A stretch of DNA of 64,000 bases from assembly GCF_900115125.1 (NCBI RefSeq), contig NZ_FOVJ01000001.1, positions 529,852 to 593,851 on the forward strand. Reading direction: 5' to 3'. This stretch comes from Nitrosospira briensis. Lineage in GTDB: Bacteria; Pseudomonadota; Gammaproteobacteria; Burkholderiales; Nitrosomonadaceae. The notes under the pieces are model-generated. The model searched no databases. It was not told the DNA's origin and was given only the letters and a program-made list of their open reading frames with translations. Position 1 is the stretch's first letter. Every line of letters begins with the position of its first letter. Positions 1-64,000 of this stretch are shown here, one piece after another. The position numbers and the translations under genes are program-made.

Positions 1-280
1 TCACGCCAAAATGGCGCGCAATGGCGCCGCAGGGCGCGTTGGCCAGGCACCACGGAAACAGTTCGGGGCTGGCTAGCGCGGGACCAACCTGGGCTGCATC
101 AGCCCAGAACTTGACCGAGGTGGCCGCACCGGCATTTGATGACGCCACTATAAGGCAGGTGCGATGTCGCGGTACGCCGGAGTCGAATAATGGCACCAGG
201 CGAGGGGTAATCGAAGCAATGAGTTCGCGCTCCAGACCCCAGTCCAGCATGGATAGATGGTGCATGTCGAGATATATCAT
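1..280 (-). CDS. Ketoacyl-synthase-like protein, partial (runs off the left edge)
   Basis: An open frame starts with ATG at 280 and stays open to the window edge, giving 93 residues. The ATG overlaps the stop of the upstream ketoacyl synthase as ATGA (277-280), so the two are translationally coupled. The visible C-terminal part reads LFPWCLANAPCGAIARHFG, which resembles the stretch just before the nucleophile in ketoacyl-synthase-like proteins that act as partners or chain-length factors of a full synthase. The catalytic region lies outside the window, so it cannot be said whether this copy is active. The position, last of five overlapping genes, suggests it works with the neighbouring synthase and acyl carrier protein. 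The frame is certain, the family moderately so. Confidence 0.6.
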   Translation of the reverse strand, partial: MIYLDMHHLSMLDWGLERELIASITPRLVPLFDSGVPRHRTCLIVASSNAGAATSVKFWADAAQVGPALASPELFPWCLANAPCGAIARHFGV

Positions 281-1434
281 CCCTCCCATGCGCGAAGCAG
301 TAGCGCAGAATTGAGCCCGCCGAAGGCGAAAGCATTGTTCATCACCCAGCGCAGGCGGCTTGGCCGGGGTTCAGGGGTACAGGCGATACCGCCCTCTATT
401 TCCGGTTGTTCATGCCCCGGAGTCGGAGGCACTGTCTGTGTCAACAGTCCTTGAACGCACAGCGCAAGCTCAATCGCGGAGGCTGCGCCCAACGCATGCC
501 CAAGTGCACCCTTGCTACCGCTTACGGGCGGCAGGCCGGCGCTGAACAACTCATGCAGAGCCTTGGCCTCAGCTGCGTCCGAGGCCCGCGTGCCAGTCCC
601 GTGGGCGTTTACCCAGTCAATCTGTGCCGGCGTGATGCCAGCTATTGTGAGCGCCGCCTGCATCGCGGCCCGCATACCGGTCCCCTGCGGTTGCGGTGCG
701 GTAGGATGGAACGCGTCGCAGGACAGGCCAAGGGAAACCACTTCTGCCAGGGGTTCGATGCCGCGCTGCAAGGCATCGTCCGCGCGCTCCAGAACGAACA
801 TCGCAGCGCCTTCGCCTAGTATCATTCCGTTGCGGCGCACATCAAAAGGGCGACAGGCATCCGATGCCATTGCCCGCGCCCGGCTGAAGCCCACCATGGA
901 TAACCGCGAGAAAGGTTCAACCCCGCCTGCAAGGGCCACTGGAACCTGGCCGCTGCGCAAGGCAGCAAAAGCCGTACCTACCGCGTAATTACCTGCCGCG
1001 CAGGCAGTGGCCAATGACTGCTGTGGCCCGGTAAGACCAAAATGGGCACGCACGCCATCGGTGAACGAAGGCGCCATATAATCGGCAAGGTTTATCGCAT
1101 CGTCCGACGGCGTCCGCTCGAACGCTTCGCTCTCGCCGAGGGTGCTACCGATGTACACCCCAGTCCGCGCCGGGGGTAGCGGCAAGCCTGCATGGCCCAA
1201 GGATTGTCTGGCAGCGGCAAGCGCAAGCGAGCGTCCCCGCCGCAGGGGTTCGGCCGTAAAAGATTCTATTCGGCAGGCACGCGTGCAACGATAGCCGTCT
1301 GCGGCAAGGTCTGGCCATTCGCGTAACGCAGACTCTCCAGCCAGCAGGCGCTGCCACAATTCCGACGGCGAATCGCCCAATGGCGTCATAACGCCCATGC
1401 CGGTTATCACCACCCGAACGGCGGGCTCGCTCAT
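277..1434 (-). CDS. Beta-ketoacyl-ACP synthase (FabF-like)
   Basis: 385 residues, slightly shorter than FabF (about 412). It condenses an acyl chain with malonyl-ACP in a fatty-acid or polyketide-type pathway. The thiolase-fold catalytic set is complete: nucleophile Cys145 in ATACAAGN, His278 in NAHGTGT, and Lys308 with His313 in GSKGALGHALGAA. The N-terminus has the usual VVITGMGVMTPLG opening. The ATG overlaps the stop of the acyl-carrier gene (ATGA), and its own stop overlaps the next gene the same way. The setting beside an acyl carrier protein and two proteases, not fabD/fabG, argues for a dedicated secondary role rather than housekeeping fatty-acid synthesis. The product is unknown. Confidence 0.9.
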   Translation of the reverse strand: MSEPAVRVVITGMGVMTPLGDSPSELWQRLLAGESALREWPDLAADGYRCTRACRIESFTAEPLRRGRSLALAAARQSLGHAGLPLPPARTGVYIGSTLGESEAFERTPSDDAINLADYMAPSFTDGVRAHFGLTGPQQSLATACAAGNYAVGTAFAALRSGQVPVALAGGVEPFSRLSMVGFSRARAMASDACRPFDVRRNGMILGEGAAMFVLERADDALQRGIEPLAEVVSLGLSCDAFHPTAPQPQGTGMRAAMQAALTIAGITPAQIDWVNAHGTGTRASDAAEAKALHELFSAGLPPVSGSKGALGHALGAASAIELALCVQGLLTQTVPPTPGHEQPEIEGGIACTPEPRPSRLRWVMNNAFAFGGLNSALLLRAWEG

Positions 1435-1700
1435 ATCGATACTCTGGCGAAGATATAACGTACGGTGGCTTCAAGCGAGACAAACTCTGGTAGATCCTGA
1501 TCGGGGATGATCAGAGCGTAGCGCCGCTCGATACGTGCCACCAGTTCGACGAGATCCAGTGAATCCAGCAGCAGATCGGTTCGAAAGTTGGCCTGAACCG
1601 GTAGAGTCGGGGGTAGCGTTGGCCGGATCGCCCGTAATTCGGAGCGCAGGAACGAGAGTACTTGGTCGTCATTCATTCGCGCGGTGGTGGGTTCGCTCAT
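1431..1700 (-). CDS. Acyl carrier protein
   Basis: An 89-residue protein starting MSEPTTARMN. The phosphopantetheine attachment site is Ser47 in the LLLDSLDLVEL motif, followed by the helix expected in carrier proteins. It would carry acyl intermediates for the ketoacyl synthase directly downstream. The start at 1700 forms an ATGA overlap with the stop of the peptidase gene; an internal ATG at 1676 (MNDDQ) is a possible alternative. A longer open frame extends upstream to 1883 but is arginine-rich and lies inside the peptidase gene, so it was not used. Length and motif are typical of the family; pathway assignment is not possible from sequence. Confidence 0.88.
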   Translation of the reverse strand: MSEPTTARMNDDQVLSFLRSELRAIRPTLPPTLPVQANFRTDLLLDSLDLVELVARIERRYALIIPDQDLPEFVSLEATVRYIFARVSI

Positions 1701-2665
1701 GGGTAGACAGGCACCGCAGCCGCACGGGCGACCGCAAGGCATTCGCTCGCCAGCGGAGCGAGTGGATCGCCTATAAGCCGGTACGATTCCCATGCGCGTG
1801 CTACGGGCGGCGCGCCACGCACAATCAGCTCTCCGATCGTCTGGGCGCCGGTACGAAGGGCATCGCACAGGCCGAGAGCCCACCGTGTGTTATCCGTATG
1901 TAGAGTATCGCTGAACGCGCCAAAACTGGCTGCCGCCACCCCCCGCAAGGGCACGGCCTCCGCAAAGGACAGGCTGGTGCGTTGACGGCTGGCGGTGCGG
2001 CAGCACAACGAAATCAATGCACCGAGAGGCTCACCGGCCCAAGCGTCAAAATGATGCCTACGGGTTCCATGGTAACCAACCCAGCCGACTGGCCGGCCGT
2101 GGCCCACATATAGTCCTAGCCCGAGGCCGCTGCCGAGAGCCTGCACCATATCTTCCCGCCCAATCACGTCAGCCGTCCAGCGCAAGGTGGGCATCTGGTC
2201 GCAGAGCAGGGTTTCAATTCTGTCAGTTACACGCAGGTAGCGTGGGTGCCATTGGCCCAGCAGGGCCACTGCAACCTGCTGGGCAGGACGCCGATGCACC
2301 CTCGCAGCCGTAGCCGCAAAGCGCCGGTTTTCATCCGGGGTGCGCAGTGGTAACCAGGCAACCGGCACACGCCGGCCGTTCCTGTCCTCCACAAACGGAC
2401 CCGGAAGTACGGTTGAAGGGGCGCGCCGGCTGGACCCCGCAATTAACACAGCCTCAGCCGATCCCAACTTGTTCAAAAGGCAACGCGCATCAGGGGGAGG
2501 CCCGACATGGCAAGCAATCGTGACACGTACATGGCGCGCGCGCCACGCCTGAACCAACTCATTGAAGTAGGGTAGTTGCTGGGAGGGTATGGAAAAAATC
2601 AGGTGCTGTTCAGGCAACTTGCGGATTCGACTGGACGAACGTGGCAAATTTCTGCCACGGGGCAT
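1697..2665 (-). CDS. C25 (gingipain-like) caspase-fold cysteine peptidase
   Basis: 322 residues as drawn. The pattern is that of family C25: a GHG motif with the presumed catalytic His189, then about 30 residues later SLCC with the presumed nucleophile Cys221 or Cys222, a FAEA segment, a glycine/alanine-rich strand, and the C-terminal LIGDP seen in many C25 members. No signal peptide or transmembrane segment is visible, so it is probably cytoplasmic, unlike secreted gingipains. The ATG at 2665 overlaps the upstream gene by 56 bases; a TTG at 2617 would give an 8-base overlap closer to the 4-base overlaps in the rest of the operon, so the true start may be there. The target is unknown; the co-encoded repeat protein is an obvious candidate substrate (inference). 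Confidence 0.72.
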   Translation of the reverse strand: MPRGRNLPRSSSRIRKLPEQHLIFSIPSQQLPYFNELVQAWRARHVRVTIACHVGPPPDARCLLNKLGSAEAVLIAGSSRRAPSTVLPGPFVEDRNGRRVPVAWLPLRTPDENRRFAATAARVHRRPAQQVAVALLGQWHPRYLRVTDRIETLLCDQMPTLRWTADVIGREDMVQALGSGLGLGLYVGHGRPVGWVGYHGTRRHHFDAWAGEPLGALISLCCRTASRQRTSLSFAEAVPLRGVAAASFGAFSDTLHTDNTRWALGLCDALRTGAQTIGELIVRGAPPVARAWESYRLIGDPLAPLASECLAVARAAAVPVYP

Positions 2666-5600
2666 ACTGTGTTTCGGTCTGGCTCAGCAGCACGCGGCGG
2701 GTGAAGTAATGCATCATGATTTGTCCCTGCTGTTCTGGGGTAAAGTCCATGAAGTCGGCCGCCGGGTCTTCGAGCACGTCAGCGGCACCTTCACCGGTCA
2801 TGAAGCCGGCGCCATTGCTGTTCTCGGCGTTGCCGGCATAATCGGCATTTGGAACGCTGATGGCGGGATCGCCAGTGTTGTAGCCATAATTATAGGCGGC
2901 CTCCTGGCCAAGCGTGACCTGGCTGAAGACTGCATGTCCCATGTAGATCGGGCCCACATTCTGGTTTTGCCATACATGCGTCATTTCGTGGATGAACTGA
3001 TATCGCTTTATCGGTCCTTCGTCGGCATCGAAATTTATCAGGTTGCCGGTTACGAAAGCACGTGACTCCGGATTGCCGGTGAAAAAATCCTGGATGCCGA
3101 AAATGATGTCATTCGTCGGCGTGTCCGTGGCAATAAAGACATTGTCGAGATCCACCGAATCCGCGAATACCAGTTGCGCATCAGCGCGCTCTGGTTCGGT
3201 AAGGTGACGGAAGCCGTTCAGAAGGTTCATCAGCAGGAATACGACAGTATCGAGCAATCCCACCGCCACCTCAAGCACGGCCAGCAGCATGGCCTTGGCT
3301 TGCTCGCCGATGGCGATCATGGTGCGTACAAATTCATCGATGAATTCCTCGCCGGCTTGCCTGAAAGCGTCGAATACCTGATTCAGCGTCTGTCCTAACT
3401 GGCGCGCGGCACGCATGAGATTTTCCATCGCCTGGTCAGGATGCTTCACAGTTTCCACAACCAGTTCAACAAGAGTGGCGCCAGCCTCCAGTGCGCCTCT
3501 TACCACTTCCAGCGTGATCTCGAACGCCTTGCCCGCCGTCCATACTACCAGTCGGGCTAACTCGAAACCTGCACGTAATGCGCCAGTGATGAATTTGGCA
3601 ATGCCGGGAATGAAGTCGGTTGCCAGATAGTTGAGAGCATAGTCAATGGAATTACCTATCCGTTCCCACATCCCTCCCAGTATGTCGAGCGCGTCCTCGC
3701 CACGGGCGATGGCCCAGTCGATAATCTCTGTAACCGCAGCGCCCACGTCTTCGCACAGTTGCACAATCCGTTCCATTACTGCCTGCGCCTGGGTGGACGC
3801 CCAATCAAGCAGTTCAGTAATGCTCTTTTTCACGAAGCGTATTGCGAGGACCGCTTCACGCCACAGGGCCGAGGCCAGCGCCTCCCCCCGCTCGAGCAAC
3901 CACCCCAAGATGTCGCCTACGGGACCAAGCGCCTGCAACACTGCGTTGATGATTTTACGGAACACAAAATAACTGGCTGTAACAACGGCTTCAAGAATGT
4001 CGACGACCTTGGCGCCCACTTCCAGCGCGGCTTCAACCAGCCGGGCTGCCACTTTATAAGTAAACGCGACCATTTGCCCGGTAAATTCAACGATAGTCTT
4101 GCCCAGGGCGAACGCGGCCTTGACCACTTCTTTCAGCAGGTTCATTGCCAGGCTCAAGGTTTCCTTGAGCAGGTTCAGAAGGGATTTGCCCAGCGCGAAG
4201 AATGCTTGCACCACTTTCCGGATGGCCGTCAGCGCGTGGGTGGCAAGTGTCTCGACAATATCGACCAGCAGTTTGCCTACCTCGAGCAGGCCTTGCAGTA
4301 CCTTGGTTACAGCGTCTGCGGCCGCGGTGGCGATGAACTTGGTGAATTCTATCAGCGCTTGGCCCGCCTTGACTGCTGCGCGCACAATCTCGGTGATCAG
4401 ATCGAGCCCGGCATTGACAGCATCGCTGATAATGCTGGCCAGACTCCGACCCAGAGACAGGAGTGCCGAAATAACCGAATCGAATATCGCCCAGGGGCGG
4501 GTGACGAGCGTGGCCAAAATTTCGCCCACTGCCTTGCCCAGTTCGATAAAAGCCTTTACGAAACCCTCCACCAGTGTGACGCCGAACTCCACCGCTTGCT
4601 GAAGGATATTGCCAATCGTTTTGCCTATTGCCAGGAGCGCTTCAGCACCTCTCTTGATAATGTCGAACGTCTTGCTGGCCATCCAGGACAGTAATTCGCC
4701 AAGTTGACGGCCGAGGTTGTCAATTGCCTTGAGCACGGTGATGAGTGCATCCTTGGCAAGGTTAAACGCGGCGTCGAGCACGTTGAACAATCCCTGTCCG
4801 ATTGCCTCCAATCCTGCGATTATCTTTTTGACAAGTTCGTAGCCAGTCTCGAGTGCCGCCTGAAGGAGATCAAGTACGGTCTGGCCAGCCGTGATCAGTG
4901 CCTTGAGCAGGTTGGCAATGTCGTTGGCAACCCAGTTCGCCACATCTGCCAGTGCCTGGCCCAGCGTTTTAACCGCCGACACGACCGCATCGACGACCGA
5001 GTTAATTGCGCTGACAATCTCGTCGGCGATATCCTCGAAAAAATCGACCACGGCAGCATCGGTGTCAGGAGGGGAGGGCGGGCGGCCGTGCTGCATGCGC
5101 GTGATATCGGCGCCGGCGTCACGAAGCCAGTACAGTACTTCGCGCAGTGAACCCTTATCGACCGATTTATCAGGTTTGAGTACGAAGTCGTGCATCAGGA
5201 CCCTTCCTTGTGCACGAGGCAACTGACCGATGGCGTGCACGACACCGCGCGCCTGACCTGCGCGCTTGTAACCTTCGATCAAGGTTTTTCGTTCTACGCC
5301 TGTCATTGCCGCGGCTTGCTGAAACAACTCCCGGTGCTGCAGGGGATCGCTGATCGATTCCGCATACGCTTCAGCCAGCCAGGCACCCATGCTGCGATCA
5401 CGTTTGCATATCGCCTGGAAAGCGGGGGCAAGCTCCACCGAGGTATGCGGTATCTTGCTGATTGCCGCGTTAAGCGCAGACTTATTGGATAAGGATACGT
5501 GATCCAGTGCGCGCAGGAGCCGATTCCAGCCGGGGGACTGGAGAACTGCTCGGCGTGAATGAGGCGGAGCCGCGCGAGCGGAGTCGCGGGCGTTTGCCCG

Positions 5601-5795
5601 ACGCGGTTTTGTACCGGTTTTTAGATGAGGCTTAGCCGTTTGAGATGGCTCAGCCTCTTTTTTAGGGGGGGAAGCGGTTTTGGTTCTTCGACGGGACGGG
5701 GGGGATGCCTCTGCGGACTCTTCTTCGGTGGGTTCCTGGTCTTTTGTACTGCGCTTGGGTTCAGCTTTGCCACGAGGAGTCTTCGGGGTAGCCAT
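2610..5795 (-). CDS. Giant 29-residue-repeat protein with C-terminal zinc-protease motif
   Basis: 1061 residues, not assigned to a named family. Residues 1-85 are basic, proline-rich and disordered. Residues 85-240 are a globular helical region. From about 255 the protein is a long run of amphipathic helices in units of exactly 29 residues: the glycine of a [LIVA]-G-[KRQ] motif recurs at 304, 333, 362, 391, 420, 449, 478, 507, 536, 565 and 594, and the pattern reappears between about 750 and 860. A hydrophobic helix follows. The C-terminal 180 residues form a zincin-like domain with HEMTH at 936-940. The repeats suggest a membrane- or lipid-binding rod, or a pore (inference). It is the first gene of a run of overlapping genes with the C25 peptidase, ACP and ketoacyl synthases. 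There is no signal peptide. Confidence 0.8.
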   Translation of the reverse strand: MATPKTPRGKAEPKRSTKDQEPTEEESAEASPPSRRRTKTASPPKKEAEPSQTAKPHLKTGTKPRRANARDSARAAPPHSRRAVLQSPGWNRLLRALDHVSLSNKSALNAAISKIPHTSVELAPAFQAICKRDRSMGAWLAEAYAESISDPLQHRELFQQAAAMTGVERKTLIEGYKRAGQARGVVHAIGQLPRAQGRVLMHDFVLKPDKSVDKGSLREVLYWLRDAGADITRMQHGRPPSPPDTDAAVVDFFEDIADEIVSAINSVVDAVVSAVKTLGQALADVANWVANDIANLLKALITAGQTVLDLLQAALETGYELVKKIIAGLEAIGQGLFNVLDAAFNLAKDALITVLKAIDNLGRQLGELLSWMASKTFDIIKRGAEALLAIGKTIGNILQQAVEFGVTLVEGFVKAFIELGKAVGEILATLVTRPWAIFDSVISALLSLGRSLASIISDAVNAGLDLITEIVRAAVKAGQALIEFTKFIATAAADAVTKVLQGLLEVGKLLVDIVETLATHALTAIRKVVQAFFALGKSLLNLLKETLSLAMNLLKEVVKAAFALGKTIVEFTGQMVAFTYKVAARLVEAALEVGAKVVDILEAVVTASYFVFRKIINAVLQALGPVGDILGWLLERGEALASALWREAVLAIRFVKKSITELLDWASTQAQAVMERIVQLCEDVGAAVTEIIDWAIARGEDALDILGGMWERIGNSIDYALNYLATDFIPGIAKFITGALRAGFELARLVVWTAGKAFEITLEVVRGALEAGATLVELVVETVKHPDQAMENLMRAARQLGQTLNQVFDAFRQAGEEFIDEFVRTMIAIGEQAKAMLLAVLEVAVGLLDTVVFLLMNLLNGFRHLTEPERADAQLVFADSVDLDNVFIATDTPTNDIIFGIQDFFTGNPESRAFVTGNLINFDADEGPIKRYQFIHEMTHVWQNQNVGPIYMGHAVFSQVTLGQEAAYNYGYNTGDPAISVPNADYAGNAENSNGAGFMTGEGAADVLEDPAADFMDFTPEQQGQIMMHYFTRRVLLSQTETQYAPWQKFATFVQSNPQVA

Positions 5796-6097
5796 GGCGC
5801 GAGATTATCCTTATACCGATGGATTTACGAAAAGGCAGCGTGTTTTCGGCGAAGCTATCACACCTCAAGGCTTGGCGCAAGCGCTAATTTCGTGCGGTAT
5901 TTGCTGAATAGCCAGGGCACAGTCGGGACTTATTGCAGCGCTTTTTTAATTCGGCATGGCTGATAATTGCCCCTGAAGGGACATTATGTCCATTTAACGA
6001 TAACCATCAGATCAAGTTGCGTGCCATAAGCGAGTTTCTCTCTTGCCTTTGTGGGCCCATATCGAGCTTCCCGGGTTGATTGAGTTACGTTGCAGGC
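5796..6097. other. Intergenic, promoter region of the repeat-protein operon presumed
   Basis: About 300 bases separate the start of the repeat-protein gene from the stop of the upstream histidine kinase, both on the minus strand. No gene, tRNA or strong hairpin was seen. A weak AAGGA ribosome site lies about 12 bases before the ATG at 5795. No promoter could be named with confidence. Confidence 0.4.
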
Positions 6098-7807
6098 CTA
6101 ACCTTCAGTGCCGAATTCTTCGTTTTTACTTCCTGCCGTTCGAAGTTCGGGGGCAGCATCCGACATCAGTTCGAACCAGAACACGCTGCCTACGCCAACC
6201 GTGCTTTCCACGCCGATTTCGCCTCCCATCAGTTCGATCAGTTGCTTTGTCACCACCAGGCCAATACCTGTGCCTTCTACCGAGCCGGCTTCCTGGCCAA
6301 GCCGATTGAATTGCTGAAAAAGCTGCGTCAGTTTTTCCGGGGGCAATCCTGTTCCTGTATCCCTGACACTGACCCGGATACGCTCAGGTGCAATCATGTC
6401 ACAGGTGACTTCAACAGTACCGCCCTCGCGGTTGTATTTGATTGCGTTTGACAGAAGATTGATCAGGACCTGTTTCACCCGCGTTCGATCGGCTTTAACA
6501 AAGAAATGCATGTCCGCCGGGGGAAAGATCAGTTGAATGCCATGCTCCTGAGCTTGCGGTTCGACCATCGTCCGGGATTCGACCATGACCTCACCCAGGC
6601 ACATAGGTTCCTGCGACACGATGAGCTTGCCCGATTCGATGGTGGCGAGATCAAGGATTTTATTGATCAATTCCAGTAGATACCACCCTGCAGCATTAAT
6701 CTCCTTGAGCATGGTCATTTGCGTGAATGTGGGCGGCGGCGTGCTCGACTCCATCAACTGGGAAAAACCAAGCATGACATTGAGAGGGGAGCGCAATTCG
6801 TGGCTCATGCTGGAAAGGAATTCCGATTTCGCAAAATTGGCCTTTTCCGCGTCCGTCTTGGCTTTGGTGAGTTCTGTTTCAATCAGCTTGCGTTCAGCAA
6901 TATCGCGGCGCAATTCCGCGTTTACCCTCGCTAGCTCATCTGTGCGCTTTGCCACCAGTTCCTCCAGGCGATAGCGGTGTTCCCGCAATTCCGCTTCCGC
7001 CTGCTTGCTTTCGGTAATGTCGACCAGGATACCCTGAAGGAACAGTGAACGCCCCGACTCGTCGTGTACCACGCTCGCTTCATCGCGAAACCATAAAACT
7101 GTTCCACCATGGGAAAGCAGCCGGTATTCACAACGCAAGGGGGCTCCGGTTGCGCGACTCTTTGCGCGTTCCTCAAGTGTGCGCTGCCGGTCGTCTGGGT
7201 GAGTCCGGGCAAGGAGGACGTCGGGATCGTTCAGCCATTGCTCCGGAGGAAACCCGAGCATTTCGATTCGGGAGCTGACGTAAAGGAAGCGGTTGGTGCC
7301 ATCCAGTGCAGCGATATAAACGATGGCCGGAATTGTCTCGACCAACGAGCGATATTTAGCCTCTGCCTGGGCCAGCTTATCTTCCGCGAGTTTCTTTTCC
7401 GTCAACATGCGGCGTTCGCTCAGCACGCGCTGGATAACGGCGGGCAGCAGTTCAAGGTACTGATGCTCTACATCCTTGATCAGGTAATCCCTGGCGCCAC
7501 GCTTCATCGCCTCTACCGCGATTGTGGCGTTGTCTGTGCCTGTGAGCATCATCACGGGTATGGAAACCGCACCGGTATCATCTGTCAACGCAGCCAGGAA
7601 CTCCAGCCCATTGAGGTCCGGCAAGTGATAGTCGAGCAGAACACAATCCGGTTGCTGCTCATGAGCGAGTTGTAACCCCTCCTGTCCGGATTCCGCTTCG
7701 GAAAGCAGGAATTCGTAGTCCAGGTTCCGCGCCAGGGCGCGACGGCACGCCATGCGATCCACAGCATCGTCTTCGACAAGGAGTACGCGAATCAGTGGTT
7801 TGGACAT
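6098..7807 (-). CDS. Histidine kinase with N-terminal receiver and PAS domain
   Basis: 569 residues, with no transmembrane segment. Order of domains: receiver (1-125) with phosphoacceptor Asp59 and conserved Lys111; PAS/PAC (about 150-270) ending DITESKQAE; coiled coil (275-320); dimerisation domain with phosphorylated His336 in SSMSHELRSPLN; and an ATPase domain (430-545) with LLSNAIKYN, DTGTGLP and GTGIGL boxes. This is a soluble kinase that can itself be controlled by phosphotransfer to its receiver. It is followed upstream by a lone response regulator and a membrane kinase on the same strand, suggesting a phosphorelay. No DNA-binding output is present in the cluster, so the target is unclear. 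Confidence 0.9.
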   Translation of the reverse strand: MSKPLIRVLLVEDDAVDRMACRRALARNLDYEFLLSEAESGQEGLQLAHEQQPDCVLLDYHLPDLNGLEFLAALTDDTGAVSIPVMMLTGTDNATIAVEAMKRGARDYLIKDVEHQYLELLPAVIQRVLSERRMLTEKKLAEDKLAQAEAKYRSLVETIPAIVYIAALDGTNRFLYVSSRIEMLGFPPEQWLNDPDVLLARTHPDDRQRTLEERAKSRATGAPLRCEYRLLSHGGTVLWFRDEASVVHDESGRSLFLQGILVDITESKQAEAELREHRYRLEELVAKRTDELARVNAELRRDIAERKLIETELTKAKTDAEKANFAKSEFLSSMSHELRSPLNVMLGFSQLMESSTPPPTFTQMTMLKEINAAGWYLLELINKILDLATIESGKLIVSQEPMCLGEVMVESRTMVEPQAQEHGIQLIFPPADMHFFVKADRTRVKQVLINLLSNAIKYNREGGTVEVTCDMIAPERIRVSVRDTGTGLPPEKLTQLFQQFNRLGQEAGSVEGTGIGLVVTKQLIELMGGEIGVESTVGVGSVFWFELMSDAAPELRTAGSKNEEFGTEG

Positions 7808-7858
7808 AGGAGAACCAGAGGTGACAGGAGTCCCGGAGAGCGTCCCGCTAGAATCTTG

Positions 7859-8272
7859 TTACGGCATTTCACTGATGGTCCAGTATGCGTCGATGGAGCG
7901 CATGACTTCAACGAATTGCCGGTAATCAACCGGTTTGGCCATATACCCAGCAACGCCCATATTAAAACTGTTTACCTTGTCCTGCTGTTCCTCAGACGTG
8001 GTCAACACCACTACCGGGATACGCTTCAGCTGGCCATCATTCTTCACTACGTGCAGGAATTCGATACCATTCATGATGGGCATGTTCAGATCAAGCAAGA
8101 TAATGCAGGGCTTTTCACTTGCTGGTTCCCGAAGATAATTTACCGCTTCCTCGCCGTTTTCCAGATGCACGAGGGGATTCGTTACATGGATCTCCTTGAG
8201 GGCACGTATGACCGTCATGGTATCCACTTTATCGTCTTCCACAAGGAGAATGGGTTTGTTGGTAATTTTCAC
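7859..8272 (-). CDS. Single-domain response regulator (CheY/Rcp1-like)
   Basis: 137 residues, consisting of one receiver domain: acidic pair VEDDK near 12-15, phosphoacceptor Asp61 in LLDLNMP, the switch Thr in VLTTS, and a Lys in the AKP motif. There is no output domain. The start is GTG at 8272 with an AAAGGA sequence about 12 bases upstream. It is close to the Rcp1-type regulators that pair with phytochrome-like kinases, and the adjacent membrane kinase has the matching SHDLKAPLRA phosphoacceptor box. It probably shuttles phosphate between the two flanking kinases or acts by protein contact. Confidence 0.88.
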   Translation of the reverse strand: MKITNKPILLVEDDKVDTMTVIRALKEIHVTNPLVHLENGEEAVNYLREPASEKPCIILLDLNMPIMNGIEFLHVVKNDGQLKRIPVVVLTTSEEQQDKVNSFNMGVAGYMAKPVDYRQFVEVMRSIDAYWTISEMP

Positions 8273-8287
8273 GTTTTCTGTTTTCCT

Positions 8288-10204
8288 TTAATTCGAGTTG
8301 CGATTTGCTATAGCTTGAGGGAGGGTGAAGAAGAATGTGCTGCCTTCACCCACCGCGGATTCGATCCAGATGTGGCCCCCATACATTTCCACAATTTTTT
8401 TTACCAGAGCCAGACCCACACCGGTGCTTTCTATTCGATCCCGGGGGGCGAGCGTCTGAAATAGCTGAAAGATCTTTTCGAAATGGCGGGATTCAATACC
8501 CGGCCCATTATCGGTAACGCTAAACTTCCACTGCTCGCCCTGAGCGCTGCACGCAATACGAATCTCGCTCAGGGGTTTATCCATGTATTTGATGGCGTTG
8601 GAAAGCAGGTTTTGAAATATCTGTTGGATGCGAGTTGGTTCTATGACGACGGTCGGCAGGGCATTTTCAACCGTAATGGTAACATTAGGCGGAGGATCGA
8701 GGAGGTCAATCACGTCTTGCACCATCTCTCCCACATCTACTGCCACTGGTGTTTCCCTGACCCGCCCTACGCGCGAATATTGCAGAATGCCATCGATCAA
8801 GTTCCCCATACGGTGCACCCTGCTGACAAGAAGGCGCATATGTTCTTTGCCTTCTTCATCGAACTTGTCGGCGTAGTCCGTCGAAAGCCAATCCGCCAGC
8901 GCACCAATCGCGCGCAGCGGTGCCTTTAGATCGTGAGATACGACATAGGCGAAACTCCTCAACTCCTCGTTGGCGCTTTCCAGGTCCGACATCAGGCTTG
9001 CTTTCAGTTCCTCTGCATGCTTACGTTCACTGATGTCGCGCAGAATGACGACAAACATGCGTTGTTCCTCGCCGTGCATCTCGACCACCGCAAGATCCAG
9101 AGGGAATAATGCGCCGCTCTTGCGCAGCCCCACGGCTTCAGTAACCACTCCGAGCCCTTTGGATCCTTCTATTTCCAGATATTTTCCGAAATAGTCGACG
9201 CGGCGGCCTTGCTCTTGCTCCAGTTCCGGGAACAGCTGGCCGATATTTTGCCCGATAATTTCACTCTCAGGGTAACCAAAAATTCGCTTGGCCGCGGGAT
9301 TAACCGTTTTGATCGCACCTTGTTCATTCACTGAGACGACACCGTCAATCAAATTACTCAGCAGAGCCTGGGTATGTGCTTCGCTGGCGCGAACCTGAGC
9401 GATCGTGTCCACCAGGCTATCCCGCATTTCCTTCAAGCCTTGCATGAGTTGACCGATTTCATCGTTCGAGAAAACTTCGATTTCCTGCCTTAAATTACCA
9501 GCGGCAACGCTGCGCGAAATGCTCACCAAGTCCTCCAGCGGCCGGAAAACGGCGCGAATGAACATACGGCTGAACAATGCAGCCAGAACAAGTGCAATTA
9601 TTATCGAGGCGACGAGAATGTTGCGAATGTTCTTGTAGCGTTGTTGTTCCTGATCATATTTTCTTCTGGCTTCGTCTACTTGCAGCAAAACAAGTGCGTC
9701 AATGGTCTCGCCGACCGGTATATACAGGGGACGAATTTTTTCGACGAGAATACGGTTCGCCTCCCCGATTTTATTTGCGCGTAAAGCGGCAACTGCCGGG
9801 ACGAGACCTTCGGTGACATATGTCCGATGGTCTTCGGCGAATTTTGCTGCAAGTTTTTGTTCCACCGGGGTCAGGTGCGTCTCTTTATACGCTTGCCAGG
9901 TCTCCCTTATTTCCGCCGTATTCTTTTCGACCTGCGTTGTTTTTTTATCGATGGTATCCGCCGTGGGCAGAACCAGCGCCGACGTGACCGCGAGGCGGTT
10001 TTTCAATAGGAGAGACTCGATATACCCCACCTGGCTGAGCGGAATGGCTCGATCGTGATATACGCTCCGCAAGCCCTCAATCGCATTGCTCATCCCGAAC
10101 AGCCCGATTATTCCCATTCCGAGCAGGAATGCTACCAGGAAGGACAGGGTAAAGATCAAGCGCGATTTGATGGTCAAGTTTTTAAATATATGGACCTGCA
10201 TCAT
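8288..10204 (-). CDS. Membrane sensor histidine kinase (HAMP-PAS-HisKA)
   Basis: 638 residues. A transmembrane helix (about 14-36) is followed by a helical periplasmic sensor of about 150 residues of the four-helix-bundle type seen in chemoreceptors, a second membrane helix (about 193-212), HAMP (212-265), PAS (275-395), the phosphoacceptor box AYVVSHDLKAPLRA, and an ATPase domain with LLSNAIKYM, DNGPGI and GVGLAL. It probably senses a periplasmic or membrane signal. The response regulator lies 15 bases downstream, so the pair is cotranscribed. Two adjacent ATGs open the gene (10204 and 10201) without a strong ribosome site. Confidence 0.9.
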   Translation of the reverse strand: MMQVHIFKNLTIKSRLIFTLSFLVAFLLGMGIIGLFGMSNAIEGLRSVYHDRAIPLSQVGYIESLLLKNRLAVTSALVLPTADTIDKKTTQVEKNTAEIRETWQAYKETHLTPVEQKLAAKFAEDHRTYVTEGLVPAVAALRANKIGEANRILVEKIRPLYIPVGETIDALVLLQVDEARRKYDQEQQRYKNIRNILVASIIIALVLAALFSRMFIRAVFRPLEDLVSISRSVAAGNLRQEIEVFSNDEIGQLMQGLKEMRDSLVDTIAQVRASEAHTQALLSNLIDGVVSVNEQGAIKTVNPAAKRIFGYPESEIIGQNIGQLFPELEQEQGRRVDYFGKYLEIEGSKGLGVVTEAVGLRKSGALFPLDLAVVEMHGEEQRMFVVILRDISERKHAEELKASLMSDLESANEELRSFAYVVSHDLKAPLRAIGALADWLSTDYADKFDEEGKEHMRLLVSRVHRMGNLIDGILQYSRVGRVRETPVAVDVGEMVQDVIDLLDPPPNVTITVENALPTVVIEPTRIQQIFQNLLSNAIKYMDKPLSEIRIACSAQGEQWKFSVTDNGPGIESRHFEKIFQLFQTLAPRDRIESTGVGLALVKKIVEMYGGHIWIESAVGEGSTFFFTLPQAIANRNSN

Positions 10205-10595
10205 TCAGATGGAAAAACCTTTTATTTGTTGTGCTCATCAGAGGTTGTAAATATACCTGCATGAGCCGAAAGTGAAAAACATCTTTTCATTAATCTGTTG
10301 TGGTCTTCTGTTCGGACTGGTTCCGGAGCGGGGCGCGGACACATCTATTATTTTGGGATGCTGAATTAACCGCAGCTCCAGTACGTCGTTTATCGAAAGC
10401 TGAACCGTACAGAAGTGTAACTCTTCTGTAACCTTCATAAGCAGCCATATGGTCTATTGAAAAACCGGTTTCGATGTGTACTATGATTAATCGGGAATCA
10501 TCGTATTCCTGACCCAACTACTCGTTCATGTCCACTAATTATTCGCGTCTCCGTAACGCGTGGCGGTCCAATTACCTTAAAGGAGGATAATAGCC
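10205..10595. other. Divergent intergenic region
   Basis: 391 bases between the minus-strand kinase and the plus-strand PEP-CTERM gene. It must hold both promoters. The only clear element is a strong AAAGGAGG ribosome site near 10579-10587. I looked for a sigma-54 type site, common before PEP-CTERM genes, and did not find a convincing match. Confidence 0.4.
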
Positions 10596-11186
10596 ATGAA
10601 ACTCAACATATTAGTTGCAGGATGTCTATTTACGGCTGCAGTAGCCATGCCAGCCGCCGCTGAAACGATAATTTATACAGCCGAGCTCAACGGTTTGAGC
10701 GAGGAGCCTTCGAATATGTCTCCCGCTCTCGGTACGGCGACAGTTACCATCGATACGGAACTGCGTACCATGCGCGTTGAGGAGAGCTTTAGCGGCCTCT
10801 TGGCAGAGACCACAGCTTCGCACATTCATTGCTGTACGTCTGTCCCAAATACCGGGCTCGCGGGTGTCGCAACCCCAATGCCAGCGTTTCCCGGATTCCC
10901 GTTGGGTGTGACGGCCGGCAGCCACGATCAAACCCTCGACATGAACGTTGATTCAAGCTACAACCCGCCATTTCTTGCAGCCAATGGAGGATCGGCTGTG
11001 AATGCATTCAATACACTGGTGGCGGGACTGGACAGCGGAACCGCGTACGCAAATATCCATACCAGCGAGTTCCCTGGGGGCGAGATTCGGGGCTTCCTTG
11101 CTCCCATACCGGAACCTGAAAGCTACGCGATGTTGCTTGGCGGTCTTGGCCTGTTAAGCGTGATGGTCCGTCGCCGCCGTGTGTGA
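10596..11186 (+). CDS. CHRD-domain PEP-CTERM sorting-signal protein
   Basis: 196 residues. A signal peptide (1-22, ending PAAAE) is followed by a CHRD-type domain (about 26-165) with the family's opening (YTAELNGLSEEP), an ASHIH motif and a closing HTSEFPGGEIRG. The C-terminus is a PEP-CTERM tripartite signal: PEPESYAM, a hydrophobic stretch, and RRRR. Known biology: such proteins are exported, cleaved by an exosortase and delivered to the surface or extracellular matrix. The exosortase itself is not in the window, but an exosortase-associated acyltransferase gene lies at 55146. The start is fixed by an AAAGGAGG site. A rho-independent terminator follows. Confidence 0.92.
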   Translation: MKLNILVAGCLFTAAVAMPAAAETIIYTAELNGLSEEPSNMSPALGTATVTIDTELRTMRVEESFSGLLAETTASHIHCCTSVPNTGLAGVATPMPAFPGFPLGVTAGSHDQTLDMNVDSSYNPPFLAANGGSAVNAFNTLVAGLDSGTAYANIHTSEFPGGEIRGFLAPIPEPESYAMLLGGLGLLSVMVRRRRV

Positions 11187-11208
11187 TCCAGGAGTTGTGT
11201 TACCAGAT

Positions 11209-11233
11209 GGGGGCCGATCGGCCCCCTTTTTTT
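11209..11233 (+). terminator. Rho-independent terminator of the PEP-CTERM gene
   Basis: A perfect 7-bp GC stem, GGGGGCC/GGCCCCC, with a GATC loop is followed by seven T residues, 23 bases after the stop codon. Confidence 0.93.
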
Positions 11234-11463
11234 GCGTTGGGAAGCGTAATTCCATATACCTGAATGAATTTTGATTGGCTCCGCCGGACGTATGGCAAGC
11301 GCACCTGCTTCTTGTGTCGTCCCTCCTTCCTTTACCTAGCTCTTGTGTCCGTCGATTCGGCCAGCCTGGACCAGGATGAGGAAGAGTTACCGTGAACATC
11401 GGGTAGCTGAACATATATCCGGTTTTCCTTACTTCGGGTTACAATTAACCGTTCAGATCAATT

Positions 11464-11552
11464 GCCCGGATGGTGAAATTGGTAGACACAAGGGACTTAA
11501 AATCCCTCGGGCTTAATCGCCCATGCCGGTTCGATTCCGGCTCCGGGCACCA
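11464..11552 (+). tRNA. tRNA-Leu(UAA)
   Basis: The acceptor arm GCCCGGA (11464-11470) pairs with TCCGGGC (11542-11548). The discriminator A and an encoded CCA follow. The anticodon stem AGGGA/TCCCT encloses the loop CTTAAAA with anticodon UAA. A long variable arm and a T-arm with GGTTCGATTCC are present, as expected for a class II leucine tRNA. It marks the downstream border of the minus-strand injection-system locus, 45 bases from the stop of its last gene. Confidence 0.96.
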
Positions 11553-11596
11553 AAAATCACAAGGTTTAAATATAGCGCTGCCCGTTATAGCCGCTG

Positions 11597-13090
11597 CTAA
11601 CCCATGCCTGTTTGACCGATAGGTCGCCGGCAATCCTGCGGCTCGATGTCCGGCTTTATCAGACATAATGGCGCGTAGTAGTGCCGTGGCCCCACAGGAC
11701 CAACAGCGGCAGGGATAGGTTTTTGATTCTCGTCTCGTATCAGTTCGCCTTTCGCGTTCACTTCATCGGGCCATTCCACATCACCCGTCACAACTCTAGT
11801 AGGGATGAGCCAATAATCCCCCACTCGATAATCTCCCTTCCGTGAAAACCAGATCTGTATTCCATCTTCGAGATCAATCCAACCGTTTTTTGCCTCTGCT
11901 TCACCTTTCAACATGAGAGCCCCGTTTATGCAGCCCTCACCGCTGTGATCCCACCGTCGGAGGAAAGGATGCAGGTTTTTTCCCCGCTCCGGTTCGGAAT
12001 TACAGGGAAGAGCCGTATCGGCGGCCACCGATAGCGTCACGGTCAGATCCACGCCATTAATTGCTTTAACCTTGATGAGCGGACCGGCTTGCGCACTCAT
12101 GGCAATTCGCTCGTCCATATACTCGACCCAATCTCCAGGCTTGAGGCCCAGGGATCGGTCGAGGCCCAAGTGCTCCAGCGTTACGGTCTGCTCCAGCCTT
12201 CCGGTCGTTTCGTGGATTTCGACTACTGGAAAGGTAACGGAACCGTTCTCCCTCGACCATTTGAATGTCGCGAATGTAGCGAGAGAATCACCGCCGGGGT
12301 CGTGGGCGCTACCGCCACAGTGTATCTCGACGCGATACAACTGATTCTCCGCTCCGCGGTAGCGCGACCGGGGCGAGACGGCGCATAGCTGATCAGCTGT
12401 AGTGTCACGGTCCCCGGTACGAGCGCGCAACCTGCCTGTACCCAGTGGGGGAAGATTAAAGTTTTTAAGTGGCTCTTCTGACGGCGAATCGCTACTTGGC
12501 CAGAAGGAGCTACCGCTGAACAACACTTTCACTTGCCATACTACTTGACTGCGGCTGCAGGTGTCAGGTCCGCCCAGCGCCACCTCACGAATATCCGCGT
12601 CCTCGACGTGCGTGATATGCCGCTCCCATACGTCAAGATAAAACAACAGTCCTTCGTTGCAATTCCGTATAACATCGAGCTCCGGCTGGTTTTCGGCAGG
12701 TAGCGCCAACTGCTCGCTGTAAAGGATGGCCTGGTCATTCTCCACGAGAATGCCTTCGACATAATAACGGCCGGGGCCGATTACGATATCGCCGCGATCG
12801 CGAACCGCGGTATTCAACTCTTCCTTCCGATTTTGTTCTGTTGGAAAGTTATTGATTGTATCGCTACATTTAGCTGCTTTGTTTGTGATAATCTCGAAAC
12901 CACGTTCACCAGGATCCGCAGGCCCTGCATGCGCCCCCAAAATATCCTTTGCCAGCGTGCGCAGGTAATGCAGGAGAATGGCATTCTGTTCATTCCAGTC
13001 AGCGTCTAGTTGAACGCGGCCTTGCTGCATCAGCACCCGGCTAAAGTGCTTGCTGGGATCGAATGTGTCGCGTGAAAAATCGCCCTTCAT
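11597..13090 (-). CDS. DUF6519-type eCIS-associated protein
   Basis: 497 residues opening MKGDFSRDTFDPSKHFSRV and LMQQGRVQLDADWNEQ, the signature start of the DUF6519 family found with contractile injection systems and phage-like baseplates. The rest is beta-rich with a DVWERHITHVED motif common in the family. It is the last gene of the long minus-strand eCIS operon, nine bases after the tail-protein-I-like gene, with an AGGAGA ribosome site. The biochemical role is not established; a baseplate or fibre-adaptor component is the usual guess. Length and opening are typical. Confidence 0.8.
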   Translation of the reverse strand: MKGDFSRDTFDPSKHFSRVLMQQGRVQLDADWNEQNAILLHYLRTLAKDILGAHAGPADPGERGFEIITNKAAKCSDTINNFPTEQNRKEELNTAVRDRGDIVIGPGRYYVEGILVENDQAILYSEQLALPAENQPELDVIRNCNEGLLFYLDVWERHITHVEDADIREVALGGPDTCSRSQVVWQVKVLFSGSSFWPSSDSPSEEPLKNFNLPPLGTGRLRARTGDRDTTADQLCAVSPRSRYRGAENQLYRVEIHCGGSAHDPGGDSLATFATFKWSRENGSVTFPVVEIHETTGRLEQTVTLEHLGLDRSLGLKPGDWVEYMDERIAMSAQAGPLIKVKAINGVDLTVTLSVAADTALPCNSEPERGKNLHPFLRRWDHSGEGCINGALMLKGEAEAKNGWIDLEDGIQIWFSRKGDYRVGDYWLIPTRVVTGDVEWPDEVNAKGELIRDENQKPIPAAVGPVGPRHYYAPLCLIKPDIEPQDCRRPIGQTGMG

Positions 13091-13099
13091 TTTTTTCTC

Positions 13100-15403
13100 C
13101 TAGTTTTCAAGCAAAATGCCGGCTTCCATGCCAGCAGGCGTATATTCATCAAGCCGGGCGCGCAGGTTTGCAGTTCTTTGCGGACTAAACAGATCGTGGA
13201 ATACACCCATCTCTGATTCATCCTCCGCTCCGGCTGAAATCTCTTCCGCGCAATCTGGCGCAAGCTGGCAGTAGGCGGACATGCCGTAGTGGATGCTTCC
13301 AAAACGGGGGCGCACACGCTCAGATTCGCGTTGCCTGGCTTTCTCCTTCTCGTCGGCTGCGAGGGTTGGTTCGAGATCATTCAGCGCGGCGACGACGTGG
13401 TCTGGTTGACAGTGATACCTTTGTGGCGTGCGCGAATCGGGGGTAACGTAGCAAAAGCGCATGCATCCGGTCTGGCGGCGGCCAACCCGAACCAGGCTCA
13501 TGAAGATCGAGTTCTCTCCCAGCATGATCGCATGCGTATTGACCGCGCCAATCACGGTGCTACGGACGATCGACAATCGTGCAAAAGCCAGCGGCAGGCA
13601 TGGCGCCCCGATTGCCACAAGCGCTTCACTTGTTGCATCAACAATGCTGTCGCTAATCGAGATGTCGACCGGGTCGGTCTGCACTTCATTGGCGGATACA
13701 TAAATCGAGCCGATAATGCTTGCCTCGACGATAATTTTTGCCCGCGTCTGGAATAGCTCCAGGCTGGGCTCGTTTGGCCGCTTTGGCTCGCAGCCGGATT
13801 CAAGCTCCCACCCCGGAATAAGGGTTGAGTGGCGAATGATCACATCGCAGAGGTCACCTTCCGCGGCGCGTTCGCGATCCGAACAATCAGGGCCGTTGAC
13901 CTGCAGGCCTCGCCCGGCCACCATCAATCCATCGAGCTTGAAACGGCTGGCCTTTTTGCCTGAGATCGCAAAGGCGTCGGGCCGGTCGGTTGCGTTGTCG
14001 ATCAACCGGATTATCGGGCGGGTCCGATTGGCTGCCCTTAACTGCAAGCTTTCCCCTGCTTCCAATTCAATCGTTAGCGACTCGCTATATACCGAGCTAT
14101 CCTCGATCTGGATTACCGCAGCGCGCAACTCTTCCTTTGCCTGCCGCCACAACTCTTTCTCTTCCGTCAAATCCGGTTCAGGACCCAGCGCCGTCTGATC
14201 CGTTCGCCATCTTACAAGTGCCGCATTAATAGTCTCCGATGTGTCTGGCCCGGGCTTGTCTTTCGTCACCCGGTAAAGCGCGAAGCTGGCAGGCTGAGAC
14301 AAAACTCGCGGATACTCTCCGCCACCCATATCGGCGCTGAAGGCATAGTGATAGGTAACCCACACGCCGTGCTTCGGTAACTGCTTATCTGGAAAGACAA
14401 TACGCCCCAACACCGGGTCCACTGCCACTCGCTGCCGTGGAGCCCGATAATGCCAGTCTGTAAGATCGGCAGGAATAACAAGATTTGCTGGAATCGGTTG
14501 GGGCGCTCCCTTGGCGGGCCAGCCCGGCGCGTAGATGGCTATGCTTTTTTGAGCGCCGTAATAGGTTGCCGAAGCCTTTGCCCTTAATGGCCGCAAACCT
14601 AGCCGCTCTTCCAACGCCCTTCGGCGAATCGCCGTGGGAAGATTGACCTCGTCAGCAATGTGAGTCGGATCCCCTTGAGGCTCAGGCCTGGTATAGAGGG
14701 GGCTGTCATTCCCCAGCACACTGAACGTGAAATACTGTGCTCCCTGGTTCTCCACGCAATAGGCTGGCGCGTGCGTCACCGAATATGACCTGAGGCGCCA
14801 CACAAATACTCCAACGGTGGGGATATTGTGGCGTCCGGACGAGTGCCGGGATTGAATGCGCCGTACATCCACCGTGTGCGCCAGCTGTTCGAACGGCGTA
14901 TTAACGAGGTCAAGGGCATGGCCATCGCGCAAGTCAGCCGTTCGCCCACGGTCGCGCCGCTGGTGGTCCAGGTGCTGAGTCCAGCCCAGCAAAGTGTAGA
15001 ACTCTACCGCCCGGGCCGGCCACCCCGTCACGTTATTTGCAAGCAGTTCGAGCAAGGCAAGCGTGCCTTTACGCCGGCGCGAGCCCAGGGTGGCGGCAAC
15101 GTCCCGCCGCGGAACTAAAACCTTGTTCAGGCTCCGCGTTGCTTCCGCAGATGATTTCGTGCCCGCGTTTGAAACGTCCTGCACAGCTCGATAGCCGATC
15201 AAATCGCCGATGTAGGGAACGACCCAGTCATCGCACGTTTCGATAAACCAGTTATCATAAAGCCGCGCAATATCCTTCTCGATCACATCGGCCTGTTCGC
15301 CGATAACCCGAAGCAGCGCACGTAGTGGATAGCCCCTTTCGGCGTCGCGTACCCGATGCACGGCGGGCAGCAATTCGTACAACCTGTCTGGCGATTCGTT
15401 CAT
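13100..15403 (-). CDS. Phage tail protein I-like eCIS baseplate protein
   Basis: 767 residues. The first 110 residues (YELLPAVHRVRDAE, LRALLRVIGEQ and YDNWFIETCDDWVVPYIGDLIGY) match the tail-protein-I-like domain seen in eCIS and related tail clusters. The central part is variable. Residues of about 480-680 contain repeated short strand motifs (ISISDSIVDA, ARLSIVRSTVIG) suggestive of a right-handed beta-helix, a fold used in fibres and spikes. The ATG overlaps the stop of the upstream baseplate gene as ATGA. It probably sits at the baseplate periphery and could replace the tail fibre that is otherwise missing from this locus (inference). Confidence 0.7.
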   Translation of the reverse strand: MNESPDRLYELLPAVHRVRDAERGYPLRALLRVIGEQADVIEKDIARLYDNWFIETCDDWVVPYIGDLIGYRAVQDVSNAGTKSSAEATRSLNKVLVPRRDVAATLGSRRRKGTLALLELLANNVTGWPARAVEFYTLLGWTQHLDHQRRDRGRTADLRDGHALDLVNTPFEQLAHTVDVRRIQSRHSSGRHNIPTVGVFVWRLRSYSVTHAPAYCVENQGAQYFTFSVLGNDSPLYTRPEPQGDPTHIADEVNLPTAIRRRALEERLGLRPLRAKASATYYGAQKSIAIYAPGWPAKGAPQPIPANLVIPADLTDWHYRAPRQRVAVDPVLGRIVFPDKQLPKHGVWVTYHYAFSADMGGGEYPRVLSQPASFALYRVTKDKPGPDTSETINAALVRWRTDQTALGPEPDLTEEKELWRQAKEELRAAVIQIEDSSVYSESLTIELEAGESLQLRAANRTRPIIRLIDNATDRPDAFAISGKKASRFKLDGLMVAGRGLQVNGPDCSDRERAAEGDLCDVIIRHSTLIPGWELESGCEPKRPNEPSLELFQTRAKIIVEASIIGSIYVSANEVQTDPVDISISDSIVDATSEALVAIGAPCLPLAFARLSIVRSTVIGAVNTHAIMLGENSIFMSLVRVGRRQTGCMRFCYVTPDSRTPQRYHCQPDHVVAALNDLEPTLAADEKEKARQRESERVRPRFGSIHYGMSAYCQLAPDCAEEISAGAEDESEMGVFHDLFSPQRTANLRARLDEYTPAGMEAGILLEN

Positions 15404-18400
15404 GTCTTGATTTCCTGCAAAATCAAGGTATCCGGCACTTCCGGCGCCAGGTAGGCGAGCTGGTTCGCTTCGATCGGTATGCGGTGCAGAAGCTTGGGCA
15501 TGACAGGCTTGGCAGCTTCCTCCCGCTGCCCCGCGGGCGCCGAAACAGAGAATCCTGCCAGAAGCTCTGTTTCAGAAATCTTGTCAAATACATCAACGTC
15601 GACGTAAATCACGCCCCGAACATTCTGGATCACCCTGACGGCTTCGGCCAGCAACAAATCTTCGCCTAGCTCCAGCTTCTCGAAGCCGAACGCTTCGAGC
15701 ATTGCGGTTCTTATTTTCGGTTCGAGAATCTCCCATAAATGGTCCGGATGAATCCTTACGTTCGCGCTTATTACCAAAGCCAGCCGCTCGCGCACCTTGA
15801 GCTGAATCGGCATATGCGGGTCCCCATGGCGGTGCAGGGCTGCGTTCAGATTGCGGTAGAGGTCAGAACTCTCGTCGATGGGTATGTCTTCCGCTCCGGC
15901 AATGGTTACCTGTACAAAGTGCTGGCGCCCGCCAGTCGAGCGGATAGCGGCAGCCTTGCCGATCCCGGCAAAGGTACGGGTGAAATCGGCGTAATCCGAT
16001 GTCGAAACGAGACGGTCCAGCGCAAGCAAAGCAAGCGGCACATTTTTGCGCGCTTGATCCCGGCTTTCCTTATCCGCTCCACCAGAGGCGCGGATAGGGT
16101 TGATGACCGCTTTCACGCCCAGCGGACGAGTTGCGAGCAAACTGATCTGGCTAGCCCGTACGTTTCCGGGTTTGCCAATGCCACTGCGATAAACCGCCCT
16201 GATGTTCTCCTGGCCCGTAGGCAACCGCGCGCCACGCTCGCCGTTGCCGAATGTAATTGTCGTTTTCTCGTCGTCATTTTGAAAGGTAATGAACTTCCGG
16301 TCACGCTCCCCCAGCGCGGATAGATTCCCGGCCTCGTGCCATTCGATATCGTTCACGCGTGCTTCCAGCGTGCTCGCGATACCGGAGACAGTAGGAGCCG
16401 AAACATAAGTAAGCGGGAATTGCTTCAGCTCGAATGACTGAAATGCCTTCGACGCATCCCCGCTTCCCAGTACCTCCCTCCGCGTCTCACCATGCGTCGC
16501 TTTCACTACATTAGCATATATCGTGACCGTTTCCCGCTTGTAACAATACGCGAGTTTTTTGTCGAACTTGATGAAGGTGTGGAGCTTGTCGCCGGGTAAT
16601 GGCTTCTCTTTATTTTTGTTATCACCGTGGTCCATGCCCACAATTTGGGTTGTTGTTTGAGTTTTTTGTACTACTTCTGCCAGCATCACTAGCTCGCTTG
16701 CCGTTATGCCACTCGTCCCAGCAAGGTCCGTTCGCTCACCTGAAACGATCATCCATCGGCCGGGCTCGAGACCATCGTAAACCCCATCCAATTCGACCTC
16801 ATCGCCACAAATTTCGTATTGAGCGGGTTCCTCCGCTAGAGCCAACTCTTCGCTCTGGCAATACACCGTAGTGGTGCGCACGAGCTTGAAATCATCCTTT
16901 TCCGGGCACGGAAGTGCTTCTAGGGAAGACTGTTCGAGAGGCGCAGCTCTTTCTCTTTTTGCGTCCCACCACTTCTCGGCGAATGTTAGTCTGGTTGTTT
17001 TGGCCGTTAACCCGTACTCTCCACGAGAGATAGCTACTGCGTGCGTAATGTTTTTCACAATTGGAACATATTCACCCTCCGCCTCGCAGTTTTGCTTTTG
17101 ACGTTGGATCACGGCATAACTCCCTGACAGAACTTGCTCATAGACTGTATCCAAATAAGCTATATTTGCTTTTTCGTCGTTTGCGAGCGCCCATTCGCAC
17201 CACTCGTTTTGCGGTCTCAAATTGCCGGCGTGGGGATTAAACGTCCCTGGTCCCTTTTCCTGTTCCTCTTCGGTGTAATACGGCTCATATCGAGGTTCTT
17301 TTGGCGCATTGTGCCCAAACAATGACGCCGCCTTGCGCAGCGCGTAGACTTTAATTCCCGGCTTTTCTGTTACCTCGGCATTGCCCAAGGCTGGATATAA
17401 CGTAGAGTTCAAACGCGGCGAAAGTGTCGATATCAGCTTTGGAAAGATTTCCGCTTGTGCGGAAAACGTGCTTTTCACTGGGCGCGCCAGTTCCTTTGCA
17501 TTTGCAGGCGGAATCGAAGGCGGCGCTTTTAGTTGACCCAGAAATAATTCTATGTTTTCCTGGCCAGGTGCTGGCTTGACGGCGGTTGTTGCCTCTACTC
17601 GGCTTGGGCGTTTAATCGCATCATTGCCAAGCACGTTCAGTGCACCGGCGAGCAGGGCAGTTACATGGTTGACCCAGGAAATAATTTGTTCCTCGGTCTC
17701 ACCGTTTTTCATTTTTTCTCGTACGTTCTTCACCCCTTGCTCCCATAGCGATAGCTTGGGGTACAGATATCGCAAATATTCTGTCAATTCTTGAGTCGTG
17801 GCGCGGGCATTCAACCGATCAGTCAATTCTTGCCCGATCCTGTTCCTTATTTTCAGTGCATTGTATGCTTCGGGTAGATCGTGGCCTCTTGAGTCACAAG
17901 TTTTCGCTAACTCTTCGATTATCTGACGGGCAGGGTCACCACCGTTCCATGAGCGGAAAAACACCTGGGTGCGGTCCGCCTTACTGTCAGGCTTGATTTC
18001 GTAAACGCGAAACGGGAGGGGATCGGCTCCATCAATCCCAAAATCCATCAGCAATACATCGTTGGGCTTCAGATTGGTCGATATGCCTTTCAAGTACACT
18101 GAACCGCCGGGCTGCTGGATAGATCGAGGTTGCAGGATAGATCGAGGTGTCTGCGGCTGTGTCATCCGTGGTTTCAACGCATTCCATTCATGACGCGCCA
18201 TAAGGGGCTCCGAAGTCTCGAAAGCCTGCATTTGTTCGCCGGGCGCGGGAATACTATTGACCTTTGCACCTCTGGGTATCTCGACCGGCAGCATGTCCTT
18301 TTCAATCGTATAGGCCAGGTATACGCTTGCTGCAACGCCGGGCCGGGAGCGGTAACCGACCAATCGAGCCTGTTCGAGTATCGAACGCCGCTCTGTGGCA

Positions 18401-18684
18401 GTGCGCAGGTAGCCCTCGTTGGCGATACGCTCCTGGTAAAAAGTCAGCACATCGGCCACAGTGGCCCACGCGTCGAGCAGCGCCATGGCGGGATCGCTCC
18501 TTTCCCGCGTTTTCAGGGCCGCGAGCTCAGGGAAATCCAGGCTCGACAATCGCGCACGCATGGTTTCGAAAAAAGTGCCGTGAGTCCCTGCGCGATATCG
18601 CAACTTGCTCAACCCCGGCCGGTTGTCCGCGGGGAGCGGGGTGAGAACGTCGGGGCCTTCACAGCAATCGCAGGGCTGTTTCAT
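15400..18684 (-). CDS. Baseplate J-like protein (Afp12-type)
   Basis: 1094 residues, opening MKQPCDCCEG, with the AMALLDAWATVADVLTFYQERIANEGYL segment typical of putative baseplate assembly proteins of contractile tails. The C-terminal region (about 800-1040) resembles the gpJ/gp6 fold: TFGNGERGARLP, then RDQARKNVPLALLALDRLVSTSDY. It would form part of the baseplate wedge that surrounds the spike and triggers sheath contraction. The ATG overlaps the stop of the other J-like gene (ATGA at 18681-18684), as expected for an Afp11/Afp12 pair. No catalytic function is expected. Confidence 0.85.
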   Translation of the reverse strand: MKQPCDCCEGPDVLTPLPADNRPGLSKLRYRAGTHGTFFETMRARLSSLDFPELAALKTRERSDPAMALLDAWATVADVLTFYQERIANEGYLRTATERRSILEQARLVGYRSRPGVAASVYLAYTIEKDMLPVEIPRGAKVNSIPAPGEQMQAFETSEPLMARHEWNALKPRMTQPQTPRSILQPRSIQQPGGSVYLKGISTNLKPNDVLLMDFGIDGADPLPFRVYEIKPDSKADRTQVFFRSWNGGDPARQIIEELAKTCDSRGHDLPEAYNALKIRNRIGQELTDRLNARATTQELTEYLRYLYPKLSLWEQGVKNVREKMKNGETEEQIISWVNHVTALLAGALNVLGNDAIKRPSRVEATTAVKPAPGQENIELFLGQLKAPPSIPPANAKELARPVKSTFSAQAEIFPKLISTLSPRLNSTLYPALGNAEVTEKPGIKVYALRKAASLFGHNAPKEPRYEPYYTEEEQEKGPGTFNPHAGNLRPQNEWCEWALANDEKANIAYLDTVYEQVLSGSYAVIQRQKQNCEAEGEYVPIVKNITHAVAISRGEYGLTAKTTRLTFAEKWWDAKRERAAPLEQSSLEALPCPEKDDFKLVRTTTVYCQSEELALAEEPAQYEICGDEVELDGVYDGLEPGRWMIVSGERTDLAGTSGITASELVMLAEVVQKTQTTTQIVGMDHGDNKNKEKPLPGDKLHTFIKFDKKLAYCYKRETVTIYANVVKATHGETRREVLGSGDASKAFQSFELKQFPLTYVSAPTVSGIASTLEARVNDIEWHEAGNLSALGERDRKFITFQNDDEKTTITFGNGERGARLPTGQENIRAVYRSGIGKPGNVRASQISLLATRPLGVKAVINPIRASGGADKESRDQARKNVPLALLALDRLVSTSDYADFTRTFAGIGKAAAIRSTGGRQHFVQVTIAGAEDIPIDESSDLYRNLNAALHRHGDPHMPIQLKVRERLALVISANVRIHPDHLWEILEPKIRTAMLEAFGFEKLELGEDLLLAEAVRVIQNVRGVIYVDVDVFDKISETELLAGFSVSAPAGQREEAAKPVMPKLLHRIPIEANQLAYLAPEVPDTLILQEIKT

Positions 18685-21575
18685 TTCCCACCTCTCAATG
18701 TCAATTCCAGTCTGCCGTTCTCCGGAAAGCTCAGGTCGTTATCCAGCTGCGCAATCTCCATCGGGCCAAGCGCCAGCACGCCGGTTTCAAGCGCATTCCT
18801 GCCGGTAATGCCAAGCCGCTGCAATTCCATTACCCTGACAGTTTCCACGCCTTCCACTGACTTGGCGATAGCGATCAGTTGCGAGAGGTGGACGCCTCCG
18901 CCGAAACTCAGGTTATCGGGGTGAAAAAATCCCTGCCTCCCCTCGCCAATCTTTACTCCGCCCGTACTGCTGAAAACCCTGAGGAGCTCGCGCTTTACCT
19001 GACTCCGCGCATATTGCGGCAGCACGCAGACTTCCATCGCGAGACGGAGCGGAACCAGGTGGGCGGGCGTAACGGCAAGATCATGGCCCATACGGCGGTA
19101 ACGGTAGAGATATTCTGTTATCTCCGCGAGTAATGGACTGCCGGCTTCGTCCATCGCCTCCTCCTTGTATAGGGGATCAACCGCCACGCGCGCCTCATAC
19201 CAACTGCCTGCCCAGCGCAACTCCGCCATCGCGTTCTGAACATTTGAATTTCGCGCGGCCAATGTTGCGTAATCTTCGGCGGTGATGGCGCGTTCGAGTC
19301 CTGTGCGAAACGCATGTGGCGCAAACAGCTTCACCTCCGCCGCCGGTTCAGGTGCAGTCCCGCCGAAGGCAGGCAACGGATTGCGGGGGAGAATCAAGTC
19401 TGCGCTCAACGTGCTTTCGCGCAGCACCAGATAGTTGATGGTATCCCGCCCCACGTTTCCGGCGGGGCCGTTGCCTACCCGATACTCCGCCATGAAACGT
19501 ACCCCTGCAGCCGGGACCCGGCCCAGATCGCCATCGCCGAAGCGCAGGCGCGCGCGCCCATCATCATCTGTCTCGGCAACAAAGTGCCGATCTTCAGCAG
19601 CGCTATCGAGAAGGTCATATTCGGGTAGCCAGACAGAACCAGCAGCGGAAGCCTCATCTTCCACAAACTCCGGCAGACGAAGGCGGGGCAGGGCGCGTCG
19701 CGGATCCTGCGCCAACAATGCAGAAGCGGGAGCGACCGGCGGCAACGGCTCGCCAAAGGTGAGCGGCGCATGTTTCAGTGCCGGATTAAATCGGGCAGCC
19801 ATCATGGTGCTCTCTGTTACGCTGCCCTCGCACGCACACTCATGAATAATCGTCTTTGTTTCCACCGGCCCCACCGGCTCGTCGACATGGCGGCCATGAT
19901 CGACGAGGACGACATTGCCTCGCGCCACACTCATGTTACCGATGCGCCGGCAATCAGGTGCGGGCATCCGCGCGGAGAGGCAGAGAGAGAAGGGCAGGGC
20001 ATCCTCAAATGCCCACTCGATCTCCAGTACGAGCTTGTCGAGCAAGCCGTCTATTGACGGTGTGACCTTTGTCAGCCGAACGGCATGACGACGGGAAGGA
20101 TCCGCATCGGCGGGGTTATTCGTAGTGGGTCCGAGCACCTCTTCGAAAATCAGCACGTCGCCCGGCTGGAGATTGAGTATTCGCTGAGGTGCCGGTTTTT
20201 TAGCTGGGCTTGCGTCCTGAGCGCGTGGGGGGTTGCCGGCGCCGGCATCTCCCGAGGGTTCGATGGGTTTGTAGGCGGCTGTCTCCTTGTCAGATTCGGC
20301 CTCCTTCTCTTTATAGGCTCCGGGTCGCTGGTCGGAGTGAGATTTTGATTGCTCGTAGGATTCCGCAGGCTCGGGTGGCTCAGCCTTGGCATAGCCTCCA
20401 ACCCGCGTTTCAGCCCCGGTTTCCCCTGTTTCGGGTATCCTGTCGCCAGTGGTCTCTGGCTCCCTCTCGAGGAATGATTCCTCTCCTGGCTGCGGCTCGC
20501 TGGTTGCTTGCGCTTCATCCAGCAATGTGGCGCGGATCGTGCCCTTGGGCAAACAACATTCGTTGTCACCCCAGGTATAGAAATACATCTCGCTGTGTGC
20601 GGCGCGGAAGTTGAGTTCCTCATCAGGTACTGAAGTCAGCGGCTCAAATACTTCGTACAAATTACCCGGCACACGATTCAAGTACTCCTGATTGACTACG
20701 TTGCCACTAGTCGTTCTGATATCCCGAAAGCCGGTAATAAAGTAAAAATCTTTCGCGCGCAGGGGTGGAAGATTGGCAGCTGTCCACACAGTAACCCAGG
20801 AACGGGCATTATTCCCCTCGTGCATGCGGTAGTCCACCAGCCGGGCGTGGCGGCGCACTGAAATGCGCTGCCTTGCGGTATCAAGATATGCCTCGGTCGC
20901 TACCGCATCCTGGTAATAGCTGAGGTAATCCGCCACGTATGCGAGCAACTCGACCAGCGTAATGCCGATGTCGGGGATGTGGCGCTCCCGCCAATCCGGC
21001 ATGGTGAGGGCAAGACGATCCAGGATCAGCTGGCGAAAGCTTGCGTAGTCCTTTGCAAGATAATTGATCTCGGGAGCGAGAAATGTTTCAGGTGGGCAGG
21101 CGGGATCTGTCTTGCAGTCGAGATCACTCGGACAATCGACTTTAAAGCTGAACTCGAGGCAAGCATAGCGCGGATCAAAACCCTGCAAGGAGCGGGGGCT
21201 GTTGCTCGCCCCTTTTTCCTCTTCTTGCTGGTATCGGCCTTCCTCCGTTTCCGCCGATTCGTCCTCCACGAGGCACAAGCGGTAGGTGGAAAAGTCGCCA
21301 GGCCTGTCAAGGGTAATGTAAAGGCAATCGTCGAGCTCCTCATCATGCGCGCGATCAATCCTCACAGCAAGGCACTTTATGCCGCGGATGCGATTGCCGC
21401 CTTCGATCCGCACGTTCTTCGCTGTTATATTTTCAGGCACCGTGCCAAAAAAATGCACGCATAGAGAACGCTGGTCCGCCGACACCTCAAGAAAATCCAT
21501 GCCGTTCCAGTCGGAATTGCCGAACAGCTTGTTGCGGCGCTCTTCGACCCGGCAGATCAGATCGTTACCGTTCAC
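18681..21575 (-). CDS. Baseplate J-like protein (Afp11-type)
   Basis: 964 residues from a GTG at 21575. This start gives an 11-base overlap with the gp25 gene, has a purine-rich GGGGGGTG upstream, and begins at recognisable sequence; the longer frame to 21800 lies inside gp25. Hallmarks: INYLAKDYASFRQLILDRLA, DIGITLVELLAYVADYLSYYQDAVATEAYL, and a C-terminal gpJ-like half with LRFGDGDLGRVP and FRTGLERAITAEDYA. It pairs with the Afp12-type protein in the baseplate wedge. Odd: residues of about 350-460 are a glutamate/proline/serine-rich, probably disordered insertion. Confidence 0.86.
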   Translation of the reverse strand: MNGNDLICRVEERRNKLFGNSDWNGMDFLEVSADQRSLCVHFFGTVPENITAKNVRIEGGNRIRGIKCLAVRIDRAHDEELDDCLYITLDRPGDFSTYRLCLVEDESAETEEGRYQQEEEKGASNSPRSLQGFDPRYACLEFSFKVDCPSDLDCKTDPACPPETFLAPEINYLAKDYASFRQLILDRLALTMPDWRERHIPDIGITLVELLAYVADYLSYYQDAVATEAYLDTARQRISVRRHARLVDYRMHEGNNARSWVTVWTAANLPPLRAKDFYFITGFRDIRTTSGNVVNQEYLNRVPGNLYEVFEPLTSVPDEELNFRAAHSEMYFYTWGDNECCLPKGTIRATLLDEAQATSEPQPGEESFLEREPETTGDRIPETGETGAETRVGGYAKAEPPEPAESYEQSKSHSDQRPGAYKEKEAESDKETAAYKPIEPSGDAGAGNPPRAQDASPAKKPAPQRILNLQPGDVLIFEEVLGPTTNNPADADPSRRHAVRLTKVTPSIDGLLDKLVLEIEWAFEDALPFSLCLSARMPAPDCRRIGNMSVARGNVVLVDHGRHVDEPVGPVETKTIIHECACEGSVTESTMMAARFNPALKHAPLTFGEPLPPVAPASALLAQDPRRALPRLRLPEFVEDEASAAGSVWLPEYDLLDSAAEDRHFVAETDDDGRARLRFGDGDLGRVPAAGVRFMAEYRVGNGPAGNVGRDTINYLVLRESTLSADLILPRNPLPAFGGTAPEPAAEVKLFAPHAFRTGLERAITAEDYATLAARNSNVQNAMAELRWAGSWYEARVAVDPLYKEEAMDEAGSPLLAEITEYLYRYRRMGHDLAVTPAHLVPLRLAMEVCVLPQYARSQVKRELLRVFSSTGGVKIGEGRQGFFHPDNLSFGGGVHLSQLIAIAKSVEGVETVRVMELQRLGITGRNALETGVLALGPMEIAQLDNDLSFPENGRLELTLRGGK

Positions 21576-21933
21576 CTGGCACCCCCCGCGTGAAGGTCTC
21601 GTTACGGATTTCGCCCGTGCGCCGCAGGATATAGATGATCTCCACCGTGAGCGAAGAGTCACGGCTGGTGACTTCGAGTTTGCGCACCTCGATGAGATCC
21701 CCCAGCCAACGCTGCAGGCCGGCCTGTATCGTGAACTGCAAGGCAGTTGCCAATTCCGGACTATTAGGTTCAAACACCATCCCCAGCAACCCGCTCCCAA
21801 AATCCGGGCGGTTGACGCGCTCTCCAGGACTTGTGAAGATAAACTGCTCGATCATATCGCGAATGTGATCCGCGTCATGTGTAGCAGCGGTACGGCCACG
21901 GCTGTCGAAATGGAAGGGAAAATCAATTTGCAT
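21565..21933 (-). CDS. gp25/GPW-type baseplate wedge protein (Afp9-type)
   Basis: 122 residues. The HIRDMIEQFIFTSPGERVNRPDFGSGLLGMVFEPN stretch, containing the PGER and PDFGSGL motifs, is diagnostic for the gp25/GpW lysozyme-like family of baseplate proteins, which initiate sheath attachment. Length is normal for the family. It is the first gene after the PAAR-like gene, separated from it by 299 bases holding a palindromic repeat, and it overlaps the next baseplate gene. Confidence 0.93.
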   Translation of the reverse strand: MQIDFPFHFDSRGRTAATHDADHIRDMIEQFIFTSPGERVNRPDFGSGLLGMVFEPNSPELATALQFTIQAGLQRWLGDLIEVRKLEVTSRDSSLTVEIIYILRRTGEIRNETFTRGVPGER

Positions 21934-22099
21934 TGTTTCTCTTGCTCCTCTTCTACAACTTGCGAGCTTGAAGTTCCGTTTTACTTCTTTGCAACCTGAC
22001 GGTTGGGTATCACGACCGTCTCCGGGTTGGGTTTTCCGTTTATCCCGATGTCTCCCAGGGCTCCTGATGGCTATTTGATGGGTTTCGGCTTTCAGCCTT

Positions 22100-22163
22100 C
22101 ACCCATCCTACCGTTGCGCTGGTTTGGCGCTGTAGGATGGGTGGAGCGAAGCGTAACCCATCG
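22100..22163. repeat. Palindromic repeat, GTAGGATGGGTGGAG family (copy 1)
   Basis: CACCCATCCTAC (22100-22111) is the exact reverse complement of GTAGGATGGGTG (22132-22143). The unit continues GAGCGAAGCGTAACCCATC. Two related copies lie at 35550 and 36233. It sits in the 299-base gap between the PAAR and gp25 genes, which holds nothing else that I recognise. Confidence 0.75.
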
Positions 22164-22232
22164 CTCGAATCCATCATTGCAACTCATTGAACGTAATTCA
22201 CCAGCGTAATTCCCCGATCCCCATCGAGTTCA

Positions 22233-22547
22233 TCAAATCCCCTTCACCCGAGTCTGGGTCGTTACAACCGTGAGCGGTGTGCCGGTCGGCGTACAGGTCG
22301 CCTGGCTATCCTGCAACAAAACCGGCATATTCCCCGCCTTTACGCGGGTCGCGGCGGTAGTCCACTGGGCCGTTGCGCAGGGGCCTCCTGCCTGCGGTGT
22401 CAGCTTGCAACCTGCCACTGTAAAAGGCTCCGTTTGCGTCACGATCTGCTGGTTATTCACCTTGACGCGCATATTGGGAACCGTCGCCTGCGCCTGGCCC
22501 GAATGGGCGCAAATCACCGTGGCGCCCACATGCAATAAATAGCCCAT
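22233..22547 (-). CDS. PAAR-like spike-tip protein (Afp10-type)
   Basis: 104 residues, opening MGYLLHVGATVICAHSGQAQ with repeated short beta units and several His and Cys residues, as in PAAR-like and DUF4280 tip proteins that cap the spike and bind a metal ion. Gene order directly after the gpV-like spike supports this. A GGGAGAAG ribosome site precedes the ATG. The product would sharpen the spike and may also carry effectors. Confidence 0.75.
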   Translation of the reverse strand: MGYLLHVGATVICAHSGQAQATVPNMRVKVNNQQIVTQTEPFTVAGCKLTPQAGGPCATAQWTTAATRVKAGNMPVLLQDSQATCTPTGTPLTVVTTQTRVKGI

Positions 22548-22584
22548 GAATTCTTCTCCCTCGCTTCCGCCAAAACCTGTGAAC

Positions 22585-23076
22585 CTATGTCACCTCGAGT
22601 GCGCCGCTATTAATGGAAACCTGATTGCCGCTGAGCTTGACGCTGGCACCCTGGCCGTTAGTGACCTCGATACTGGACGAATCCATCACGATCTTCATCC
22701 CTGCCGTGGTCTCGATCGTTATTCCGCCTGAACCCGCCGAATCGTTGATCGTAATTGTTGCCACATTCGTCTTCAGCACCTTCATATCTGCATTGGCAGG
22801 GGAGGCCGGGACTTCCCCCTGGGCCCAGAAGCACCCCGTCCAGACCGGGTATTCCGGGTCTCCATGCTCGAACTCGATCCAGACCGAAGCATTCGCTGGC
22901 GGGATCAAAAACAATCCCACGCTTTTCCCTGCGTAAGGCAAAGCGGGCAAAGCCCACCCGCTCTCATTTTCCCCGAACACATCCGGAACCCTGGCGCGGA
23001 TGCGCCCCATGTTATTGGGGTCGCTGTTGTTACTCACCACCCCCCGGAACTTGCCGTGAAAAGGCGGTCCGTTCAT
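22585..23076 (-). CDS. gpV-like spike protein (C-terminal half of Afp8)
   Basis: 163 residues. The OB-fold region (KFRGVVSNNSDPNNMGRIRARVPDVFG, then GLFLIPPANASVWIEFEHGDPEYPVWTGCFW) is typical of phage baseplate assembly protein V. The remainder is a repeated beta pattern (ITIETTAGMKIVMDSSSIEV) expected to form the trimeric beta-helix needle. Its ATG overlaps the stop of the gpD-like gene (ATGA). In the Afp and PVC systems the two modules are fused in one protein; here they are separate cistrons. Confidence 0.88.
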   Translation of the reverse strand: MNGPPFHGKFRGVVSNNSDPNNMGRIRARVPDVFGENESGWALPALPYAGKSVGLFLIPPANASVWIEFEHGDPEYPVWTGCFWAQGEVPASPANADMKVLKTNVATITINDSAGSGGITIETTAGMKIVMDSSSIEVTNGQGASVKLSGNQVSINSGALEVT

Positions 23077-24185
23077 CTCAATTGATGTTTCGTTGATCCG
23101 CGTCCTTCACGCTTCAACGTGAAGCTCTGCTTGTACTCCCCGCGCTTGATCCGGTGGGTAACCGATTCGACGTAGTATTCCCCGTCAAAGCTGTTGCCGA
23201 CCCCGCTCACACCTACAAGGTGATGCGCACGCAGAATTCGGCCGTAGCGCACGGCATCCACTTCCCCCGTGCCTGTGACTGCATCGGAGGACTCCTGCGT
23301 GGAGGCGAGGCCCCGCTTTCCCGCCAGTGCTGCATTCAGCCTCGCTGTGTCGCGAGCCAAGGTGCTACGCAGGGGTCTTGAGATGCGTCGCGCGAGCTGC
23401 GGGTACGAACTCGAGGAGGGTTCGACTGGAAGCATCTGCCTGCTATCCGGATCGAGGTAGAATATTCCGGGATCGGCCGGCCCCAATGCGTCATACCTGA
23501 AGGTGATGGGCGTATCGACGTTGGTGTACGGACCCATGTTCATTTTCAGAGCAGGTTGCGCCTCTCCCTGCCGTTTCTGCGGGCCCCAGTAAGCAATGCA
23601 TTTGCCCGGCTCAGTCGTCGGCTCAACGTAGAAAACGAAGCTGTTTCGCTCTGCCAATGCCCGAATATAAGCAAGATCACTTCCCTGCTGGGCCGGGCGG
23701 CGGTCGTTGTCGCTGGGCGTCACTTCACTTTCTTCGACATCGGCTTCCAACTCCAGGTCACGGTAGGCTTCCAGCAGGTGCCTCACTATGACCGAATCCG
23801 ACTGGTCCGGATATGACTTATTCGCTTCGTTGAGATTCAGCTTGATGCCGATGTCCAGCCCGTCGACATGCAACTTCGATCCTCCCGCCTGATTGCTGGG
23901 AATAACCTGGTGCTGAGTGATCAACCCGTCGATCAATACCTCCCGCCGGGTACCGATCGAGATCACTACGATAGCGCGGTTGGGCGGCTCGAGCAGGCCG
24001 CTCTTGAGCAATTCATAGTCAGCACCTTTTTCCCTGCCCAGGCTGAAATTCATCCTGAAACCGTCAAGTTCCTGCTCCCCGCTGGTCACTTCCAGGTCGA
24101 TCAACGCATCCACGACCTCATAAGGCGCAGGATTCGGCACCGTGGGGCCGATAAGCAATTGCAAGCGCGCGCCGCTGCCTGGCAT
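23073..24185 (-). CDS. gpD/VgrG-like spike hub protein (N-terminal half of Afp8)
   Basis: 370 residues related to phage late control protein D and the gp27 part of VgrG. Visible features are a beta-rich start (RLQLLIGPTVPNPAPYEVVDALIDLEVTSG), a central DLAYIRALAERNSFVFYVEPT segment, and a C-terminal YYVESVTHRIKRGEYKQSFTLKR closing. It forms the symmetry-adapting hub between the tube and the needle. It starts one base after the LysM gene stop and overlaps the gpV-like gene, so hub and needle are made in a coupled way. Confidence 0.88.
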   Translation of the reverse strand: MPGSGARLQLLIGPTVPNPAPYEVVDALIDLEVTSGEQELDGFRMNFSLGREKGADYELLKSGLLEPPNRAIVVISIGTRREVLIDGLITQHQVIPSNQAGGSKLHVDGLDIGIKLNLNEANKSYPDQSDSVIVRHLLEAYRDLELEADVEESEVTPSDNDRRPAQQGSDLAYIRALAERNSFVFYVEPTTEPGKCIAYWGPQKRQGEAQPALKMNMGPYTNVDTPITFRYDALGPADPGIFYLDPDSRQMLPVEPSSSSYPQLARRISRPLRSTLARDTARLNAALAGKRGLASTQESSDAVTGTGEVDAVRYGRILRAHHLVGVSGVGNSFDGEYYVESVTHRIKRGEYKQSFTLKREGRGSTKHQLR

Positions 24186-24186
24186 A

Positions 24187-24519
24187 TCAGATCGTGCCCC
24201 CTAAATCCAGCGGTATCCGTAACCGGCGGCCGATTTCCTCTGTCAGCGCCTGGGGAAGCATTGCATTATTTGCATCGCACATGCGCCAGAACTGTTCCGG
24301 GTCGCCCAGATGACTCGCCGTAATGTTGTCCAGCCGCTCGCCCTGGGTGACCACATGCTCGGTCGAGACAGGTTCATCTCGCGGCTTTGAAAGCGGAGGA
24401 AGAAAACGGCGGCGCAGATAAGCGATTTCACGCGGTTCGGTTTCCCCCTCTTCGGGAGGCATTTCATACTTTGCAATCTCGATGCCGTGATAACGACTGG
24501 TAACAGGAAATATCACCAC
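24187..24519 (-). CDS. LysM-domain hub protein (C-terminal part of Afp7)
   Basis: 110 residues with a C-terminal LysM-type domain: EHVVTQGERLDNITASHLGDPEQFWRMCDANN, then GRRLRIPL. In eCIS the LysM module contacts the hub or peptidoglycan-like surfaces and is usually fused to the tube-initiator part. The start is GTG (24519 or 24516) with AAGGAG about nine bases upstream. It is followed immediately by the spike hub gene. Confidence 0.82.
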   Translation of the reverse strand: MVIFPVTSRYHGIEIAKYEMPPEEGETEPREIAYLRRRFLPPLSKPRDEPVSTEHVVTQGERLDNITASHLGDPEQFWRMCDANNAMLPQALTEEIGRRLRIPLDLGGTI

Positions 24520-24554
24520 GAGTGAACTCCTTTTTTACGTGCCAATGAATGTAT

Positions 24555-25205
24555 TCAGGCTGGTGCGCCCGACGCATTGTTGACCGCGCTTTTCAGGTTT
24601 GTGGCGGCCAGCGCTTCCTTCGCAATCTGGTGCGCCATGAAGAGGTTGTAGCCGGGGTTGTCGACTTTGAGGTCGAAGTAGCTCAGCACGGTGAGCGTCA
24701 GGTCCACCTTCGCAAGGATCGGGTTGAGGTTGACATCATAGGCTTCCTCCGTGATGCTGAATCCTGTAACCCGCACGGGCAGCACCCGCGACTTTCCCCA
24801 GACGAATAACGTAATCGGCGCTTCCGGCGGCACGATCTCTATATCACCGTTTCTAGCGAGCGCCTCGTTTTTGATGACAAACTCGCTCTTCGGGTAAAGC
24901 AGCACTTCCAGCGCCGCAAGCACGGGCGATACGCCTTCGTCCAGCGCAAGGCGATCCACCTGCTCCAGTTGGTCGGTCGCATCCACCTCGATATTGAGAG
25001 TGATCGTCTCCTTGGGCGGCCCGGTAAGCCGAAAGGCTTCCGACCGGTCGCTCGCATCGCCACCGCCGGTTGAGCGCGCCTCCAGTCGTCGCGTCATCGT
25101 ATCCGGGTTGTACTGGAAGACGATCCTGGTGGCGACAGGATTCTTCTGATCGACACTGAAAAGGGCGCCTTTGATGAGGCGGGGGGAGCGGGGGAAGGGG
25201 GTCAT
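24555..25205 (-). CDS. eCIS tube-initiator protein (N-terminal part of Afp7)
   Basis: 216 residues from the ATG at 25205, where the typical opening PRLIKGALFSV begins. A TTG at 25259 would add 18 residues of unremarkable sequence. Family features: VFQYNPDTMTRRLEAR, then the GPPKETITLNIEVDATDQLE strand and LFVWGKSRVLPVRVTGFSITEEAYD, as in the proteins that link the tube to the hub in Afp- and PVC-like particles. The neighbour downstream carries the LysM part. No strong ribosome site is visible for either start. Confidence 0.8.
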   Translation of the reverse strand: MTPFPRSPRLIKGALFSVDQKNPVATRIVFQYNPDTMTRRLEARSTGGGDASDRSEAFRLTGPPKETITLNIEVDATDQLEQVDRLALDEGVSPVLAALEVLLYPKSEFVIKNEALARNGDIEIVPPEAPITLFVWGKSRVLPVRVTGFSITEEAYDVNLNPILAKVDLTLTVLSYFDLKVDNPGYNLFMAHQIAKEALAATNLKSAVNNASGAPA

Positions 25206-25450
25206 TTTAATAGTTTGTTCATTATGGAGTCGAACAGTGATTTGAATCAAACTCTTCAAAAGCTAGAACGCTTCTTTTCAGAAAGCGGAAGATATCCCCT
25301 GTTCATTATTTGTTATCAAATTAATTTTCCTTGATTGGAACAACCTAATCATCGGTCTAGTTTGTAAATATTTTGTTCCTGTCATATCTCATTACCGAGC
25401 TCATTTTTTCTACCAATCTATACACGGCCAAGTTTCAATTTTTTTTTCAA

Positions 25451-27106
25451 TCAGGGTGGGCTCCCCGATCTCTGCACGGCAAACTCGGTAAGATGCTCTC
25501 GCTCGAAGAGAACGGCAAATGTAAGCCGTGAAAAACGGCGCCCGCCCGGGCGGTCAAAAAGGCTGTTGAACTCGGGAGGTTGATCAATCCTCGCATGGAG
25601 GAAGCCTGTCAGTTGATCTCTTCGGCTTATGCCCAGCGGTATCTCACCTAGATCTCGAGGGGTCGAATCATTCCAGTGTAAGAGGGCTCGGTTGTTTTCA
25701 TCGATTTCTATAGCATACGTTTTGGTGGATTCAAGGCTCGCGAGCTGCTCTTCGTACTCAACCCCTATCATGTCCTGAATACCTCTGCTTGCTTCCTCCC
25801 TAGCCTCCTCGGATGAGCTAACCCGCTCGGTTTCGAAGCGTTCCCGGAAGGGGGTATTCCCGCTGGCCGGGTAACCGAGTACACGGAGCATCTCGCTGAA
25901 ATATACTTCTTCCCTTCGGGCTCCCATTTCCCGCTGTAGCCCTTCGGAACGAGTATGAACGCGAGGAGAACGGTGCTGGGCGAATATTGACTCTGCTTCC
26001 GTATCTTGAAGAATGTGGGTATATTCATGAAGCAGAGCAATAGTAACCCCAGTAAGTCCTTCCGCGGTTGAGAAAGGTCGTACACGCACTTGATCGCGCA
26101 CCCAATCGTAGGCAGCACCAACGTTGAAGGCAAGGCTAGGGTCAAAACGAATGACAAAGTTTGGTTGTCCTAAATCCGCGACTAACCGATCAAGTACCCG
26201 CAAGGCGCTTTGTACGTACGTATTGCCTGAATTTAACCATGGTTCCCCAGCTTGACCCGTGGCCACCAATTGCCGAAGCCGAACTGGGAGACTCCGAATA
26301 AAAGCTCGCAAATTCTCGAACATTGACTGCTGTTCAGGCAAAACGCGCGGACGCTCGTCCTGTATCCGTGCGGCAGGAGGTCTAACAGCTTCCCCTACGG
26401 AGACCTGACGTTGCAAGCTGAATCGCGCCGAAGTTGGAGAAAATGGAGCACTACAATTCTTTTGCTTAGTGTTAACTGGAAAGTTATTTTGCTGCACTAC
26501 ATGTGTCAACTCATGAGCTATTAATCGCTGTCCTTCACGCTTACTTGGCAAAAATTGTCCTGAGCCAAACACAATGTTATTCCCCACTGTATAGGCCACT
26601 GCATTCACATCCCGTGCCGATTGCTCGGCAGCTGAGCCGGTATGTACTCGTACTTGTGAGAAATCGTAGCCAAAGCGTAATTCCATATCTTGTCTTATCT
26701 GGGCTTCAAGTGGTTTCCCAGAGTTAGCAAGAATGCGATCGACGCTACGAGGTGCTCCATAGAGCAGAGCGGCGCCATGATCAGTGAAACGTTGAATTCG
26801 GAGGGGTAGCCCTACGGGAAGGGCATTTGGCGGCATAGACGTCACCTGATCGGCAATACGATCCGCTTCCTTTTCCAATGGCTCGTCGCTCGCGCCGATT
26901 GTTAGCTTGCGCTCTATCGTGCGATTGAGCGACTTCGTTGTACTGCCAGCTTCCCTTTGCAGACTTTGCTCTTTCTCGGCACAATTACTACATTGGCTCC
27001 CCCAAACATGGGAGCCGCCGCAAGCACATTTCCTTTGCAGGATTCCCGATGCTGGCAAAGGATCAGTCTTTGTCTGACTTTGCGTTTGTGCAGTGATGCG
27101 ATTCAT
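25451..27106 (-). CDS. DUF4157 eCIS-cargo candidate with second HExxH domain
   Basis: 551 residues from the ATG at 27106 (MNRITAQTQS), matching the starts of the two paralogues. The N-terminal module has a CxCG...CxxC knuckle (Cys27, Cys29, Cys39, Cys42), IERKLTIGASDEPLEKEADRIADQV, and the DUF4157 core ending in HELTH (198-202). After a linker, the C-terminal half carries another zincin motif, HEYTH (360-364), with an acidic region following, so it is probably a metallopeptidase or a decayed one. Known: DUF4157 domains mark cargo in contractile injection systems. The gene lies between the ATPase block and the baseplate block. Target and specificity are unknown. Confidence 0.8.
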   Translation of the reverse strand: MNRITAQTQSQTKTDPLPASGILQRKCACGGSHVWGSQCSNCAEKEQSLQREAGSTTKSLNRTIERKLTIGASDEPLEKEADRIADQVTSMPPNALPVGLPLRIQRFTDHGAALLYGAPRSVDRILANSGKPLEAQIRQDMELRFGYDFSQVRVHTGSAAEQSARDVNAVAYTVGNNIVFGSGQFLPSKREGQRLIAHELTHVVQQNNFPVNTKQKNCSAPFSPTSARFSLQRQVSVGEAVRPPAARIQDERPRVLPEQQSMFENLRAFIRSLPVRLRQLVATGQAGEPWLNSGNTYVQSALRVLDRLVADLGQPNFVIRFDPSLAFNVGAAYDWVRDQVRVRPFSTAEGLTGVTIALLHEYTHILQDTEAESIFAQHRSPRVHTRSEGLQREMGARREEVYFSEMLRVLGYPASGNTPFRERFETERVSSSEEAREEASRGIQDMIGVEYEEQLASLESTKTYAIEIDENNRALLHWNDSTPRDLGEIPLGISRRDQLTGFLHARIDQPPEFNSLFDRPGGRRFSRLTFAVLFEREHLTEFAVQRSGSPP

Positions 27107-27224
27107 TTCCGATTCCCCATACACTGACTGAGTAATTTTTTATCCGAGCCCAGCTAATTGACATATATGAGGCAAAGTGCGGGCAACTTTGCAAGTAGAA
27201 GGAGCATGTCTTTTGGGTAAACGT

Positions 27225-27443
27225 TAAGTTAATTCACTCTGAATACTTGTAATAGACGTAAGAGGTGGGGCGGTCACGTAGTTGTACTGGACGCCGCGTT
27301 GCAGGGTGTCGCTCTTTCGCATGCAGCGGGTGAATTTGCCACGCCAACCGCGACTGCCTCGCGCATATTTTCGTTGCAGTTCCAGATACCTGAAAAGGGT
27401 TTATTTTTGTTTGCCTTCTCAGTTGCAAAGCGCTTTTAACCAT
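27225..27443 (-). pseudogene. Relic of a fourth DUF4157 gene (N-terminal fragment, frameshifted)
   Basis: Reading from an ATG at 27443, residues QTKINPFQVSG align with QTKTDPLPASG of the intact paralogue at the same distance from the start. A shift of reading frame then continues with LQRKYARG, an arginine/cysteine-containing stretch, and TLQR, matching LQRKCACG and SLQR of the intact proteins at the expected spacing. No HExxH core follows; the frame ends near 27225. The simplest reading is a 5-prime remnant of a DUF4157 gene that lost its body and gained a small deletion. It lies between two intact paralogues. The rest of the 27107-27607 gap shows nothing recognisable. The alignment was done by eye. 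Confidence 0.5.
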
Positions 27444-27607
27444 TTCGTATCCATGTATGGTTTGCGCATGTTGCTGCGTTGTGCCGAGATACCCCAGATC
27501 GGATAACACCTTTAGTTGTTAGCATAATTTCCCCATGCATTTCAATTAAAGCATTTACCTGTGATGGCCGCCTTATCACGGTGCTGGTCACGCTGCACAT
27601 TTCCACC

Positions 27608-29062
27608 CTATGGGGTCGTACCGGTGCTGCCTTGAATTCTTATCGCAGGTCCAATCCGACCTATGGGAGCCCCAGTGGCAAGGATAGAAGCAAAATTTGC
27701 ATATGAATCGGCATTTGCCTCCGGCCTACGGCCAGGATAATCGGTGTCAAAGTAGTAAGAATCACCGTGAAATTCAGAGAACATGGCATGAAACGCTTCA
27801 TGTAAGACAACTCCAGCCTGGGTTTGCGCCGATACAGAACCGTCTAAGGGATTAAAGGCACCCGTGTAGATCGTGAAGTGACGGCTTCCAGGTACCGCAG
27901 ACCCCCAGACGTCACCTGCATGGGTGCTTCTTCGAGGCACCGTAGAACAATCGTAGGACAACTCATCCAGGTCCAAATCTCGAAAATGTCGACGAATGTT
28001 ATCCACGACCTGCCCCAGGGTTTGACAATCTTGTACAGTAACTCGGTCTGCCTCTGATGCTGGAAATATTCCTCTTAGAGACCTCACCTTAACACTGATT
28101 CTAAAATGGTCTTCGAGTAATTGCAGCCTTCGAAAAATTTCAGGCCCAATTGGGCGGGAGGTTCCTGGCGTTAACGAACGGGCTAGACTATTCAGCATAT
28201 CCTGGTATTCCCCGAGCCACCTTAGGGACGGTGGCACCCACGGCTCAGCTGTGCTAATCGCGGATTGTATTACTCCATCATCCGTGGAGTTACATGGGGT
28301 AGACGAGGAAGTCGCCTGACCCTGCGATGCTATTTGGCGACGAACAGGAGATGGAGTAATAGGCGAAGGTGAGAGATACTGTATTAAGGCAGAGGCGGGA
28401 TTGTCTTGTGACCTTATTTTCTGAGTATCTACACTTCCTTCTTGTTGTAACGCGTGCGTTAACTCATGGGCAATCAAACGCCGCCCCTCATGTGTATTTG
28501 GAAGAAACTGCCTTGCGCCAAAAACTATGTTATGCCCCATCGTGTACGCATTTGCATTCATATCTTTGGTGGATTGCTCAGCCGTGAGATCAGTATGCAC
28601 GCGCACAAGCGAAAAATCATAACCGAAGCGCTGCTCCATATCACGTCGCAACTCTGGCTCAAGAGGCTTCCCTGGGCTAGATAAAACCCGATCTACGCTG
28701 GGTGGTGCTTCCGTAACCGCTTCTGTCGGTGATCCGGTAAGGCGCTGAATCCGGAGAGGCGCTCTGTTGATGGCGGCATTTGCAGGCATCGACATCACTT
28801 GGTCGGCAACTCGATCCGCTTCCTTTTCCGAGGGATCGTCACTCGCGCCAATTGTCAGCTTGCGCTGTATGACATAACCATCGGGCTTAGCCGTATTAGC
28901 AACTTCACGCTGCGTGCTTTGCTCTTTCTCACCGCAATCCGTACAATGGTCTCTTCCAACCCTGTAGTTGCCGCAGGCATACTTCCTTTGCAGAAATCCA
29001 GATGCCGGCAATGGATCAATTTTTGCGTGGCTTTTTTGTGTTTGTGAGCTGAGCTGAGTCAT
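27608..29062 (-). CDS. DUF4157 eCIS-cargo candidate with Asp-zincin-like peptidase domain
   Basis: 484 residues from the ATG at 29062 (MTQLSSQTQK), equivalent to the paralogue starts; the ATG at 29074 is also possible. The N-terminal module is shared (IQRKLTIGASDDPSEKEADRVADQV; DUF4157 HELTH at 199-203), but the first cysteine of the knuckle is Tyr (KYACG). The C-terminal domain has HEAFH (421-425) followed about 20 residues later by EANADSYANFA, the arrangement seen in the M35 deuterolysin/lysine-specific Asp-zincin group. It is probably a secreted-by-injection metalloendopeptidase (inference). Confidence 0.8.
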   Translation of the reverse strand: MTQLSSQTQKSHAKIDPLPASGFLQRKYACGNYRVGRDHCTDCGEKEQSTQREVANTAKPDGYVIQRKLTIGASDDPSEKEADRVADQVMSMPANAAINRAPLRIQRLTGSPTEAVTEAPPSVDRVLSSPGKPLEPELRRDMEQRFGYDFSLVRVHTDLTAEQSTKDMNANAYTMGHNIVFGARQFLPNTHEGRRLIAHELTHALQQEGSVDTQKIRSQDNPASALIQYLSPSPITPSPVRRQIASQGQATSSSTPCNSTDDGVIQSAISTAEPWVPPSLRWLGEYQDMLNSLARSLTPGTSRPIGPEIFRRLQLLEDHFRISVKVRSLRGIFPASEADRVTVQDCQTLGQVVDNIRRHFRDLDLDELSYDCSTVPRRSTHAGDVWGSAVPGSRHFTIYTGAFNPLDGSVSAQTQAGVVLHEAFHAMFSEFHGDSYYFDTDYPGRRPEANADSYANFASILATGAPIGRIGPAIRIQGSTGTTP

Positions 29063-29141
29063 TTTCCAATTCATCCATAAACTGACTAGCAAACCACTAT
29101 CTCAAACATCCCGAATGTGGCACCCATGTTTAGCGTCGCCC

Positions 29142-30794
29142 TTACGGTGCGTCAATCAAAGGGGCCCCTTCAAATAACCAATCGTTGGTACGTCCTAGTG
29201 ATTGACCAGTCCCATCAGGAAACACAACATAAATATTATGCACGCCGATCACATACTCTTCCATACCCATGCATTCGCGACGACGCACCATTGCATTTCT
29301 GTCGGCTGGAGACGGCGGTTCAAGCTCTCTCCTCGAGTTTGGATGAGTATGAAAGGATCCTACTATAAGAGAATTGCCGATATGACCATCGGGAGTAATT
29401 CCCAACTCGCGCGGACAGGTCGCAATTTCACTTGGATGTCCATCTGTATGAAAAGCACACTCTAAGATTCCAGTGGAACTTCGCTTAATTTTTCCTCCCC
29501 ATTCCGTCCTTCGCTCTTCTGTTGCTCCCATGTCCGAGCGACGATACGCTTCTCTCATCCAGGTGCGGACAATACGATGATGGATGAGAAGAGACGGCGT
29601 ATATTGGGTGCCCTCAGAAGAGGAGACGGCAGATGATGAACCTTGTTCTTGCCTGGATCCTGTAGCTGCTTCTCCTCCAATACCATGTCTTCTAAGAATG
29701 ACCTCAACCCGACTTGAATATCCAGCTTCAGGAAGGGCTTCGCTAGCTTGATCCTCTAAAGTAGGATTGCTCCCAGCACACCAATAAAAATATACAGTTG
29801 GAAGGCTTCTTAACGGGAACCGTTGATATAGACTGGGATTAACTCTCCGATCCCATTCCACCTGGAAAAATCCCACACGATTACGAAAAGGCCCTGATTG
29901 GTAACGTCGCGCCAGAGAGGTCATATGAAGGGCTACCCGATCACAAGGTCGACAGTAACGGTCCCAGAAATCCACCACAAGAACCCTACCCTGAGCACAT
30001 GCGGCTCCCAGGGTTGCATCAAAATTTACATCGGTCAAAGGAGGAACTAATTGCCTATTCCTGCTATAAATTTCCTCGGCAGATCTCGTGTTAAGCGGGC
30101 GGCCAAATGGTGAAGAACCAAAATCTTCTAGATCTGGAATATCCTCAGCAGTTTGTCTCTGGACTTTAGAGAAGCCGTTTTGCTGAATTACATGTACCAA
30201 CTCATGGCCCAATAGTCGCCTTCCCGTATTTGTTTTGGGTGAAAATTGCCCTGCGCCAAACACAATATTGGACCCGACTGTATATGCATTTGCGCTGACT
30301 TCTCTTGCGGATTGTTCAGCATTTCCCCCTGAATATACACGCACGTGTGAAAAATCGTATCCAAATCGCCTTTCCATATCCTGCCGAAGTTTAGGCTCCA
30401 GAAACGTGCCTGAACTCGACAGTACCCGCTCCACGCTGGGTGGCACCTCCGGAATAGCTCTTGTTGGTGATCCGGTGAAGCGTTGAATCCGGAGAGGCGC
30501 CCTGTTGACAGCGGCATTTGCGGGCATCAACATCACCTGATCCGCAATTCGATCCGCTTCCTGTTCCAACGGATCATTACACGCTCCGATTGTCAGCTTA
30601 CGCTGTATGGGGAGACCTAACTTGCCCGTATTTGCTGCTTTGCGTTGAAGGCTATGTTCTCTCTCAGTACAGTCAGTGCATTTACCACCTGCAACTATGT
30701 GGCTGCCACAAGCACATTTTCTTTGCAGGATTCCTGATGCGGCCAACGGATCAGTCTTCCCCCGATTTTGTGTTTGCGAAGTGATCTGGTTCAT
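29142..30794 (-). CDS. DUF4157-thioredoxin-JAMM fusion, eCIS-cargo candidate
   Basis: 550 residues with three modules. Module 1 (1-205): CxCG...CxxC knuckle (Cys27, 29, 39, 42) and a DUF4157 core with HELVH at 197-201. Module 2 (about 245-370): a thioredoxin-like fold with CRPC at 281-284 in VVDFWDRYCRPC and a cis-proline (Pro332) in SLPTVYFYW. Module 3 (about 400-545): a JAB/MPN metalloprotease with the JAMM set, namely Glu431 in EWGG, His482 and His484 in FHTHP, Ser495 and Asp498 in SPAD. JAMM domains cut isopeptide bonds such as ubiquitin links or process ubiquitin-like proteins. The ATG overlaps the small gene upstream (ATGA), tying the cargo to the core operon. Confidence 0.82.
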   Translation of the reverse strand: MNQITSQTQNRGKTDPLAASGILQRKCACGSHIVAGGKCTDCTEREHSLQRKAANTGKLGLPIQRKLTIGACNDPLEQEADRIADQVMLMPANAAVNRAPLRIQRFTGSPTRAIPEVPPSVERVLSSSGTFLEPKLRQDMERRFGYDFSHVRVYSGGNAEQSAREVSANAYTVGSNIVFGAGQFSPKTNTGRRLLGHELVHVIQQNGFSKVQRQTAEDIPDLEDFGSSPFGRPLNTRSAEEIYSRNRQLVPPLTDVNFDATLGAACAQGRVLVVDFWDRYCRPCDRVALHMTSLARRYQSGPFRNRVGFFQVEWDRRVNPSLYQRFPLRSLPTVYFYWCAGSNPTLEDQASEALPEAGYSSRVEVILRRHGIGGEAATGSRQEQGSSSAVSSSEGTQYTPSLLIHHRIVRTWMREAYRRSDMGATEERRTEWGGKIKRSSTGILECAFHTDGHPSEIATCPRELGITPDGHIGNSLIVGSFHTHPNSRRELEPPSPADRNAMVRRRECMGMEEYVIGVHNIYVVFPDGTGQSLGRTNDWLFEGAPLIDAP

Positions 30795-31060
30795 TTTCCA
30801 AACCCTCCATAAACCGACTGTGCGATTTGCCGCCCAAGATAGGTCGGGTCGGTGGCACTCGACAGATTCATACCGCTAGCCTGTACATGAGGCAAAGCGG
30901 TGCCGCTGACCGATCGCTGTGCAACTCCTCCTTCGGTCAACAGCCGGGTCAATTCGCCTTCCACACTCGCCTGCAGAAGATGGCGCTGGCTGTGGGGAAT
31001 ATTGATGCCGTCCAGAATCAGCCGATCAATGTGCAGGTTGATGTTCATGGCCTTGTTCAT
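30791..31060 (-). CDS. Small eCIS-associated protein preceding the cargo genes
   Basis: 89 residues from the ATG at 31060, which overlaps the ATPase stop as ATGA; the longer frame to 31093 lies inside the ATPase gene. The start MNINLHIDRLILDGINIP followed by LLQASVEGELTRLL is a form I recall from short proteins sitting between the AAA+ ATPase and DUF4157 genes in other eCIS loci. No catalytic motif. Position and coupling on both sides suggest a cargo adaptor or chaperone, but that is inference. Confidence 0.65.
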   Translation of the reverse strand: MNKAMNINLHIDRLILDGINIPHSQRHLLQASVEGELTRLLTEGGVAQRSVSGTALPHVQASGMNLSSATDPTYLGRQIAQSVYGGFGK

Positions 31061-33306
31061 CCCCCTGGTCCTGCTCCTGCTGTTTCCAGCCACCGGAAAT
31101 CACCCTCGTTGATCGGTCGATCGAGTTTGCGGAATTCGGCACGCGCCGCAGTCAGGACCAGCGGCAGGGTTACAGCTGTGCCATTCTGCGCGGCGAGAAA
31201 TGCTGCGTTGAGGGCAACGTTGTGGATGAGGCCGCCGGTGAGATTGAGGCGCGCGAGCCGGTCATAATCCAGCCCTTCGGTACGGGTTTCCGGCGGAAAT
31301 ACTTTCTGCCATATTGCCTTGCGCTGAGGCGCGGCAGGCACGGGAAAATTGACGATGAAGCGCAGCCGCCGCATGAAGGCGGTATCCAGTGCTCCTTTCA
31401 TGTTGGTGGCGAGAATGGCGAGTCCACGATAGGATTCGATGCGCTGAAGGAGGTAATTGATCTCGATGTTGGCGTAGCGGTCGTGACTGTCCTTGACCTC
31501 GCTGCGTTTGCCGAAGAGGGCGTCCGCCTCATCGAAGAGCAGAATGGCGCCGCCATCCTCCGCGGCGTCGAACAGGCGGCGCAGGTTCTTTTCCGTTTCT
31601 CCGATGTATTTGTTGACCACCTGGGAAAGATCGATCCGGTAGAGATCGAGGCGCAGATCATTGGTGATCACTTCCGCGGCCATGGTCTTGCCCGTGCCGC
31701 TCTCGCCCGCAAATAGCGCACTGATGCCAAAGCCCCGGTTCATCTTGTTGGCGAAGCCCCAGGTCTGGTAAACCTTGGTTCGCTGCGATACTTGGCCCGC
31801 GACCTGGCGCAGTGCTTGCATTTCCTCGTCGGGGAGCACGATATCATCCCAGGTGGACTTGACTTCCAGTCGCTGGGCCAGCGCTTCCAGCCGGGGGCGG
31901 ACGCTCGCTCGGCTTGCCTTCCAGAGGCGATTGGGGAGGGGCTGGCCGGAAGATTTTTCCGCAAGCTCCGTCTGCGCAATTTGCCGGATGGTAGCGAGAT
32001 CGAGGTTGAATTGAGCGGATAGCTGGTCGGGCAAATCCCCCAGTTCCCCCAATTCCTTTGTCCTGTCGTGCAAGGCTGCGATCCAGGCATCCCGCTGCTC
32101 TTCCGGTGTAGGCTTTGCTACATCCAGTGCTACATCCGGTCGGTCGAGGTGTGCCCAAGGCTCGCGGGTAGCGAGGAATATGGCGCCCTCGCATCTTGAA
32201 AGAAAGCGGTTGATTGCCTGCTGCCCTTCCTGGGCGCTTTGTTCTTGCGCGTCCAGGTAGAGTGCAAGGGGCAGCAAAGCGGTCTCGCGCTGCCATAGGC
32301 GAATGAGGGTTTCCTGATCGCCGGTTTGCGGCGGCAGGAAAGCGGCCGGCAGCCGGTAGAGATGCAGCCCCAGGCTTGCGGCTGTGTGCGCTGCTATGAG
32401 CCGCTTGCTGGGTTCATCGGCGCCGAGAAGTTGCACGACGGGCAGCATGGCGGGCGCTGCGATGTTCTCGCCCTGACGGTTGCCTTTATCCCCTTGGTCT
32501 CTCCGGTCGCTTTGTTCCCAGCGTTGCAGGATGGCATCCACCACATGCTGCTGCGAAGGTGGCAGTGGTTCGCCTCCAATCATCTGCGGCACGGGAGCAA
32601 GCAAGGGCGTGAGCCGGTCATCGAGATAGTTCAGCCCCTTGACGTAATTGACGATGCGTTCGTCCGCGCGCAGCGCGCTGGTGGTGAGCGGTTGGCTGCC
32701 CGGTTGATTAATTTCGATCAGGCGCCAATAGCGCAGGGGGCGTTCGGGAGAGAGTGCCTCCCACGCGGGTTCACTGAATATGGCGAGCGCCAGGGCAAAA
32801 GTCGGATATGGCCGGGCAGGGTTTTCCTGCACCTGAGCGCACAAACTGGCGATGCGCGTATCCAGCTCCAGCGCGGTGCAAAGCAGGAGAATGTCGCGCT
32901 CGAAACTGGATAGGCCCAGCCTCTGGCTCAATAGTACGAGCGCAGGTGGAGGAGACATTTTCTTTTCTGCGGCGGCCATCTCCGCTGCTGCCTGCTCCAC
33001 CGCGTTACCAGTGGAGCCAACCGGTGCGGTTGCCGCGGCAGCGGGCAGGGTAGGGGTAGCAGTGGGAGCCTCTGAGCCGTTTGAGGTCGTGCTTTCGGCC
33101 TTTTTAGACCTGCGCCGGGGCCGGGTTTCAGGCGGAGGCCCGGTGTCAACTGCTGCGGCGGCGGGGGAAGCAGTTTCAGAAGAAGTGGAGGGAACAGCAA
33201 TAGCTAGCGCGGGATATGCATGTTGCTCCAGCAGGAGTCGTACCCAACGGGCTGCGGCGCTGAGGTATTTGTCGTTTGCAGCCTGCCAATCCGCCAGCGT
33301 GTTCAT
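31057..33306 (-). CDS. AAA+ ATPase of the eCIS (Afp15-type)
   Basis: 749 residues. A proline/alanine-rich disordered stretch (about 40-125) follows a short N-terminal helix. The C-terminal AAA+ module has Walker A GESGTGKT (about 530), Walker B ILLFDEADALFG (about 583), an arginine-finger region (AFMRRLRFIVNFP) and sensor 2. Afp15-type ATPases are needed to assemble or load the particle. The ATG overlaps the cap gene (ATGA at 33303-33306), and its stop overlaps the small downstream gene. The domain assignment is firm; the exact role is by family. Confidence 0.9.
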   Translation of the reverse strand: MNTLADWQAANDKYLSAAARWVRLLLEQHAYPALAIAVPSTSSETASPAAAAVDTGPPPETRPRRRSKKAESTTSNGSEAPTATPTLPAAAATAPVGSTGNAVEQAAAEMAAAEKKMSPPPALVLLSQRLGLSSFERDILLLCTALELDTRIASLCAQVQENPARPYPTFALALAIFSEPAWEALSPERPLRYWRLIEINQPGSQPLTTSALRADERIVNYVKGLNYLDDRLTPLLAPVPQMIGGEPLPPSQQHVVDAILQRWEQSDRRDQGDKGNRQGENIAAPAMLPVVQLLGADEPSKRLIAAHTAASLGLHLYRLPAAFLPPQTGDQETLIRLWQRETALLPLALYLDAQEQSAQEGQQAINRFLSRCEGAIFLATREPWAHLDRPDVALDVAKPTPEEQRDAWIAALHDRTKELGELGDLPDQLSAQFNLDLATIRQIAQTELAEKSSGQPLPNRLWKASRASVRPRLEALAQRLEVKSTWDDIVLPDEEMQALRQVAGQVSQRTKVYQTWGFANKMNRGFGISALFAGESGTGKTMAAEVITNDLRLDLYRIDLSQVVNKYIGETEKNLRRLFDAAEDGGAILLFDEADALFGKRSEVKDSHDRYANIEINYLLQRIESYRGLAILATNMKGALDTAFMRRLRFIVNFPVPAAPQRKAIWQKVFPPETRTEGLDYDRLARLNLTGGLIHNVALNAAFLAAQNGTAVTLPLVLTAARAEFRKLDRPINEGDFRWLETAGAGPGG

Positions 33307-34550
33307 GTGATCGTCACCTTTTGCGAAGGATCGAATACCGGGACGGTGGTCGATTTATCGATGAGCAGGCTGTCCACGCCGTCCACGCGTAGCCGAAGAA
33401 AATAATCTCCGGGCGTAGGGCTGGGAATGCTAAAGCTCAGGTCACCGGTGGGCGCAGCCCGCGCCCCGGCACGTATTTCCCTGCCTCCCAGGAGCAGGCT
33501 TATGCGCTGCTCGGGACCAATCTGGGGGCTGCAAGTAATGGTTAATGCGACATCGCTTGCACCATCCCTCGCCGCGGGATTGGGTACTATCGCAGTTATC
33601 CTTGGAGCGAGCAGCAGGGGCAGCTCATTGGTGATGCGATCTTCAGTTTCATCCGGCTTGCGCACTGCCACGGCAAGCAGGTAGACACCGGCGAGCCATT
33701 CCGCCGCCTGGTCCGGAAAAACAACTTTTATCTCTGTGCTTGTCGCACCTGGCTCGGGGGCGAGAAATTTGGGTTCGGTAAGCTGCTCGTTCCGTGGCGA
33801 GCGGTTTAGACGCACCTGCACAGCGACGCCATCGAGGTTATGGCCATTGATTATCACCGTTTCACCCAGCCTTATCGCATTCTGCTTGGTGGGCAGGGTG
33901 AGTTGGTCGATTGCGGGATATGGCGGAATCAGGCTCGGCTGCGATATCACCCCTCGATCATCCCTGCCGCGTGTCAGCACGGGCAGGGGCGCGCGCAATT
34001 GCCGTGTGCTTGCGATCAGAACGACCGCCACCTGATAGAAAGCCGACAGGCGGTAGGGAGTTTGAAACGCGCTCCATAATTTCGATAACTCGTCCACGGT
34101 CATGGGCTGCAAGGTGATGCGCACGCGCTCGATCTGCTGGTACAGGTCATTATCTGGAAGCGCATTCCTGATCTCATCCGATCCGAGCAGTGGGTGATCG
34201 TGTAATACTCTCATGGCCATCCCGAGCAGGTGATGGCTCATGACTTCCTCGTCCGTGCGCTGCTCCTCTCCATAAGCCGTGGCAAGGTAGAAGAGATTCA
34301 ACGCCAGGGGCGGAACTCCCGTTTCGCCAGGCGTTGCCCGGTGGGGAATCTCGCTATTGCGAAACGCGGCGTTTGGTTGAGGCTGATAGAGGAAGAGGTT
34401 GAGCTGGCCCCCCGTATTCGTGCCCCGCGCTTTATCGGGCGGCTTGGTGGTGACGAGAGTGCCACTCAGCGCGGAGTCCGCCTGAATAGCGTTTTCGAGC
34501 AGAAAACGCATGGTGGATGTCACCGCGGCGATGGCGAATGCATTGCTCAT
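33303..34550 (-). CDS. DUF4255 cap/terminator protein (Afp16-type)
   Basis: 415 residues. The first 190 residues (AIAAVTSTMRFLLENAI, LNLFLYQPQPNAAFRN, LALNLFYLATAYG, HHLLGMAMRVLHDHPLL) form the DUF4255 domain of Pvc16/Afp16, the protein that ends tube and sheath growth at the top of the particle. The C-terminal 200 residues look like immunoglobulin-type beta domains (VVFPDQAAEWLAGVYLLAV; FSIPSPTPGDYFLRLRVDGVDS). It overlaps both neighbours by four bases. This is one of the most reliable markers of an eCIS. Confidence 0.9.
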   Translation of the reverse strand: MSNAFAIAAVTSTMRFLLENAIQADSALSGTLVTTKPPDKARGTNTGGQLNLFLYQPQPNAAFRNSEIPHRATPGETGVPPLALNLFYLATAYGEEQRTDEEVMSHHLLGMAMRVLHDHPLLGSDEIRNALPDNDLYQQIERVRITLQPMTVDELSKLWSAFQTPYRLSAFYQVAVVLIASTRQLRAPLPVLTRGRDDRGVISQPSLIPPYPAIDQLTLPTKQNAIRLGETVIINGHNLDGVAVQVRLNRSPRNEQLTEPKFLAPEPGATSTEIKVVFPDQAAEWLAGVYLLAVAVRKPDETEDRITNELPLLLAPRITAIVPNPAARDGASDVALTITCSPQIGPEQRISLLLGGREIRAGARAAPTGDLSFSIPSPTPGDYFLRLRVDGVDSLLIDKSTTVPVFDPSQKVTIT

Positions 34551-36076
34551 CGCGATCCTCTCTGATTATGCTGGCCGGAATGCTGGTTGAGGTATTCACT
34601 GAGGCTCATGGGCTTGGGGCCCGTGTTGCTGCGTTTAGATGTTGGCGGTGGCGTAACGGCACGCACTTCGATTCGGCCTATGGTTACGTTTATCGTCGGT
34701 ATCGGCTCGGATGGCGGCGCCTCAGTTTTCTGATGTGGCGATAATCTCGGCAATAAGCCGGGTGATGACATTGCCACTCTATCGCTGGGCTTATTTACCG
34801 TCACTTTTGCTGGTATGGCTTCACGCGATACGGGAGATGCACGGTTATCGCGTTCGTTGTGGGTTGCGTTGTCTTCGCCGTGGCACACGTCAGAATGCCC
34901 AGTTTGCCAAATAGCTGTAAGCTCGGGTTTCAAGGGTACCGTTTCCGGTGCAGCATTTTTTGGAACCAGTTGGGCGGATGAACGGTTTTGTGAGGTGGGT
35001 TGCGAATGTTGGGGTACGGTGTTTCTGATGGCTGTAGTGGTGCGGGTGATGCCGGTGGCAGTAGCGCGTGAGGCGGCGGGCCGCTTCACACCGTGCTCGA
35101 TTTCTTTTGCTATAGGCTCTGGTACGGTTGCGATTAGGGACTCTGCTATTGGCTTAAGCGCCTCGTCGCTTGTCTTGCTCGTCTGCTGATTCTCTTGGTG
35201 GCCGGGGATGTCTTGACGATTATCAATCGGACGTTTGGCTGCGCTTCGTCTCTTTGTTGCTTTCGGTGGCTGCTCGGTACTGGCTGTGCCGGTTAATAAC
35301 ATTGGGTCGCGTTGAGCCGATTGCAGATGCTCTGCAGTTGATTCAGGAAGAGAGATTGCATCTCCTGTTTCCGCACCGGTAGAGGTTGTAGTTCCTTTTG
35401 AGACTGTTATTAAATTGCTCTTATCCTGGCCGGATTCTTCCGCTGGCTCGGCTGTTGACTGCGTTACGGATGCGGTAGTCTGGTTGCTGGCCTTTTTATG
35501 CTCGCGATGGCTTTGATCATTTCTGATATGGCTGAGATCCTCGGCAAGTGTAGGATGGGTGGAGGCCGCAGGTCGTAACCCATCGGAGCCGTGAGGGGTT
35601 GCGCTCTGCTCCACCCATCCTGCAAATCTGGCCGGTTCCACTTGTGTTTGTTCCATTGCGGCTATTGTTCGATCGCGTTTGGCTGGAGTCAAACCTGGGA
35701 TAGGGGGGATAGTCGCCGACTGGTGCTCCGGTTCTGCGTTGGCATGTTCGCGTAATGCAGGTGATTCCTGCGGTTGTGGCTTACGATCATCAACCGCTCG
35801 CTGCTCGTTTGTCCGCTCGCTTTCGCTTGATGTTTCGTTCGATGGCGTATCCGATGGGTTTGAATTACTATCTCGCCAAGTTTGCTGTCGTGTATCGGTG
35901 TGACGTTCACCAGCGAGGTTCATTTCCAGATTTACTGCTCCAGACTCTAATCCATCAAACGCGGCGAGCGCACCTTTCCGTTCAACCGGCTCATAGCGCG
36001 ATGGCAAACGAGGCGCAATTACGTTATCCGCTTGTCCCCGTTCGCGTTGTACGAGCATGTTCAGAAAATTGGTCAT
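34547..36076 (-). CDS. Disordered eCIS-cluster protein interrupted by a palindromic repeat
   Basis: 509 residues from the ATG at 36076 (MTNFLNMLVQRERG); a GTG at 36127 would extend it. The start with APRLPSRYEPV and the end with INVTIGRIEVRAVTPPP are short conserved ends that I recognise from eCIS-cluster hypothetical proteins. The 400 residues between are low-complexity, rich in Ser, Thr, Glu, Gln and Asn, and surely disordered. A 74-bp palindromic repeat (35550-35623) lies inside the frame and is translated without a stop. Function is unknown. It could act as a flexible linker or length ruler (inference). Confidence 0.62.
   Translation of the reverse strand: MTNFLNMLVQRERGQADNVIAPRLPSRYEPVERKGALAAFDGLESGAVNLEMNLAGERHTDTRQQTWRDSNSNPSDTPSNETSSESERTNEQRAVDDRKPQPQESPALREHANAEPEHQSATIPPIPGLTPAKRDRTIAAMEQTQVEPARFAGWVEQSATPHGSDGLRPAASTHPTLAEDLSHIRNDQSHREHKKASNQTTASVTQSTAEPAEESGQDKSNLITVSKGTTTSTGAETGDAISLPESTAEHLQSAQRDPMLLTGTASTEQPPKATKRRSAAKRPIDNRQDIPGHQENQQTSKTSDEALKPIAESLIATVPEPIAKEIEHGVKRPAASRATATGITRTTTAIRNTVPQHSQPTSQNRSSAQLVPKNAAPETVPLKPELTAIWQTGHSDVCHGEDNATHNERDNRASPVSREAIPAKVTVNKPSDRVAMSSPGLLPRLSPHQKTEAPPSEPIPTINVTIGRIEVRAVTPPPTSKRSNTGPKPMSLSEYLNQHSGQHNQRGSR
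35550..35623. repeat. Palindromic repeat, GTAGGATGGGTGGAG family (copy 2, inside a gene)
   Basis: GTAGGATGGGTGGAG (35550-35564) is answered by CTCCACCCATCCTGC (35609-35623), a 15-bp inverted repeat with one mismatch. Unit length is 74 bp, equal to copy 3. It is read through in the disordered eCIS gene, giving the segment FAGWVEQSATPHGSDGLRP. Confidence 0.8.
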
Positions 36077-36232
36077 GATCGCGCCAGCTTTTGCGGGATG
36101 GATGGAGCGTGCCGCAATCCATTCCACACAAGCTCACAGGATGGGAGGAGGGAAGCGGAAATTATGAAAAATATTCGTAGGAGTGAAGCGCCGCGTAACT
36201 CGCAAAAAACACGTTCGAAACGTCGAGCGAGT

Positions 36233-44537: not shown

Positions 44538-45398
44538 ATGCTAATCATAATTGGATCGCTCGTCGTTATGGGATCGGTATTCGGGGGCTTCGCTCTAGCG
44601 GGCGGGCATCTGGGCGCGCTCTTTCAGCCGCTCGAACTGCTGATAATCGGCGGCGCCGCACTGGGCGCCTTTGTCATGGGCAACACGGCCAAGGCGCAGA
44701 AAGCCACGTTGATGGCGCTACCCAAAATCATGGCGCGCCCCAAATATACCAAGGCCGTGTATATGGATCTCATGGCCTTGCTCTACGACCTTCTCGCCAG
44801 AGCACGCAAGGAAGGGCTGATGTCAATAGAAATCGACGTCGAGAACCCCTATGAGAGCGCAATTTTTGCGAACTATCCCAATATCCTTGCAGATCACCAG
44901 GTGGTGGAGTTCATGACAGATTACCTGCGCCTGATGGTAGGGGGAAATCTCAACGCTTTCGAGCTCGAGAACCTGATGGATAACGAGATCGAGACCCATC
45001 ACCAGGAAGGCGAAATACCGGTGCATTGCATAAGCAAAATGGCAGATAGCATGCCGGCGTTCGGCATCGTCGCGGCAGTGATGGGTGTGGTGCATACCAT
45101 GGCTTCAGTGGGCCTGCCGCCATCCCAGTTGGGTGAACTCATTGCTCAAGCACTGGTGGGTACTTTTCTCGGGATCCTGCTTGGCTACGGTTTGGTGGGG
45201 CCGCTCGCCGCGGTGCTCGAGCAGAAGCTAGGGGAATCCACGAAGATGTTGCAATGCATCAGGGTTACGCTGCTTTCGAGCATTAATGGCTATGCTCCCG
45301 GGTTGGCGGTTGAGTTTGGCCGCAAGGTGCTGTACTCGACCGAACGGCCCAGCTTCACCGAGCTGGAAGATTGTGTCAGACAGGCCAGAAATAGATAA
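44538..45398 (+). CDS. motA: Flagellar stator subunit MotA
   Basis: 286 residues from the ATG at 44538 (MLIIIGSLVVMGSVFGGF); the longer frame to 44409 adds basic, non-homologous sequence. Four membrane helices are visible, with the cytoplasmic loop carrying ARKEGLMSIE and the proline-containing MPAFGIVAAVMGVVHTM helix. MotA with MotB forms the proton-driven stator. The gene lies 10 bases before motB and is driven by the sigma-28 promoter upstream. A second MotA-like gene (motC) is at 53020. Confidence 0.94.
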   Translation: MLIIIGSLVVMGSVFGGFALAGGHLGALFQPLELLIIGGAALGAFVMGNTAKAQKATLMALPKIMARPKYTKAVYMDLMALLYDLLARARKEGLMSIEIDVENPYESAIFANYPNILADHQVVEFMTDYLRLMVGGNLNAFELENLMDNEIETHHQEGEIPVHCISKMADSMPAFGIVAAVMGVVHTMASVGLPPSQLGELIAQALVGTFLGILLGYGLVGPLAAVLEQKLGESTKMLQCIRVTLLSSINGYAPGLAVEFGRKVLYSTERPSFTELEDCVRQARNR

Positions 45399-45408
45399 CG
45401 GAGCTATC

Positions 45409-46335
45409 ATGGCTGACCAGCCTCGTCCCATTGTAGTCAGGAAAATCAGAAAATCCGGCCGGCCCCACGGCGGCCAGTGGAAAATTGCTTATGCGGATTT
45501 TGTCACTGCAATGATGGCATTTTTCCTGCTCATGTGGTTGCTCAGTACTTCCAGCAGAGCCGAATTGCAAGGCATCTCCGGATATTTCCAGCCCACATCG
45601 CAAATCGTGCAGAAAAGTGGTTCGAGCAGCCACAATGGCTCAAGCGTAATCCAGGGAGGGGGGAGGGATCTGATAGAGCAGAATGGATATACGAGAAAAT
45701 ACGAGGAAGAGACCTCCGAAAGATCTTTCAACCTCAAGGCTGCGCATGCGGAACTGGAGCGTCTTGACGCGCGCAGGCTGGAAGATTTGAAGAGCCGGCT
45801 GGAACGGCTCATCCAGTCCAATCCGACCATGCACAAGTTCAGAAAGCAGTTGCTGCTGGACATTACTACTGAAGGATTGCGGATTCAGATTGTCGATGAC
45901 CAGAACCGGCCGATGTTCGCGCTCGCCAGAGCGGAATTGGAACCGCATACCAAAGCTATCCTGCAAAAGCTTGGTGAAGTGCTGAATGAGATGCCCAACA
46001 AAGTGAGCCTCGCCGATCACACCGACGCGACCCCTTACGCAAACGGGGAGAAACATTACAGCAATTGGGAGCTGTCGGCTGACCGGGCCAATGCCTCGCG
46101 GCGCCAACTGGTCATGGGGGGAATGAACGAGCAAAAAATCATGCGTGTCGTTGGTTTGAGTTCAGCCGCGCTTTTTGACAAGGATGATCCGGCAAATCCC
46201 GTCAATCGTCGTATCAGCATTATTGTCATGAGCAAAAAAGCCGCGACGGCACTGAGTAACGAAGGTGGCGAAACGACAAATACCAAAAACGGAATCATAG
46301 CGGATTCGCAAGCCTCGCGGCCCAGGGGTTCCTGA
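45409..46335 (+). CDS. motB: Flagellar stator subunit MotB
   Basis: 308 residues from the ATG at 45409, where MADQPRPIVVRKIRK begins. Single membrane helix with the proton-carrying aspartate in KIAYADFVTAMMAFFLLMWLL. The C-terminal OmpA-like peptidoglycan-binding domain (about 150-285) has LADHTDATPY and WELSADRANASRRQLVMGG. It anchors the stator to the cell wall. Length and order are normal. Confidence 0.95.
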   Translation: MADQPRPIVVRKIRKSGRPHGGQWKIAYADFVTAMMAFFLLMWLLSTSSRAELQGISGYFQPTSQIVQKSGSSSHNGSSVIQGGGRDLIEQNGYTRKYEEETSERSFNLKAAHAELERLDARRLEDLKSRLERLIQSNPTMHKFRKQLLLDITTEGLRIQIVDDQNRPMFALARAELEPHTKAILQKLGEVLNEMPNKVSLADHTDATPYANGEKHYSNWELSADRANASRRQLVMGGMNEQKIMRVVGLSSAALFDKDDPANPVNRRISIIVMSKKAATALSNEGGETTNTKNGIIADSQASRPRGS

Positions 46336-46488
46336 AGCTCAGGCCGGGTATCTTGCTGGGCCGGCAAAGACGCTCCTGGCGCCTCATCCTTAAAGCAGAA
46401 TTACGGGAGGAACTTCGCTCTTTTCCCGCGATGATCTACCCCTGAAGCACTCGATAATTGATTATGGATGTGTTTTCAGGGGTTGGCA

Positions 46489-47667
46489 GTGAGCGAAGAT
46501 AGCGATCTGGAAAAAACGGAACCTGCGTCGCCGAGACGGTTGGAAAAATCGCGCGACGAGGGACAGGTGCCGCGCTCCCCGGAACTTTCCACGTTCGTGG
46601 TCTTGATTGCGGCCGGAGCGGGCCTGTGGCTGATGGGTGGCCATCTTTCCCGGCAGCTCTTGAATCTGATGAAAGACGGGATGAAGGTATCCCGCGAGAC
46701 CGGCTTCGATTCCGGTCTGCTCACCGAACGTTTGTTCGATCAATCCCTGCAAGCCCTGCTTACTTTTGCACCTTTCCTGATTTTGATGTTCCTGGTGGCG
46801 CTAGCGGCTCCAATGCTGCTTTCCGGGTGGCTCTTCACCTGGAAGTCACTCACGCCCGACCTCAAGCGGCTAAACCCCCTGAAGGGCATAGGCCGCATGT
46901 TCTCCTGGAACAGCCTGGTCGAATTGGCCAAAGCCCTCCTCAAGGCCACACTGATCGGTTCGATGAGTGTCTGGACGATCTGGCATCACAAGGACGCTGT
47001 GCTGTCATTAATTGCGGCGCCGCTCACGGCAAGTGCGGGCCATATAGGCGAGTTGATCGTCATGAGCTTTCTGGCCATAGCGGGAACCATGGTGCTGATC
47101 GCGGGGGTCGACGTACCGTTCAGGCTCTGGGACCACTTTCGCAAGCTCAAGATGACCAAGGAGGAAGTGCGCCAGGAAAACAAGGAAACCGAGGGCGATC
47201 CGCACGTCAAGGCCCGCATCCGCAGCCAGCAGCGCGCCATGGCAAGAAAGCGCATGATGGCCGAAATTCCCAAGGCCGATGTGATCGTGACCAATCCGAC
47301 CCACTATTCCATTGCGCTCAGGTATGAAGACGGCAAGATGCGCGCGCCGCGCGTGGTCGCCAAGGGAGCGCATCTTCTGGCCCTCAAAATTCGGGAAGTA
47401 GGGCAGCAACATCAAGTGCCATTGCTCGAAGCACCACCGCTTGCTCGCGCCCTGTATCACCACGCCGAGCTGGGGGACGAAATTCCTCAACCCTTGTATA
47501 ACGCCGTGGCGGAGGTGCTGGCCTATGTCTATCAACTGCGCCGCTATCGTGAATACGGCGAGCCGGGCGGCAGGATTCCTCCCGCACCGGAGACTCTGCC
47601 GGTGCCTCCCGAGCTGGACCCCGAAAACGCCGCATCAGGCGCATTGCATAAAGCTGAAATACCATGA
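46489..47667 (+). CDS. flhB: Flagellar export switch protein FlhB
   Basis: 392 residues from GTG at 46489, preceded by AGGGG at six bases; an ATG at 46468 would add seven residues but lacks a ribosome site. Four membrane helices are followed by the cytoplasmic domain with the autocleavage motif NPTH (269-272). FlhB switches export from rod-hook to filament substrates. Its stop overlaps flhA as ATGA, starting a run of coupled genes through fliA. Confidence 0.95.
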   Translation: MSEDSDLEKTEPASPRRLEKSRDEGQVPRSPELSTFVVLIAAGAGLWLMGGHLSRQLLNLMKDGMKVSRETGFDSGLLTERLFDQSLQALLTFAPFLILMFLVALAAPMLLSGWLFTWKSLTPDLKRLNPLKGIGRMFSWNSLVELAKALLKATLIGSMSVWTIWHHKDAVLSLIAAPLTASAGHIGELIVMSFLAIAGTMVLIAGVDVPFRLWDHFRKLKMTKEEVRQENKETEGDPHVKARIRSQQRAMARKRMMAEIPKADVIVTNPTHYSIALRYEDGKMRAPRVVAKGAHLLALKIREVGQQHQVPLLEAPPLARALYHHAELGDEIPQPLYNAVAEVLAYVYQLRRYREYGEPGGRIPPAPETLPVPPELDPENAASGALHKAEIP

Positions 47668-49760
47668 CCTCCACGACCACCACGACGTTTACGGCAAAAC
47701 TGACTTACCTGTTTAGTGGCGTGAAGGCGCATAGCATCGCTGGTCCGCTACTGATACTCATGATTCTCGGCATGATGGTGTTGCCGCTGCCCGCGTTTTT
47801 GCTGGACATGATGTTCACTTTCAATATCGCGCTTTCCATCATGGTGCTGCTGGTCAGCATCCACACGCTCAAGCCACTGGATTTTGCCGTGTTCCCAACA
47901 GTGCTGCTGCTGTCCACACTGCTGCGGTTATCCCTCAACGTTGCCTCGACCCGCATCGTTCTGATGGAAGGACACAAGGGGCCGGACGCGGCCGGCAAGG
48001 TAATCGAAGCGTTCGGCCACTATCTGGTCGGCGGCAACTACACGGTTGGCATCGTGGTGTTCATCATTCTGGTAGTGATCAATTTCATGGTCATCACCAA
48101 GGGCGCCGGCCGCATTGCGGAGGTATCCGCAAGATTTACCCTGGACGCGATGCCGGGTAAGCAGATGGCGATCGATGCAGACCTGAACGCTGGTCTCATC
48201 GGCGAAGAAGAAGCTGGAAAGCGGCGTACAACCATTGCCCAGGAAGCGGAATTCTACGGTTCGATGGACGGGGCCAGCAAGTTCGTGCGGGGCGACGCGA
48301 TCGCGGGCATCCTGATCCTGTTCATCAATGTAATCGGCGGATTGATCATAGGCATGCTGCAGCACGACCTGGACATGGCCACCGCCGCCAAAAGCTACAC
48401 CCTGCTTGCCATTGGAGACGGACTGGTCGCGCAAATTCCAGCCCTTATCATCTCAACCGCGGCGGGCCTGGTGGTAAGCCGTGTTGGCACAGACCAGAAT
48501 ATCAGCACCCAACTGGCGGGCCAGCTCTTTTCACAGCCACAGGTACTGATTCTTACCGCAGCGATTATCGGCCTCATGGGTCTGATACCAGGTATGCCGC
48601 ACATCGCTTTTCTTTTGCTGGCTGCTGTCCTGGGTGGTGGCGCCTACCTGCTGACCCAGCGCAGCAGACGAATTACCGCGCAGGCGCCGGCGATGCCCGC
48701 CGCGCAGCCAGAAATTCAGGACGCAAGTTGGGACGACGTTATGCCCGTCGATATTCTGGGACTGGAGGTGGGTTACCGGCTGATCCCGCTGGTGGATGGG
48801 GCGCAGGACGGAGAACTGCTGCGGCGGATCAAGGGCGTGCGAAAGAAATTCGCTCAGGAAATAGGCTACCTTCCGCCGCCGGTGCACATCCGCGACAACC
48901 TGGAATTGCGCCCCAATGGTTATCGAATTGCTCTCAAAGGCGTCGTGATTGGCGCCGGCGACGTCAACGTGGGCCAGTACCTGGCCATCAATCCCGGTAG
49001 TGTCGGCGGCACTCTCCCTGGCCTCGCCACCACGGACCCCGCATTCGGGCTGCCGGCAGTATGGATCGAAGCCCATCAGCGCGAACAGGCCCAAATGCTG
49101 GGTTATACCGTTGTAGATGCCGGTACGGTGGTGGCAACACATTTGAATCATCTGGTGCATGGGCACGCCGCCGAGCTGCTGGGCCGCACTGAAGTACAGC
49201 AACTGCTCGACCGTTTGGCGAAGGAGTCTCCCAAGTTGATAGAGGATTTGATTCCAAAGCTGCTTTCACTCTCGTCCCTGCAGAAGGTCTTGCAGAACCT
49301 GCTTGAAGAGAACGTGCATATTCGCGATATGCGGACCATCGTTGATGCACTCACAGAGCATGCCGGGCGGGTACAAGACCCCCACGAACTGACGGCGCTG
49401 GTCCGCATCGCCCTGGGCCGGGCCATCGTTCAGCAGATATGGCCGCAGGCTGGCGAATTGCAGGTCATGGCGCTGGACTCGGGGCTGGAAAGATTGCTGA
49501 CGCAGGCTTTGCAAGCCAGCCCGAACGGGACCGGCATCGAACCAGGATTGGCGGACACGCTGTTGCGGGAAGCCTCGGGCGCGAGCCAACGCCAGGAACA
49601 GGTGGGCCTGGTACCGGTACTGCTGGTGCCCGCGCCGCTGAGAACATTGTTGGCACGCTTCCTGCGCCGCGCCGTGCCCCAGCTCAAGATACTGTCGCAC
49701 GCTGAAGTGCCCGATTCGAGCAACATTAAAGTTACATCCATTCTGGGAGCCAGAGCATGA
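47664..49760 (+). CDS. flhA: Flagellar export protein FlhA
   Basis: 698 residues, the normal length. Eight predicted membrane helices in the first 330 residues, with FPTVLLLSTLLRLSLNVASTRIVL and the FHIPEP-family signature region KGAGRIAEVSARFTLDAMPGKQMAID. The cytoplasmic domain that docks chaperone-substrate complexes follows. It overlaps flhB upstream and flhF downstream by four bases each. Confidence 0.97.
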   Translation: MTSTTTTTFTAKLTYLFSGVKAHSIAGPLLILMILGMMVLPLPAFLLDMMFTFNIALSIMVLLVSIHTLKPLDFAVFPTVLLLSTLLRLSLNVASTRIVLMEGHKGPDAAGKVIEAFGHYLVGGNYTVGIVVFIILVVINFMVITKGAGRIAEVSARFTLDAMPGKQMAIDADLNAGLIGEEEAGKRRTTIAQEAEFYGSMDGASKFVRGDAIAGILILFINVIGGLIIGMLQHDLDMATAAKSYTLLAIGDGLVAQIPALIISTAAGLVVSRVGTDQNISTQLAGQLFSQPQVLILTAAIIGLMGLIPGMPHIAFLLLAAVLGGGAYLLTQRSRRITAQAPAMPAAQPEIQDASWDDVMPVDILGLEVGYRLIPLVDGAQDGELLRRIKGVRKKFAQEIGYLPPPVHIRDNLELRPNGYRIALKGVVIGAGDVNVGQYLAINPGSVGGTLPGLATTDPAFGLPAVWIEAHQREQAQMLGYTVVDAGTVVATHLNHLVHGHAAELLGRTEVQQLLDRLAKESPKLIEDLIPKLLSLSSLQKVLQNLLEENVHIRDMRTIVDALTEHAGRVQDPHELTALVRIALGRAIVQQIWPQAGELQVMALDSGLERLLTQALQASPNGTGIEPGLADTLLREASGASQRQEQVGLVPVLLVPAPLRTLLARFLRRAVPQLKILSHAEVPDSSNIKVTSILGARA

Positions 49761-51382
49761 GCATTAAACGATTTTTCGCCAAAACAACAAGCGAGGCATT
49801 GCGCATGGTTCGCGATGCGTTCGGTCCCGAAGGGGTGATTTTATCCAACCGCGCGATGGAAGGCGGTATCGAGATACTGGCCTTGAGCAACAACGACATG
49901 ACAGCGCTCATACCGTCACCCGGCCCCGATGAGGCAGGCGCTGCGCCAGGAACGCACGGGAAGCAGCATGTGGACAAGGGATATGGGAGGCAAGCCCAGG
50001 CGTACGCCGAGGAAGCTCATACAGACGTCAGAAATCCGTGTCGACCCGATTTTGCTGGTTCAGACGAGAAGCAGGATCAATGCGCGGACGATCCGGCAGG
50101 CGAAGACGATAGGCCAATTTCAGATGAAGCAAGCAAAACCATTCGAGCAAGCAGTTCAGTAGCGCCAGTACTACAAGCTGCGCCGTACACGGCAAGTCCG
50201 GAAAAAAAACGGTCCGCAGAAATAGTAGTGCCCCCAAATGCGGATAAGGCCATTCATGCCGCAATGCCAGCTATTCCTGCCCTTGGTAAACGGCCGCGAA
50301 ATGGCCGCAAGGCACCCGGTACTGTGATTCCGGACCTTGCAACTCCCCGCAAAACTGAGCCATCCCTGGTCGATCCCCTTCAGGTGGCCGGCGAAGTGGC
50401 TGCAAGTGTTCTCCGGGAGATCAGATCACTGCGAGGCAGCCTGGAGCAACAACTGGCGGCACTGAACTGGAACGATCAGGAGCGGCGCGACCCGGCTCGC
50501 GCCCGGTTATTACAGCGGCTGCTCATGTCGGGCTTCAGCCATTCCCTCGCACACGATCTGCTGGATCAACTGCCTGTAGAGGACGAGCGCAATGACGGGA
50601 ATAATGAAAAAGACCTGGCTGACCGGGTAAAAAGCATATTGACCTGCAATCTTCAGACCATTGCAAACGAAGGTGAAATTCTCGAAAAAGGTGGCGTATA
50701 TGCGCTGGTGGGTCCAACCGGCGTAGGCAAGACCACTACTACCGCCAAGCTCGCAGCGCGTTGTGTCGTGCGCCACGGGGCGGATAAGCTCGCATTGCTC
50801 ACAACCGATGGCTACCGGATAGGTGGACACGAGCAACTGCGCATTTACGGAAAAATTCTGGGCGTCTCCGTGCACGCGGTGAGGGACACGCATGACCTTA
50901 CTCTTGCCCTGGCTGAACTGCGCGGCAAACACACGGTGCTGATCGATACCGTCGGCATGGGACAGCGCGACCAGATGGTTGCCGAACAGGTTGCGATGCT
51001 GGCCGGCTGCGGAACTCAGGTCAAACGCCTGTTGCTGCTCAACGCCGCCTCCAATTGCCAGACGCTGAATGAAGTGGCTCACGCCTACCGAGGCGACGGT
51101 CTGGCAGGCGCAATCATCACGAAGCTGGATGAAGCTGTCCTTATGGGGAGTGCACTGGACACTGCAATTCGTCATCGCTTGCCTCTTTACTATATCGCCC
51201 GGGGTCAACGTGTTCCGGAAGATCTGGAACTTGCCGACCCCACGCATCTGGTTAGCTGCGCGTTGGATCACGTGGCTTCCGATTCTCCTTTCGCCGATGC
51301 GGAGGAGTCGTTCCCTTTAGTCATGCCAGGCCGCAATAGCGGTACGGGCAATCTGGACATGAGCGGGGCCCGCCGTGGTTGA
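49757..51382 (+). CDS. flhF: Flagellar placement GTPase FlhF
   Basis: 541 residues. The N-terminus MSIKRFFAKTTSEALRMVRDAFGPEGVILSN is typical. A long, low-complexity middle (about 60-210) is followed by the SRP-type NG domain: P-loop GPTGVGKT starting at residue 319, LLTTDGYRIGGHEQLRIYG, DTVGMGQRD, and the specificity motif TKLDE. FlhF marks the pole for flagellar assembly and works with FlhG next door. The stop overlaps the GTG of flhG by eight bases. Confidence 0.94.
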   Translation: MSIKRFFAKTTSEALRMVRDAFGPEGVILSNRAMEGGIEILALSNNDMTALIPSPGPDEAGAAPGTHGKQHVDKGYGRQAQAYAEEAHTDVRNPCRPDFAGSDEKQDQCADDPAGEDDRPISDEASKTIRASSSVAPVLQAAPYTASPEKKRSAEIVVPPNADKAIHAAMPAIPALGKRPRNGRKAPGTVIPDLATPRKTEPSLVDPLQVAGEVAASVLREIRSLRGSLEQQLAALNWNDQERRDPARARLLQRLLMSGFSHSLAHDLLDQLPVEDERNDGNNEKDLADRVKSILTCNLQTIANEGEILEKGGVYALVGPTGVGKTTTTAKLAARCVVRHGADKLALLTTDGYRIGGHEQLRIYGKILGVSVHAVRDTHDLTLALAELRGKHTVLIDTVGMGQRDQMVAEQVAMLAGCGTQVKRLLLLNAASNCQTLNEVAHAYRGDGLAGAIITKLDEAVLMGSALDTAIRHRLPLYYIARGQRVPEDLELADPTHLVSCALDHVASDSPFADAEESFPLVMPGRNSGTGNLDMSGARRG

Positions 51383-52301
51383 GACTATCCATGACCAGGC
51401 AGAGGGACTGCGCCGCTTGCTGGTGCAGGATTGCCTGCGCGTTGTCACTGTCACTTCCGGCAGCACGGGCGCGGGCAGGACGACAACCGTAATCAATCTT
51501 GCGGCTGCAATGGTGGGCGACGGCAAAAACGTACTGGTGATAGACGAGAATGTGGATGCTGGTAACATCAGCGCGACCTTTGGCATTAGCGCTCATCGTG
51601 ATTTGCTGGACGTGATCCGGCGCGACAAGGCGCTCGATGAGGTGATCATTTCCAGGCCCGGGGGGCTTTTTATCCTGCCGGCGGGGCGCGGTATGCGCGT
51701 GCTGGGAAAGCTCAGCGCGGGCGACAGGGCTCATCTGATCGGCAGTTTTGCACATCTCGCCCAACCGTTGGACGTAGTGTTGATCGACGCCGCGCCGGGC
51801 CATTCCAGCCGGCTTCTCCCGCTCACCTTTTCCACTCATGAAATCCTGGTGGTTGTTTCTCCCGAGCCGGCCTCGATTACCGGGGCCTACACGTTGATCA
51901 AGCATATCAGTAGTCATCAGCAGGATAAGCGGGATCTACATGTGCTCGTCAACAGAGCCCATAACGAGACGGAGGCACGGATAATTTTTGACAATATGGC
52001 TGGTACAGCCCGCCGCTATCTGGGAGTGGCCCTCAACTTCATGGGCTTTGTTGCGCAGGATAACCAGCTCTGTCTCGGACGTTTTGTGGCGGGAGAATTA
52101 CCAGGCTCCACTTCGGCGGCTGCGTTCCGGCGCGCGGCGGAGTCCTTGACTCACCTCACGTATCAGGATGGAGAGGCAAAGGGCGAGGGAAGGGGGCTCG
52201 AACGCTTCATGCAGGGGTTGCTGCAAAGCAACCAAAGCAACCAAGGCAACCAAGGCAACCAAGGCAGCAAGGCCAACACTGTTATGGCGACTTCACGATG
52301 A
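51375..52301 (+). CDS. flhG: MinD-like ATPase FlhG (FleN)
   Basis: 308 residues from GTG at 51375. MinD/ParA fold: nucleotide loop GSTGAGRTTT (29-38), VIDENVDAGN, and VLIDAAPG. FlhG limits flagellar number by acting on FlhF. Two oddities: the P-loop lysine is Arg35 and the family's signature Lys near the start of the loop is Ser, so ATP binding may be weakened; and the C-terminus carries a short NQG repeat from a 9-base tandem repeat. Position between flhF and fliA fixes the identity. Confidence 0.88.
   Translation: MVETIHDQAEGLRRLLVQDCLRVVTVTSGSTGAGRTTTVINLAAAMVGDGKNVLVIDENVDAGNISATFGISAHRDLLDVIRRDKALDEVIISRPGGLFILPAGRGMRVLGKLSAGDRAHLIGSFAHLAQPLDVVLIDAAPGHSSRLLPLTFSTHEILVVVSPEPASITGAYTLIKHISSHQQDKRDLHVLVNRAHNETEARIIFDNMAGTARRYLGVALNFMGFVAQDNQLCLGRFVAGELPGSTSAAAFRRAAESLTHLTYQDGEAKGEGRGLERFMQGLLQSNQSNQGNQGNQGSKANTVMATSR
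52227..52262 (+). repeat. 9-base tandem repeat in the 3-prime end of flhG
   Basis: Four direct units of [A/G]GCAACCAA, the last two identical, encode repeated Asn-Gln-Gly/Ser. Such in-frame repeats can change length by slippage without breaking the gene. Confidence 0.85.
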
Positions 52302-53038
52302 ACCAGACTATATACACCTCAGCCGGCGTGATAGATAAACAGCAGCATCTTGCCAAGTTCGCTCCCCTTGTCAAACGGATTGCGCATCACATGATTGCCA
52401 GGCTACCGGGCAGCGTAGAGGCGGATGACCTGATACAGGTCGGCATGATCGGTTTGATGGATGCGCTGAATCGCTATGAGGAGATGCCGGGAGCCCAGTT
52501 CGAGACTTATGCGCAACAGCGCATCCGCGGCGCGATGCTGGACGAATTGCGCCAGATGGACTGGCTGCCGCGGGGGGCGCGCAGAAATATGCGTCAGATT
52601 GAAGCGGCAATTAGCGCATTGCAGCAGCGCCTTGGCCGTTCACCTGCCGAGACGGAGATCGCCGCAGAGCTCGGGGTGTCGATCGATGATTATCATCACA
52701 TGTTGCTCGACGCACGAGGCGCACAGCTGGTCCATTACGAGGATTTCACGGATGGTGAAGACGGCAACTTCCTGGAACGCAACTGTGCGGATGATAGCGC
52801 TGACCCGCTGGCGAGCCTGCTGGACGGAGATCTGCGGCAAGCGTTGATCGGCGCGATAGGCAACTTGCCGGAGCGGGAGAAAACGCTGATGGGGTTGTAC
52901 TACGAGCAGGAGTTGAATTTCAAGGAGATTGGCGCAGTTCTGGGTGTATCTGAATCCAGGGTATGTCAGATTCATAGCCAGGCGGTTGCGCGGCTACGCG
53001 CCAGACTCAAGGAGTGCGCATGGACTTCAATAGCATAA
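52298..53038 (+). CDS. fliA: Flagellar sigma factor FliA (sigma-28)
   Basis: 246 residues. Region 2 (VEADDLIQVGMIGLMDALNRYE and FETYAQQRIRGAMLDELRQMDWLPR), region 3, and region 4 (LPEREKTLMGLYYEQELNFKEIGAVLGVSESRVCQIHSQA) are complete. It directs class III promoters, two of which are visible in this window (before motA and flgM), and is held in check by FlgM (56513). The ATG overlaps flhG. Confidence 0.97.
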   Translation: MNQTIYTSAGVIDKQQHLAKFAPLVKRIAHHMIARLPGSVEADDLIQVGMIGLMDALNRYEEMPGAQFETYAQQRIRGAMLDELRQMDWLPRGARRNMRQIEAAISALQQRLGRSPAETEIAAELGVSIDDYHHMLLDARGAQLVHYEDFTDGEDGNFLERNCADDSADPLASLLDGDLRQALIGAIGNLPEREKTLMGLYYEQELNFKEIGAVLGVSESRVCQIHSQAVARLRARLKECAWTSIA

Positions 53039-53760
53039 TCGGTATCGTTATTGCCTTGGTTGCCGTTTTTGGCGCGCAGGCGCTGGAAGGCGGCAATCCC
53101 GGTTCACTAATCCAGTTTACCGCGTTTGCGATGGTTCTGGGAGGCACGCTTGGAGCGGTGCTGCTGCAGAGCCCGGTGCGCCAGTTTGTGCTCGGCATGA
53201 AAATGAGCCGGTGGGTATTTGTTCCTCCCTTACTCGACGCGGCGGCCCTGGTAGAGCATATCGCCGTTTGGAGTACCGCTGCGCGCAAGGAAGGATTCCT
53301 CTCCCTGGATTTGCATATCGAGGGCATCGACGATCCTTTCGTGAAAAAGGGATTGCAACTGGTAGTCGACGGCACAGAGCCGCTGGTATTGAAGCGTGTG
53401 CTGGAAGTGGAGATCGATACATTCGACGAACTTCATCGCCAGGGTGCCAAGGTATGGGAAGCAGCCGGTGGCTATGCGCCGACGATCGGTATCCTGGGTG
53501 CGGTAATGGGCCTTATCCAGGTGATGGAGAATCTGTCGGATCCGGCCCATCTGGGTGCTGGCATTGCGGTCGCGTTCGTAGCGACTATTTATGGCGTGGG
53601 ATTGGCCAACCTGGCGTTTCTGCCGATTGCCAACAAACTGAAAACTCTTATTGCCCGTCAGGTGCTGATGCGTGAAATGCTGGTGGATGGGCTGGTGGGA
53701 ATTGCCAAAGGCGAGAATCCGCGACTGATAGCAGGACGGCTGAGGGGGTATGTGGTGTGA
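53020..53760 (+). CDS. motC: Second stator subunit, MotC (MotA paralogue)
   Basis: 246 residues from the ATG at 53020, six bases after AAGGAG; the frame to 53014 is inside fliA. Four helices and the MotA-type motif AAGGYAPTIGILGAVMGLIQVM are present. It pairs with the MotB-like protein at 54067. Some proteobacteria use such a second stator for movement under load. It is shorter than MotA and lies directly after fliA. Confidence 0.9.
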   Translation: MDFNSIIGIVIALVAVFGAQALEGGNPGSLIQFTAFAMVLGGTLGAVLLQSPVRQFVLGMKMSRWVFVPPLLDAAALVEHIAVWSTAARKEGFLSLDLHIEGIDDPFVKKGLQLVVDGTEPLVLKRVLEVEIDTFDELHRQGAKVWEAAGGYAPTIGILGAVMGLIQVMENLSDPAHLGAGIAVAFVATIYGVGLANLAFLPIANKLKTLIARQVLMREMLVDGLVGIAKGENPRLIAGRLRGYVV

Positions 53761-53824
53761 CGCGTAACGTCGAAGATGTATTGATGACATGACGATAATG
53801 AAGACAGTTTATTCAGGAGGGATG

Positions 53825-54049
53825 ATGAAGGACAGCGACCGCGCAACAATAGTAGGGAAAAGTGAAAATGCCGCGAATCCGGATGGTGATAAGGAAGCAT
53901 TATCGAACGGTGCGGAATGTATAGAGAGACGGCAAGGCGAAAGACGATCCGGTATAGAACGCCGCGATCCGCAGAGCAGTGGTGCAAACAAGGCTGACAG
54001 GAGCAAGCCCGATCGCCGGCGGGCGGAACGCCGGAGCGATAAGAAATAA
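53825..54049 (+). CDS. Small charged protein between motC and motD
   Basis: 74 residues from the ATG at 53825, four bases after an AGGAGG site; ATGs at 53822 and 53789 are also in frame. The C-terminal half is a series of ERR-type motifs (ERRQGERR, ERRDPQ, DRRRAERR), strongly basic and acidic with no hydrophobic core. I do not recognise a family. The good ribosome site and the position inside a stator operon suggest it is real. The motif is like those next to PilZ-type cyclic-di-GMP sites but no PilZ domain is present. Confidence 0.6.
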   Translation: MKDSDRATIVGKSENAANPDGDKEALSNGAECIERRQGERRSGIERRDPQSSGANKADRSKPDRRRAERRSDKK

Positions 54050-54066
54050 AGCGAAAATGTGCCCGG

Positions 54067-54978
54067 ATGAGTGTTTTCTCTACTGATCCATACCTACAAG
54101 ACATACACGAAATGCCGCGCAGACATAGACGGGAAGAGCATGAAAATAACGAGCGCTGGCTGGTGTCCTACGCGGACTTTATCACCCTGCTGCTTGCGTT
54201 GTTTGTCGTCATGTATGCGTTCTCCCAAGTAAATGGCGATAAAAACCGGGTGTTGGCCGAATCGCTTAGCAGCGCTCTCGCCTCGCAACCGGATCGCCGC
54301 ACCGACGCGACGCCGCCTCCAGTGCCGGCGCCGGCTCCGGGGCCCTCGGTACCTTTGATCGAAGACCGCCAGGCGATAAGGAAGGCGCGCCATTTTGCGG
54401 AAACGCAGCGCCGGCAGCAGGAGAGAATGGAGAGCATTGCCCATGACATCATGTCAACATTCGCTCCCCTTGTAGAAAATGGTCAGGTGCGTGTTATCCA
54501 GAGTAACCGTGGGCTGGGCGTGGAGATCAACGCCAGCGTGCTGTTTGCGCCGGGCCAGGCTGTTGTGCAGGAGAATTCGAGCAGGTTGCTTGAGGCAATA
54601 GCCCAGGTGTTGAAGAACGATGACTACGCCATCCAGGTGGAAGGTCACACCGATAATATTCCGATTACCGGGAAATTTCCATCCAATTGGGAACTGTCGG
54701 CTGTGCGAGCCAGCAGTGTGGTGCGACTGCTGATCGACAACGGAGTGGAAGCGGCCCGCCTGACAGCAGTGGGTCACGGAGAAAATCTCCCAGTAGATTC
54801 GAATGATAGCGAGGAAGGCCGGATGCGCAATCGCCGGGTTACCGTTATGATCCTTTCCAGCCCACCCGAACCCTTGCCCGAAACCTTACCCGAGATCGTG
54901 CCGGAAGATTTACCGGGGACCTTGCCGGATAATCTGCACCAGACAGGCGTCAAACCCGCCGCGGTGTTTCGACTCTGA
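54067..54978 (+). CDS. motD: Second stator subunit, MotD (MotB paralogue)
   Basis: 303 residues. Membrane helix with proton-site aspartate in SYADFITLLLALFVVMYAFS, a proline-rich spacer (residues 80-97), and an OmpA-like domain (135-265) with VEGHTDNIPI and NWELSAVRASSVVRLL. The C-terminal tail is a degenerate Pro-Glu-Leu repeat (about 262-292). It forms the second stator with MotC. Confidence 0.92.
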   Translation: MSVFSTDPYLQDIHEMPRRHRREEHENNERWLVSYADFITLLLALFVVMYAFSQVNGDKNRVLAESLSSALASQPDRRTDATPPPVPAPAPGPSVPLIEDRQAIRKARHFAETQRRQQERMESIAHDIMSTFAPLVENGQVRVIQSNRGLGVEINASVLFAPGQAVVQENSSRLLEAIAQVLKNDDYAIQVEGHTDNIPITGKFPSNWELSAVRASSVVRLLIDNGVEAARLTAVGHGENLPVDSNDSEEGRMRNRRVTVMILSSPPEPLPETLPEIVPEDLPGTLPDNLHQTGVKPAAVFRL

Positions 54979-55145
54979 ATAATCGCGACAGGAGACGTTA
55001 AAGGTGGGTGTAAAGACGCATGTGTAACATATCGGATTGAAACCGGTTAAGGCGCGCAGATTCTCATGGAGGACGCGGAATATAACCGATGGATTCGAGT
55101 AACGGATGGTGGTTAAACCAGGATATCCCTAGGGGGCTGCCATGA

Positions 55146-55907
55146 TTAAATCGTATTGTCTATCGGCTGTTTGCTCGCTAGATGCCTCTCTATATTCATT
55201 GCAATCTCCAGGTAGAGCGGGAGCAAGTTGGCACGTAGATTTCCGATCGTTTCCCCGACATATATCATTGAGGGAACTCGAAGGCCGTGATGGTCCACTG
55301 GGCCGCCGATGAATTGCTGGTCAAAACCGAGTTTGGTGAAGTGGTGCGCAAGTCGTTCCTCGGTAAGAATGAATATGATATCAATCTCGTTTAATCTCGC
55401 CATCGCTAAGGCGGCGAGGTAAAGACTGATTGGGATGTAAGGGAAGCGCCGTGATTGCGAGTTTTTAAAGTCGTCGTCGGAAATGCCGAACGGTTTGCCA
55501 GCCTCACCTTTACGCCTTCTGTAGCTGGAGATTACAGCAAGACGCGATACCTCTGCAATACGGTGCCGGCATAGTTTTCGGGGATCAATAATCGATCGAT
55601 CCAGTGTATCAGCGCAAACGGTTTCAAAGGGCAGGGGATAGCCGGGATTCTCCGATGGAGGAATGATAATGCGAGCGCAACCTATGTATTCTTTGGTTTG
55701 TACATTGCGCAGTAAAAAAGCCTGCGAACAGGAGTCATATTCATCGGTTTCGCGCTGGTCTGAACGGGGTGACTCAAACTTCAAATCTTCACAATAAACC
55801 TTGTGCCGCAAACGATAGACCTCATCCTTCAGTGTCCCGGAGAATGCTGGCACAACCTCAAAGTACTGCTTGAATGCATGGGCCAGATCAAATGGTTCTG
55901 ATGGCAT
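55146..55907 (-). CDS. PEP-CTERM/exosortase system-associated acyltransferase
   Basis: 253 residues of the GNAT-like group related to N-acyl amino acid synthases: YRLRHKVYCEDLKFE near the start, AFLLRNVQTKEYIGCARIIIP, and RIAEVSRLAVISSYRRRKGE. These motifs define the acyltransferase family encoded with PEP-CTERM/exosortase loci. No exosortase gene is near; instead it lies between motD and flgN on the opposite strand to motD. It may act with the PEP-CTERM protein at 10596 and others elsewhere in the genome (inference). Confidence 0.85.
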   Translation of the reverse strand: MPSEPFDLAHAFKQYFEVVPAFSGTLKDEVYRLRHKVYCEDLKFESPRSDQRETDEYDSCSQAFLLRNVQTKEYIGCARIIIPPSENPGYPLPFETVCADTLDRSIIDPRKLCRHRIAEVSRLAVISSYRRRKGEAGKPFGISDDDFKNSQSRRFPYIPISLYLAALAMARLNEIDIIFILTEERLAHHFTKLGFDQQFIGGPVDHHGLRVPSMIYVGETIGNLRANLLPLYLEIAMNIERHLASKQPIDNTI

Positions 55908-55935
55908 GGTTTCAAATGAATTGGTTACTCGAATT

Positions 55936-55986
55936 CATCGGTTAAATCACCGATGACGGTACCCCGCCTGAACCTTTCTGGCGGGG
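55936..55986. terminator. Pair of hairpins after flgN
   Basis: CATCGGT...ACCGATG (55936-55955) and CCCCGCC...GGCGGGG (55962-55986) lie between the flgN stop and the acyltransferase start, both minus-strand genes. Neither is followed by a clear T run, so terminator activity is uncertain. Confidence 0.35.
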
Positions 55987-56034
55987 AAGGGTTAATTACG
56001 ACTTGGAATACGAACGTTGTCTTGCTCTTGCAGT

Positions 56035-56511
56035 TCAGACTTCGCCAAGCCTGCGCCCGCCGGAGAACGGCTCGGGCTGCCCATCCGATCCGTACAGCCC
56101 AGGGCTTCGAGCGCTGTGCGTGGCGGCATGGAGTGCAACGAGTTTCTGCTGATTGTAGCGAAGGCGCTGAGCGACAAGAATACCGTTGATTTTATTGAGC
56201 TGACCGGCTGTTTCGGCCAATTGAAGCAATTTCTGCCAGGCATCGGTGGCATCCGGGCAGTCTTGTAGACCGCGCTCCATCCCGATACGGTTTGGGGGGT
56301 AGCCAAGCATCCCGAGCCAGCGGTTGCGCGCATCAGCAAGCTGAACCAATTGCTGGGCCTGCTGCGATTTTTCCATCGCCAGCGACACTAGCAGAGATCC
56401 ATCCGCATGATGCAGAGCATGCTGCTCACGGCGCAATATATCGATGAACTCCAGTGCTGCATCATGCTCGCGCGTGACGCAGGCAACCGGATCGAAAGTG
56501 GCGTTACTCAA
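56035..56511 (-). CDS. flgN: Flagellar chaperone FlgN
   Basis: 158 residues, all helical, the usual length for FlgN. The segments ALEFIDILRREQHALHHADG and LNKINGILVAQRLRYNQQKL are typical. FlgN escorts the hook-filament junction proteins FlgK and FlgL to the export gate. It lies one base after flgM on the same strand. Confidence 0.87.
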   Translation of the reverse strand: MSNATFDPVACVTREHDAALEFIDILRREQHALHHADGSLLVSLAMEKSQQAQQLVQLADARNRWLGMLGYPPNRIGMERGLQDCPDATDAWQKLLQLAETAGQLNKINGILVAQRLRYNQQKLVALHAATHSARSPGLYGSDGQPEPFSGGRRLGEV

Positions 56512-56512
56512 G

Positions 56513-56821
56513 TCACCCCTGCCTGGCGCGGATCAGGTCACGCACCGTCTCCAGCAAACCATCGGCCACCTTGTCGGGGTTCACGACGAAACGCCCCTCG
56601 CTGATTGCCTGCTTGATTTTTTCGACCCGCGCCGCATCGAAAACTTCGCCATTTGCCAGATTCTTTTCGATGCTTTGAAGTTGGGTACTGAGCTGAACAC
56701 TATCGCCCTGCGTAGTCGGATCACCTGGTTTCGCAACCCCCGCTGCTTTCTGTCCCGATTTGGCAGACGATGGCAATGCCTCGCTTGCAGGGATAGTCTT
56801 TATGGAGTTTTCTATTTTCAT
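56513..56821 (-). CDS. flgM: Anti-sigma-28 factor FlgM
   Basis: 102 residues from the ATG at 56821 (MKIENSIKTIP), eight bases after AGGAGA; a longer frame upstream was rejected. C-terminal helices that bind FliA are visible (DAARVEKIKQAISEGRFVVNPDKVADGLLETVRDLI). FlgM is exported when the hook is complete, freeing FliA. A sigma-28 promoter sits just upstream (56853-56879), giving the usual feedback. Confidence 0.93.
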   Translation of the reverse strand: MKIENSIKTIPASEALPSSAKSGQKAAGVAKPGDPTTQGDSVQLSTQLQSIEKNLANGEVFDAARVEKIKQAISEGRFVVNPDKVADGLLETVRDLIRARQG

Positions 56822-56852
56822 GGGTTTATCTCCTACAGTTAACCGTAGGTAG

Positions 56853-56879
56853 TTAACGGCGGCTTCGTTTGGAACTTGA
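56853..56879 (-). promoter_or_regulatory. Sigma-28 (FliA) promoter of flgMN
   Basis: On the minus strand TCAAGTTC (56879-56872), six of eight matching TAAAGTTT, is followed by 11 bases and GCCGTTAA (56860-56853), seven of eight matching GCCGATAA. It lies 31 bases before the flgM ATG. The spacing and -10 form agree with the motA promoter. Confidence 0.68.
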
Positions 56880-56934
56880 GGCCACAATAATGAGAATTGC
56901 TACATGATAATTTTGATTCCAGCTCTGCGGATCA

Positions 56935-57660
56935 TCAGTAGCTTACGACCACTATTGCTCCGGCCCGTGCAATTCCGCTCACCAGTGAACCCGATGCACT
57001 TCTAACCTGTACCGGTTGTCCTTCAGCTGCATTGTTAAGCGCCTTGCCTTCCCCGGTCACGCTGAATCCGCGCCCGCTGGAGATCAGTTTCACGCTCTGG
57101 TTCTGTATCACGGCTGCTTGCGCGCGCAGCATGTCCTGGCGAACAGGGTTACCGAAGGGAAGGCCACCGGTCAGCGCTCTGCCAATGGCCTGGCTTGGGT
57201 CGGTAACGATACCGGGCGGGAGCTGGGCCAGATCTCCGCTGCGAATAATCAGGTCTGCGGGAGCGATGACATGGCCCTGCGTAAGCGATCTGGTGCTGAC
57301 TACATAATCCGCTATCACTTTCACTGTTGCGCGTACATAAATGGTCCATGGATTGGGAGCGGAGCAGCGCACGATCACCGTCGTATTTCCCCAGGGACGG
57401 CTGCCGGGCGGCAACGCCGGCTCAAGTGAGGCGCAAAAGGGTAGATTCACCCGCGCATCCAGCGCGCCGAGCGTGATATCTACCTGGCCGGGCAAACCGG
57501 CCGATTGCACGTGCAGGAAATTCAAAACCACAGCCTGGATAAGCCGGGGGTCCTGCTTTAGGTTCGCTGATGCCGATGCTGCAACAGGATGCGAGAGAAG
57601 CAGGACCAGGCTCAGGCTGCATGACAGGAGCCGAAAGTAAGTGACGGGCATGACAGGCAT
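56935..57660 (-). CDS. flgA: P-ring assembly chaperone FlgA
   Basis: 241 residues from the ATG at 57660, with GAGGAA upstream. Signal peptide (1-29: hydrophobic core then HPVAASA). The C-terminal SAF-like domain has VVSTRSLTQGHVIAPADLIIRSGDL, GRALTGGLPFGNPVRQDML and the GEGKALNNAAEGQPVQVR stretch. It works in the periplasm to assemble FlgI. It is divergent from flgB, the standard arrangement. Confidence 0.93.
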   Translation of the reverse strand: MPVMPVTYFRLLSCSLSLVLLLSHPVAASASANLKQDPRLIQAVVLNFLHVQSAGLPGQVDITLGALDARVNLPFCASLEPALPPGSRPWGNTTVIVRCSAPNPWTIYVRATVKVIADYVVSTRSLTQGHVIAPADLIIRSGDLAQLPPGIVTDPSQAIGRALTGGLPFGNPVRQDMLRAQAAVIQNQSVKLISSGRGFSVTGEGKALNNAAEGQPVQVRSASGSLVSGIARAGAIVVVSY

Positions 57661-58068
57661 GAGAATTCCTCGAAAGAATGCCTCTGGATCAGGCCGAGCC
57701 AGGGGTAGCGCCATTCTAAATAGGGACGGATGCCGGCAACGGACGGAACTGAGGCACGTTTTGCCCGATATTCGACGAATTGTCCGGACGCTTGCTCGAT
57801 TTATTATGTCGTCGCCCCAGCCCCGACCGGGCTGAGTGACTTTGCTTGTTCTGGTTGATTCCTTCCTGATGAGATGGATATGGATTGGAAGATATTCCCG
57901 GAATTGATGAGCAGTGCTCGCGCAGATAGGAGTTGGGGGGAGGGAAGATCGAAGTAGGGGGCTTTTACCCCGCTATTCTGCTTTTTGGACCAATGCGGCA
58001 TGAAATACCATGGCTCATGTTTATGGGCCGCATTAACAACAGAATGAGTGTAATACCGAGGAGAACGA
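57661..58068. other. Divergent flgA/flgB control region
   Basis: 408 bases with no gene. It ends in a GAGGAGA ribosome site for flgB. Both promoters should depend on FlhDC by analogy; no clear sigma-28 site or FlhDC box could be recognised by eye. Confidence 0.45.
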
Positions 58069-58473
58069 ATGATTGACAAGCTTGACGGCGCATTTCGCTT
58101 CTACGAGGATGCCGCCAATTTGCGGGCTCACCGCCAGCAATTGATTGCTTCCAATATCGCCAATGCCGATACCCCTAATTTCAAGGCGCGCGATATCAAT
58201 TTCAAGGACGCACTGGAAAACGCCAATGGTAACCGGTTTGTCAAGCTGCTGACCAGTGCCACGAACCACATTGGTTCGCCCCACAGCGTCAATGGCATGG
58301 CTGGCAGTGCGCCATTGATGTACCGTTCCGCTGTCCAAGGCAGTGTGGACGGCAATACTGTCGATATGGATGTGGAGCGCAGCCAGTTTGCCGATAACTC
58401 TATCCACTACGAAGCGAACCTCACATTCATCAGCGACCAGATCAAGATCATGCGCACTGCCATTCAAGGTTAA
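58069..58473 (+). CDS. flgB: Flagellar proximal rod protein FlgB
   Basis: 134 residues. The rod-family motif IASNIANADTPNFKARDINF is near the start, and the C-terminal helix ANLTFISDQIKIMRTAIQG closes the protein. It builds the proximal rod. GAGGAGA precedes the ATG. It is the first gene of the flgBCDEFGHI operon, 12 bases before flgC. Confidence 0.96.
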   Translation: MIDKLDGAFRFYEDAANLRAHRQQLIASNIANADTPNFKARDINFKDALENANGNRFVKLLTSATNHIGSPHSVNGMAGSAPLMYRSAVQGSVDGNTVDMDVERSQFADNSIHYEANLTFISDQIKIMRTAIQG

Positions 58474-58485
58474 GGAGAAATTGTA

Positions 58486-58905
58486 ATGTCCCTGTTCAAC
58501 ATTTTCACTGTTGCCGGATCGGCAATGACAGCTCAGAACCAGCGGCTGAACGTGGTGGCGAGCAATCTCGCCAACGCCGATAGCGCGGTGACTTCCAATG
58601 GCCAGCCCTATAAGGCCAAACAGGTGCTGTTCATGAGTATTCCATCAGTACCCGGCACTGATCCCAATAATTCCGCGACCGGCGTAAAGGTATCGCGCGT
58701 CCTTGAAGATCAATCGCCGATGAAGCTTATATACGAACCCACCCATCCGATGGCAAACGAGGAAGGCTTTGTGACCATGCCAAATGTCAACGTAGTGGAA
58801 GAGATGGTCGACATGATTTCCGCCTCGCGTTCATATCAGAACAATGTAGACATGATGAATACCGCGAAGACCCTGCTGCTGAAGACTTTAAGTATCGGAC
58901 AATAA
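58486..58905 (+). CDS. flgC: Flagellar proximal rod protein FlgC
   Basis: 139 residues. [26 protein letters not shown] at the start and [30 protein letters not shown] at the end are typical for FlgC. AAGGAG precedes the ATG. Normal length. Confidence 0.96.
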
Positions 58906-58929
58906 GCACCAGACAAATAAGGAAGAACC

Positions 58930-59598
58930 ATGAGCATTATTCAGGATACCCAGCCCGCCGCAAACCCTTTTGCAACATATGGCGCGACCAATACGGCAAA
59001 GTCCGCAGCGGATGATATACAGGACCGGTTTCTCAAGCTGCTGGTTACACAGATGAAAAATCAGGACCCTCTTAACCCGCTCGACAATGCTCAGGTGACG
59101 ACACAGCTGGCACAAATCAGTACAGTGAACGGTATCGAGAAGCTTAACGCCAATATCCAGGCTATGGCGAGCAGCTTTAACGCTGGACAATCCCTGCAGG
59201 CGGCCACGTTGATCGGCAAAGATGTCCTCGTGCCCGGTTCCGGACTGCGACTGGCGGGCGCGGGCGGCGTGTTCGGCGTTGAACTTGCGCAAGCAGCGGA
59301 CGAGGTGAAAGTCACGATACATGATGCGTCGGGCCGGGAAATACAAGTCATGGACTTGGGTCCAAAACCCGCCGGTCCTCTGGCACTGGCCTGGGATGGC
59401 AAAACCGCCGATGGCGCCCAGGCCGCCGATGGTGCCTATAGCGTTAGCGTCAGCGCGTTGCGCGGTGATCAGAAAATCGACACGCAGACACTCGCTTTCG
59501 GCTCTGTCCAGGGCGTTTCCCAGGGTAATCAGGGTGTACAGTTGAACGTCGGGACACTCGGAATGGTGGGACTTGCGGATATCAAGCAGATTTTTTAA
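58930..59598 (+). CDS. flgD: Hook cap protein FlgD
   Basis: 222 residues. The export and cap motif FLKLLVTQMKNQDPLNPLDNAQ lies near residue 38. A FlgD Ig-like and tudor-like core follows (VTIHDASGREIQVMDLG, LAWDGKTADGAQAADGAY). It guides hook polymerisation. AAGGAAG lies before the ATG. Confidence 0.95.
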   Translation: MSIIQDTQPAANPFATYGATNTAKSAADDIQDRFLKLLVTQMKNQDPLNPLDNAQVTTQLAQISTVNGIEKLNANIQAMASSFNAGQSLQAATLIGKDVLVPGSGLRLAGAGGVFGVELAQAADEVKVTIHDASGREIQVMDLGPKPAGPLALAWDGKTADGAQAADGAYSVSVSALRGDQKIDTQTLAFGSVQGVSQGNQGVQLNVGTLGMVGLADIKQIF

Positions 59599-59619
59599 AC
59601 CGGGCATTAATCCAATATC

Positions 59620-59639
59620 CGTCTCAGGAAAATGAGACG
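59620..59639 (+). promoter_or_regulatory. Small hairpin in the flgE leader
   Basis: CGTCTCA and TGAGACG pair around a six-base loop, ending six bases before the AAGGAG of flgE. It could adjust translation of hook protein relative to neighbours; no evidence beyond structure. Confidence 0.4.
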
Positions 59640-59656
59640 CTACCCAAGGAGTTATG

Positions 59657-60877
59657 ATGAGTTTTCAGCAAGGCTTGAGCGGTTTGAATGCAGCAGCGAA
59701 GAATCTGGACGTGATCGGCAATAACGTAGCAAACGCCAATACCGTGGGGTTCAAGCAATCGCAGACCCAGTTTGCGGACGTGTACGCCAACTCGCTTTCG
59801 GGCGGCAGCAGTATTCAGGCTGGTATTGGCGTCAAGGTTGCGGACATTGCGCAGCAGTTCAGTCAGGGCAGTATCACCGCGTCCAATAATCCGTTCGACA
59901 TTGCAATCAATGGTAGCGGCTTCTATCGTCTGAGTGATCAGGGCGCCATCAGCTATTCACGCAATGGTCAATTTCATCCCGATAAGGATGGCTATATTGT
60001 CAATAGCAGCGGTCTGCGTCTTACCGGATTTTCGGCGAATACAACCGGCGTGATCAATACCTCCGCACCAGGCGATCTGCAGATTTCCAAGGCCGACCTG
60101 CCGCCCGTGGCGACTACGCTGGTGAGCGGCTTGTTTAACCTGGACTCACGCGAGGCTCCGCTGAGTTCGGCTGACTTCGACCTGGCCGATCCCACGAGCT
60201 ACCATAGCTCGACCTCGCTATCGATTCACGACAGTCTGGGCAACCCCAGCACGCTATCGACCTATTTCCTTAAAACCGGAACCAACAGCTGGGACGTGTT
60301 TGCCGCCAATGAAGGTTCCTTGCTCAACGGTGGAGCGGCGGTAGGCACACTGAACTTTTTGTCCGGTGGCGCGCTCGACCCGCTAAGTTCCAGCATGTTC
60401 AGCCTGACAGCTCCGGTCAGTACCGGCGCCGATCCCCTTGCTTTCAATCTGGATTTCGCCGGCACGTCGCAGTTCGGATCCAACTTCAGCGTCAATGCCC
60501 TGGACGATGACGGTTATGCCTCAGGGCGTCTTGTCGGTTTCGATGTCGGCGCTGACGGCGTGATCCGCGGCAGTTACTCAAGCGGCAAGTTTTTGACCCT
60601 CGGGCAGGTTGCGCTCGCCAATTTCGCCAATCCGCAGGGGCTGGAGTCGCGGGGTAATAATACCTGGGCGGAAAGCGCCTCCTCGGGTGCCGCACTGGTG
60701 GGCGTGCCGAACACGGGTAGCCTCGGCGTGCTGCAGTCTGGCGCGGTTGAGGATTCGAACGTGGAGCTTACCTCGGAACTGGTCAATATGATTACTGCCC
60801 AGCGCGTCTATCAGGCAAACGCCCAGACCATCAAAACCCAGGATCAGTTACTGCAGACGATAGTGAATCTGAAATAA
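59657..60877 (+). CDS. flgE: Flagellar hook protein FlgE
   Basis: 406 residues from the second of two adjacent ATGs (59657), the better spaced from AAGGAG; 59654 adds one Met. N-terminal MSFQQGLSGLNAAAKNLDVIGNNVANANTVGFKQS and C-terminal VELTSELVNMITAQRVYQANAQTIKTQDQLLQTI are the FlgE coiled-coil ends. It is near the short end of the length range for hook proteins. Confidence 0.96.
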   Translation: MSFQQGLSGLNAAAKNLDVIGNNVANANTVGFKQSQTQFADVYANSLSGGSSIQAGIGVKVADIAQQFSQGSITASNNPFDIAINGSGFYRLSDQGAISYSRNGQFHPDKDGYIVNSSGLRLTGFSANTTGVINTSAPGDLQISKADLPPVATTLVSGLFNLDSREAPLSSADFDLADPTSYHSSTSLSIHDSLGNPSTLSTYFLKTGTNSWDVFAANEGSLLNGGAAVGTLNFLSGGALDPLSSSMFSLTAPVSTGADPLAFNLDFAGTSQFGSNFSVNALDDDGYASGRLVGFDVGADGVIRGSYSSGKFLTLGQVALANFANPQGLESRGNNTWAESASSGAALVGVPNTGSLGVLQSGAVEDSNVELTSELVNMITAQRVYQANAQTIKTQDQLLQTIVNLK

Positions 60878-60919
60878 CACAAAACATCAGCATGTTAGGG
60901 CGTACTACCGCCGAAACCC

Positions 60920-60955
60920 CTATTCCACCGGGCAGAATCCGATCCGGTGGAATAG
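60920..60955 (+). other. 12-bp hairpin between flgE and flgF
   Basis: CTATTCCACCGG (60920-60931) and CCGGTGGAATAG (60944-60955) are perfect complements around a 12-base loop, 42 bases after the flgE stop. Only a weak T tract (CCCTTTT) follows, so it may protect the flgE message end or attenuate rather than terminate. Confidence 0.6.
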
Positions 60956-61037
60956 AAATCCCTTTTAGCGGCTGCCATAGAGGCCAATCAACAGCAGTCT
61001 TTAACCCGGATTAAAACCTGATTTCACAGGAGTAAAC

Positions 61038-61790
61038 ATGGATCGGATGATCTACGTTGCGATGACCGGCGCCAAGCATACGATGGGGCAGCAAGCCGCA
61101 ATGGCGCACAATCTGGCGAATACGAACACGACAGGCTATCGTGCCGAAACCAGTGTGTTACGCGCGGTTCCGGTATTCAGCGATACCCTGGCGACTCGCG
61201 CATTTGTGGTGGATTCGAGTGCCGGAGCGGATTTTCGCCCAGGTATCGAGCAGCAGACGGGGCGTGAACTCGATACCGCAATACAGGGACCGGGCTGGAT
61301 CGCCCTGAAGATGGAAGATGGGAGCGAGGCGTATACACGCAACGGAAGCCTGCATGTGAGCCCCAACGGTGTGTTGCAGACTCGTAACGGCCTGAACGTG
61401 CAGGGCGACGGCGGGCTGATATCCATCCCCCCGAACACCCTGATCACGATAGCCAAGGATGGGACAGTATCCACCGTGCCTGCCGGAGCCGGGACGAGCG
61501 AGCCGAATATCTCTGTCATAATCGGACGCATCAAGCTGGTGAGCCCGCCCGAAGCCCAACTTACGCGCGGCCTGGACGGACTGTTCCGGCAGACTGGTGG
61601 TGGCGAGGCAGAGGCGGATGCGAACGTCACGCTCAGAAGCGGCGCGCTGGAGGGCAGCAATGTCAATGTAGTCGAGGCGCTGGTCGATATGATCTCACTT
61701 TCCCGCCAGTTTGAAATGCACATGAAGATGCTGCAGAACGCCGAGGGAAATGCCCAGCGCGCAAGTGTCCTCCTATCCGTAAGCGCCTGA
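61038..61790 (+). CDS. flgF: Flagellar distal rod protein FlgF
   Basis: 250 residues. AMTGAKHTMGQQAAMAHNLANTNTTGYRAE is the FlgF opening and NVNVVEALVDMISLSRQFEMHMKML its end. CAGGAG lies before the ATG. It is part of the distal rod with FlgG. Normal length. Confidence 0.96.
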   Translation: MDRMIYVAMTGAKHTMGQQAAMAHNLANTNTTGYRAETSVLRAVPVFSDTLATRAFVVDSSAGADFRPGIEQQTGRELDTAIQGPGWIALKMEDGSEAYTRNGSLHVSPNGVLQTRNGLNVQGDGGLISIPPNTLITIAKDGTVSTVPAGAGTSEPNISVIIGRIKLVSPPEAQLTRGLDGLFRQTGGGEAEADANVTLRSGALEGSNVNVVEALVDMISLSRQFEMHMKMLQNAEGNAQRASVLLSVSA

Positions 61791-61988
61791 TATAAGGGGT
61801 AAGGGAAGCATTGACGGCCCCATGCCACATCGGGTTGAAATCCGGAAAAACATGGAATTGCACCCTCTGTTCCCGGCACTGGTCACATCCACGCCGTTAT
61901 ACGATGTCTTGATATTGCCGCTCTACGATGCGCCACCCATGAGTGGCTACTCGCGGCAGACTTTCCACTTAACCTTCAGGAGACTCAG

Positions 61989-62771
61989 TTGATCCGCTCA
62001 CTCTGGATTTCAAAGACCGGTCTTGATGCGCAGCAAACCCAGATGGACGTCATTGCGAATAATCTGGCAAATGTCAGTACCAATGGATTCAAACGTTCCC
62101 GGGCGGTGTTCGAGGACCTGATATATCAGACCCTGCGCCAGCCGGGGGCACAGTCGTCGCAGCAGACACAGCTGCCATCCGGGTTGCAGATCGGCACCGG
62201 CGTGCGGCCGGTTGCAACCGAACGGGTGCTGACTCAAGGTAATTTGCAGCAGACTGGGAACTGGAAGGACGTGGCCATTCAAGGTCAGGGATTCTTCGAG
62301 GTGTTGCGGCCCGACGGCTCGCTGGCCTACACACGGGACGGCTCACTCCAGATCGATGCGGAGGGGCAACTCGTCACATCCAGTGGCTATCACATACAAC
62401 CAGCCGTCACCATTCCGCCCAATGCGCTGAGCGTGACCATAGGCCGCGACGGGGTTATCACGGTAACCCAGCAAAACTCGCCTATCCCGGTTCAGGTAGG
62501 CACCCTGCAACTTACCACGTTCATCAATCCCGTGGGCTTGCAAAGCGTAGGTGAAAACCTCTTTGTGGAAACCGGCGCCAGCGGTACTCCTAACATCAAC
62601 ACGCCGGGTACGGATGGCACCGGATTGCTTACGCAGGGCTATGTCGAGACATCCAACGTCAACGTCGTTGAGGAACTTGTCAACATGATCCAGACCCAGC
62701 GCGCATACGAGATCAATAGCAAGGCGGTGCAAACCTCCGATCAGATGCTGCAGCGCCTGTCGCAAATGTAG
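61989..62771 (+). CDS. flgG: Flagellar distal rod protein FlgG
   Basis: 260 residues, the usual length. It starts at TTG with AGGAGA six bases upstream. [34 protein letters not shown] and the C-terminal [35 protein letters not shown] are canonical. The unusual TTG start may reduce expression relative to flgF. Confidence 0.96.
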
Positions 62772-62836
62772 AAATCAGGCAAATGTGGCAATGGCACATG
62801 TTGAAGTGAGGCAGAAAGTGGCAAAACATCCGAATC

Positions 62837-62922
62837 CTGCGGCCAAGTCATCTATGCGGCCAGAAACTACCATGAAGAATTCTGCGGGCAAGTCATCTTA
62901 TACGGCCAGAAACTACCATGAA
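62837..62922 (+). repeat. Direct repeat between flgG and flgH
   Basis: Two copies of about 40 bases (62837-62875 and 62882-62922) share AAGTCATCT and CGGCCAGAAACTACCATGAA with few differences. No gene is read from them. Confidence 0.75.
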
Positions 62923-62926
62923 TTTA

Positions 62927-63027
62927 GTCATCCCTGGCTTGACCCGGAATCCAGTGCAGCTCAGCAGTAATGCGGTGCTCTACACACCACCTGCCGCCGC
63001 ATGGATACCGGCTTCCACCGGCATGAC
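62927..63027. repeat. Inverted repeat element (GTCAT...ATGAC, REP-like)
   Basis: The left end GTCATCCCTGGCTTGACCCG and AATCCA face TGGATACCGGCTTCCACCGG and CATGAC on the right, an imperfect inverted repeat of about 26 bases per arm in a 101-bp unit. It has the look of the dispersed repeats whose translation gives a WIPASTGMT string, common in betaproteobacterial intergenic regions. It ends 28 bases before the flgH ATG. Confidence 0.72.
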
Positions 63028-63055
63028 TTTTCTCCTGCTTGTACACCGGATCATA

Positions 63056-63778
63056 ATGAGTGCGAATTTTTCAGCTAGCCGTACAGTCAGGCGAGGCGGA
63101 CAGCTTACGAAACCCATAATCCTTTGGGCGCTTATGGCTGTCATCCTGATCGGGTTACCGGGGTGCATCAGCCTGCCCGCTCCGGCCCCGATCGTGCAGC
63201 AGCCGATATCCTCCCGGCCGGCTCAGCCAGCGCCGCCGCTCGCCAACGGCGCCATTTTTCAGGCAGGCATTGGTTACCGGCCGTTATTCGAGGATCGCCG
63301 GGCTCGTCATGTGGGCGACACGCTGGTGATCGTGCTCAACGAAAAGACAAATGCGAGCAAGAGATCCAATAGCAGCGCCAACAAGAATGGCGAACTGAAT
63401 TTCGGTATTCCTCCCATTGTGTTTGGCGTGCCCATTACCAAGAAAGTGGAGTTGGGCGCTTCTTCTTCCAACGATTTCGAAGGTAAAGGTGAAGCCGCTT
63501 CCGCAAATAATTTTAGCGGCACGATCACTGTTACCGTCATCGAAGTGCTTCCCAATCGCAACCTGGTGGTGAGCGGCGAAAAGCAGTTGGCCATGACTCA
63601 GGGCTCGGAGTACATCCGTGTCTCGGGTGTGGTGCGCCCCGAGACTATTGTCAACAATATGGTGTCATCGGTTCAGGTAGCCGATGCGAAAATCGAGTAC
63701 AAGGCCAACGGCTATATCGATGAGGCGCAAACCATGGGCTGGCTCTCGCGCTTTTTCCTGACCTTTTCGCCATTCTGA
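63056..63778 (+). CDS. flgH: Flagellar L-ring lipoprotein FlgH
   Basis: 240 residues from the ATG at 63056; the open frame extends back through the repeat element but that part is repeat-derived. A lipoprotein signal ([16 protein letters not shown], lipobox LPGC at about residue 35) is followed by [46 protein letters not shown] and [27 protein letters not shown]. It forms the outer-membrane ring. The signal has a longer basic start than usual, so an ATG or TTG further downstream is possible. Confidence 0.93.
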
Positions 63779-63807
63779 ACCCTGCAGAAGGCTTTACGGG
63801 AACCCAC

Positions 63808-64000
63808 ATGATCCTTAGACAAATCCTGCCGGCGCTGCTGATGCTATGGCTCGGGTGCTGTGCCGTTTTGACTCCGGCGCAAGCCGAGCGTATAAAAGAT
63901 CTGGCTTCGATTCAGGGTGTGCGGCCGAATCAGTTGGTAGGATACGGCCTGGTGGTGGGACTCGATGGCACAGGCGATCAGACCATTCAGACACCCTTCA
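63808..64000 (+). CDS. flgI: Flagellar P-ring protein FlgI, partial (runs off the right edge)
   Basis: The first 64 residues are present. A signal peptide (1-26, ending TPAQA) is followed by [33 protein letters not shown], the highly conserved start of mature FlgI. It forms the periplasmic P ring with the help of FlgA. It lies 29 bases after flgH. The ribosome site is weak. Confidence 0.95.

Follow-up and report, generated by a model that had tools for sequence, protein, structure and literature searches.

What task could bring together a repeat-containing metallopeptidase, a caspase-fold peptidase and the parts of an acyl-chain synthase in one run of overlapping genes? Such a run opens the 64,000-nucleotide stretch of Nitrosospira briensis DNA analysed here (hereafter, the window). 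An initial annotation had proposed that an acyl product modifies or loads onto the repeat protein and that the peptidase activates it, giving a toxin, defence or surface system, and knew of no described system of this make-up. We likewise found no description of such a five-gene set in the openly licensed PMC papers searched. Its occurrence as one unit in distant bacteria points to an undescribed system, with a function that is conjectural.

Five overlapping genes form an operon-like unit

Reading the frames and coordinates again confirmed that all five genes overlap on the - strand (Table 1). Extension to the left of position 1 completed the last gene, which in whole spans L002:12470-13141, with 383 further bases (L002:12470-12852) beyond the window. 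ATGA overlaps, reported earlier for three of the four junctions, were found between the C25 and acyl carrier protein (ACP) genes and between the ACP and beta-ketoacyl synthase (KAS) genes, the ACP start being chosen from this overlap. At the KAS/partner junction ATGA holds only for a start at the second ATG (280); from ATG 289 the overlap is 13 bases. The 8 or 56 bases given for the overlap of the repeat gene with the C25 gene are both possible (starts at TTG 2617 or ATG 2665), and a third candidate start (TTG 2647) gives 38.

Table 1 Features of the five-gene block, in window positions or in residues of the repeat protein
Feature	Position	Strand	Size	Remarks
Gene 1, repeat/zincin protein	5795-2610	-	1061 aa	
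Basic-acidic low-complexity tail	residues 1-88			alignment-based limits
Conserved N-domain	residues 89-245			alignment-based limits
Amphipathic helical repeat	residues 246-860		29 residues, ~21 unit lengths	alignment-based limits
C-terminal VgrG2b-related metallopeptidase domain	residues 861-1061			alignment-based limits; HEMTH at 936-940
Gene 2, C25 (gingipain-like, caspase-fold) peptidase	1697..2665	-	322 aa from ATG 2665	PF01364
Gene 3, acyl carrier protein	1431..1700	-	89 aa	Ser47 in DSLD; PF00550 (longer frame)
Gene 4, beta-ketoacyl synthase	277..1434	-	385 aa	PF00109 and PF02801 above cut-off
Gene 5, KS-like partner, first 289 bases	1..289	-	223 aa in full	
Block portion inside window	1..6098	.		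whole block ~window -563 to 6098

No sixth gene was found in the block. No convincing immunity gene was recognised in it, and it holds no acyltransferase, thioesterase, ketoreductase or ligase gene and no other tailoring or release enzyme (including DH). Two antisense frames on the + strand (5625-5963 and 5680-5907) have no Pfam match above the cut-off and were taken as spurious. Promoter-like sites numbered 3 (2.7 in shuffles) and terminator-like sites 2 (6.4 in shuffles), counts that are not informative. The gene arrangement and its recurrence elsewhere support the recognition of a real operon-like unit.

The block recurs in distant bacteria and is missing from relatives

The same five genes, in the same order, were detected at five other loci (one contig stops inside the fourth gene), in metagenome-assembled genomes (MAGs) labelled Gammaproteobacteria (two), Sphingobacteriales, Helicobacteraceae and Actinomycetota. 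Counting our own locus with these (L007, L009, L011, L012 and L013), the KAS and ACP genes lie together with the protease genes at six of six loci rather than apart from them, so the separation that would have refuted the initial annotation is not seen. The five protein trees have the same splits, in a single topology at odds with taxonomy, so the unit appears to move between bacteria as one block. When L007 is compared with L011, agreement at fourfold sites is only 24-36% across the five genes and protein identity is 48-86%, with the repeat protein the slowest-evolving (86%, against 48-68% for the other four); synonymous divergence is equal across the genes and all five are under purifying selection. 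The five-gene order is beyond chance, since it recurs at all five other loci found and the proteins are kept despite the fourfold-site divergence. As judged from these comparisons, the five genes are inherited as one block.

The block was rare among the genomes sampled, and within them a C25 peptidase of this kind was seen solely inside the five-gene unit. Plasmid records gave no match for the C25, N-domain, zincin or partner, and 1289 for the KAS, every one below 60% identity. The C25, the only protein tried against viral contigs, had one pattern match there, unconfirmed. No defence islands were visible by eye around the loci.

In the host genus, the block is absent between UdgX and a histidine kinase gene in all five relatives fetched (of 22), two of which retain a relic of the repeat gene; by this comparison, it is lost at least once within the genus. 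No direct repeat of the tRNA-Leu 3' end was found elsewhere in the window. The same window carries an eCIS locus at 11597-39207, separated from the block by genus-conserved genes, and the five relatives have neither block nor eCIS at this place (own sequence compared to 16000). It seems that the eCIS locus was acquired independently of the block. The eCIS_core family occurs in three of the six carriers, one of them weakly (background: 14 of 185 class genomes, our own included), and the T6SS sheath family in one of the six, some of which are incomplete MAGs; our own genome has both an eCIS and a T6SS sheath gene. Neither of the two secretion machines sought is thus common to the carriers. A surface role, one of the three options first offered, is disfavoured because no such machine is shared and no signal peptide was seen by eye; the toxin-like content stood, given the VgrG2b-related domain described below.

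A protein with an amphipathic repeat of almost fixed length ends in a toxin-related domain

The repeat had been called amphipathic from the outset, and computation agrees: autocorrelation gives a period of 29 residues (8 turns), which rules out a by-eye estimate of 33, and the apolar face of the helix is ~200 degrees wide. Secondary peaks beside 29 include lags 11 and 18 in four of six repeat proteins. The repeat region is almost fixed in length, at 615-617 residues in all six with two one-residue gaps. It matches PHROG tape-measure families (best 5.5e-17) and the tape measure of PDB 6v8i (6.8e-7), and Pfam Phasin_2 exceeds its cut-off in four of the five repeat proteins scanned (own, L007, L009 and L011; L013 is below). 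In a PADLOC scan of seven proteins the one match was weak, between the repeat region and ZorA/ZorA2 (E=0.0039). Phasin, tape-measure and other helical matches share the region at differing places, and composition may be their cause. Gasdermin, RTX nonapeptide and FHA repeat families had no Pfam or NCBIfam match in the protein.

The repeat protein might be a rod that sets a length, as phage and eCIS tape measures do, with the C25 cutting it and the metallopeptidase at its tip. This would suit the near-constant length, the profile matches and the lags of 11 and 18 (a passage of PMC3271669 discusses mixed 11-11-18 spacing for tape measures), and none of the ten window eCIS proteins scanned matches a tape measure. 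We nevertheless regard such a rod as very unlikely, as inspection of the other five loci by eye revealed no adjoining tail genes, three of the six carriers have no eCIS_core, the matches may be compositional, and the KS and ACP would be left unexplained.

The HEMTH motif noted earlier in the C-terminal zincin is kept as HExTH in all six proteins aligned, and the zincin assignment can be refined. The domain is kin to that of the VgrG2b effector (profile match to PDB 6h56, E=1.2e-12; single-sequence matches of 6.6e-5 for our own and 2.1e-6 for L007), with the HExxH and EQQGDI(V) motifs aligning between the two, and this kinship and HExxH place it, by sequence, among the VgrG2b-type metallopeptidase domains. 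In the zincin tree, a long branch of 1.10 (support 100) separates two types. The corresponding N-domain branch measures 0.06 (support 70.8), and the split is missing from the repeat tree. Because the zincin types are so deeply split and the N-domain and repeat are not, the trees suggest that the C-terminal domain is swapped between proteins, as in polymorphic toxins.

Kinship with VgrG2b, the suggested C-terminal exchange and the presence of an eCIS and a T6SS sheath gene in our own genome would all fit a toxin exported against other cells, matured by lipidation with the KS/ACP chain much as RTX toxins or class IV CdiA are, its metallopeptidase freed by the C25 and delivered by an eCIS, a T6SS or another machine. 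This we consider unlikely, given the lack of an immunity gene in the block, the patchy eCIS_core and T6SS sheath among carriers, the conserved genus genes between block and eCIS, and the absence of any HlyC/CdiC-type lysyl acyltransferase when the five proteins were compared with Pfam and NCBIfam. Two narrower versions are disfavoured: an eCIS component or cargo, considered on account of the eCIS locus in the window, as carriers are not regularly eCIS-positive, the five relatives have neither at this place, genus-conserved genes intervene and the adjacency occurs in our own window only, and a VgrG2b-type effector delivered by a T6SS, with the sheath in one of six carriers and no immunity gene in the block.

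The C25 peptidase keeps one of two candidate cysteines

The C25 proteins exceed the PF01364 cut-off (23 bits) at five of six loci (own 32.4, L007 30.9, L009 25.7, L011 27.9, L012 37.7), with L013 just under it (22.9). Of the catalytic residues first proposed, His189 and Cys222 are invariant in all six aligned. Two of the six have Ser or Thr in place of Cys221, which makes Cys222 the likelier nucleophile. PF01364 and the His/Cys dyad together assign the protein, on sequence grounds, to peptidase family C25. Two weak class matches were discarded by eye as distant relatives, L005 being an ordinary large C25-type frame and L006 antisense to another gene.

An active-type ketosynthase is encoded next to a half-length partner

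The catalytic residues reported for the KAS (Cys145, His278, Lys308 and His313) and ACP (Ser47) are present and invariant in five of five sequences aligned for each, and DSLD also occurs in the L013 ACP. What had been termed a synthase-like partner is indeed KS-like (profile matches to KS structures, 6.1e-6), but it is half a KS in length (130-229 aa in five members seen) and, by eye in alignments, without the catalytic Cys. Pfam ketoacyl-synt is above cut-off for the partner of L007 (one of five), below it in our own and unmatched in L009, L011 and L012. The AmcG model of NCBIfam matched no partner in five members, and this identification was dropped; the KAS is below the cut-off of the AmcF model (240.5 of 325 bits), and the ketosynthase structure 6kxd is its second-best PDB match.

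The KS and partner resemble adjoining KS/short-KS genes in type II PKS-like clusters, and a passage in PMC10698177 states that AmcF needs a cysteine-less partner in cispentacin synthesis. Together with Phasin_2, this raises biosynthesis or storage, in which the KS, half-KS and ACP would synthesise a polyketide or a fatty acid of unusual kind, the repeat protein would be a lipid scaffold or phasin- or perilipin-like coat, and both peptidases would be processing enzymes. It is an improbable account: the Phasin_2 match is perhaps compositional, since the region in question also draws matches, at differing places, from tape-measure and further helical families, the block has no tailoring or release enzyme, and a VgrG2b-type domain next to a C25 protease is left unexplained.

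A possible cell-death or defence device

We tentatively favor a mobile five-gene system, built around the long amphipathic protein with its metallopeptidase domain, that acts as a cell-death or defence device, a possibility held with considerable doubt. The KS, cysteine-less half partner and ACP would form a minimal type II polyketide or fatty-acid synthase that, with starter, extender and any reducing steps supplied by the host, builds one particular chain on the ACP. The chain would be attached to, or bound by, the repeat protein and tune its membrane association. Upon a signal, the cytoplasmic C25 would cut the repeat protein, and the helical repeats would insert into or pass through the cytoplasmic membrane. 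The VgrG2b-type domain, thereby presented on the opposite side, would act at the producer's own envelope and harm that very cell. The logic would be that of gasdermin/caspase pairs with unrelated parts. Parts of it have precedent: the VgrG2b domain is described in a section of PMC6899460 as toxic in the periplasm and harmless in the E. coli cytoplasm, a caspase-like protease adjoins a palmitoylated pore-former (in a part of PMC9079055), and acyl-ACP-dependent toxin lipidation is known (passages of PMC3034196 and PMC8510554).

This device is favored because the gene order is kept at six of six loci, the five trees have the same splits, synonymous divergence is equal with the proteins constrained, and the block is absent at this site from five of five relatives fetched, because the repeat has membrane or bundle character (its 29-residue period and ~200 degrees apolar face), because the protease, its dyad kept in all six, adjoins its presumed substrate, and because the C-terminal domain is toxin kin. 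Self-harm fits better than harm to others, as the block has no convincing immunity gene. The device is weakened by the missing acyltransferase, thioesterase, ketoreductase and ligase, by the slow evolution of the repeat protein, which is unusual for a toxin, by the lack of a convincing defence-protein match or visible defence island, and by the actinomycete carrier, which, if correctly binned, has no Gram-negative periplasm. That a fixed-length amphipathic rod with a metallopeptidase, primed by an acyl or polyketide chain from its own KS, half-KS and ACP and fired by a cytoplasmic caspase-fold protease, constitutes a new mobile class of cell-death or defence system we think unlikely.

A rare block that is intact in distant bacteria and lost at least once in the host genus presumably has a task that calls for every one of its five parts. 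Should the acyl chain, caspase-fold protease and metallopeptidase act on the repeat protein, polyketide or fatty-acid synthesis would be coupled to proteolytic activation, and such coupling of dedicated chain synthesis and a protease cascade in one operon was not described in the openly licensed PMC papers searched. The operon is compact and directly testable, with natural relatives lacking the block as controls.

Comparison with known systems

Family and PADLOC scans assigned the unit to no gasdermin system, RTX/CdiA-type acyltransferase or described defence protein, and each of its nearest relatives differs in part. The VgrG2b T6SS effectors carry their related C-terminal metallopeptidase on a VgrG spike; here it forms the end of a long protein of helical repeats, with no adjacent immunity gene found and a T6SS sheath in one of six carriers. 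The C25 core is alignable to gingipain R2 and has the GHG...C catalytic core of gingipain and PorU, the latter a proposed C25 sortase linking proteins to A-LPS (according to a passage of PMC4560394); the C25 proteins here are ~310-326 aa across loci, with no added domain in a Pfam scan of our own and a weak PorU match (E=0.11). In bacterial gasdermin pairs a caspase-fold protease likewise adjoins a membrane-active protein (presumed here), and lipid modification is known there (same part of PMC9079055), but our unit has no gasdermin family match, its protease is a C25, and it has a dedicated KS and ACP. KS-CLF and the AmcF-AmcG of cispentacin synthesis also combine a KS, a cysteine-less partner and an ACP; of the KS-CLF set, the active-type KS and ACP are present here by sequence, the partner is just half a KS, and ligase, KR, DH and release genes are missing. 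With RTX toxins/HlyC and class IV CdiA/CdiC, in which a chain from acyl-ACP makes the toxin competent (passages of PMC3034196 and PMC8510554), the likeness is by analogy only, with neither an acyltransferase of that family in the block nor a match to RTX nonapeptides or FHA repeats; unlike in those systems, the KS and ACP are encoded inside the block itself.

Organization of the five-gene block

The window spans bases 529852-593851 of contig C10. The block encodes, on the minus strand, a repeat protein, a C25 peptidase, an ACP, a KAS and a half-length KS-like partner, and extension of the contig to the left of position 1, as recommended in the initial annotation, completed the partner gene. 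ATGA overlaps were present at the C25/ACP and ACP/KAS junctions; the third one previously claimed, at KAS/partner, requires translation to start at the second ATG (otherwise the overlap is 13 bases). The repeat and C25 genes overlap by 56 or 8 bases as first described, or by 38, depending on the start chosen. No sixth gene was recognised in the block. The next gene leftwards, UdgX, lies 154 bases away and is part of the genus background. The G+C content is 0.620 in the partner-KAS-ACP-C25 stretch, 0.564 in the repeat gene, and 0.548 and 0.521 in the flanks.

Features of the block, its surroundings and the corresponding site in two relatives
Feature	Position	Strand or genome	Remarks
Five-gene block	from 5795 leftwards to 383 bases beyond the window edge	-	frames and family matches
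Repeat protein	first gene, from 5795	-	1061 aa
C25 peptidase, ACP, ketosynthase	genes 2, 3, 4	-	between repeat protein and partner
KS-like partner	last gene, ends 383 bases left of position 1	-	223 aa
tRNA-Leu	11464-11552		adjoins start of eCIS locus
eCIS locus (sheath, tube, baseplate, AAA, three eCIS_core proteins)	11597-39207	-	family matches
Repeat-gene remnant	L046:1670-1744 and L048:about 11245-11315	G048, G058	nucleotide similarity

Distribution of the unit in other genomes

Two peptide patterns, narrow enough that divergent members may escape, were searched against 84,980 species genomes and retrieved five loci: L010 (a Thiotrichales MAG, identical to L007 from genome G147), L009 (Sphingobacteriales), L011 (HKST, gammaproteobacterial), L012 (Helicobacteraceae) and L013 (actinomycete). 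All five genes occur in the same order in L007, L009, L011 and L012 (the repeat gene of L012 is 5'-truncated by the contig edge), and the first four in L013, whose contig ends within KAS, before any partner. The synteny check proposed earlier was thus positive, and at the sequence level the five genes are a conserved unit. The L007, L012 and L013 contigs are 6-8 kb long with taxonomy given by the MAG label only, and G+C ranges from 0.40 to 0.68 among the five loci.

The unit is rare in the groups searched. The C25 protein had four matches in 369 class genomes, i.e., its own genome, G147 (51% identity, with all five genes) and two weak ones from outside the five-gene operon. Only the own genome was found with a C25 profile in 398 phylum genomes and with the single protein in 100 family genomes, only that of L009 with the profile in the 247 genomes around it, and only the own genome and G147 with a profile of the repeat-protein N-domain in 274 class genomes.

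Apparent transfer, constraint and probable loss

The trees of all five proteins, each with five or six sequences only, share the splits {window, Sphingobacteriales} (SH-aLRT for repeat protein, C25, ACP, KAS and partner: 100, 98.6, 75.3, 99.2 and 96.3) and {Thiotrichales, HKST} (100, 95.8, 84.9, 99.4 and 98.6); the position of the actinomycete in the C25 tree had a support of only 13.1. Given these shared splits, the window copy is nearer to a Bacteroidota-labelled copy than to two other gammaproteobacterial copies, and the block appears from its phylogenies to move between genomes as one piece. Between L007 and L011, agreement at fourfold sites was 30, 24, 36, 35 and 31% (427, 126, 22, 169 and 51 sites, same protein order), and amino-acid identity was 86, 65, 62, 68 and 48%. 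Fourfold sites are therefore near saturation while the proteins stay alike, indicating constraint on all five, strongest on the repeat protein.

Five same-genus relatives were fetched from the 22 searched besides the own genome. In all of them the alignment breaks off 24-27 bases within the start of UdgX and restarts at own positions 6099-6166; the unaligned interval measures 358-648 bases, against roughly 6.66 kb at the own site. C25 had no match in any of the five. At the block site of two, G048 and G058, a 72-75-base stretch matches the repeat gene at 80% (E = 5.5e-14 and 2.3e-12), which we read as a relic of block loss; the block was thus probably older in the genus and lost in these two.

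The stretch between block and eCIS locus is largely kept in the five relatives, and the eCIS itself was unmatched in their stretches (own sequence compared to 16000). Three of the six carriers have eCIS_core (one weak), versus 14 of 185 class genomes (a count that includes the own genome), at most a hint that carriers are linked with eCIS. The T6SS sheath family was found among carriers in the own genome only (G000:C14:16912-17820, VipB family, E = 3e-137). A PADLOC defence search gave one weak match only. Upstream of the HKST operon lie a frame with HELVH and no Pfam match (L011:4647-5729, +) and a HEAT-repeat frame (L011:5578-6420, +).

The repeat protein and its zincin domain

The best autocorrelation lag was 29 residues in five of the six repeat proteins, far over shuffles; in that of L013 the lags 87, 58 and 29 were almost equal. 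The hydrophobic period of 3.62-3.64 corresponds to eight turns per 29 residues, and on a helical wheel apolar or small residues span about -90 to +110 degrees, the remainder being polar. In the 12 units profiled per protein, Gly occupies position 12 in 65 of 72, Lys/Arg position 13 in 65% and Asp/Glu position 17 in 68%; units further along the window protein look less regular. The repeat region measures 615-617 residues in all six, with two one-residue gaps. Phasin_2 was above cut-off in four of five repeat proteins scanned, and the region also matches PHROGs tape-measure families and one solved tape measure; we read these matches as probably reflecting a common amphipathic-helix character. 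Among ten eCIS-locus proteins scanned, none was identified as a tape measure.

Profile comparison related the C-terminal domain to VgrG2b. In the zincin tree, {Thiotrichales, HKST, Helicobacteraceae} form a separate group (branch length 1.10, support 100), giving two zincin types; the same split is short in the N-domain tree (0.06, support 70.8) and absent from the repeat-region tree, suggesting that the C-terminal zincin was exchanged between proteins. Zincin matches occurred in 8 of 185 class genomes, the six beyond the block in frames of 174-669 aa. The operon zincin profile (E = 8.4e-4) coincides with a Pfam eCIS_core match at G144:C9:139613-139834, a hint that the two domains may be distantly akin.

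The C25 peptidase, KAS and partner

The C25 core aligned with gingipain R2 (E = 0.0003); His189 and Cys222, which the initial annotation had named as His189 and Cys221/222, fall at the catalytic positions of that enzyme. The full KAS catalytic set claimed there was likewise present in the alignment. The closest solved chains to KAS are 9s5h_B and 6kxd_A. KAS shares 40% identity with KS proteins from a Photobacterium plasmid and from genome G108. Behind each of these KS genes comes a KS-like frame of 324-337 aa, and by eye the surroundings resemble a type II PKS cluster, also with reductase, dehydratase and KAS III genes. By sequence, these pairs (L024:7971-10207 on the plasmid and L072:2760-5078 in G108) are the nearest non-operon relatives of KAS and partner found in this analysis.

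The partner is weakly related to KS proteins in the part leading up to and surrounding the active site, with Pfam KS above cut-off in one of five members, below it in the own protein and unmatched in three. A profile match to PDB scored 6.1e-6, and profile-profile comparison gave 68.7% probability (E = 4.5e-5). The place of the catalytic Cys is held by Gly, Ser, Pro, Glu or Ala (alignments by eye). Partner matches were found in 46 of 185 class genomes, those beyond the two operon loci reaching 2.3e-12 at best and lying mostly in frames of full KS size or larger.

A possible mechanism and comparison with known systems

Co-occurrence, constraint, conserved catalytic residues and domain kinships are evident from the sequences. 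In a possible mechanism, a dedicated chain would be built on ACP and used on the repeat protein, C25 cleavage would be the trigger, and the metallopeptidase domain would damage the envelope. The VgrG2b domain is described as toxic in the periplasm, harmless in the cytoplasm and countered by a periplasmic immunity protein (PMC6899460). A toxin aimed at other cells is less preferred, mainly because no immunity gene was recognised in the block. Two points argue against the self-directed device that we prefer: the repeat protein is strongly conserved, and the block has no acyltransferase. For that device, the missing transfer step could, speculatively, be supplied by C25 as a transpeptidase, by analogy with the C25 enzyme PorU, for which this role has been proposed (PMC4560394).

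In the openly licensed PMC literature searched we found no account of a C25, ACP and ketosynthase set, of VgrG2b with C25 and ACP, or of a defence operon with a caspase-like protease and ketoacyl-ACP synthase. RTX/CdiC toxins, gasdermin systems, T6SS effectors, eCIS parts and the listed defence systems each have at least one tested defining feature that the block lacks. On both grounds, the block was filed as a new kind of system made of known parts, with a putative function only.
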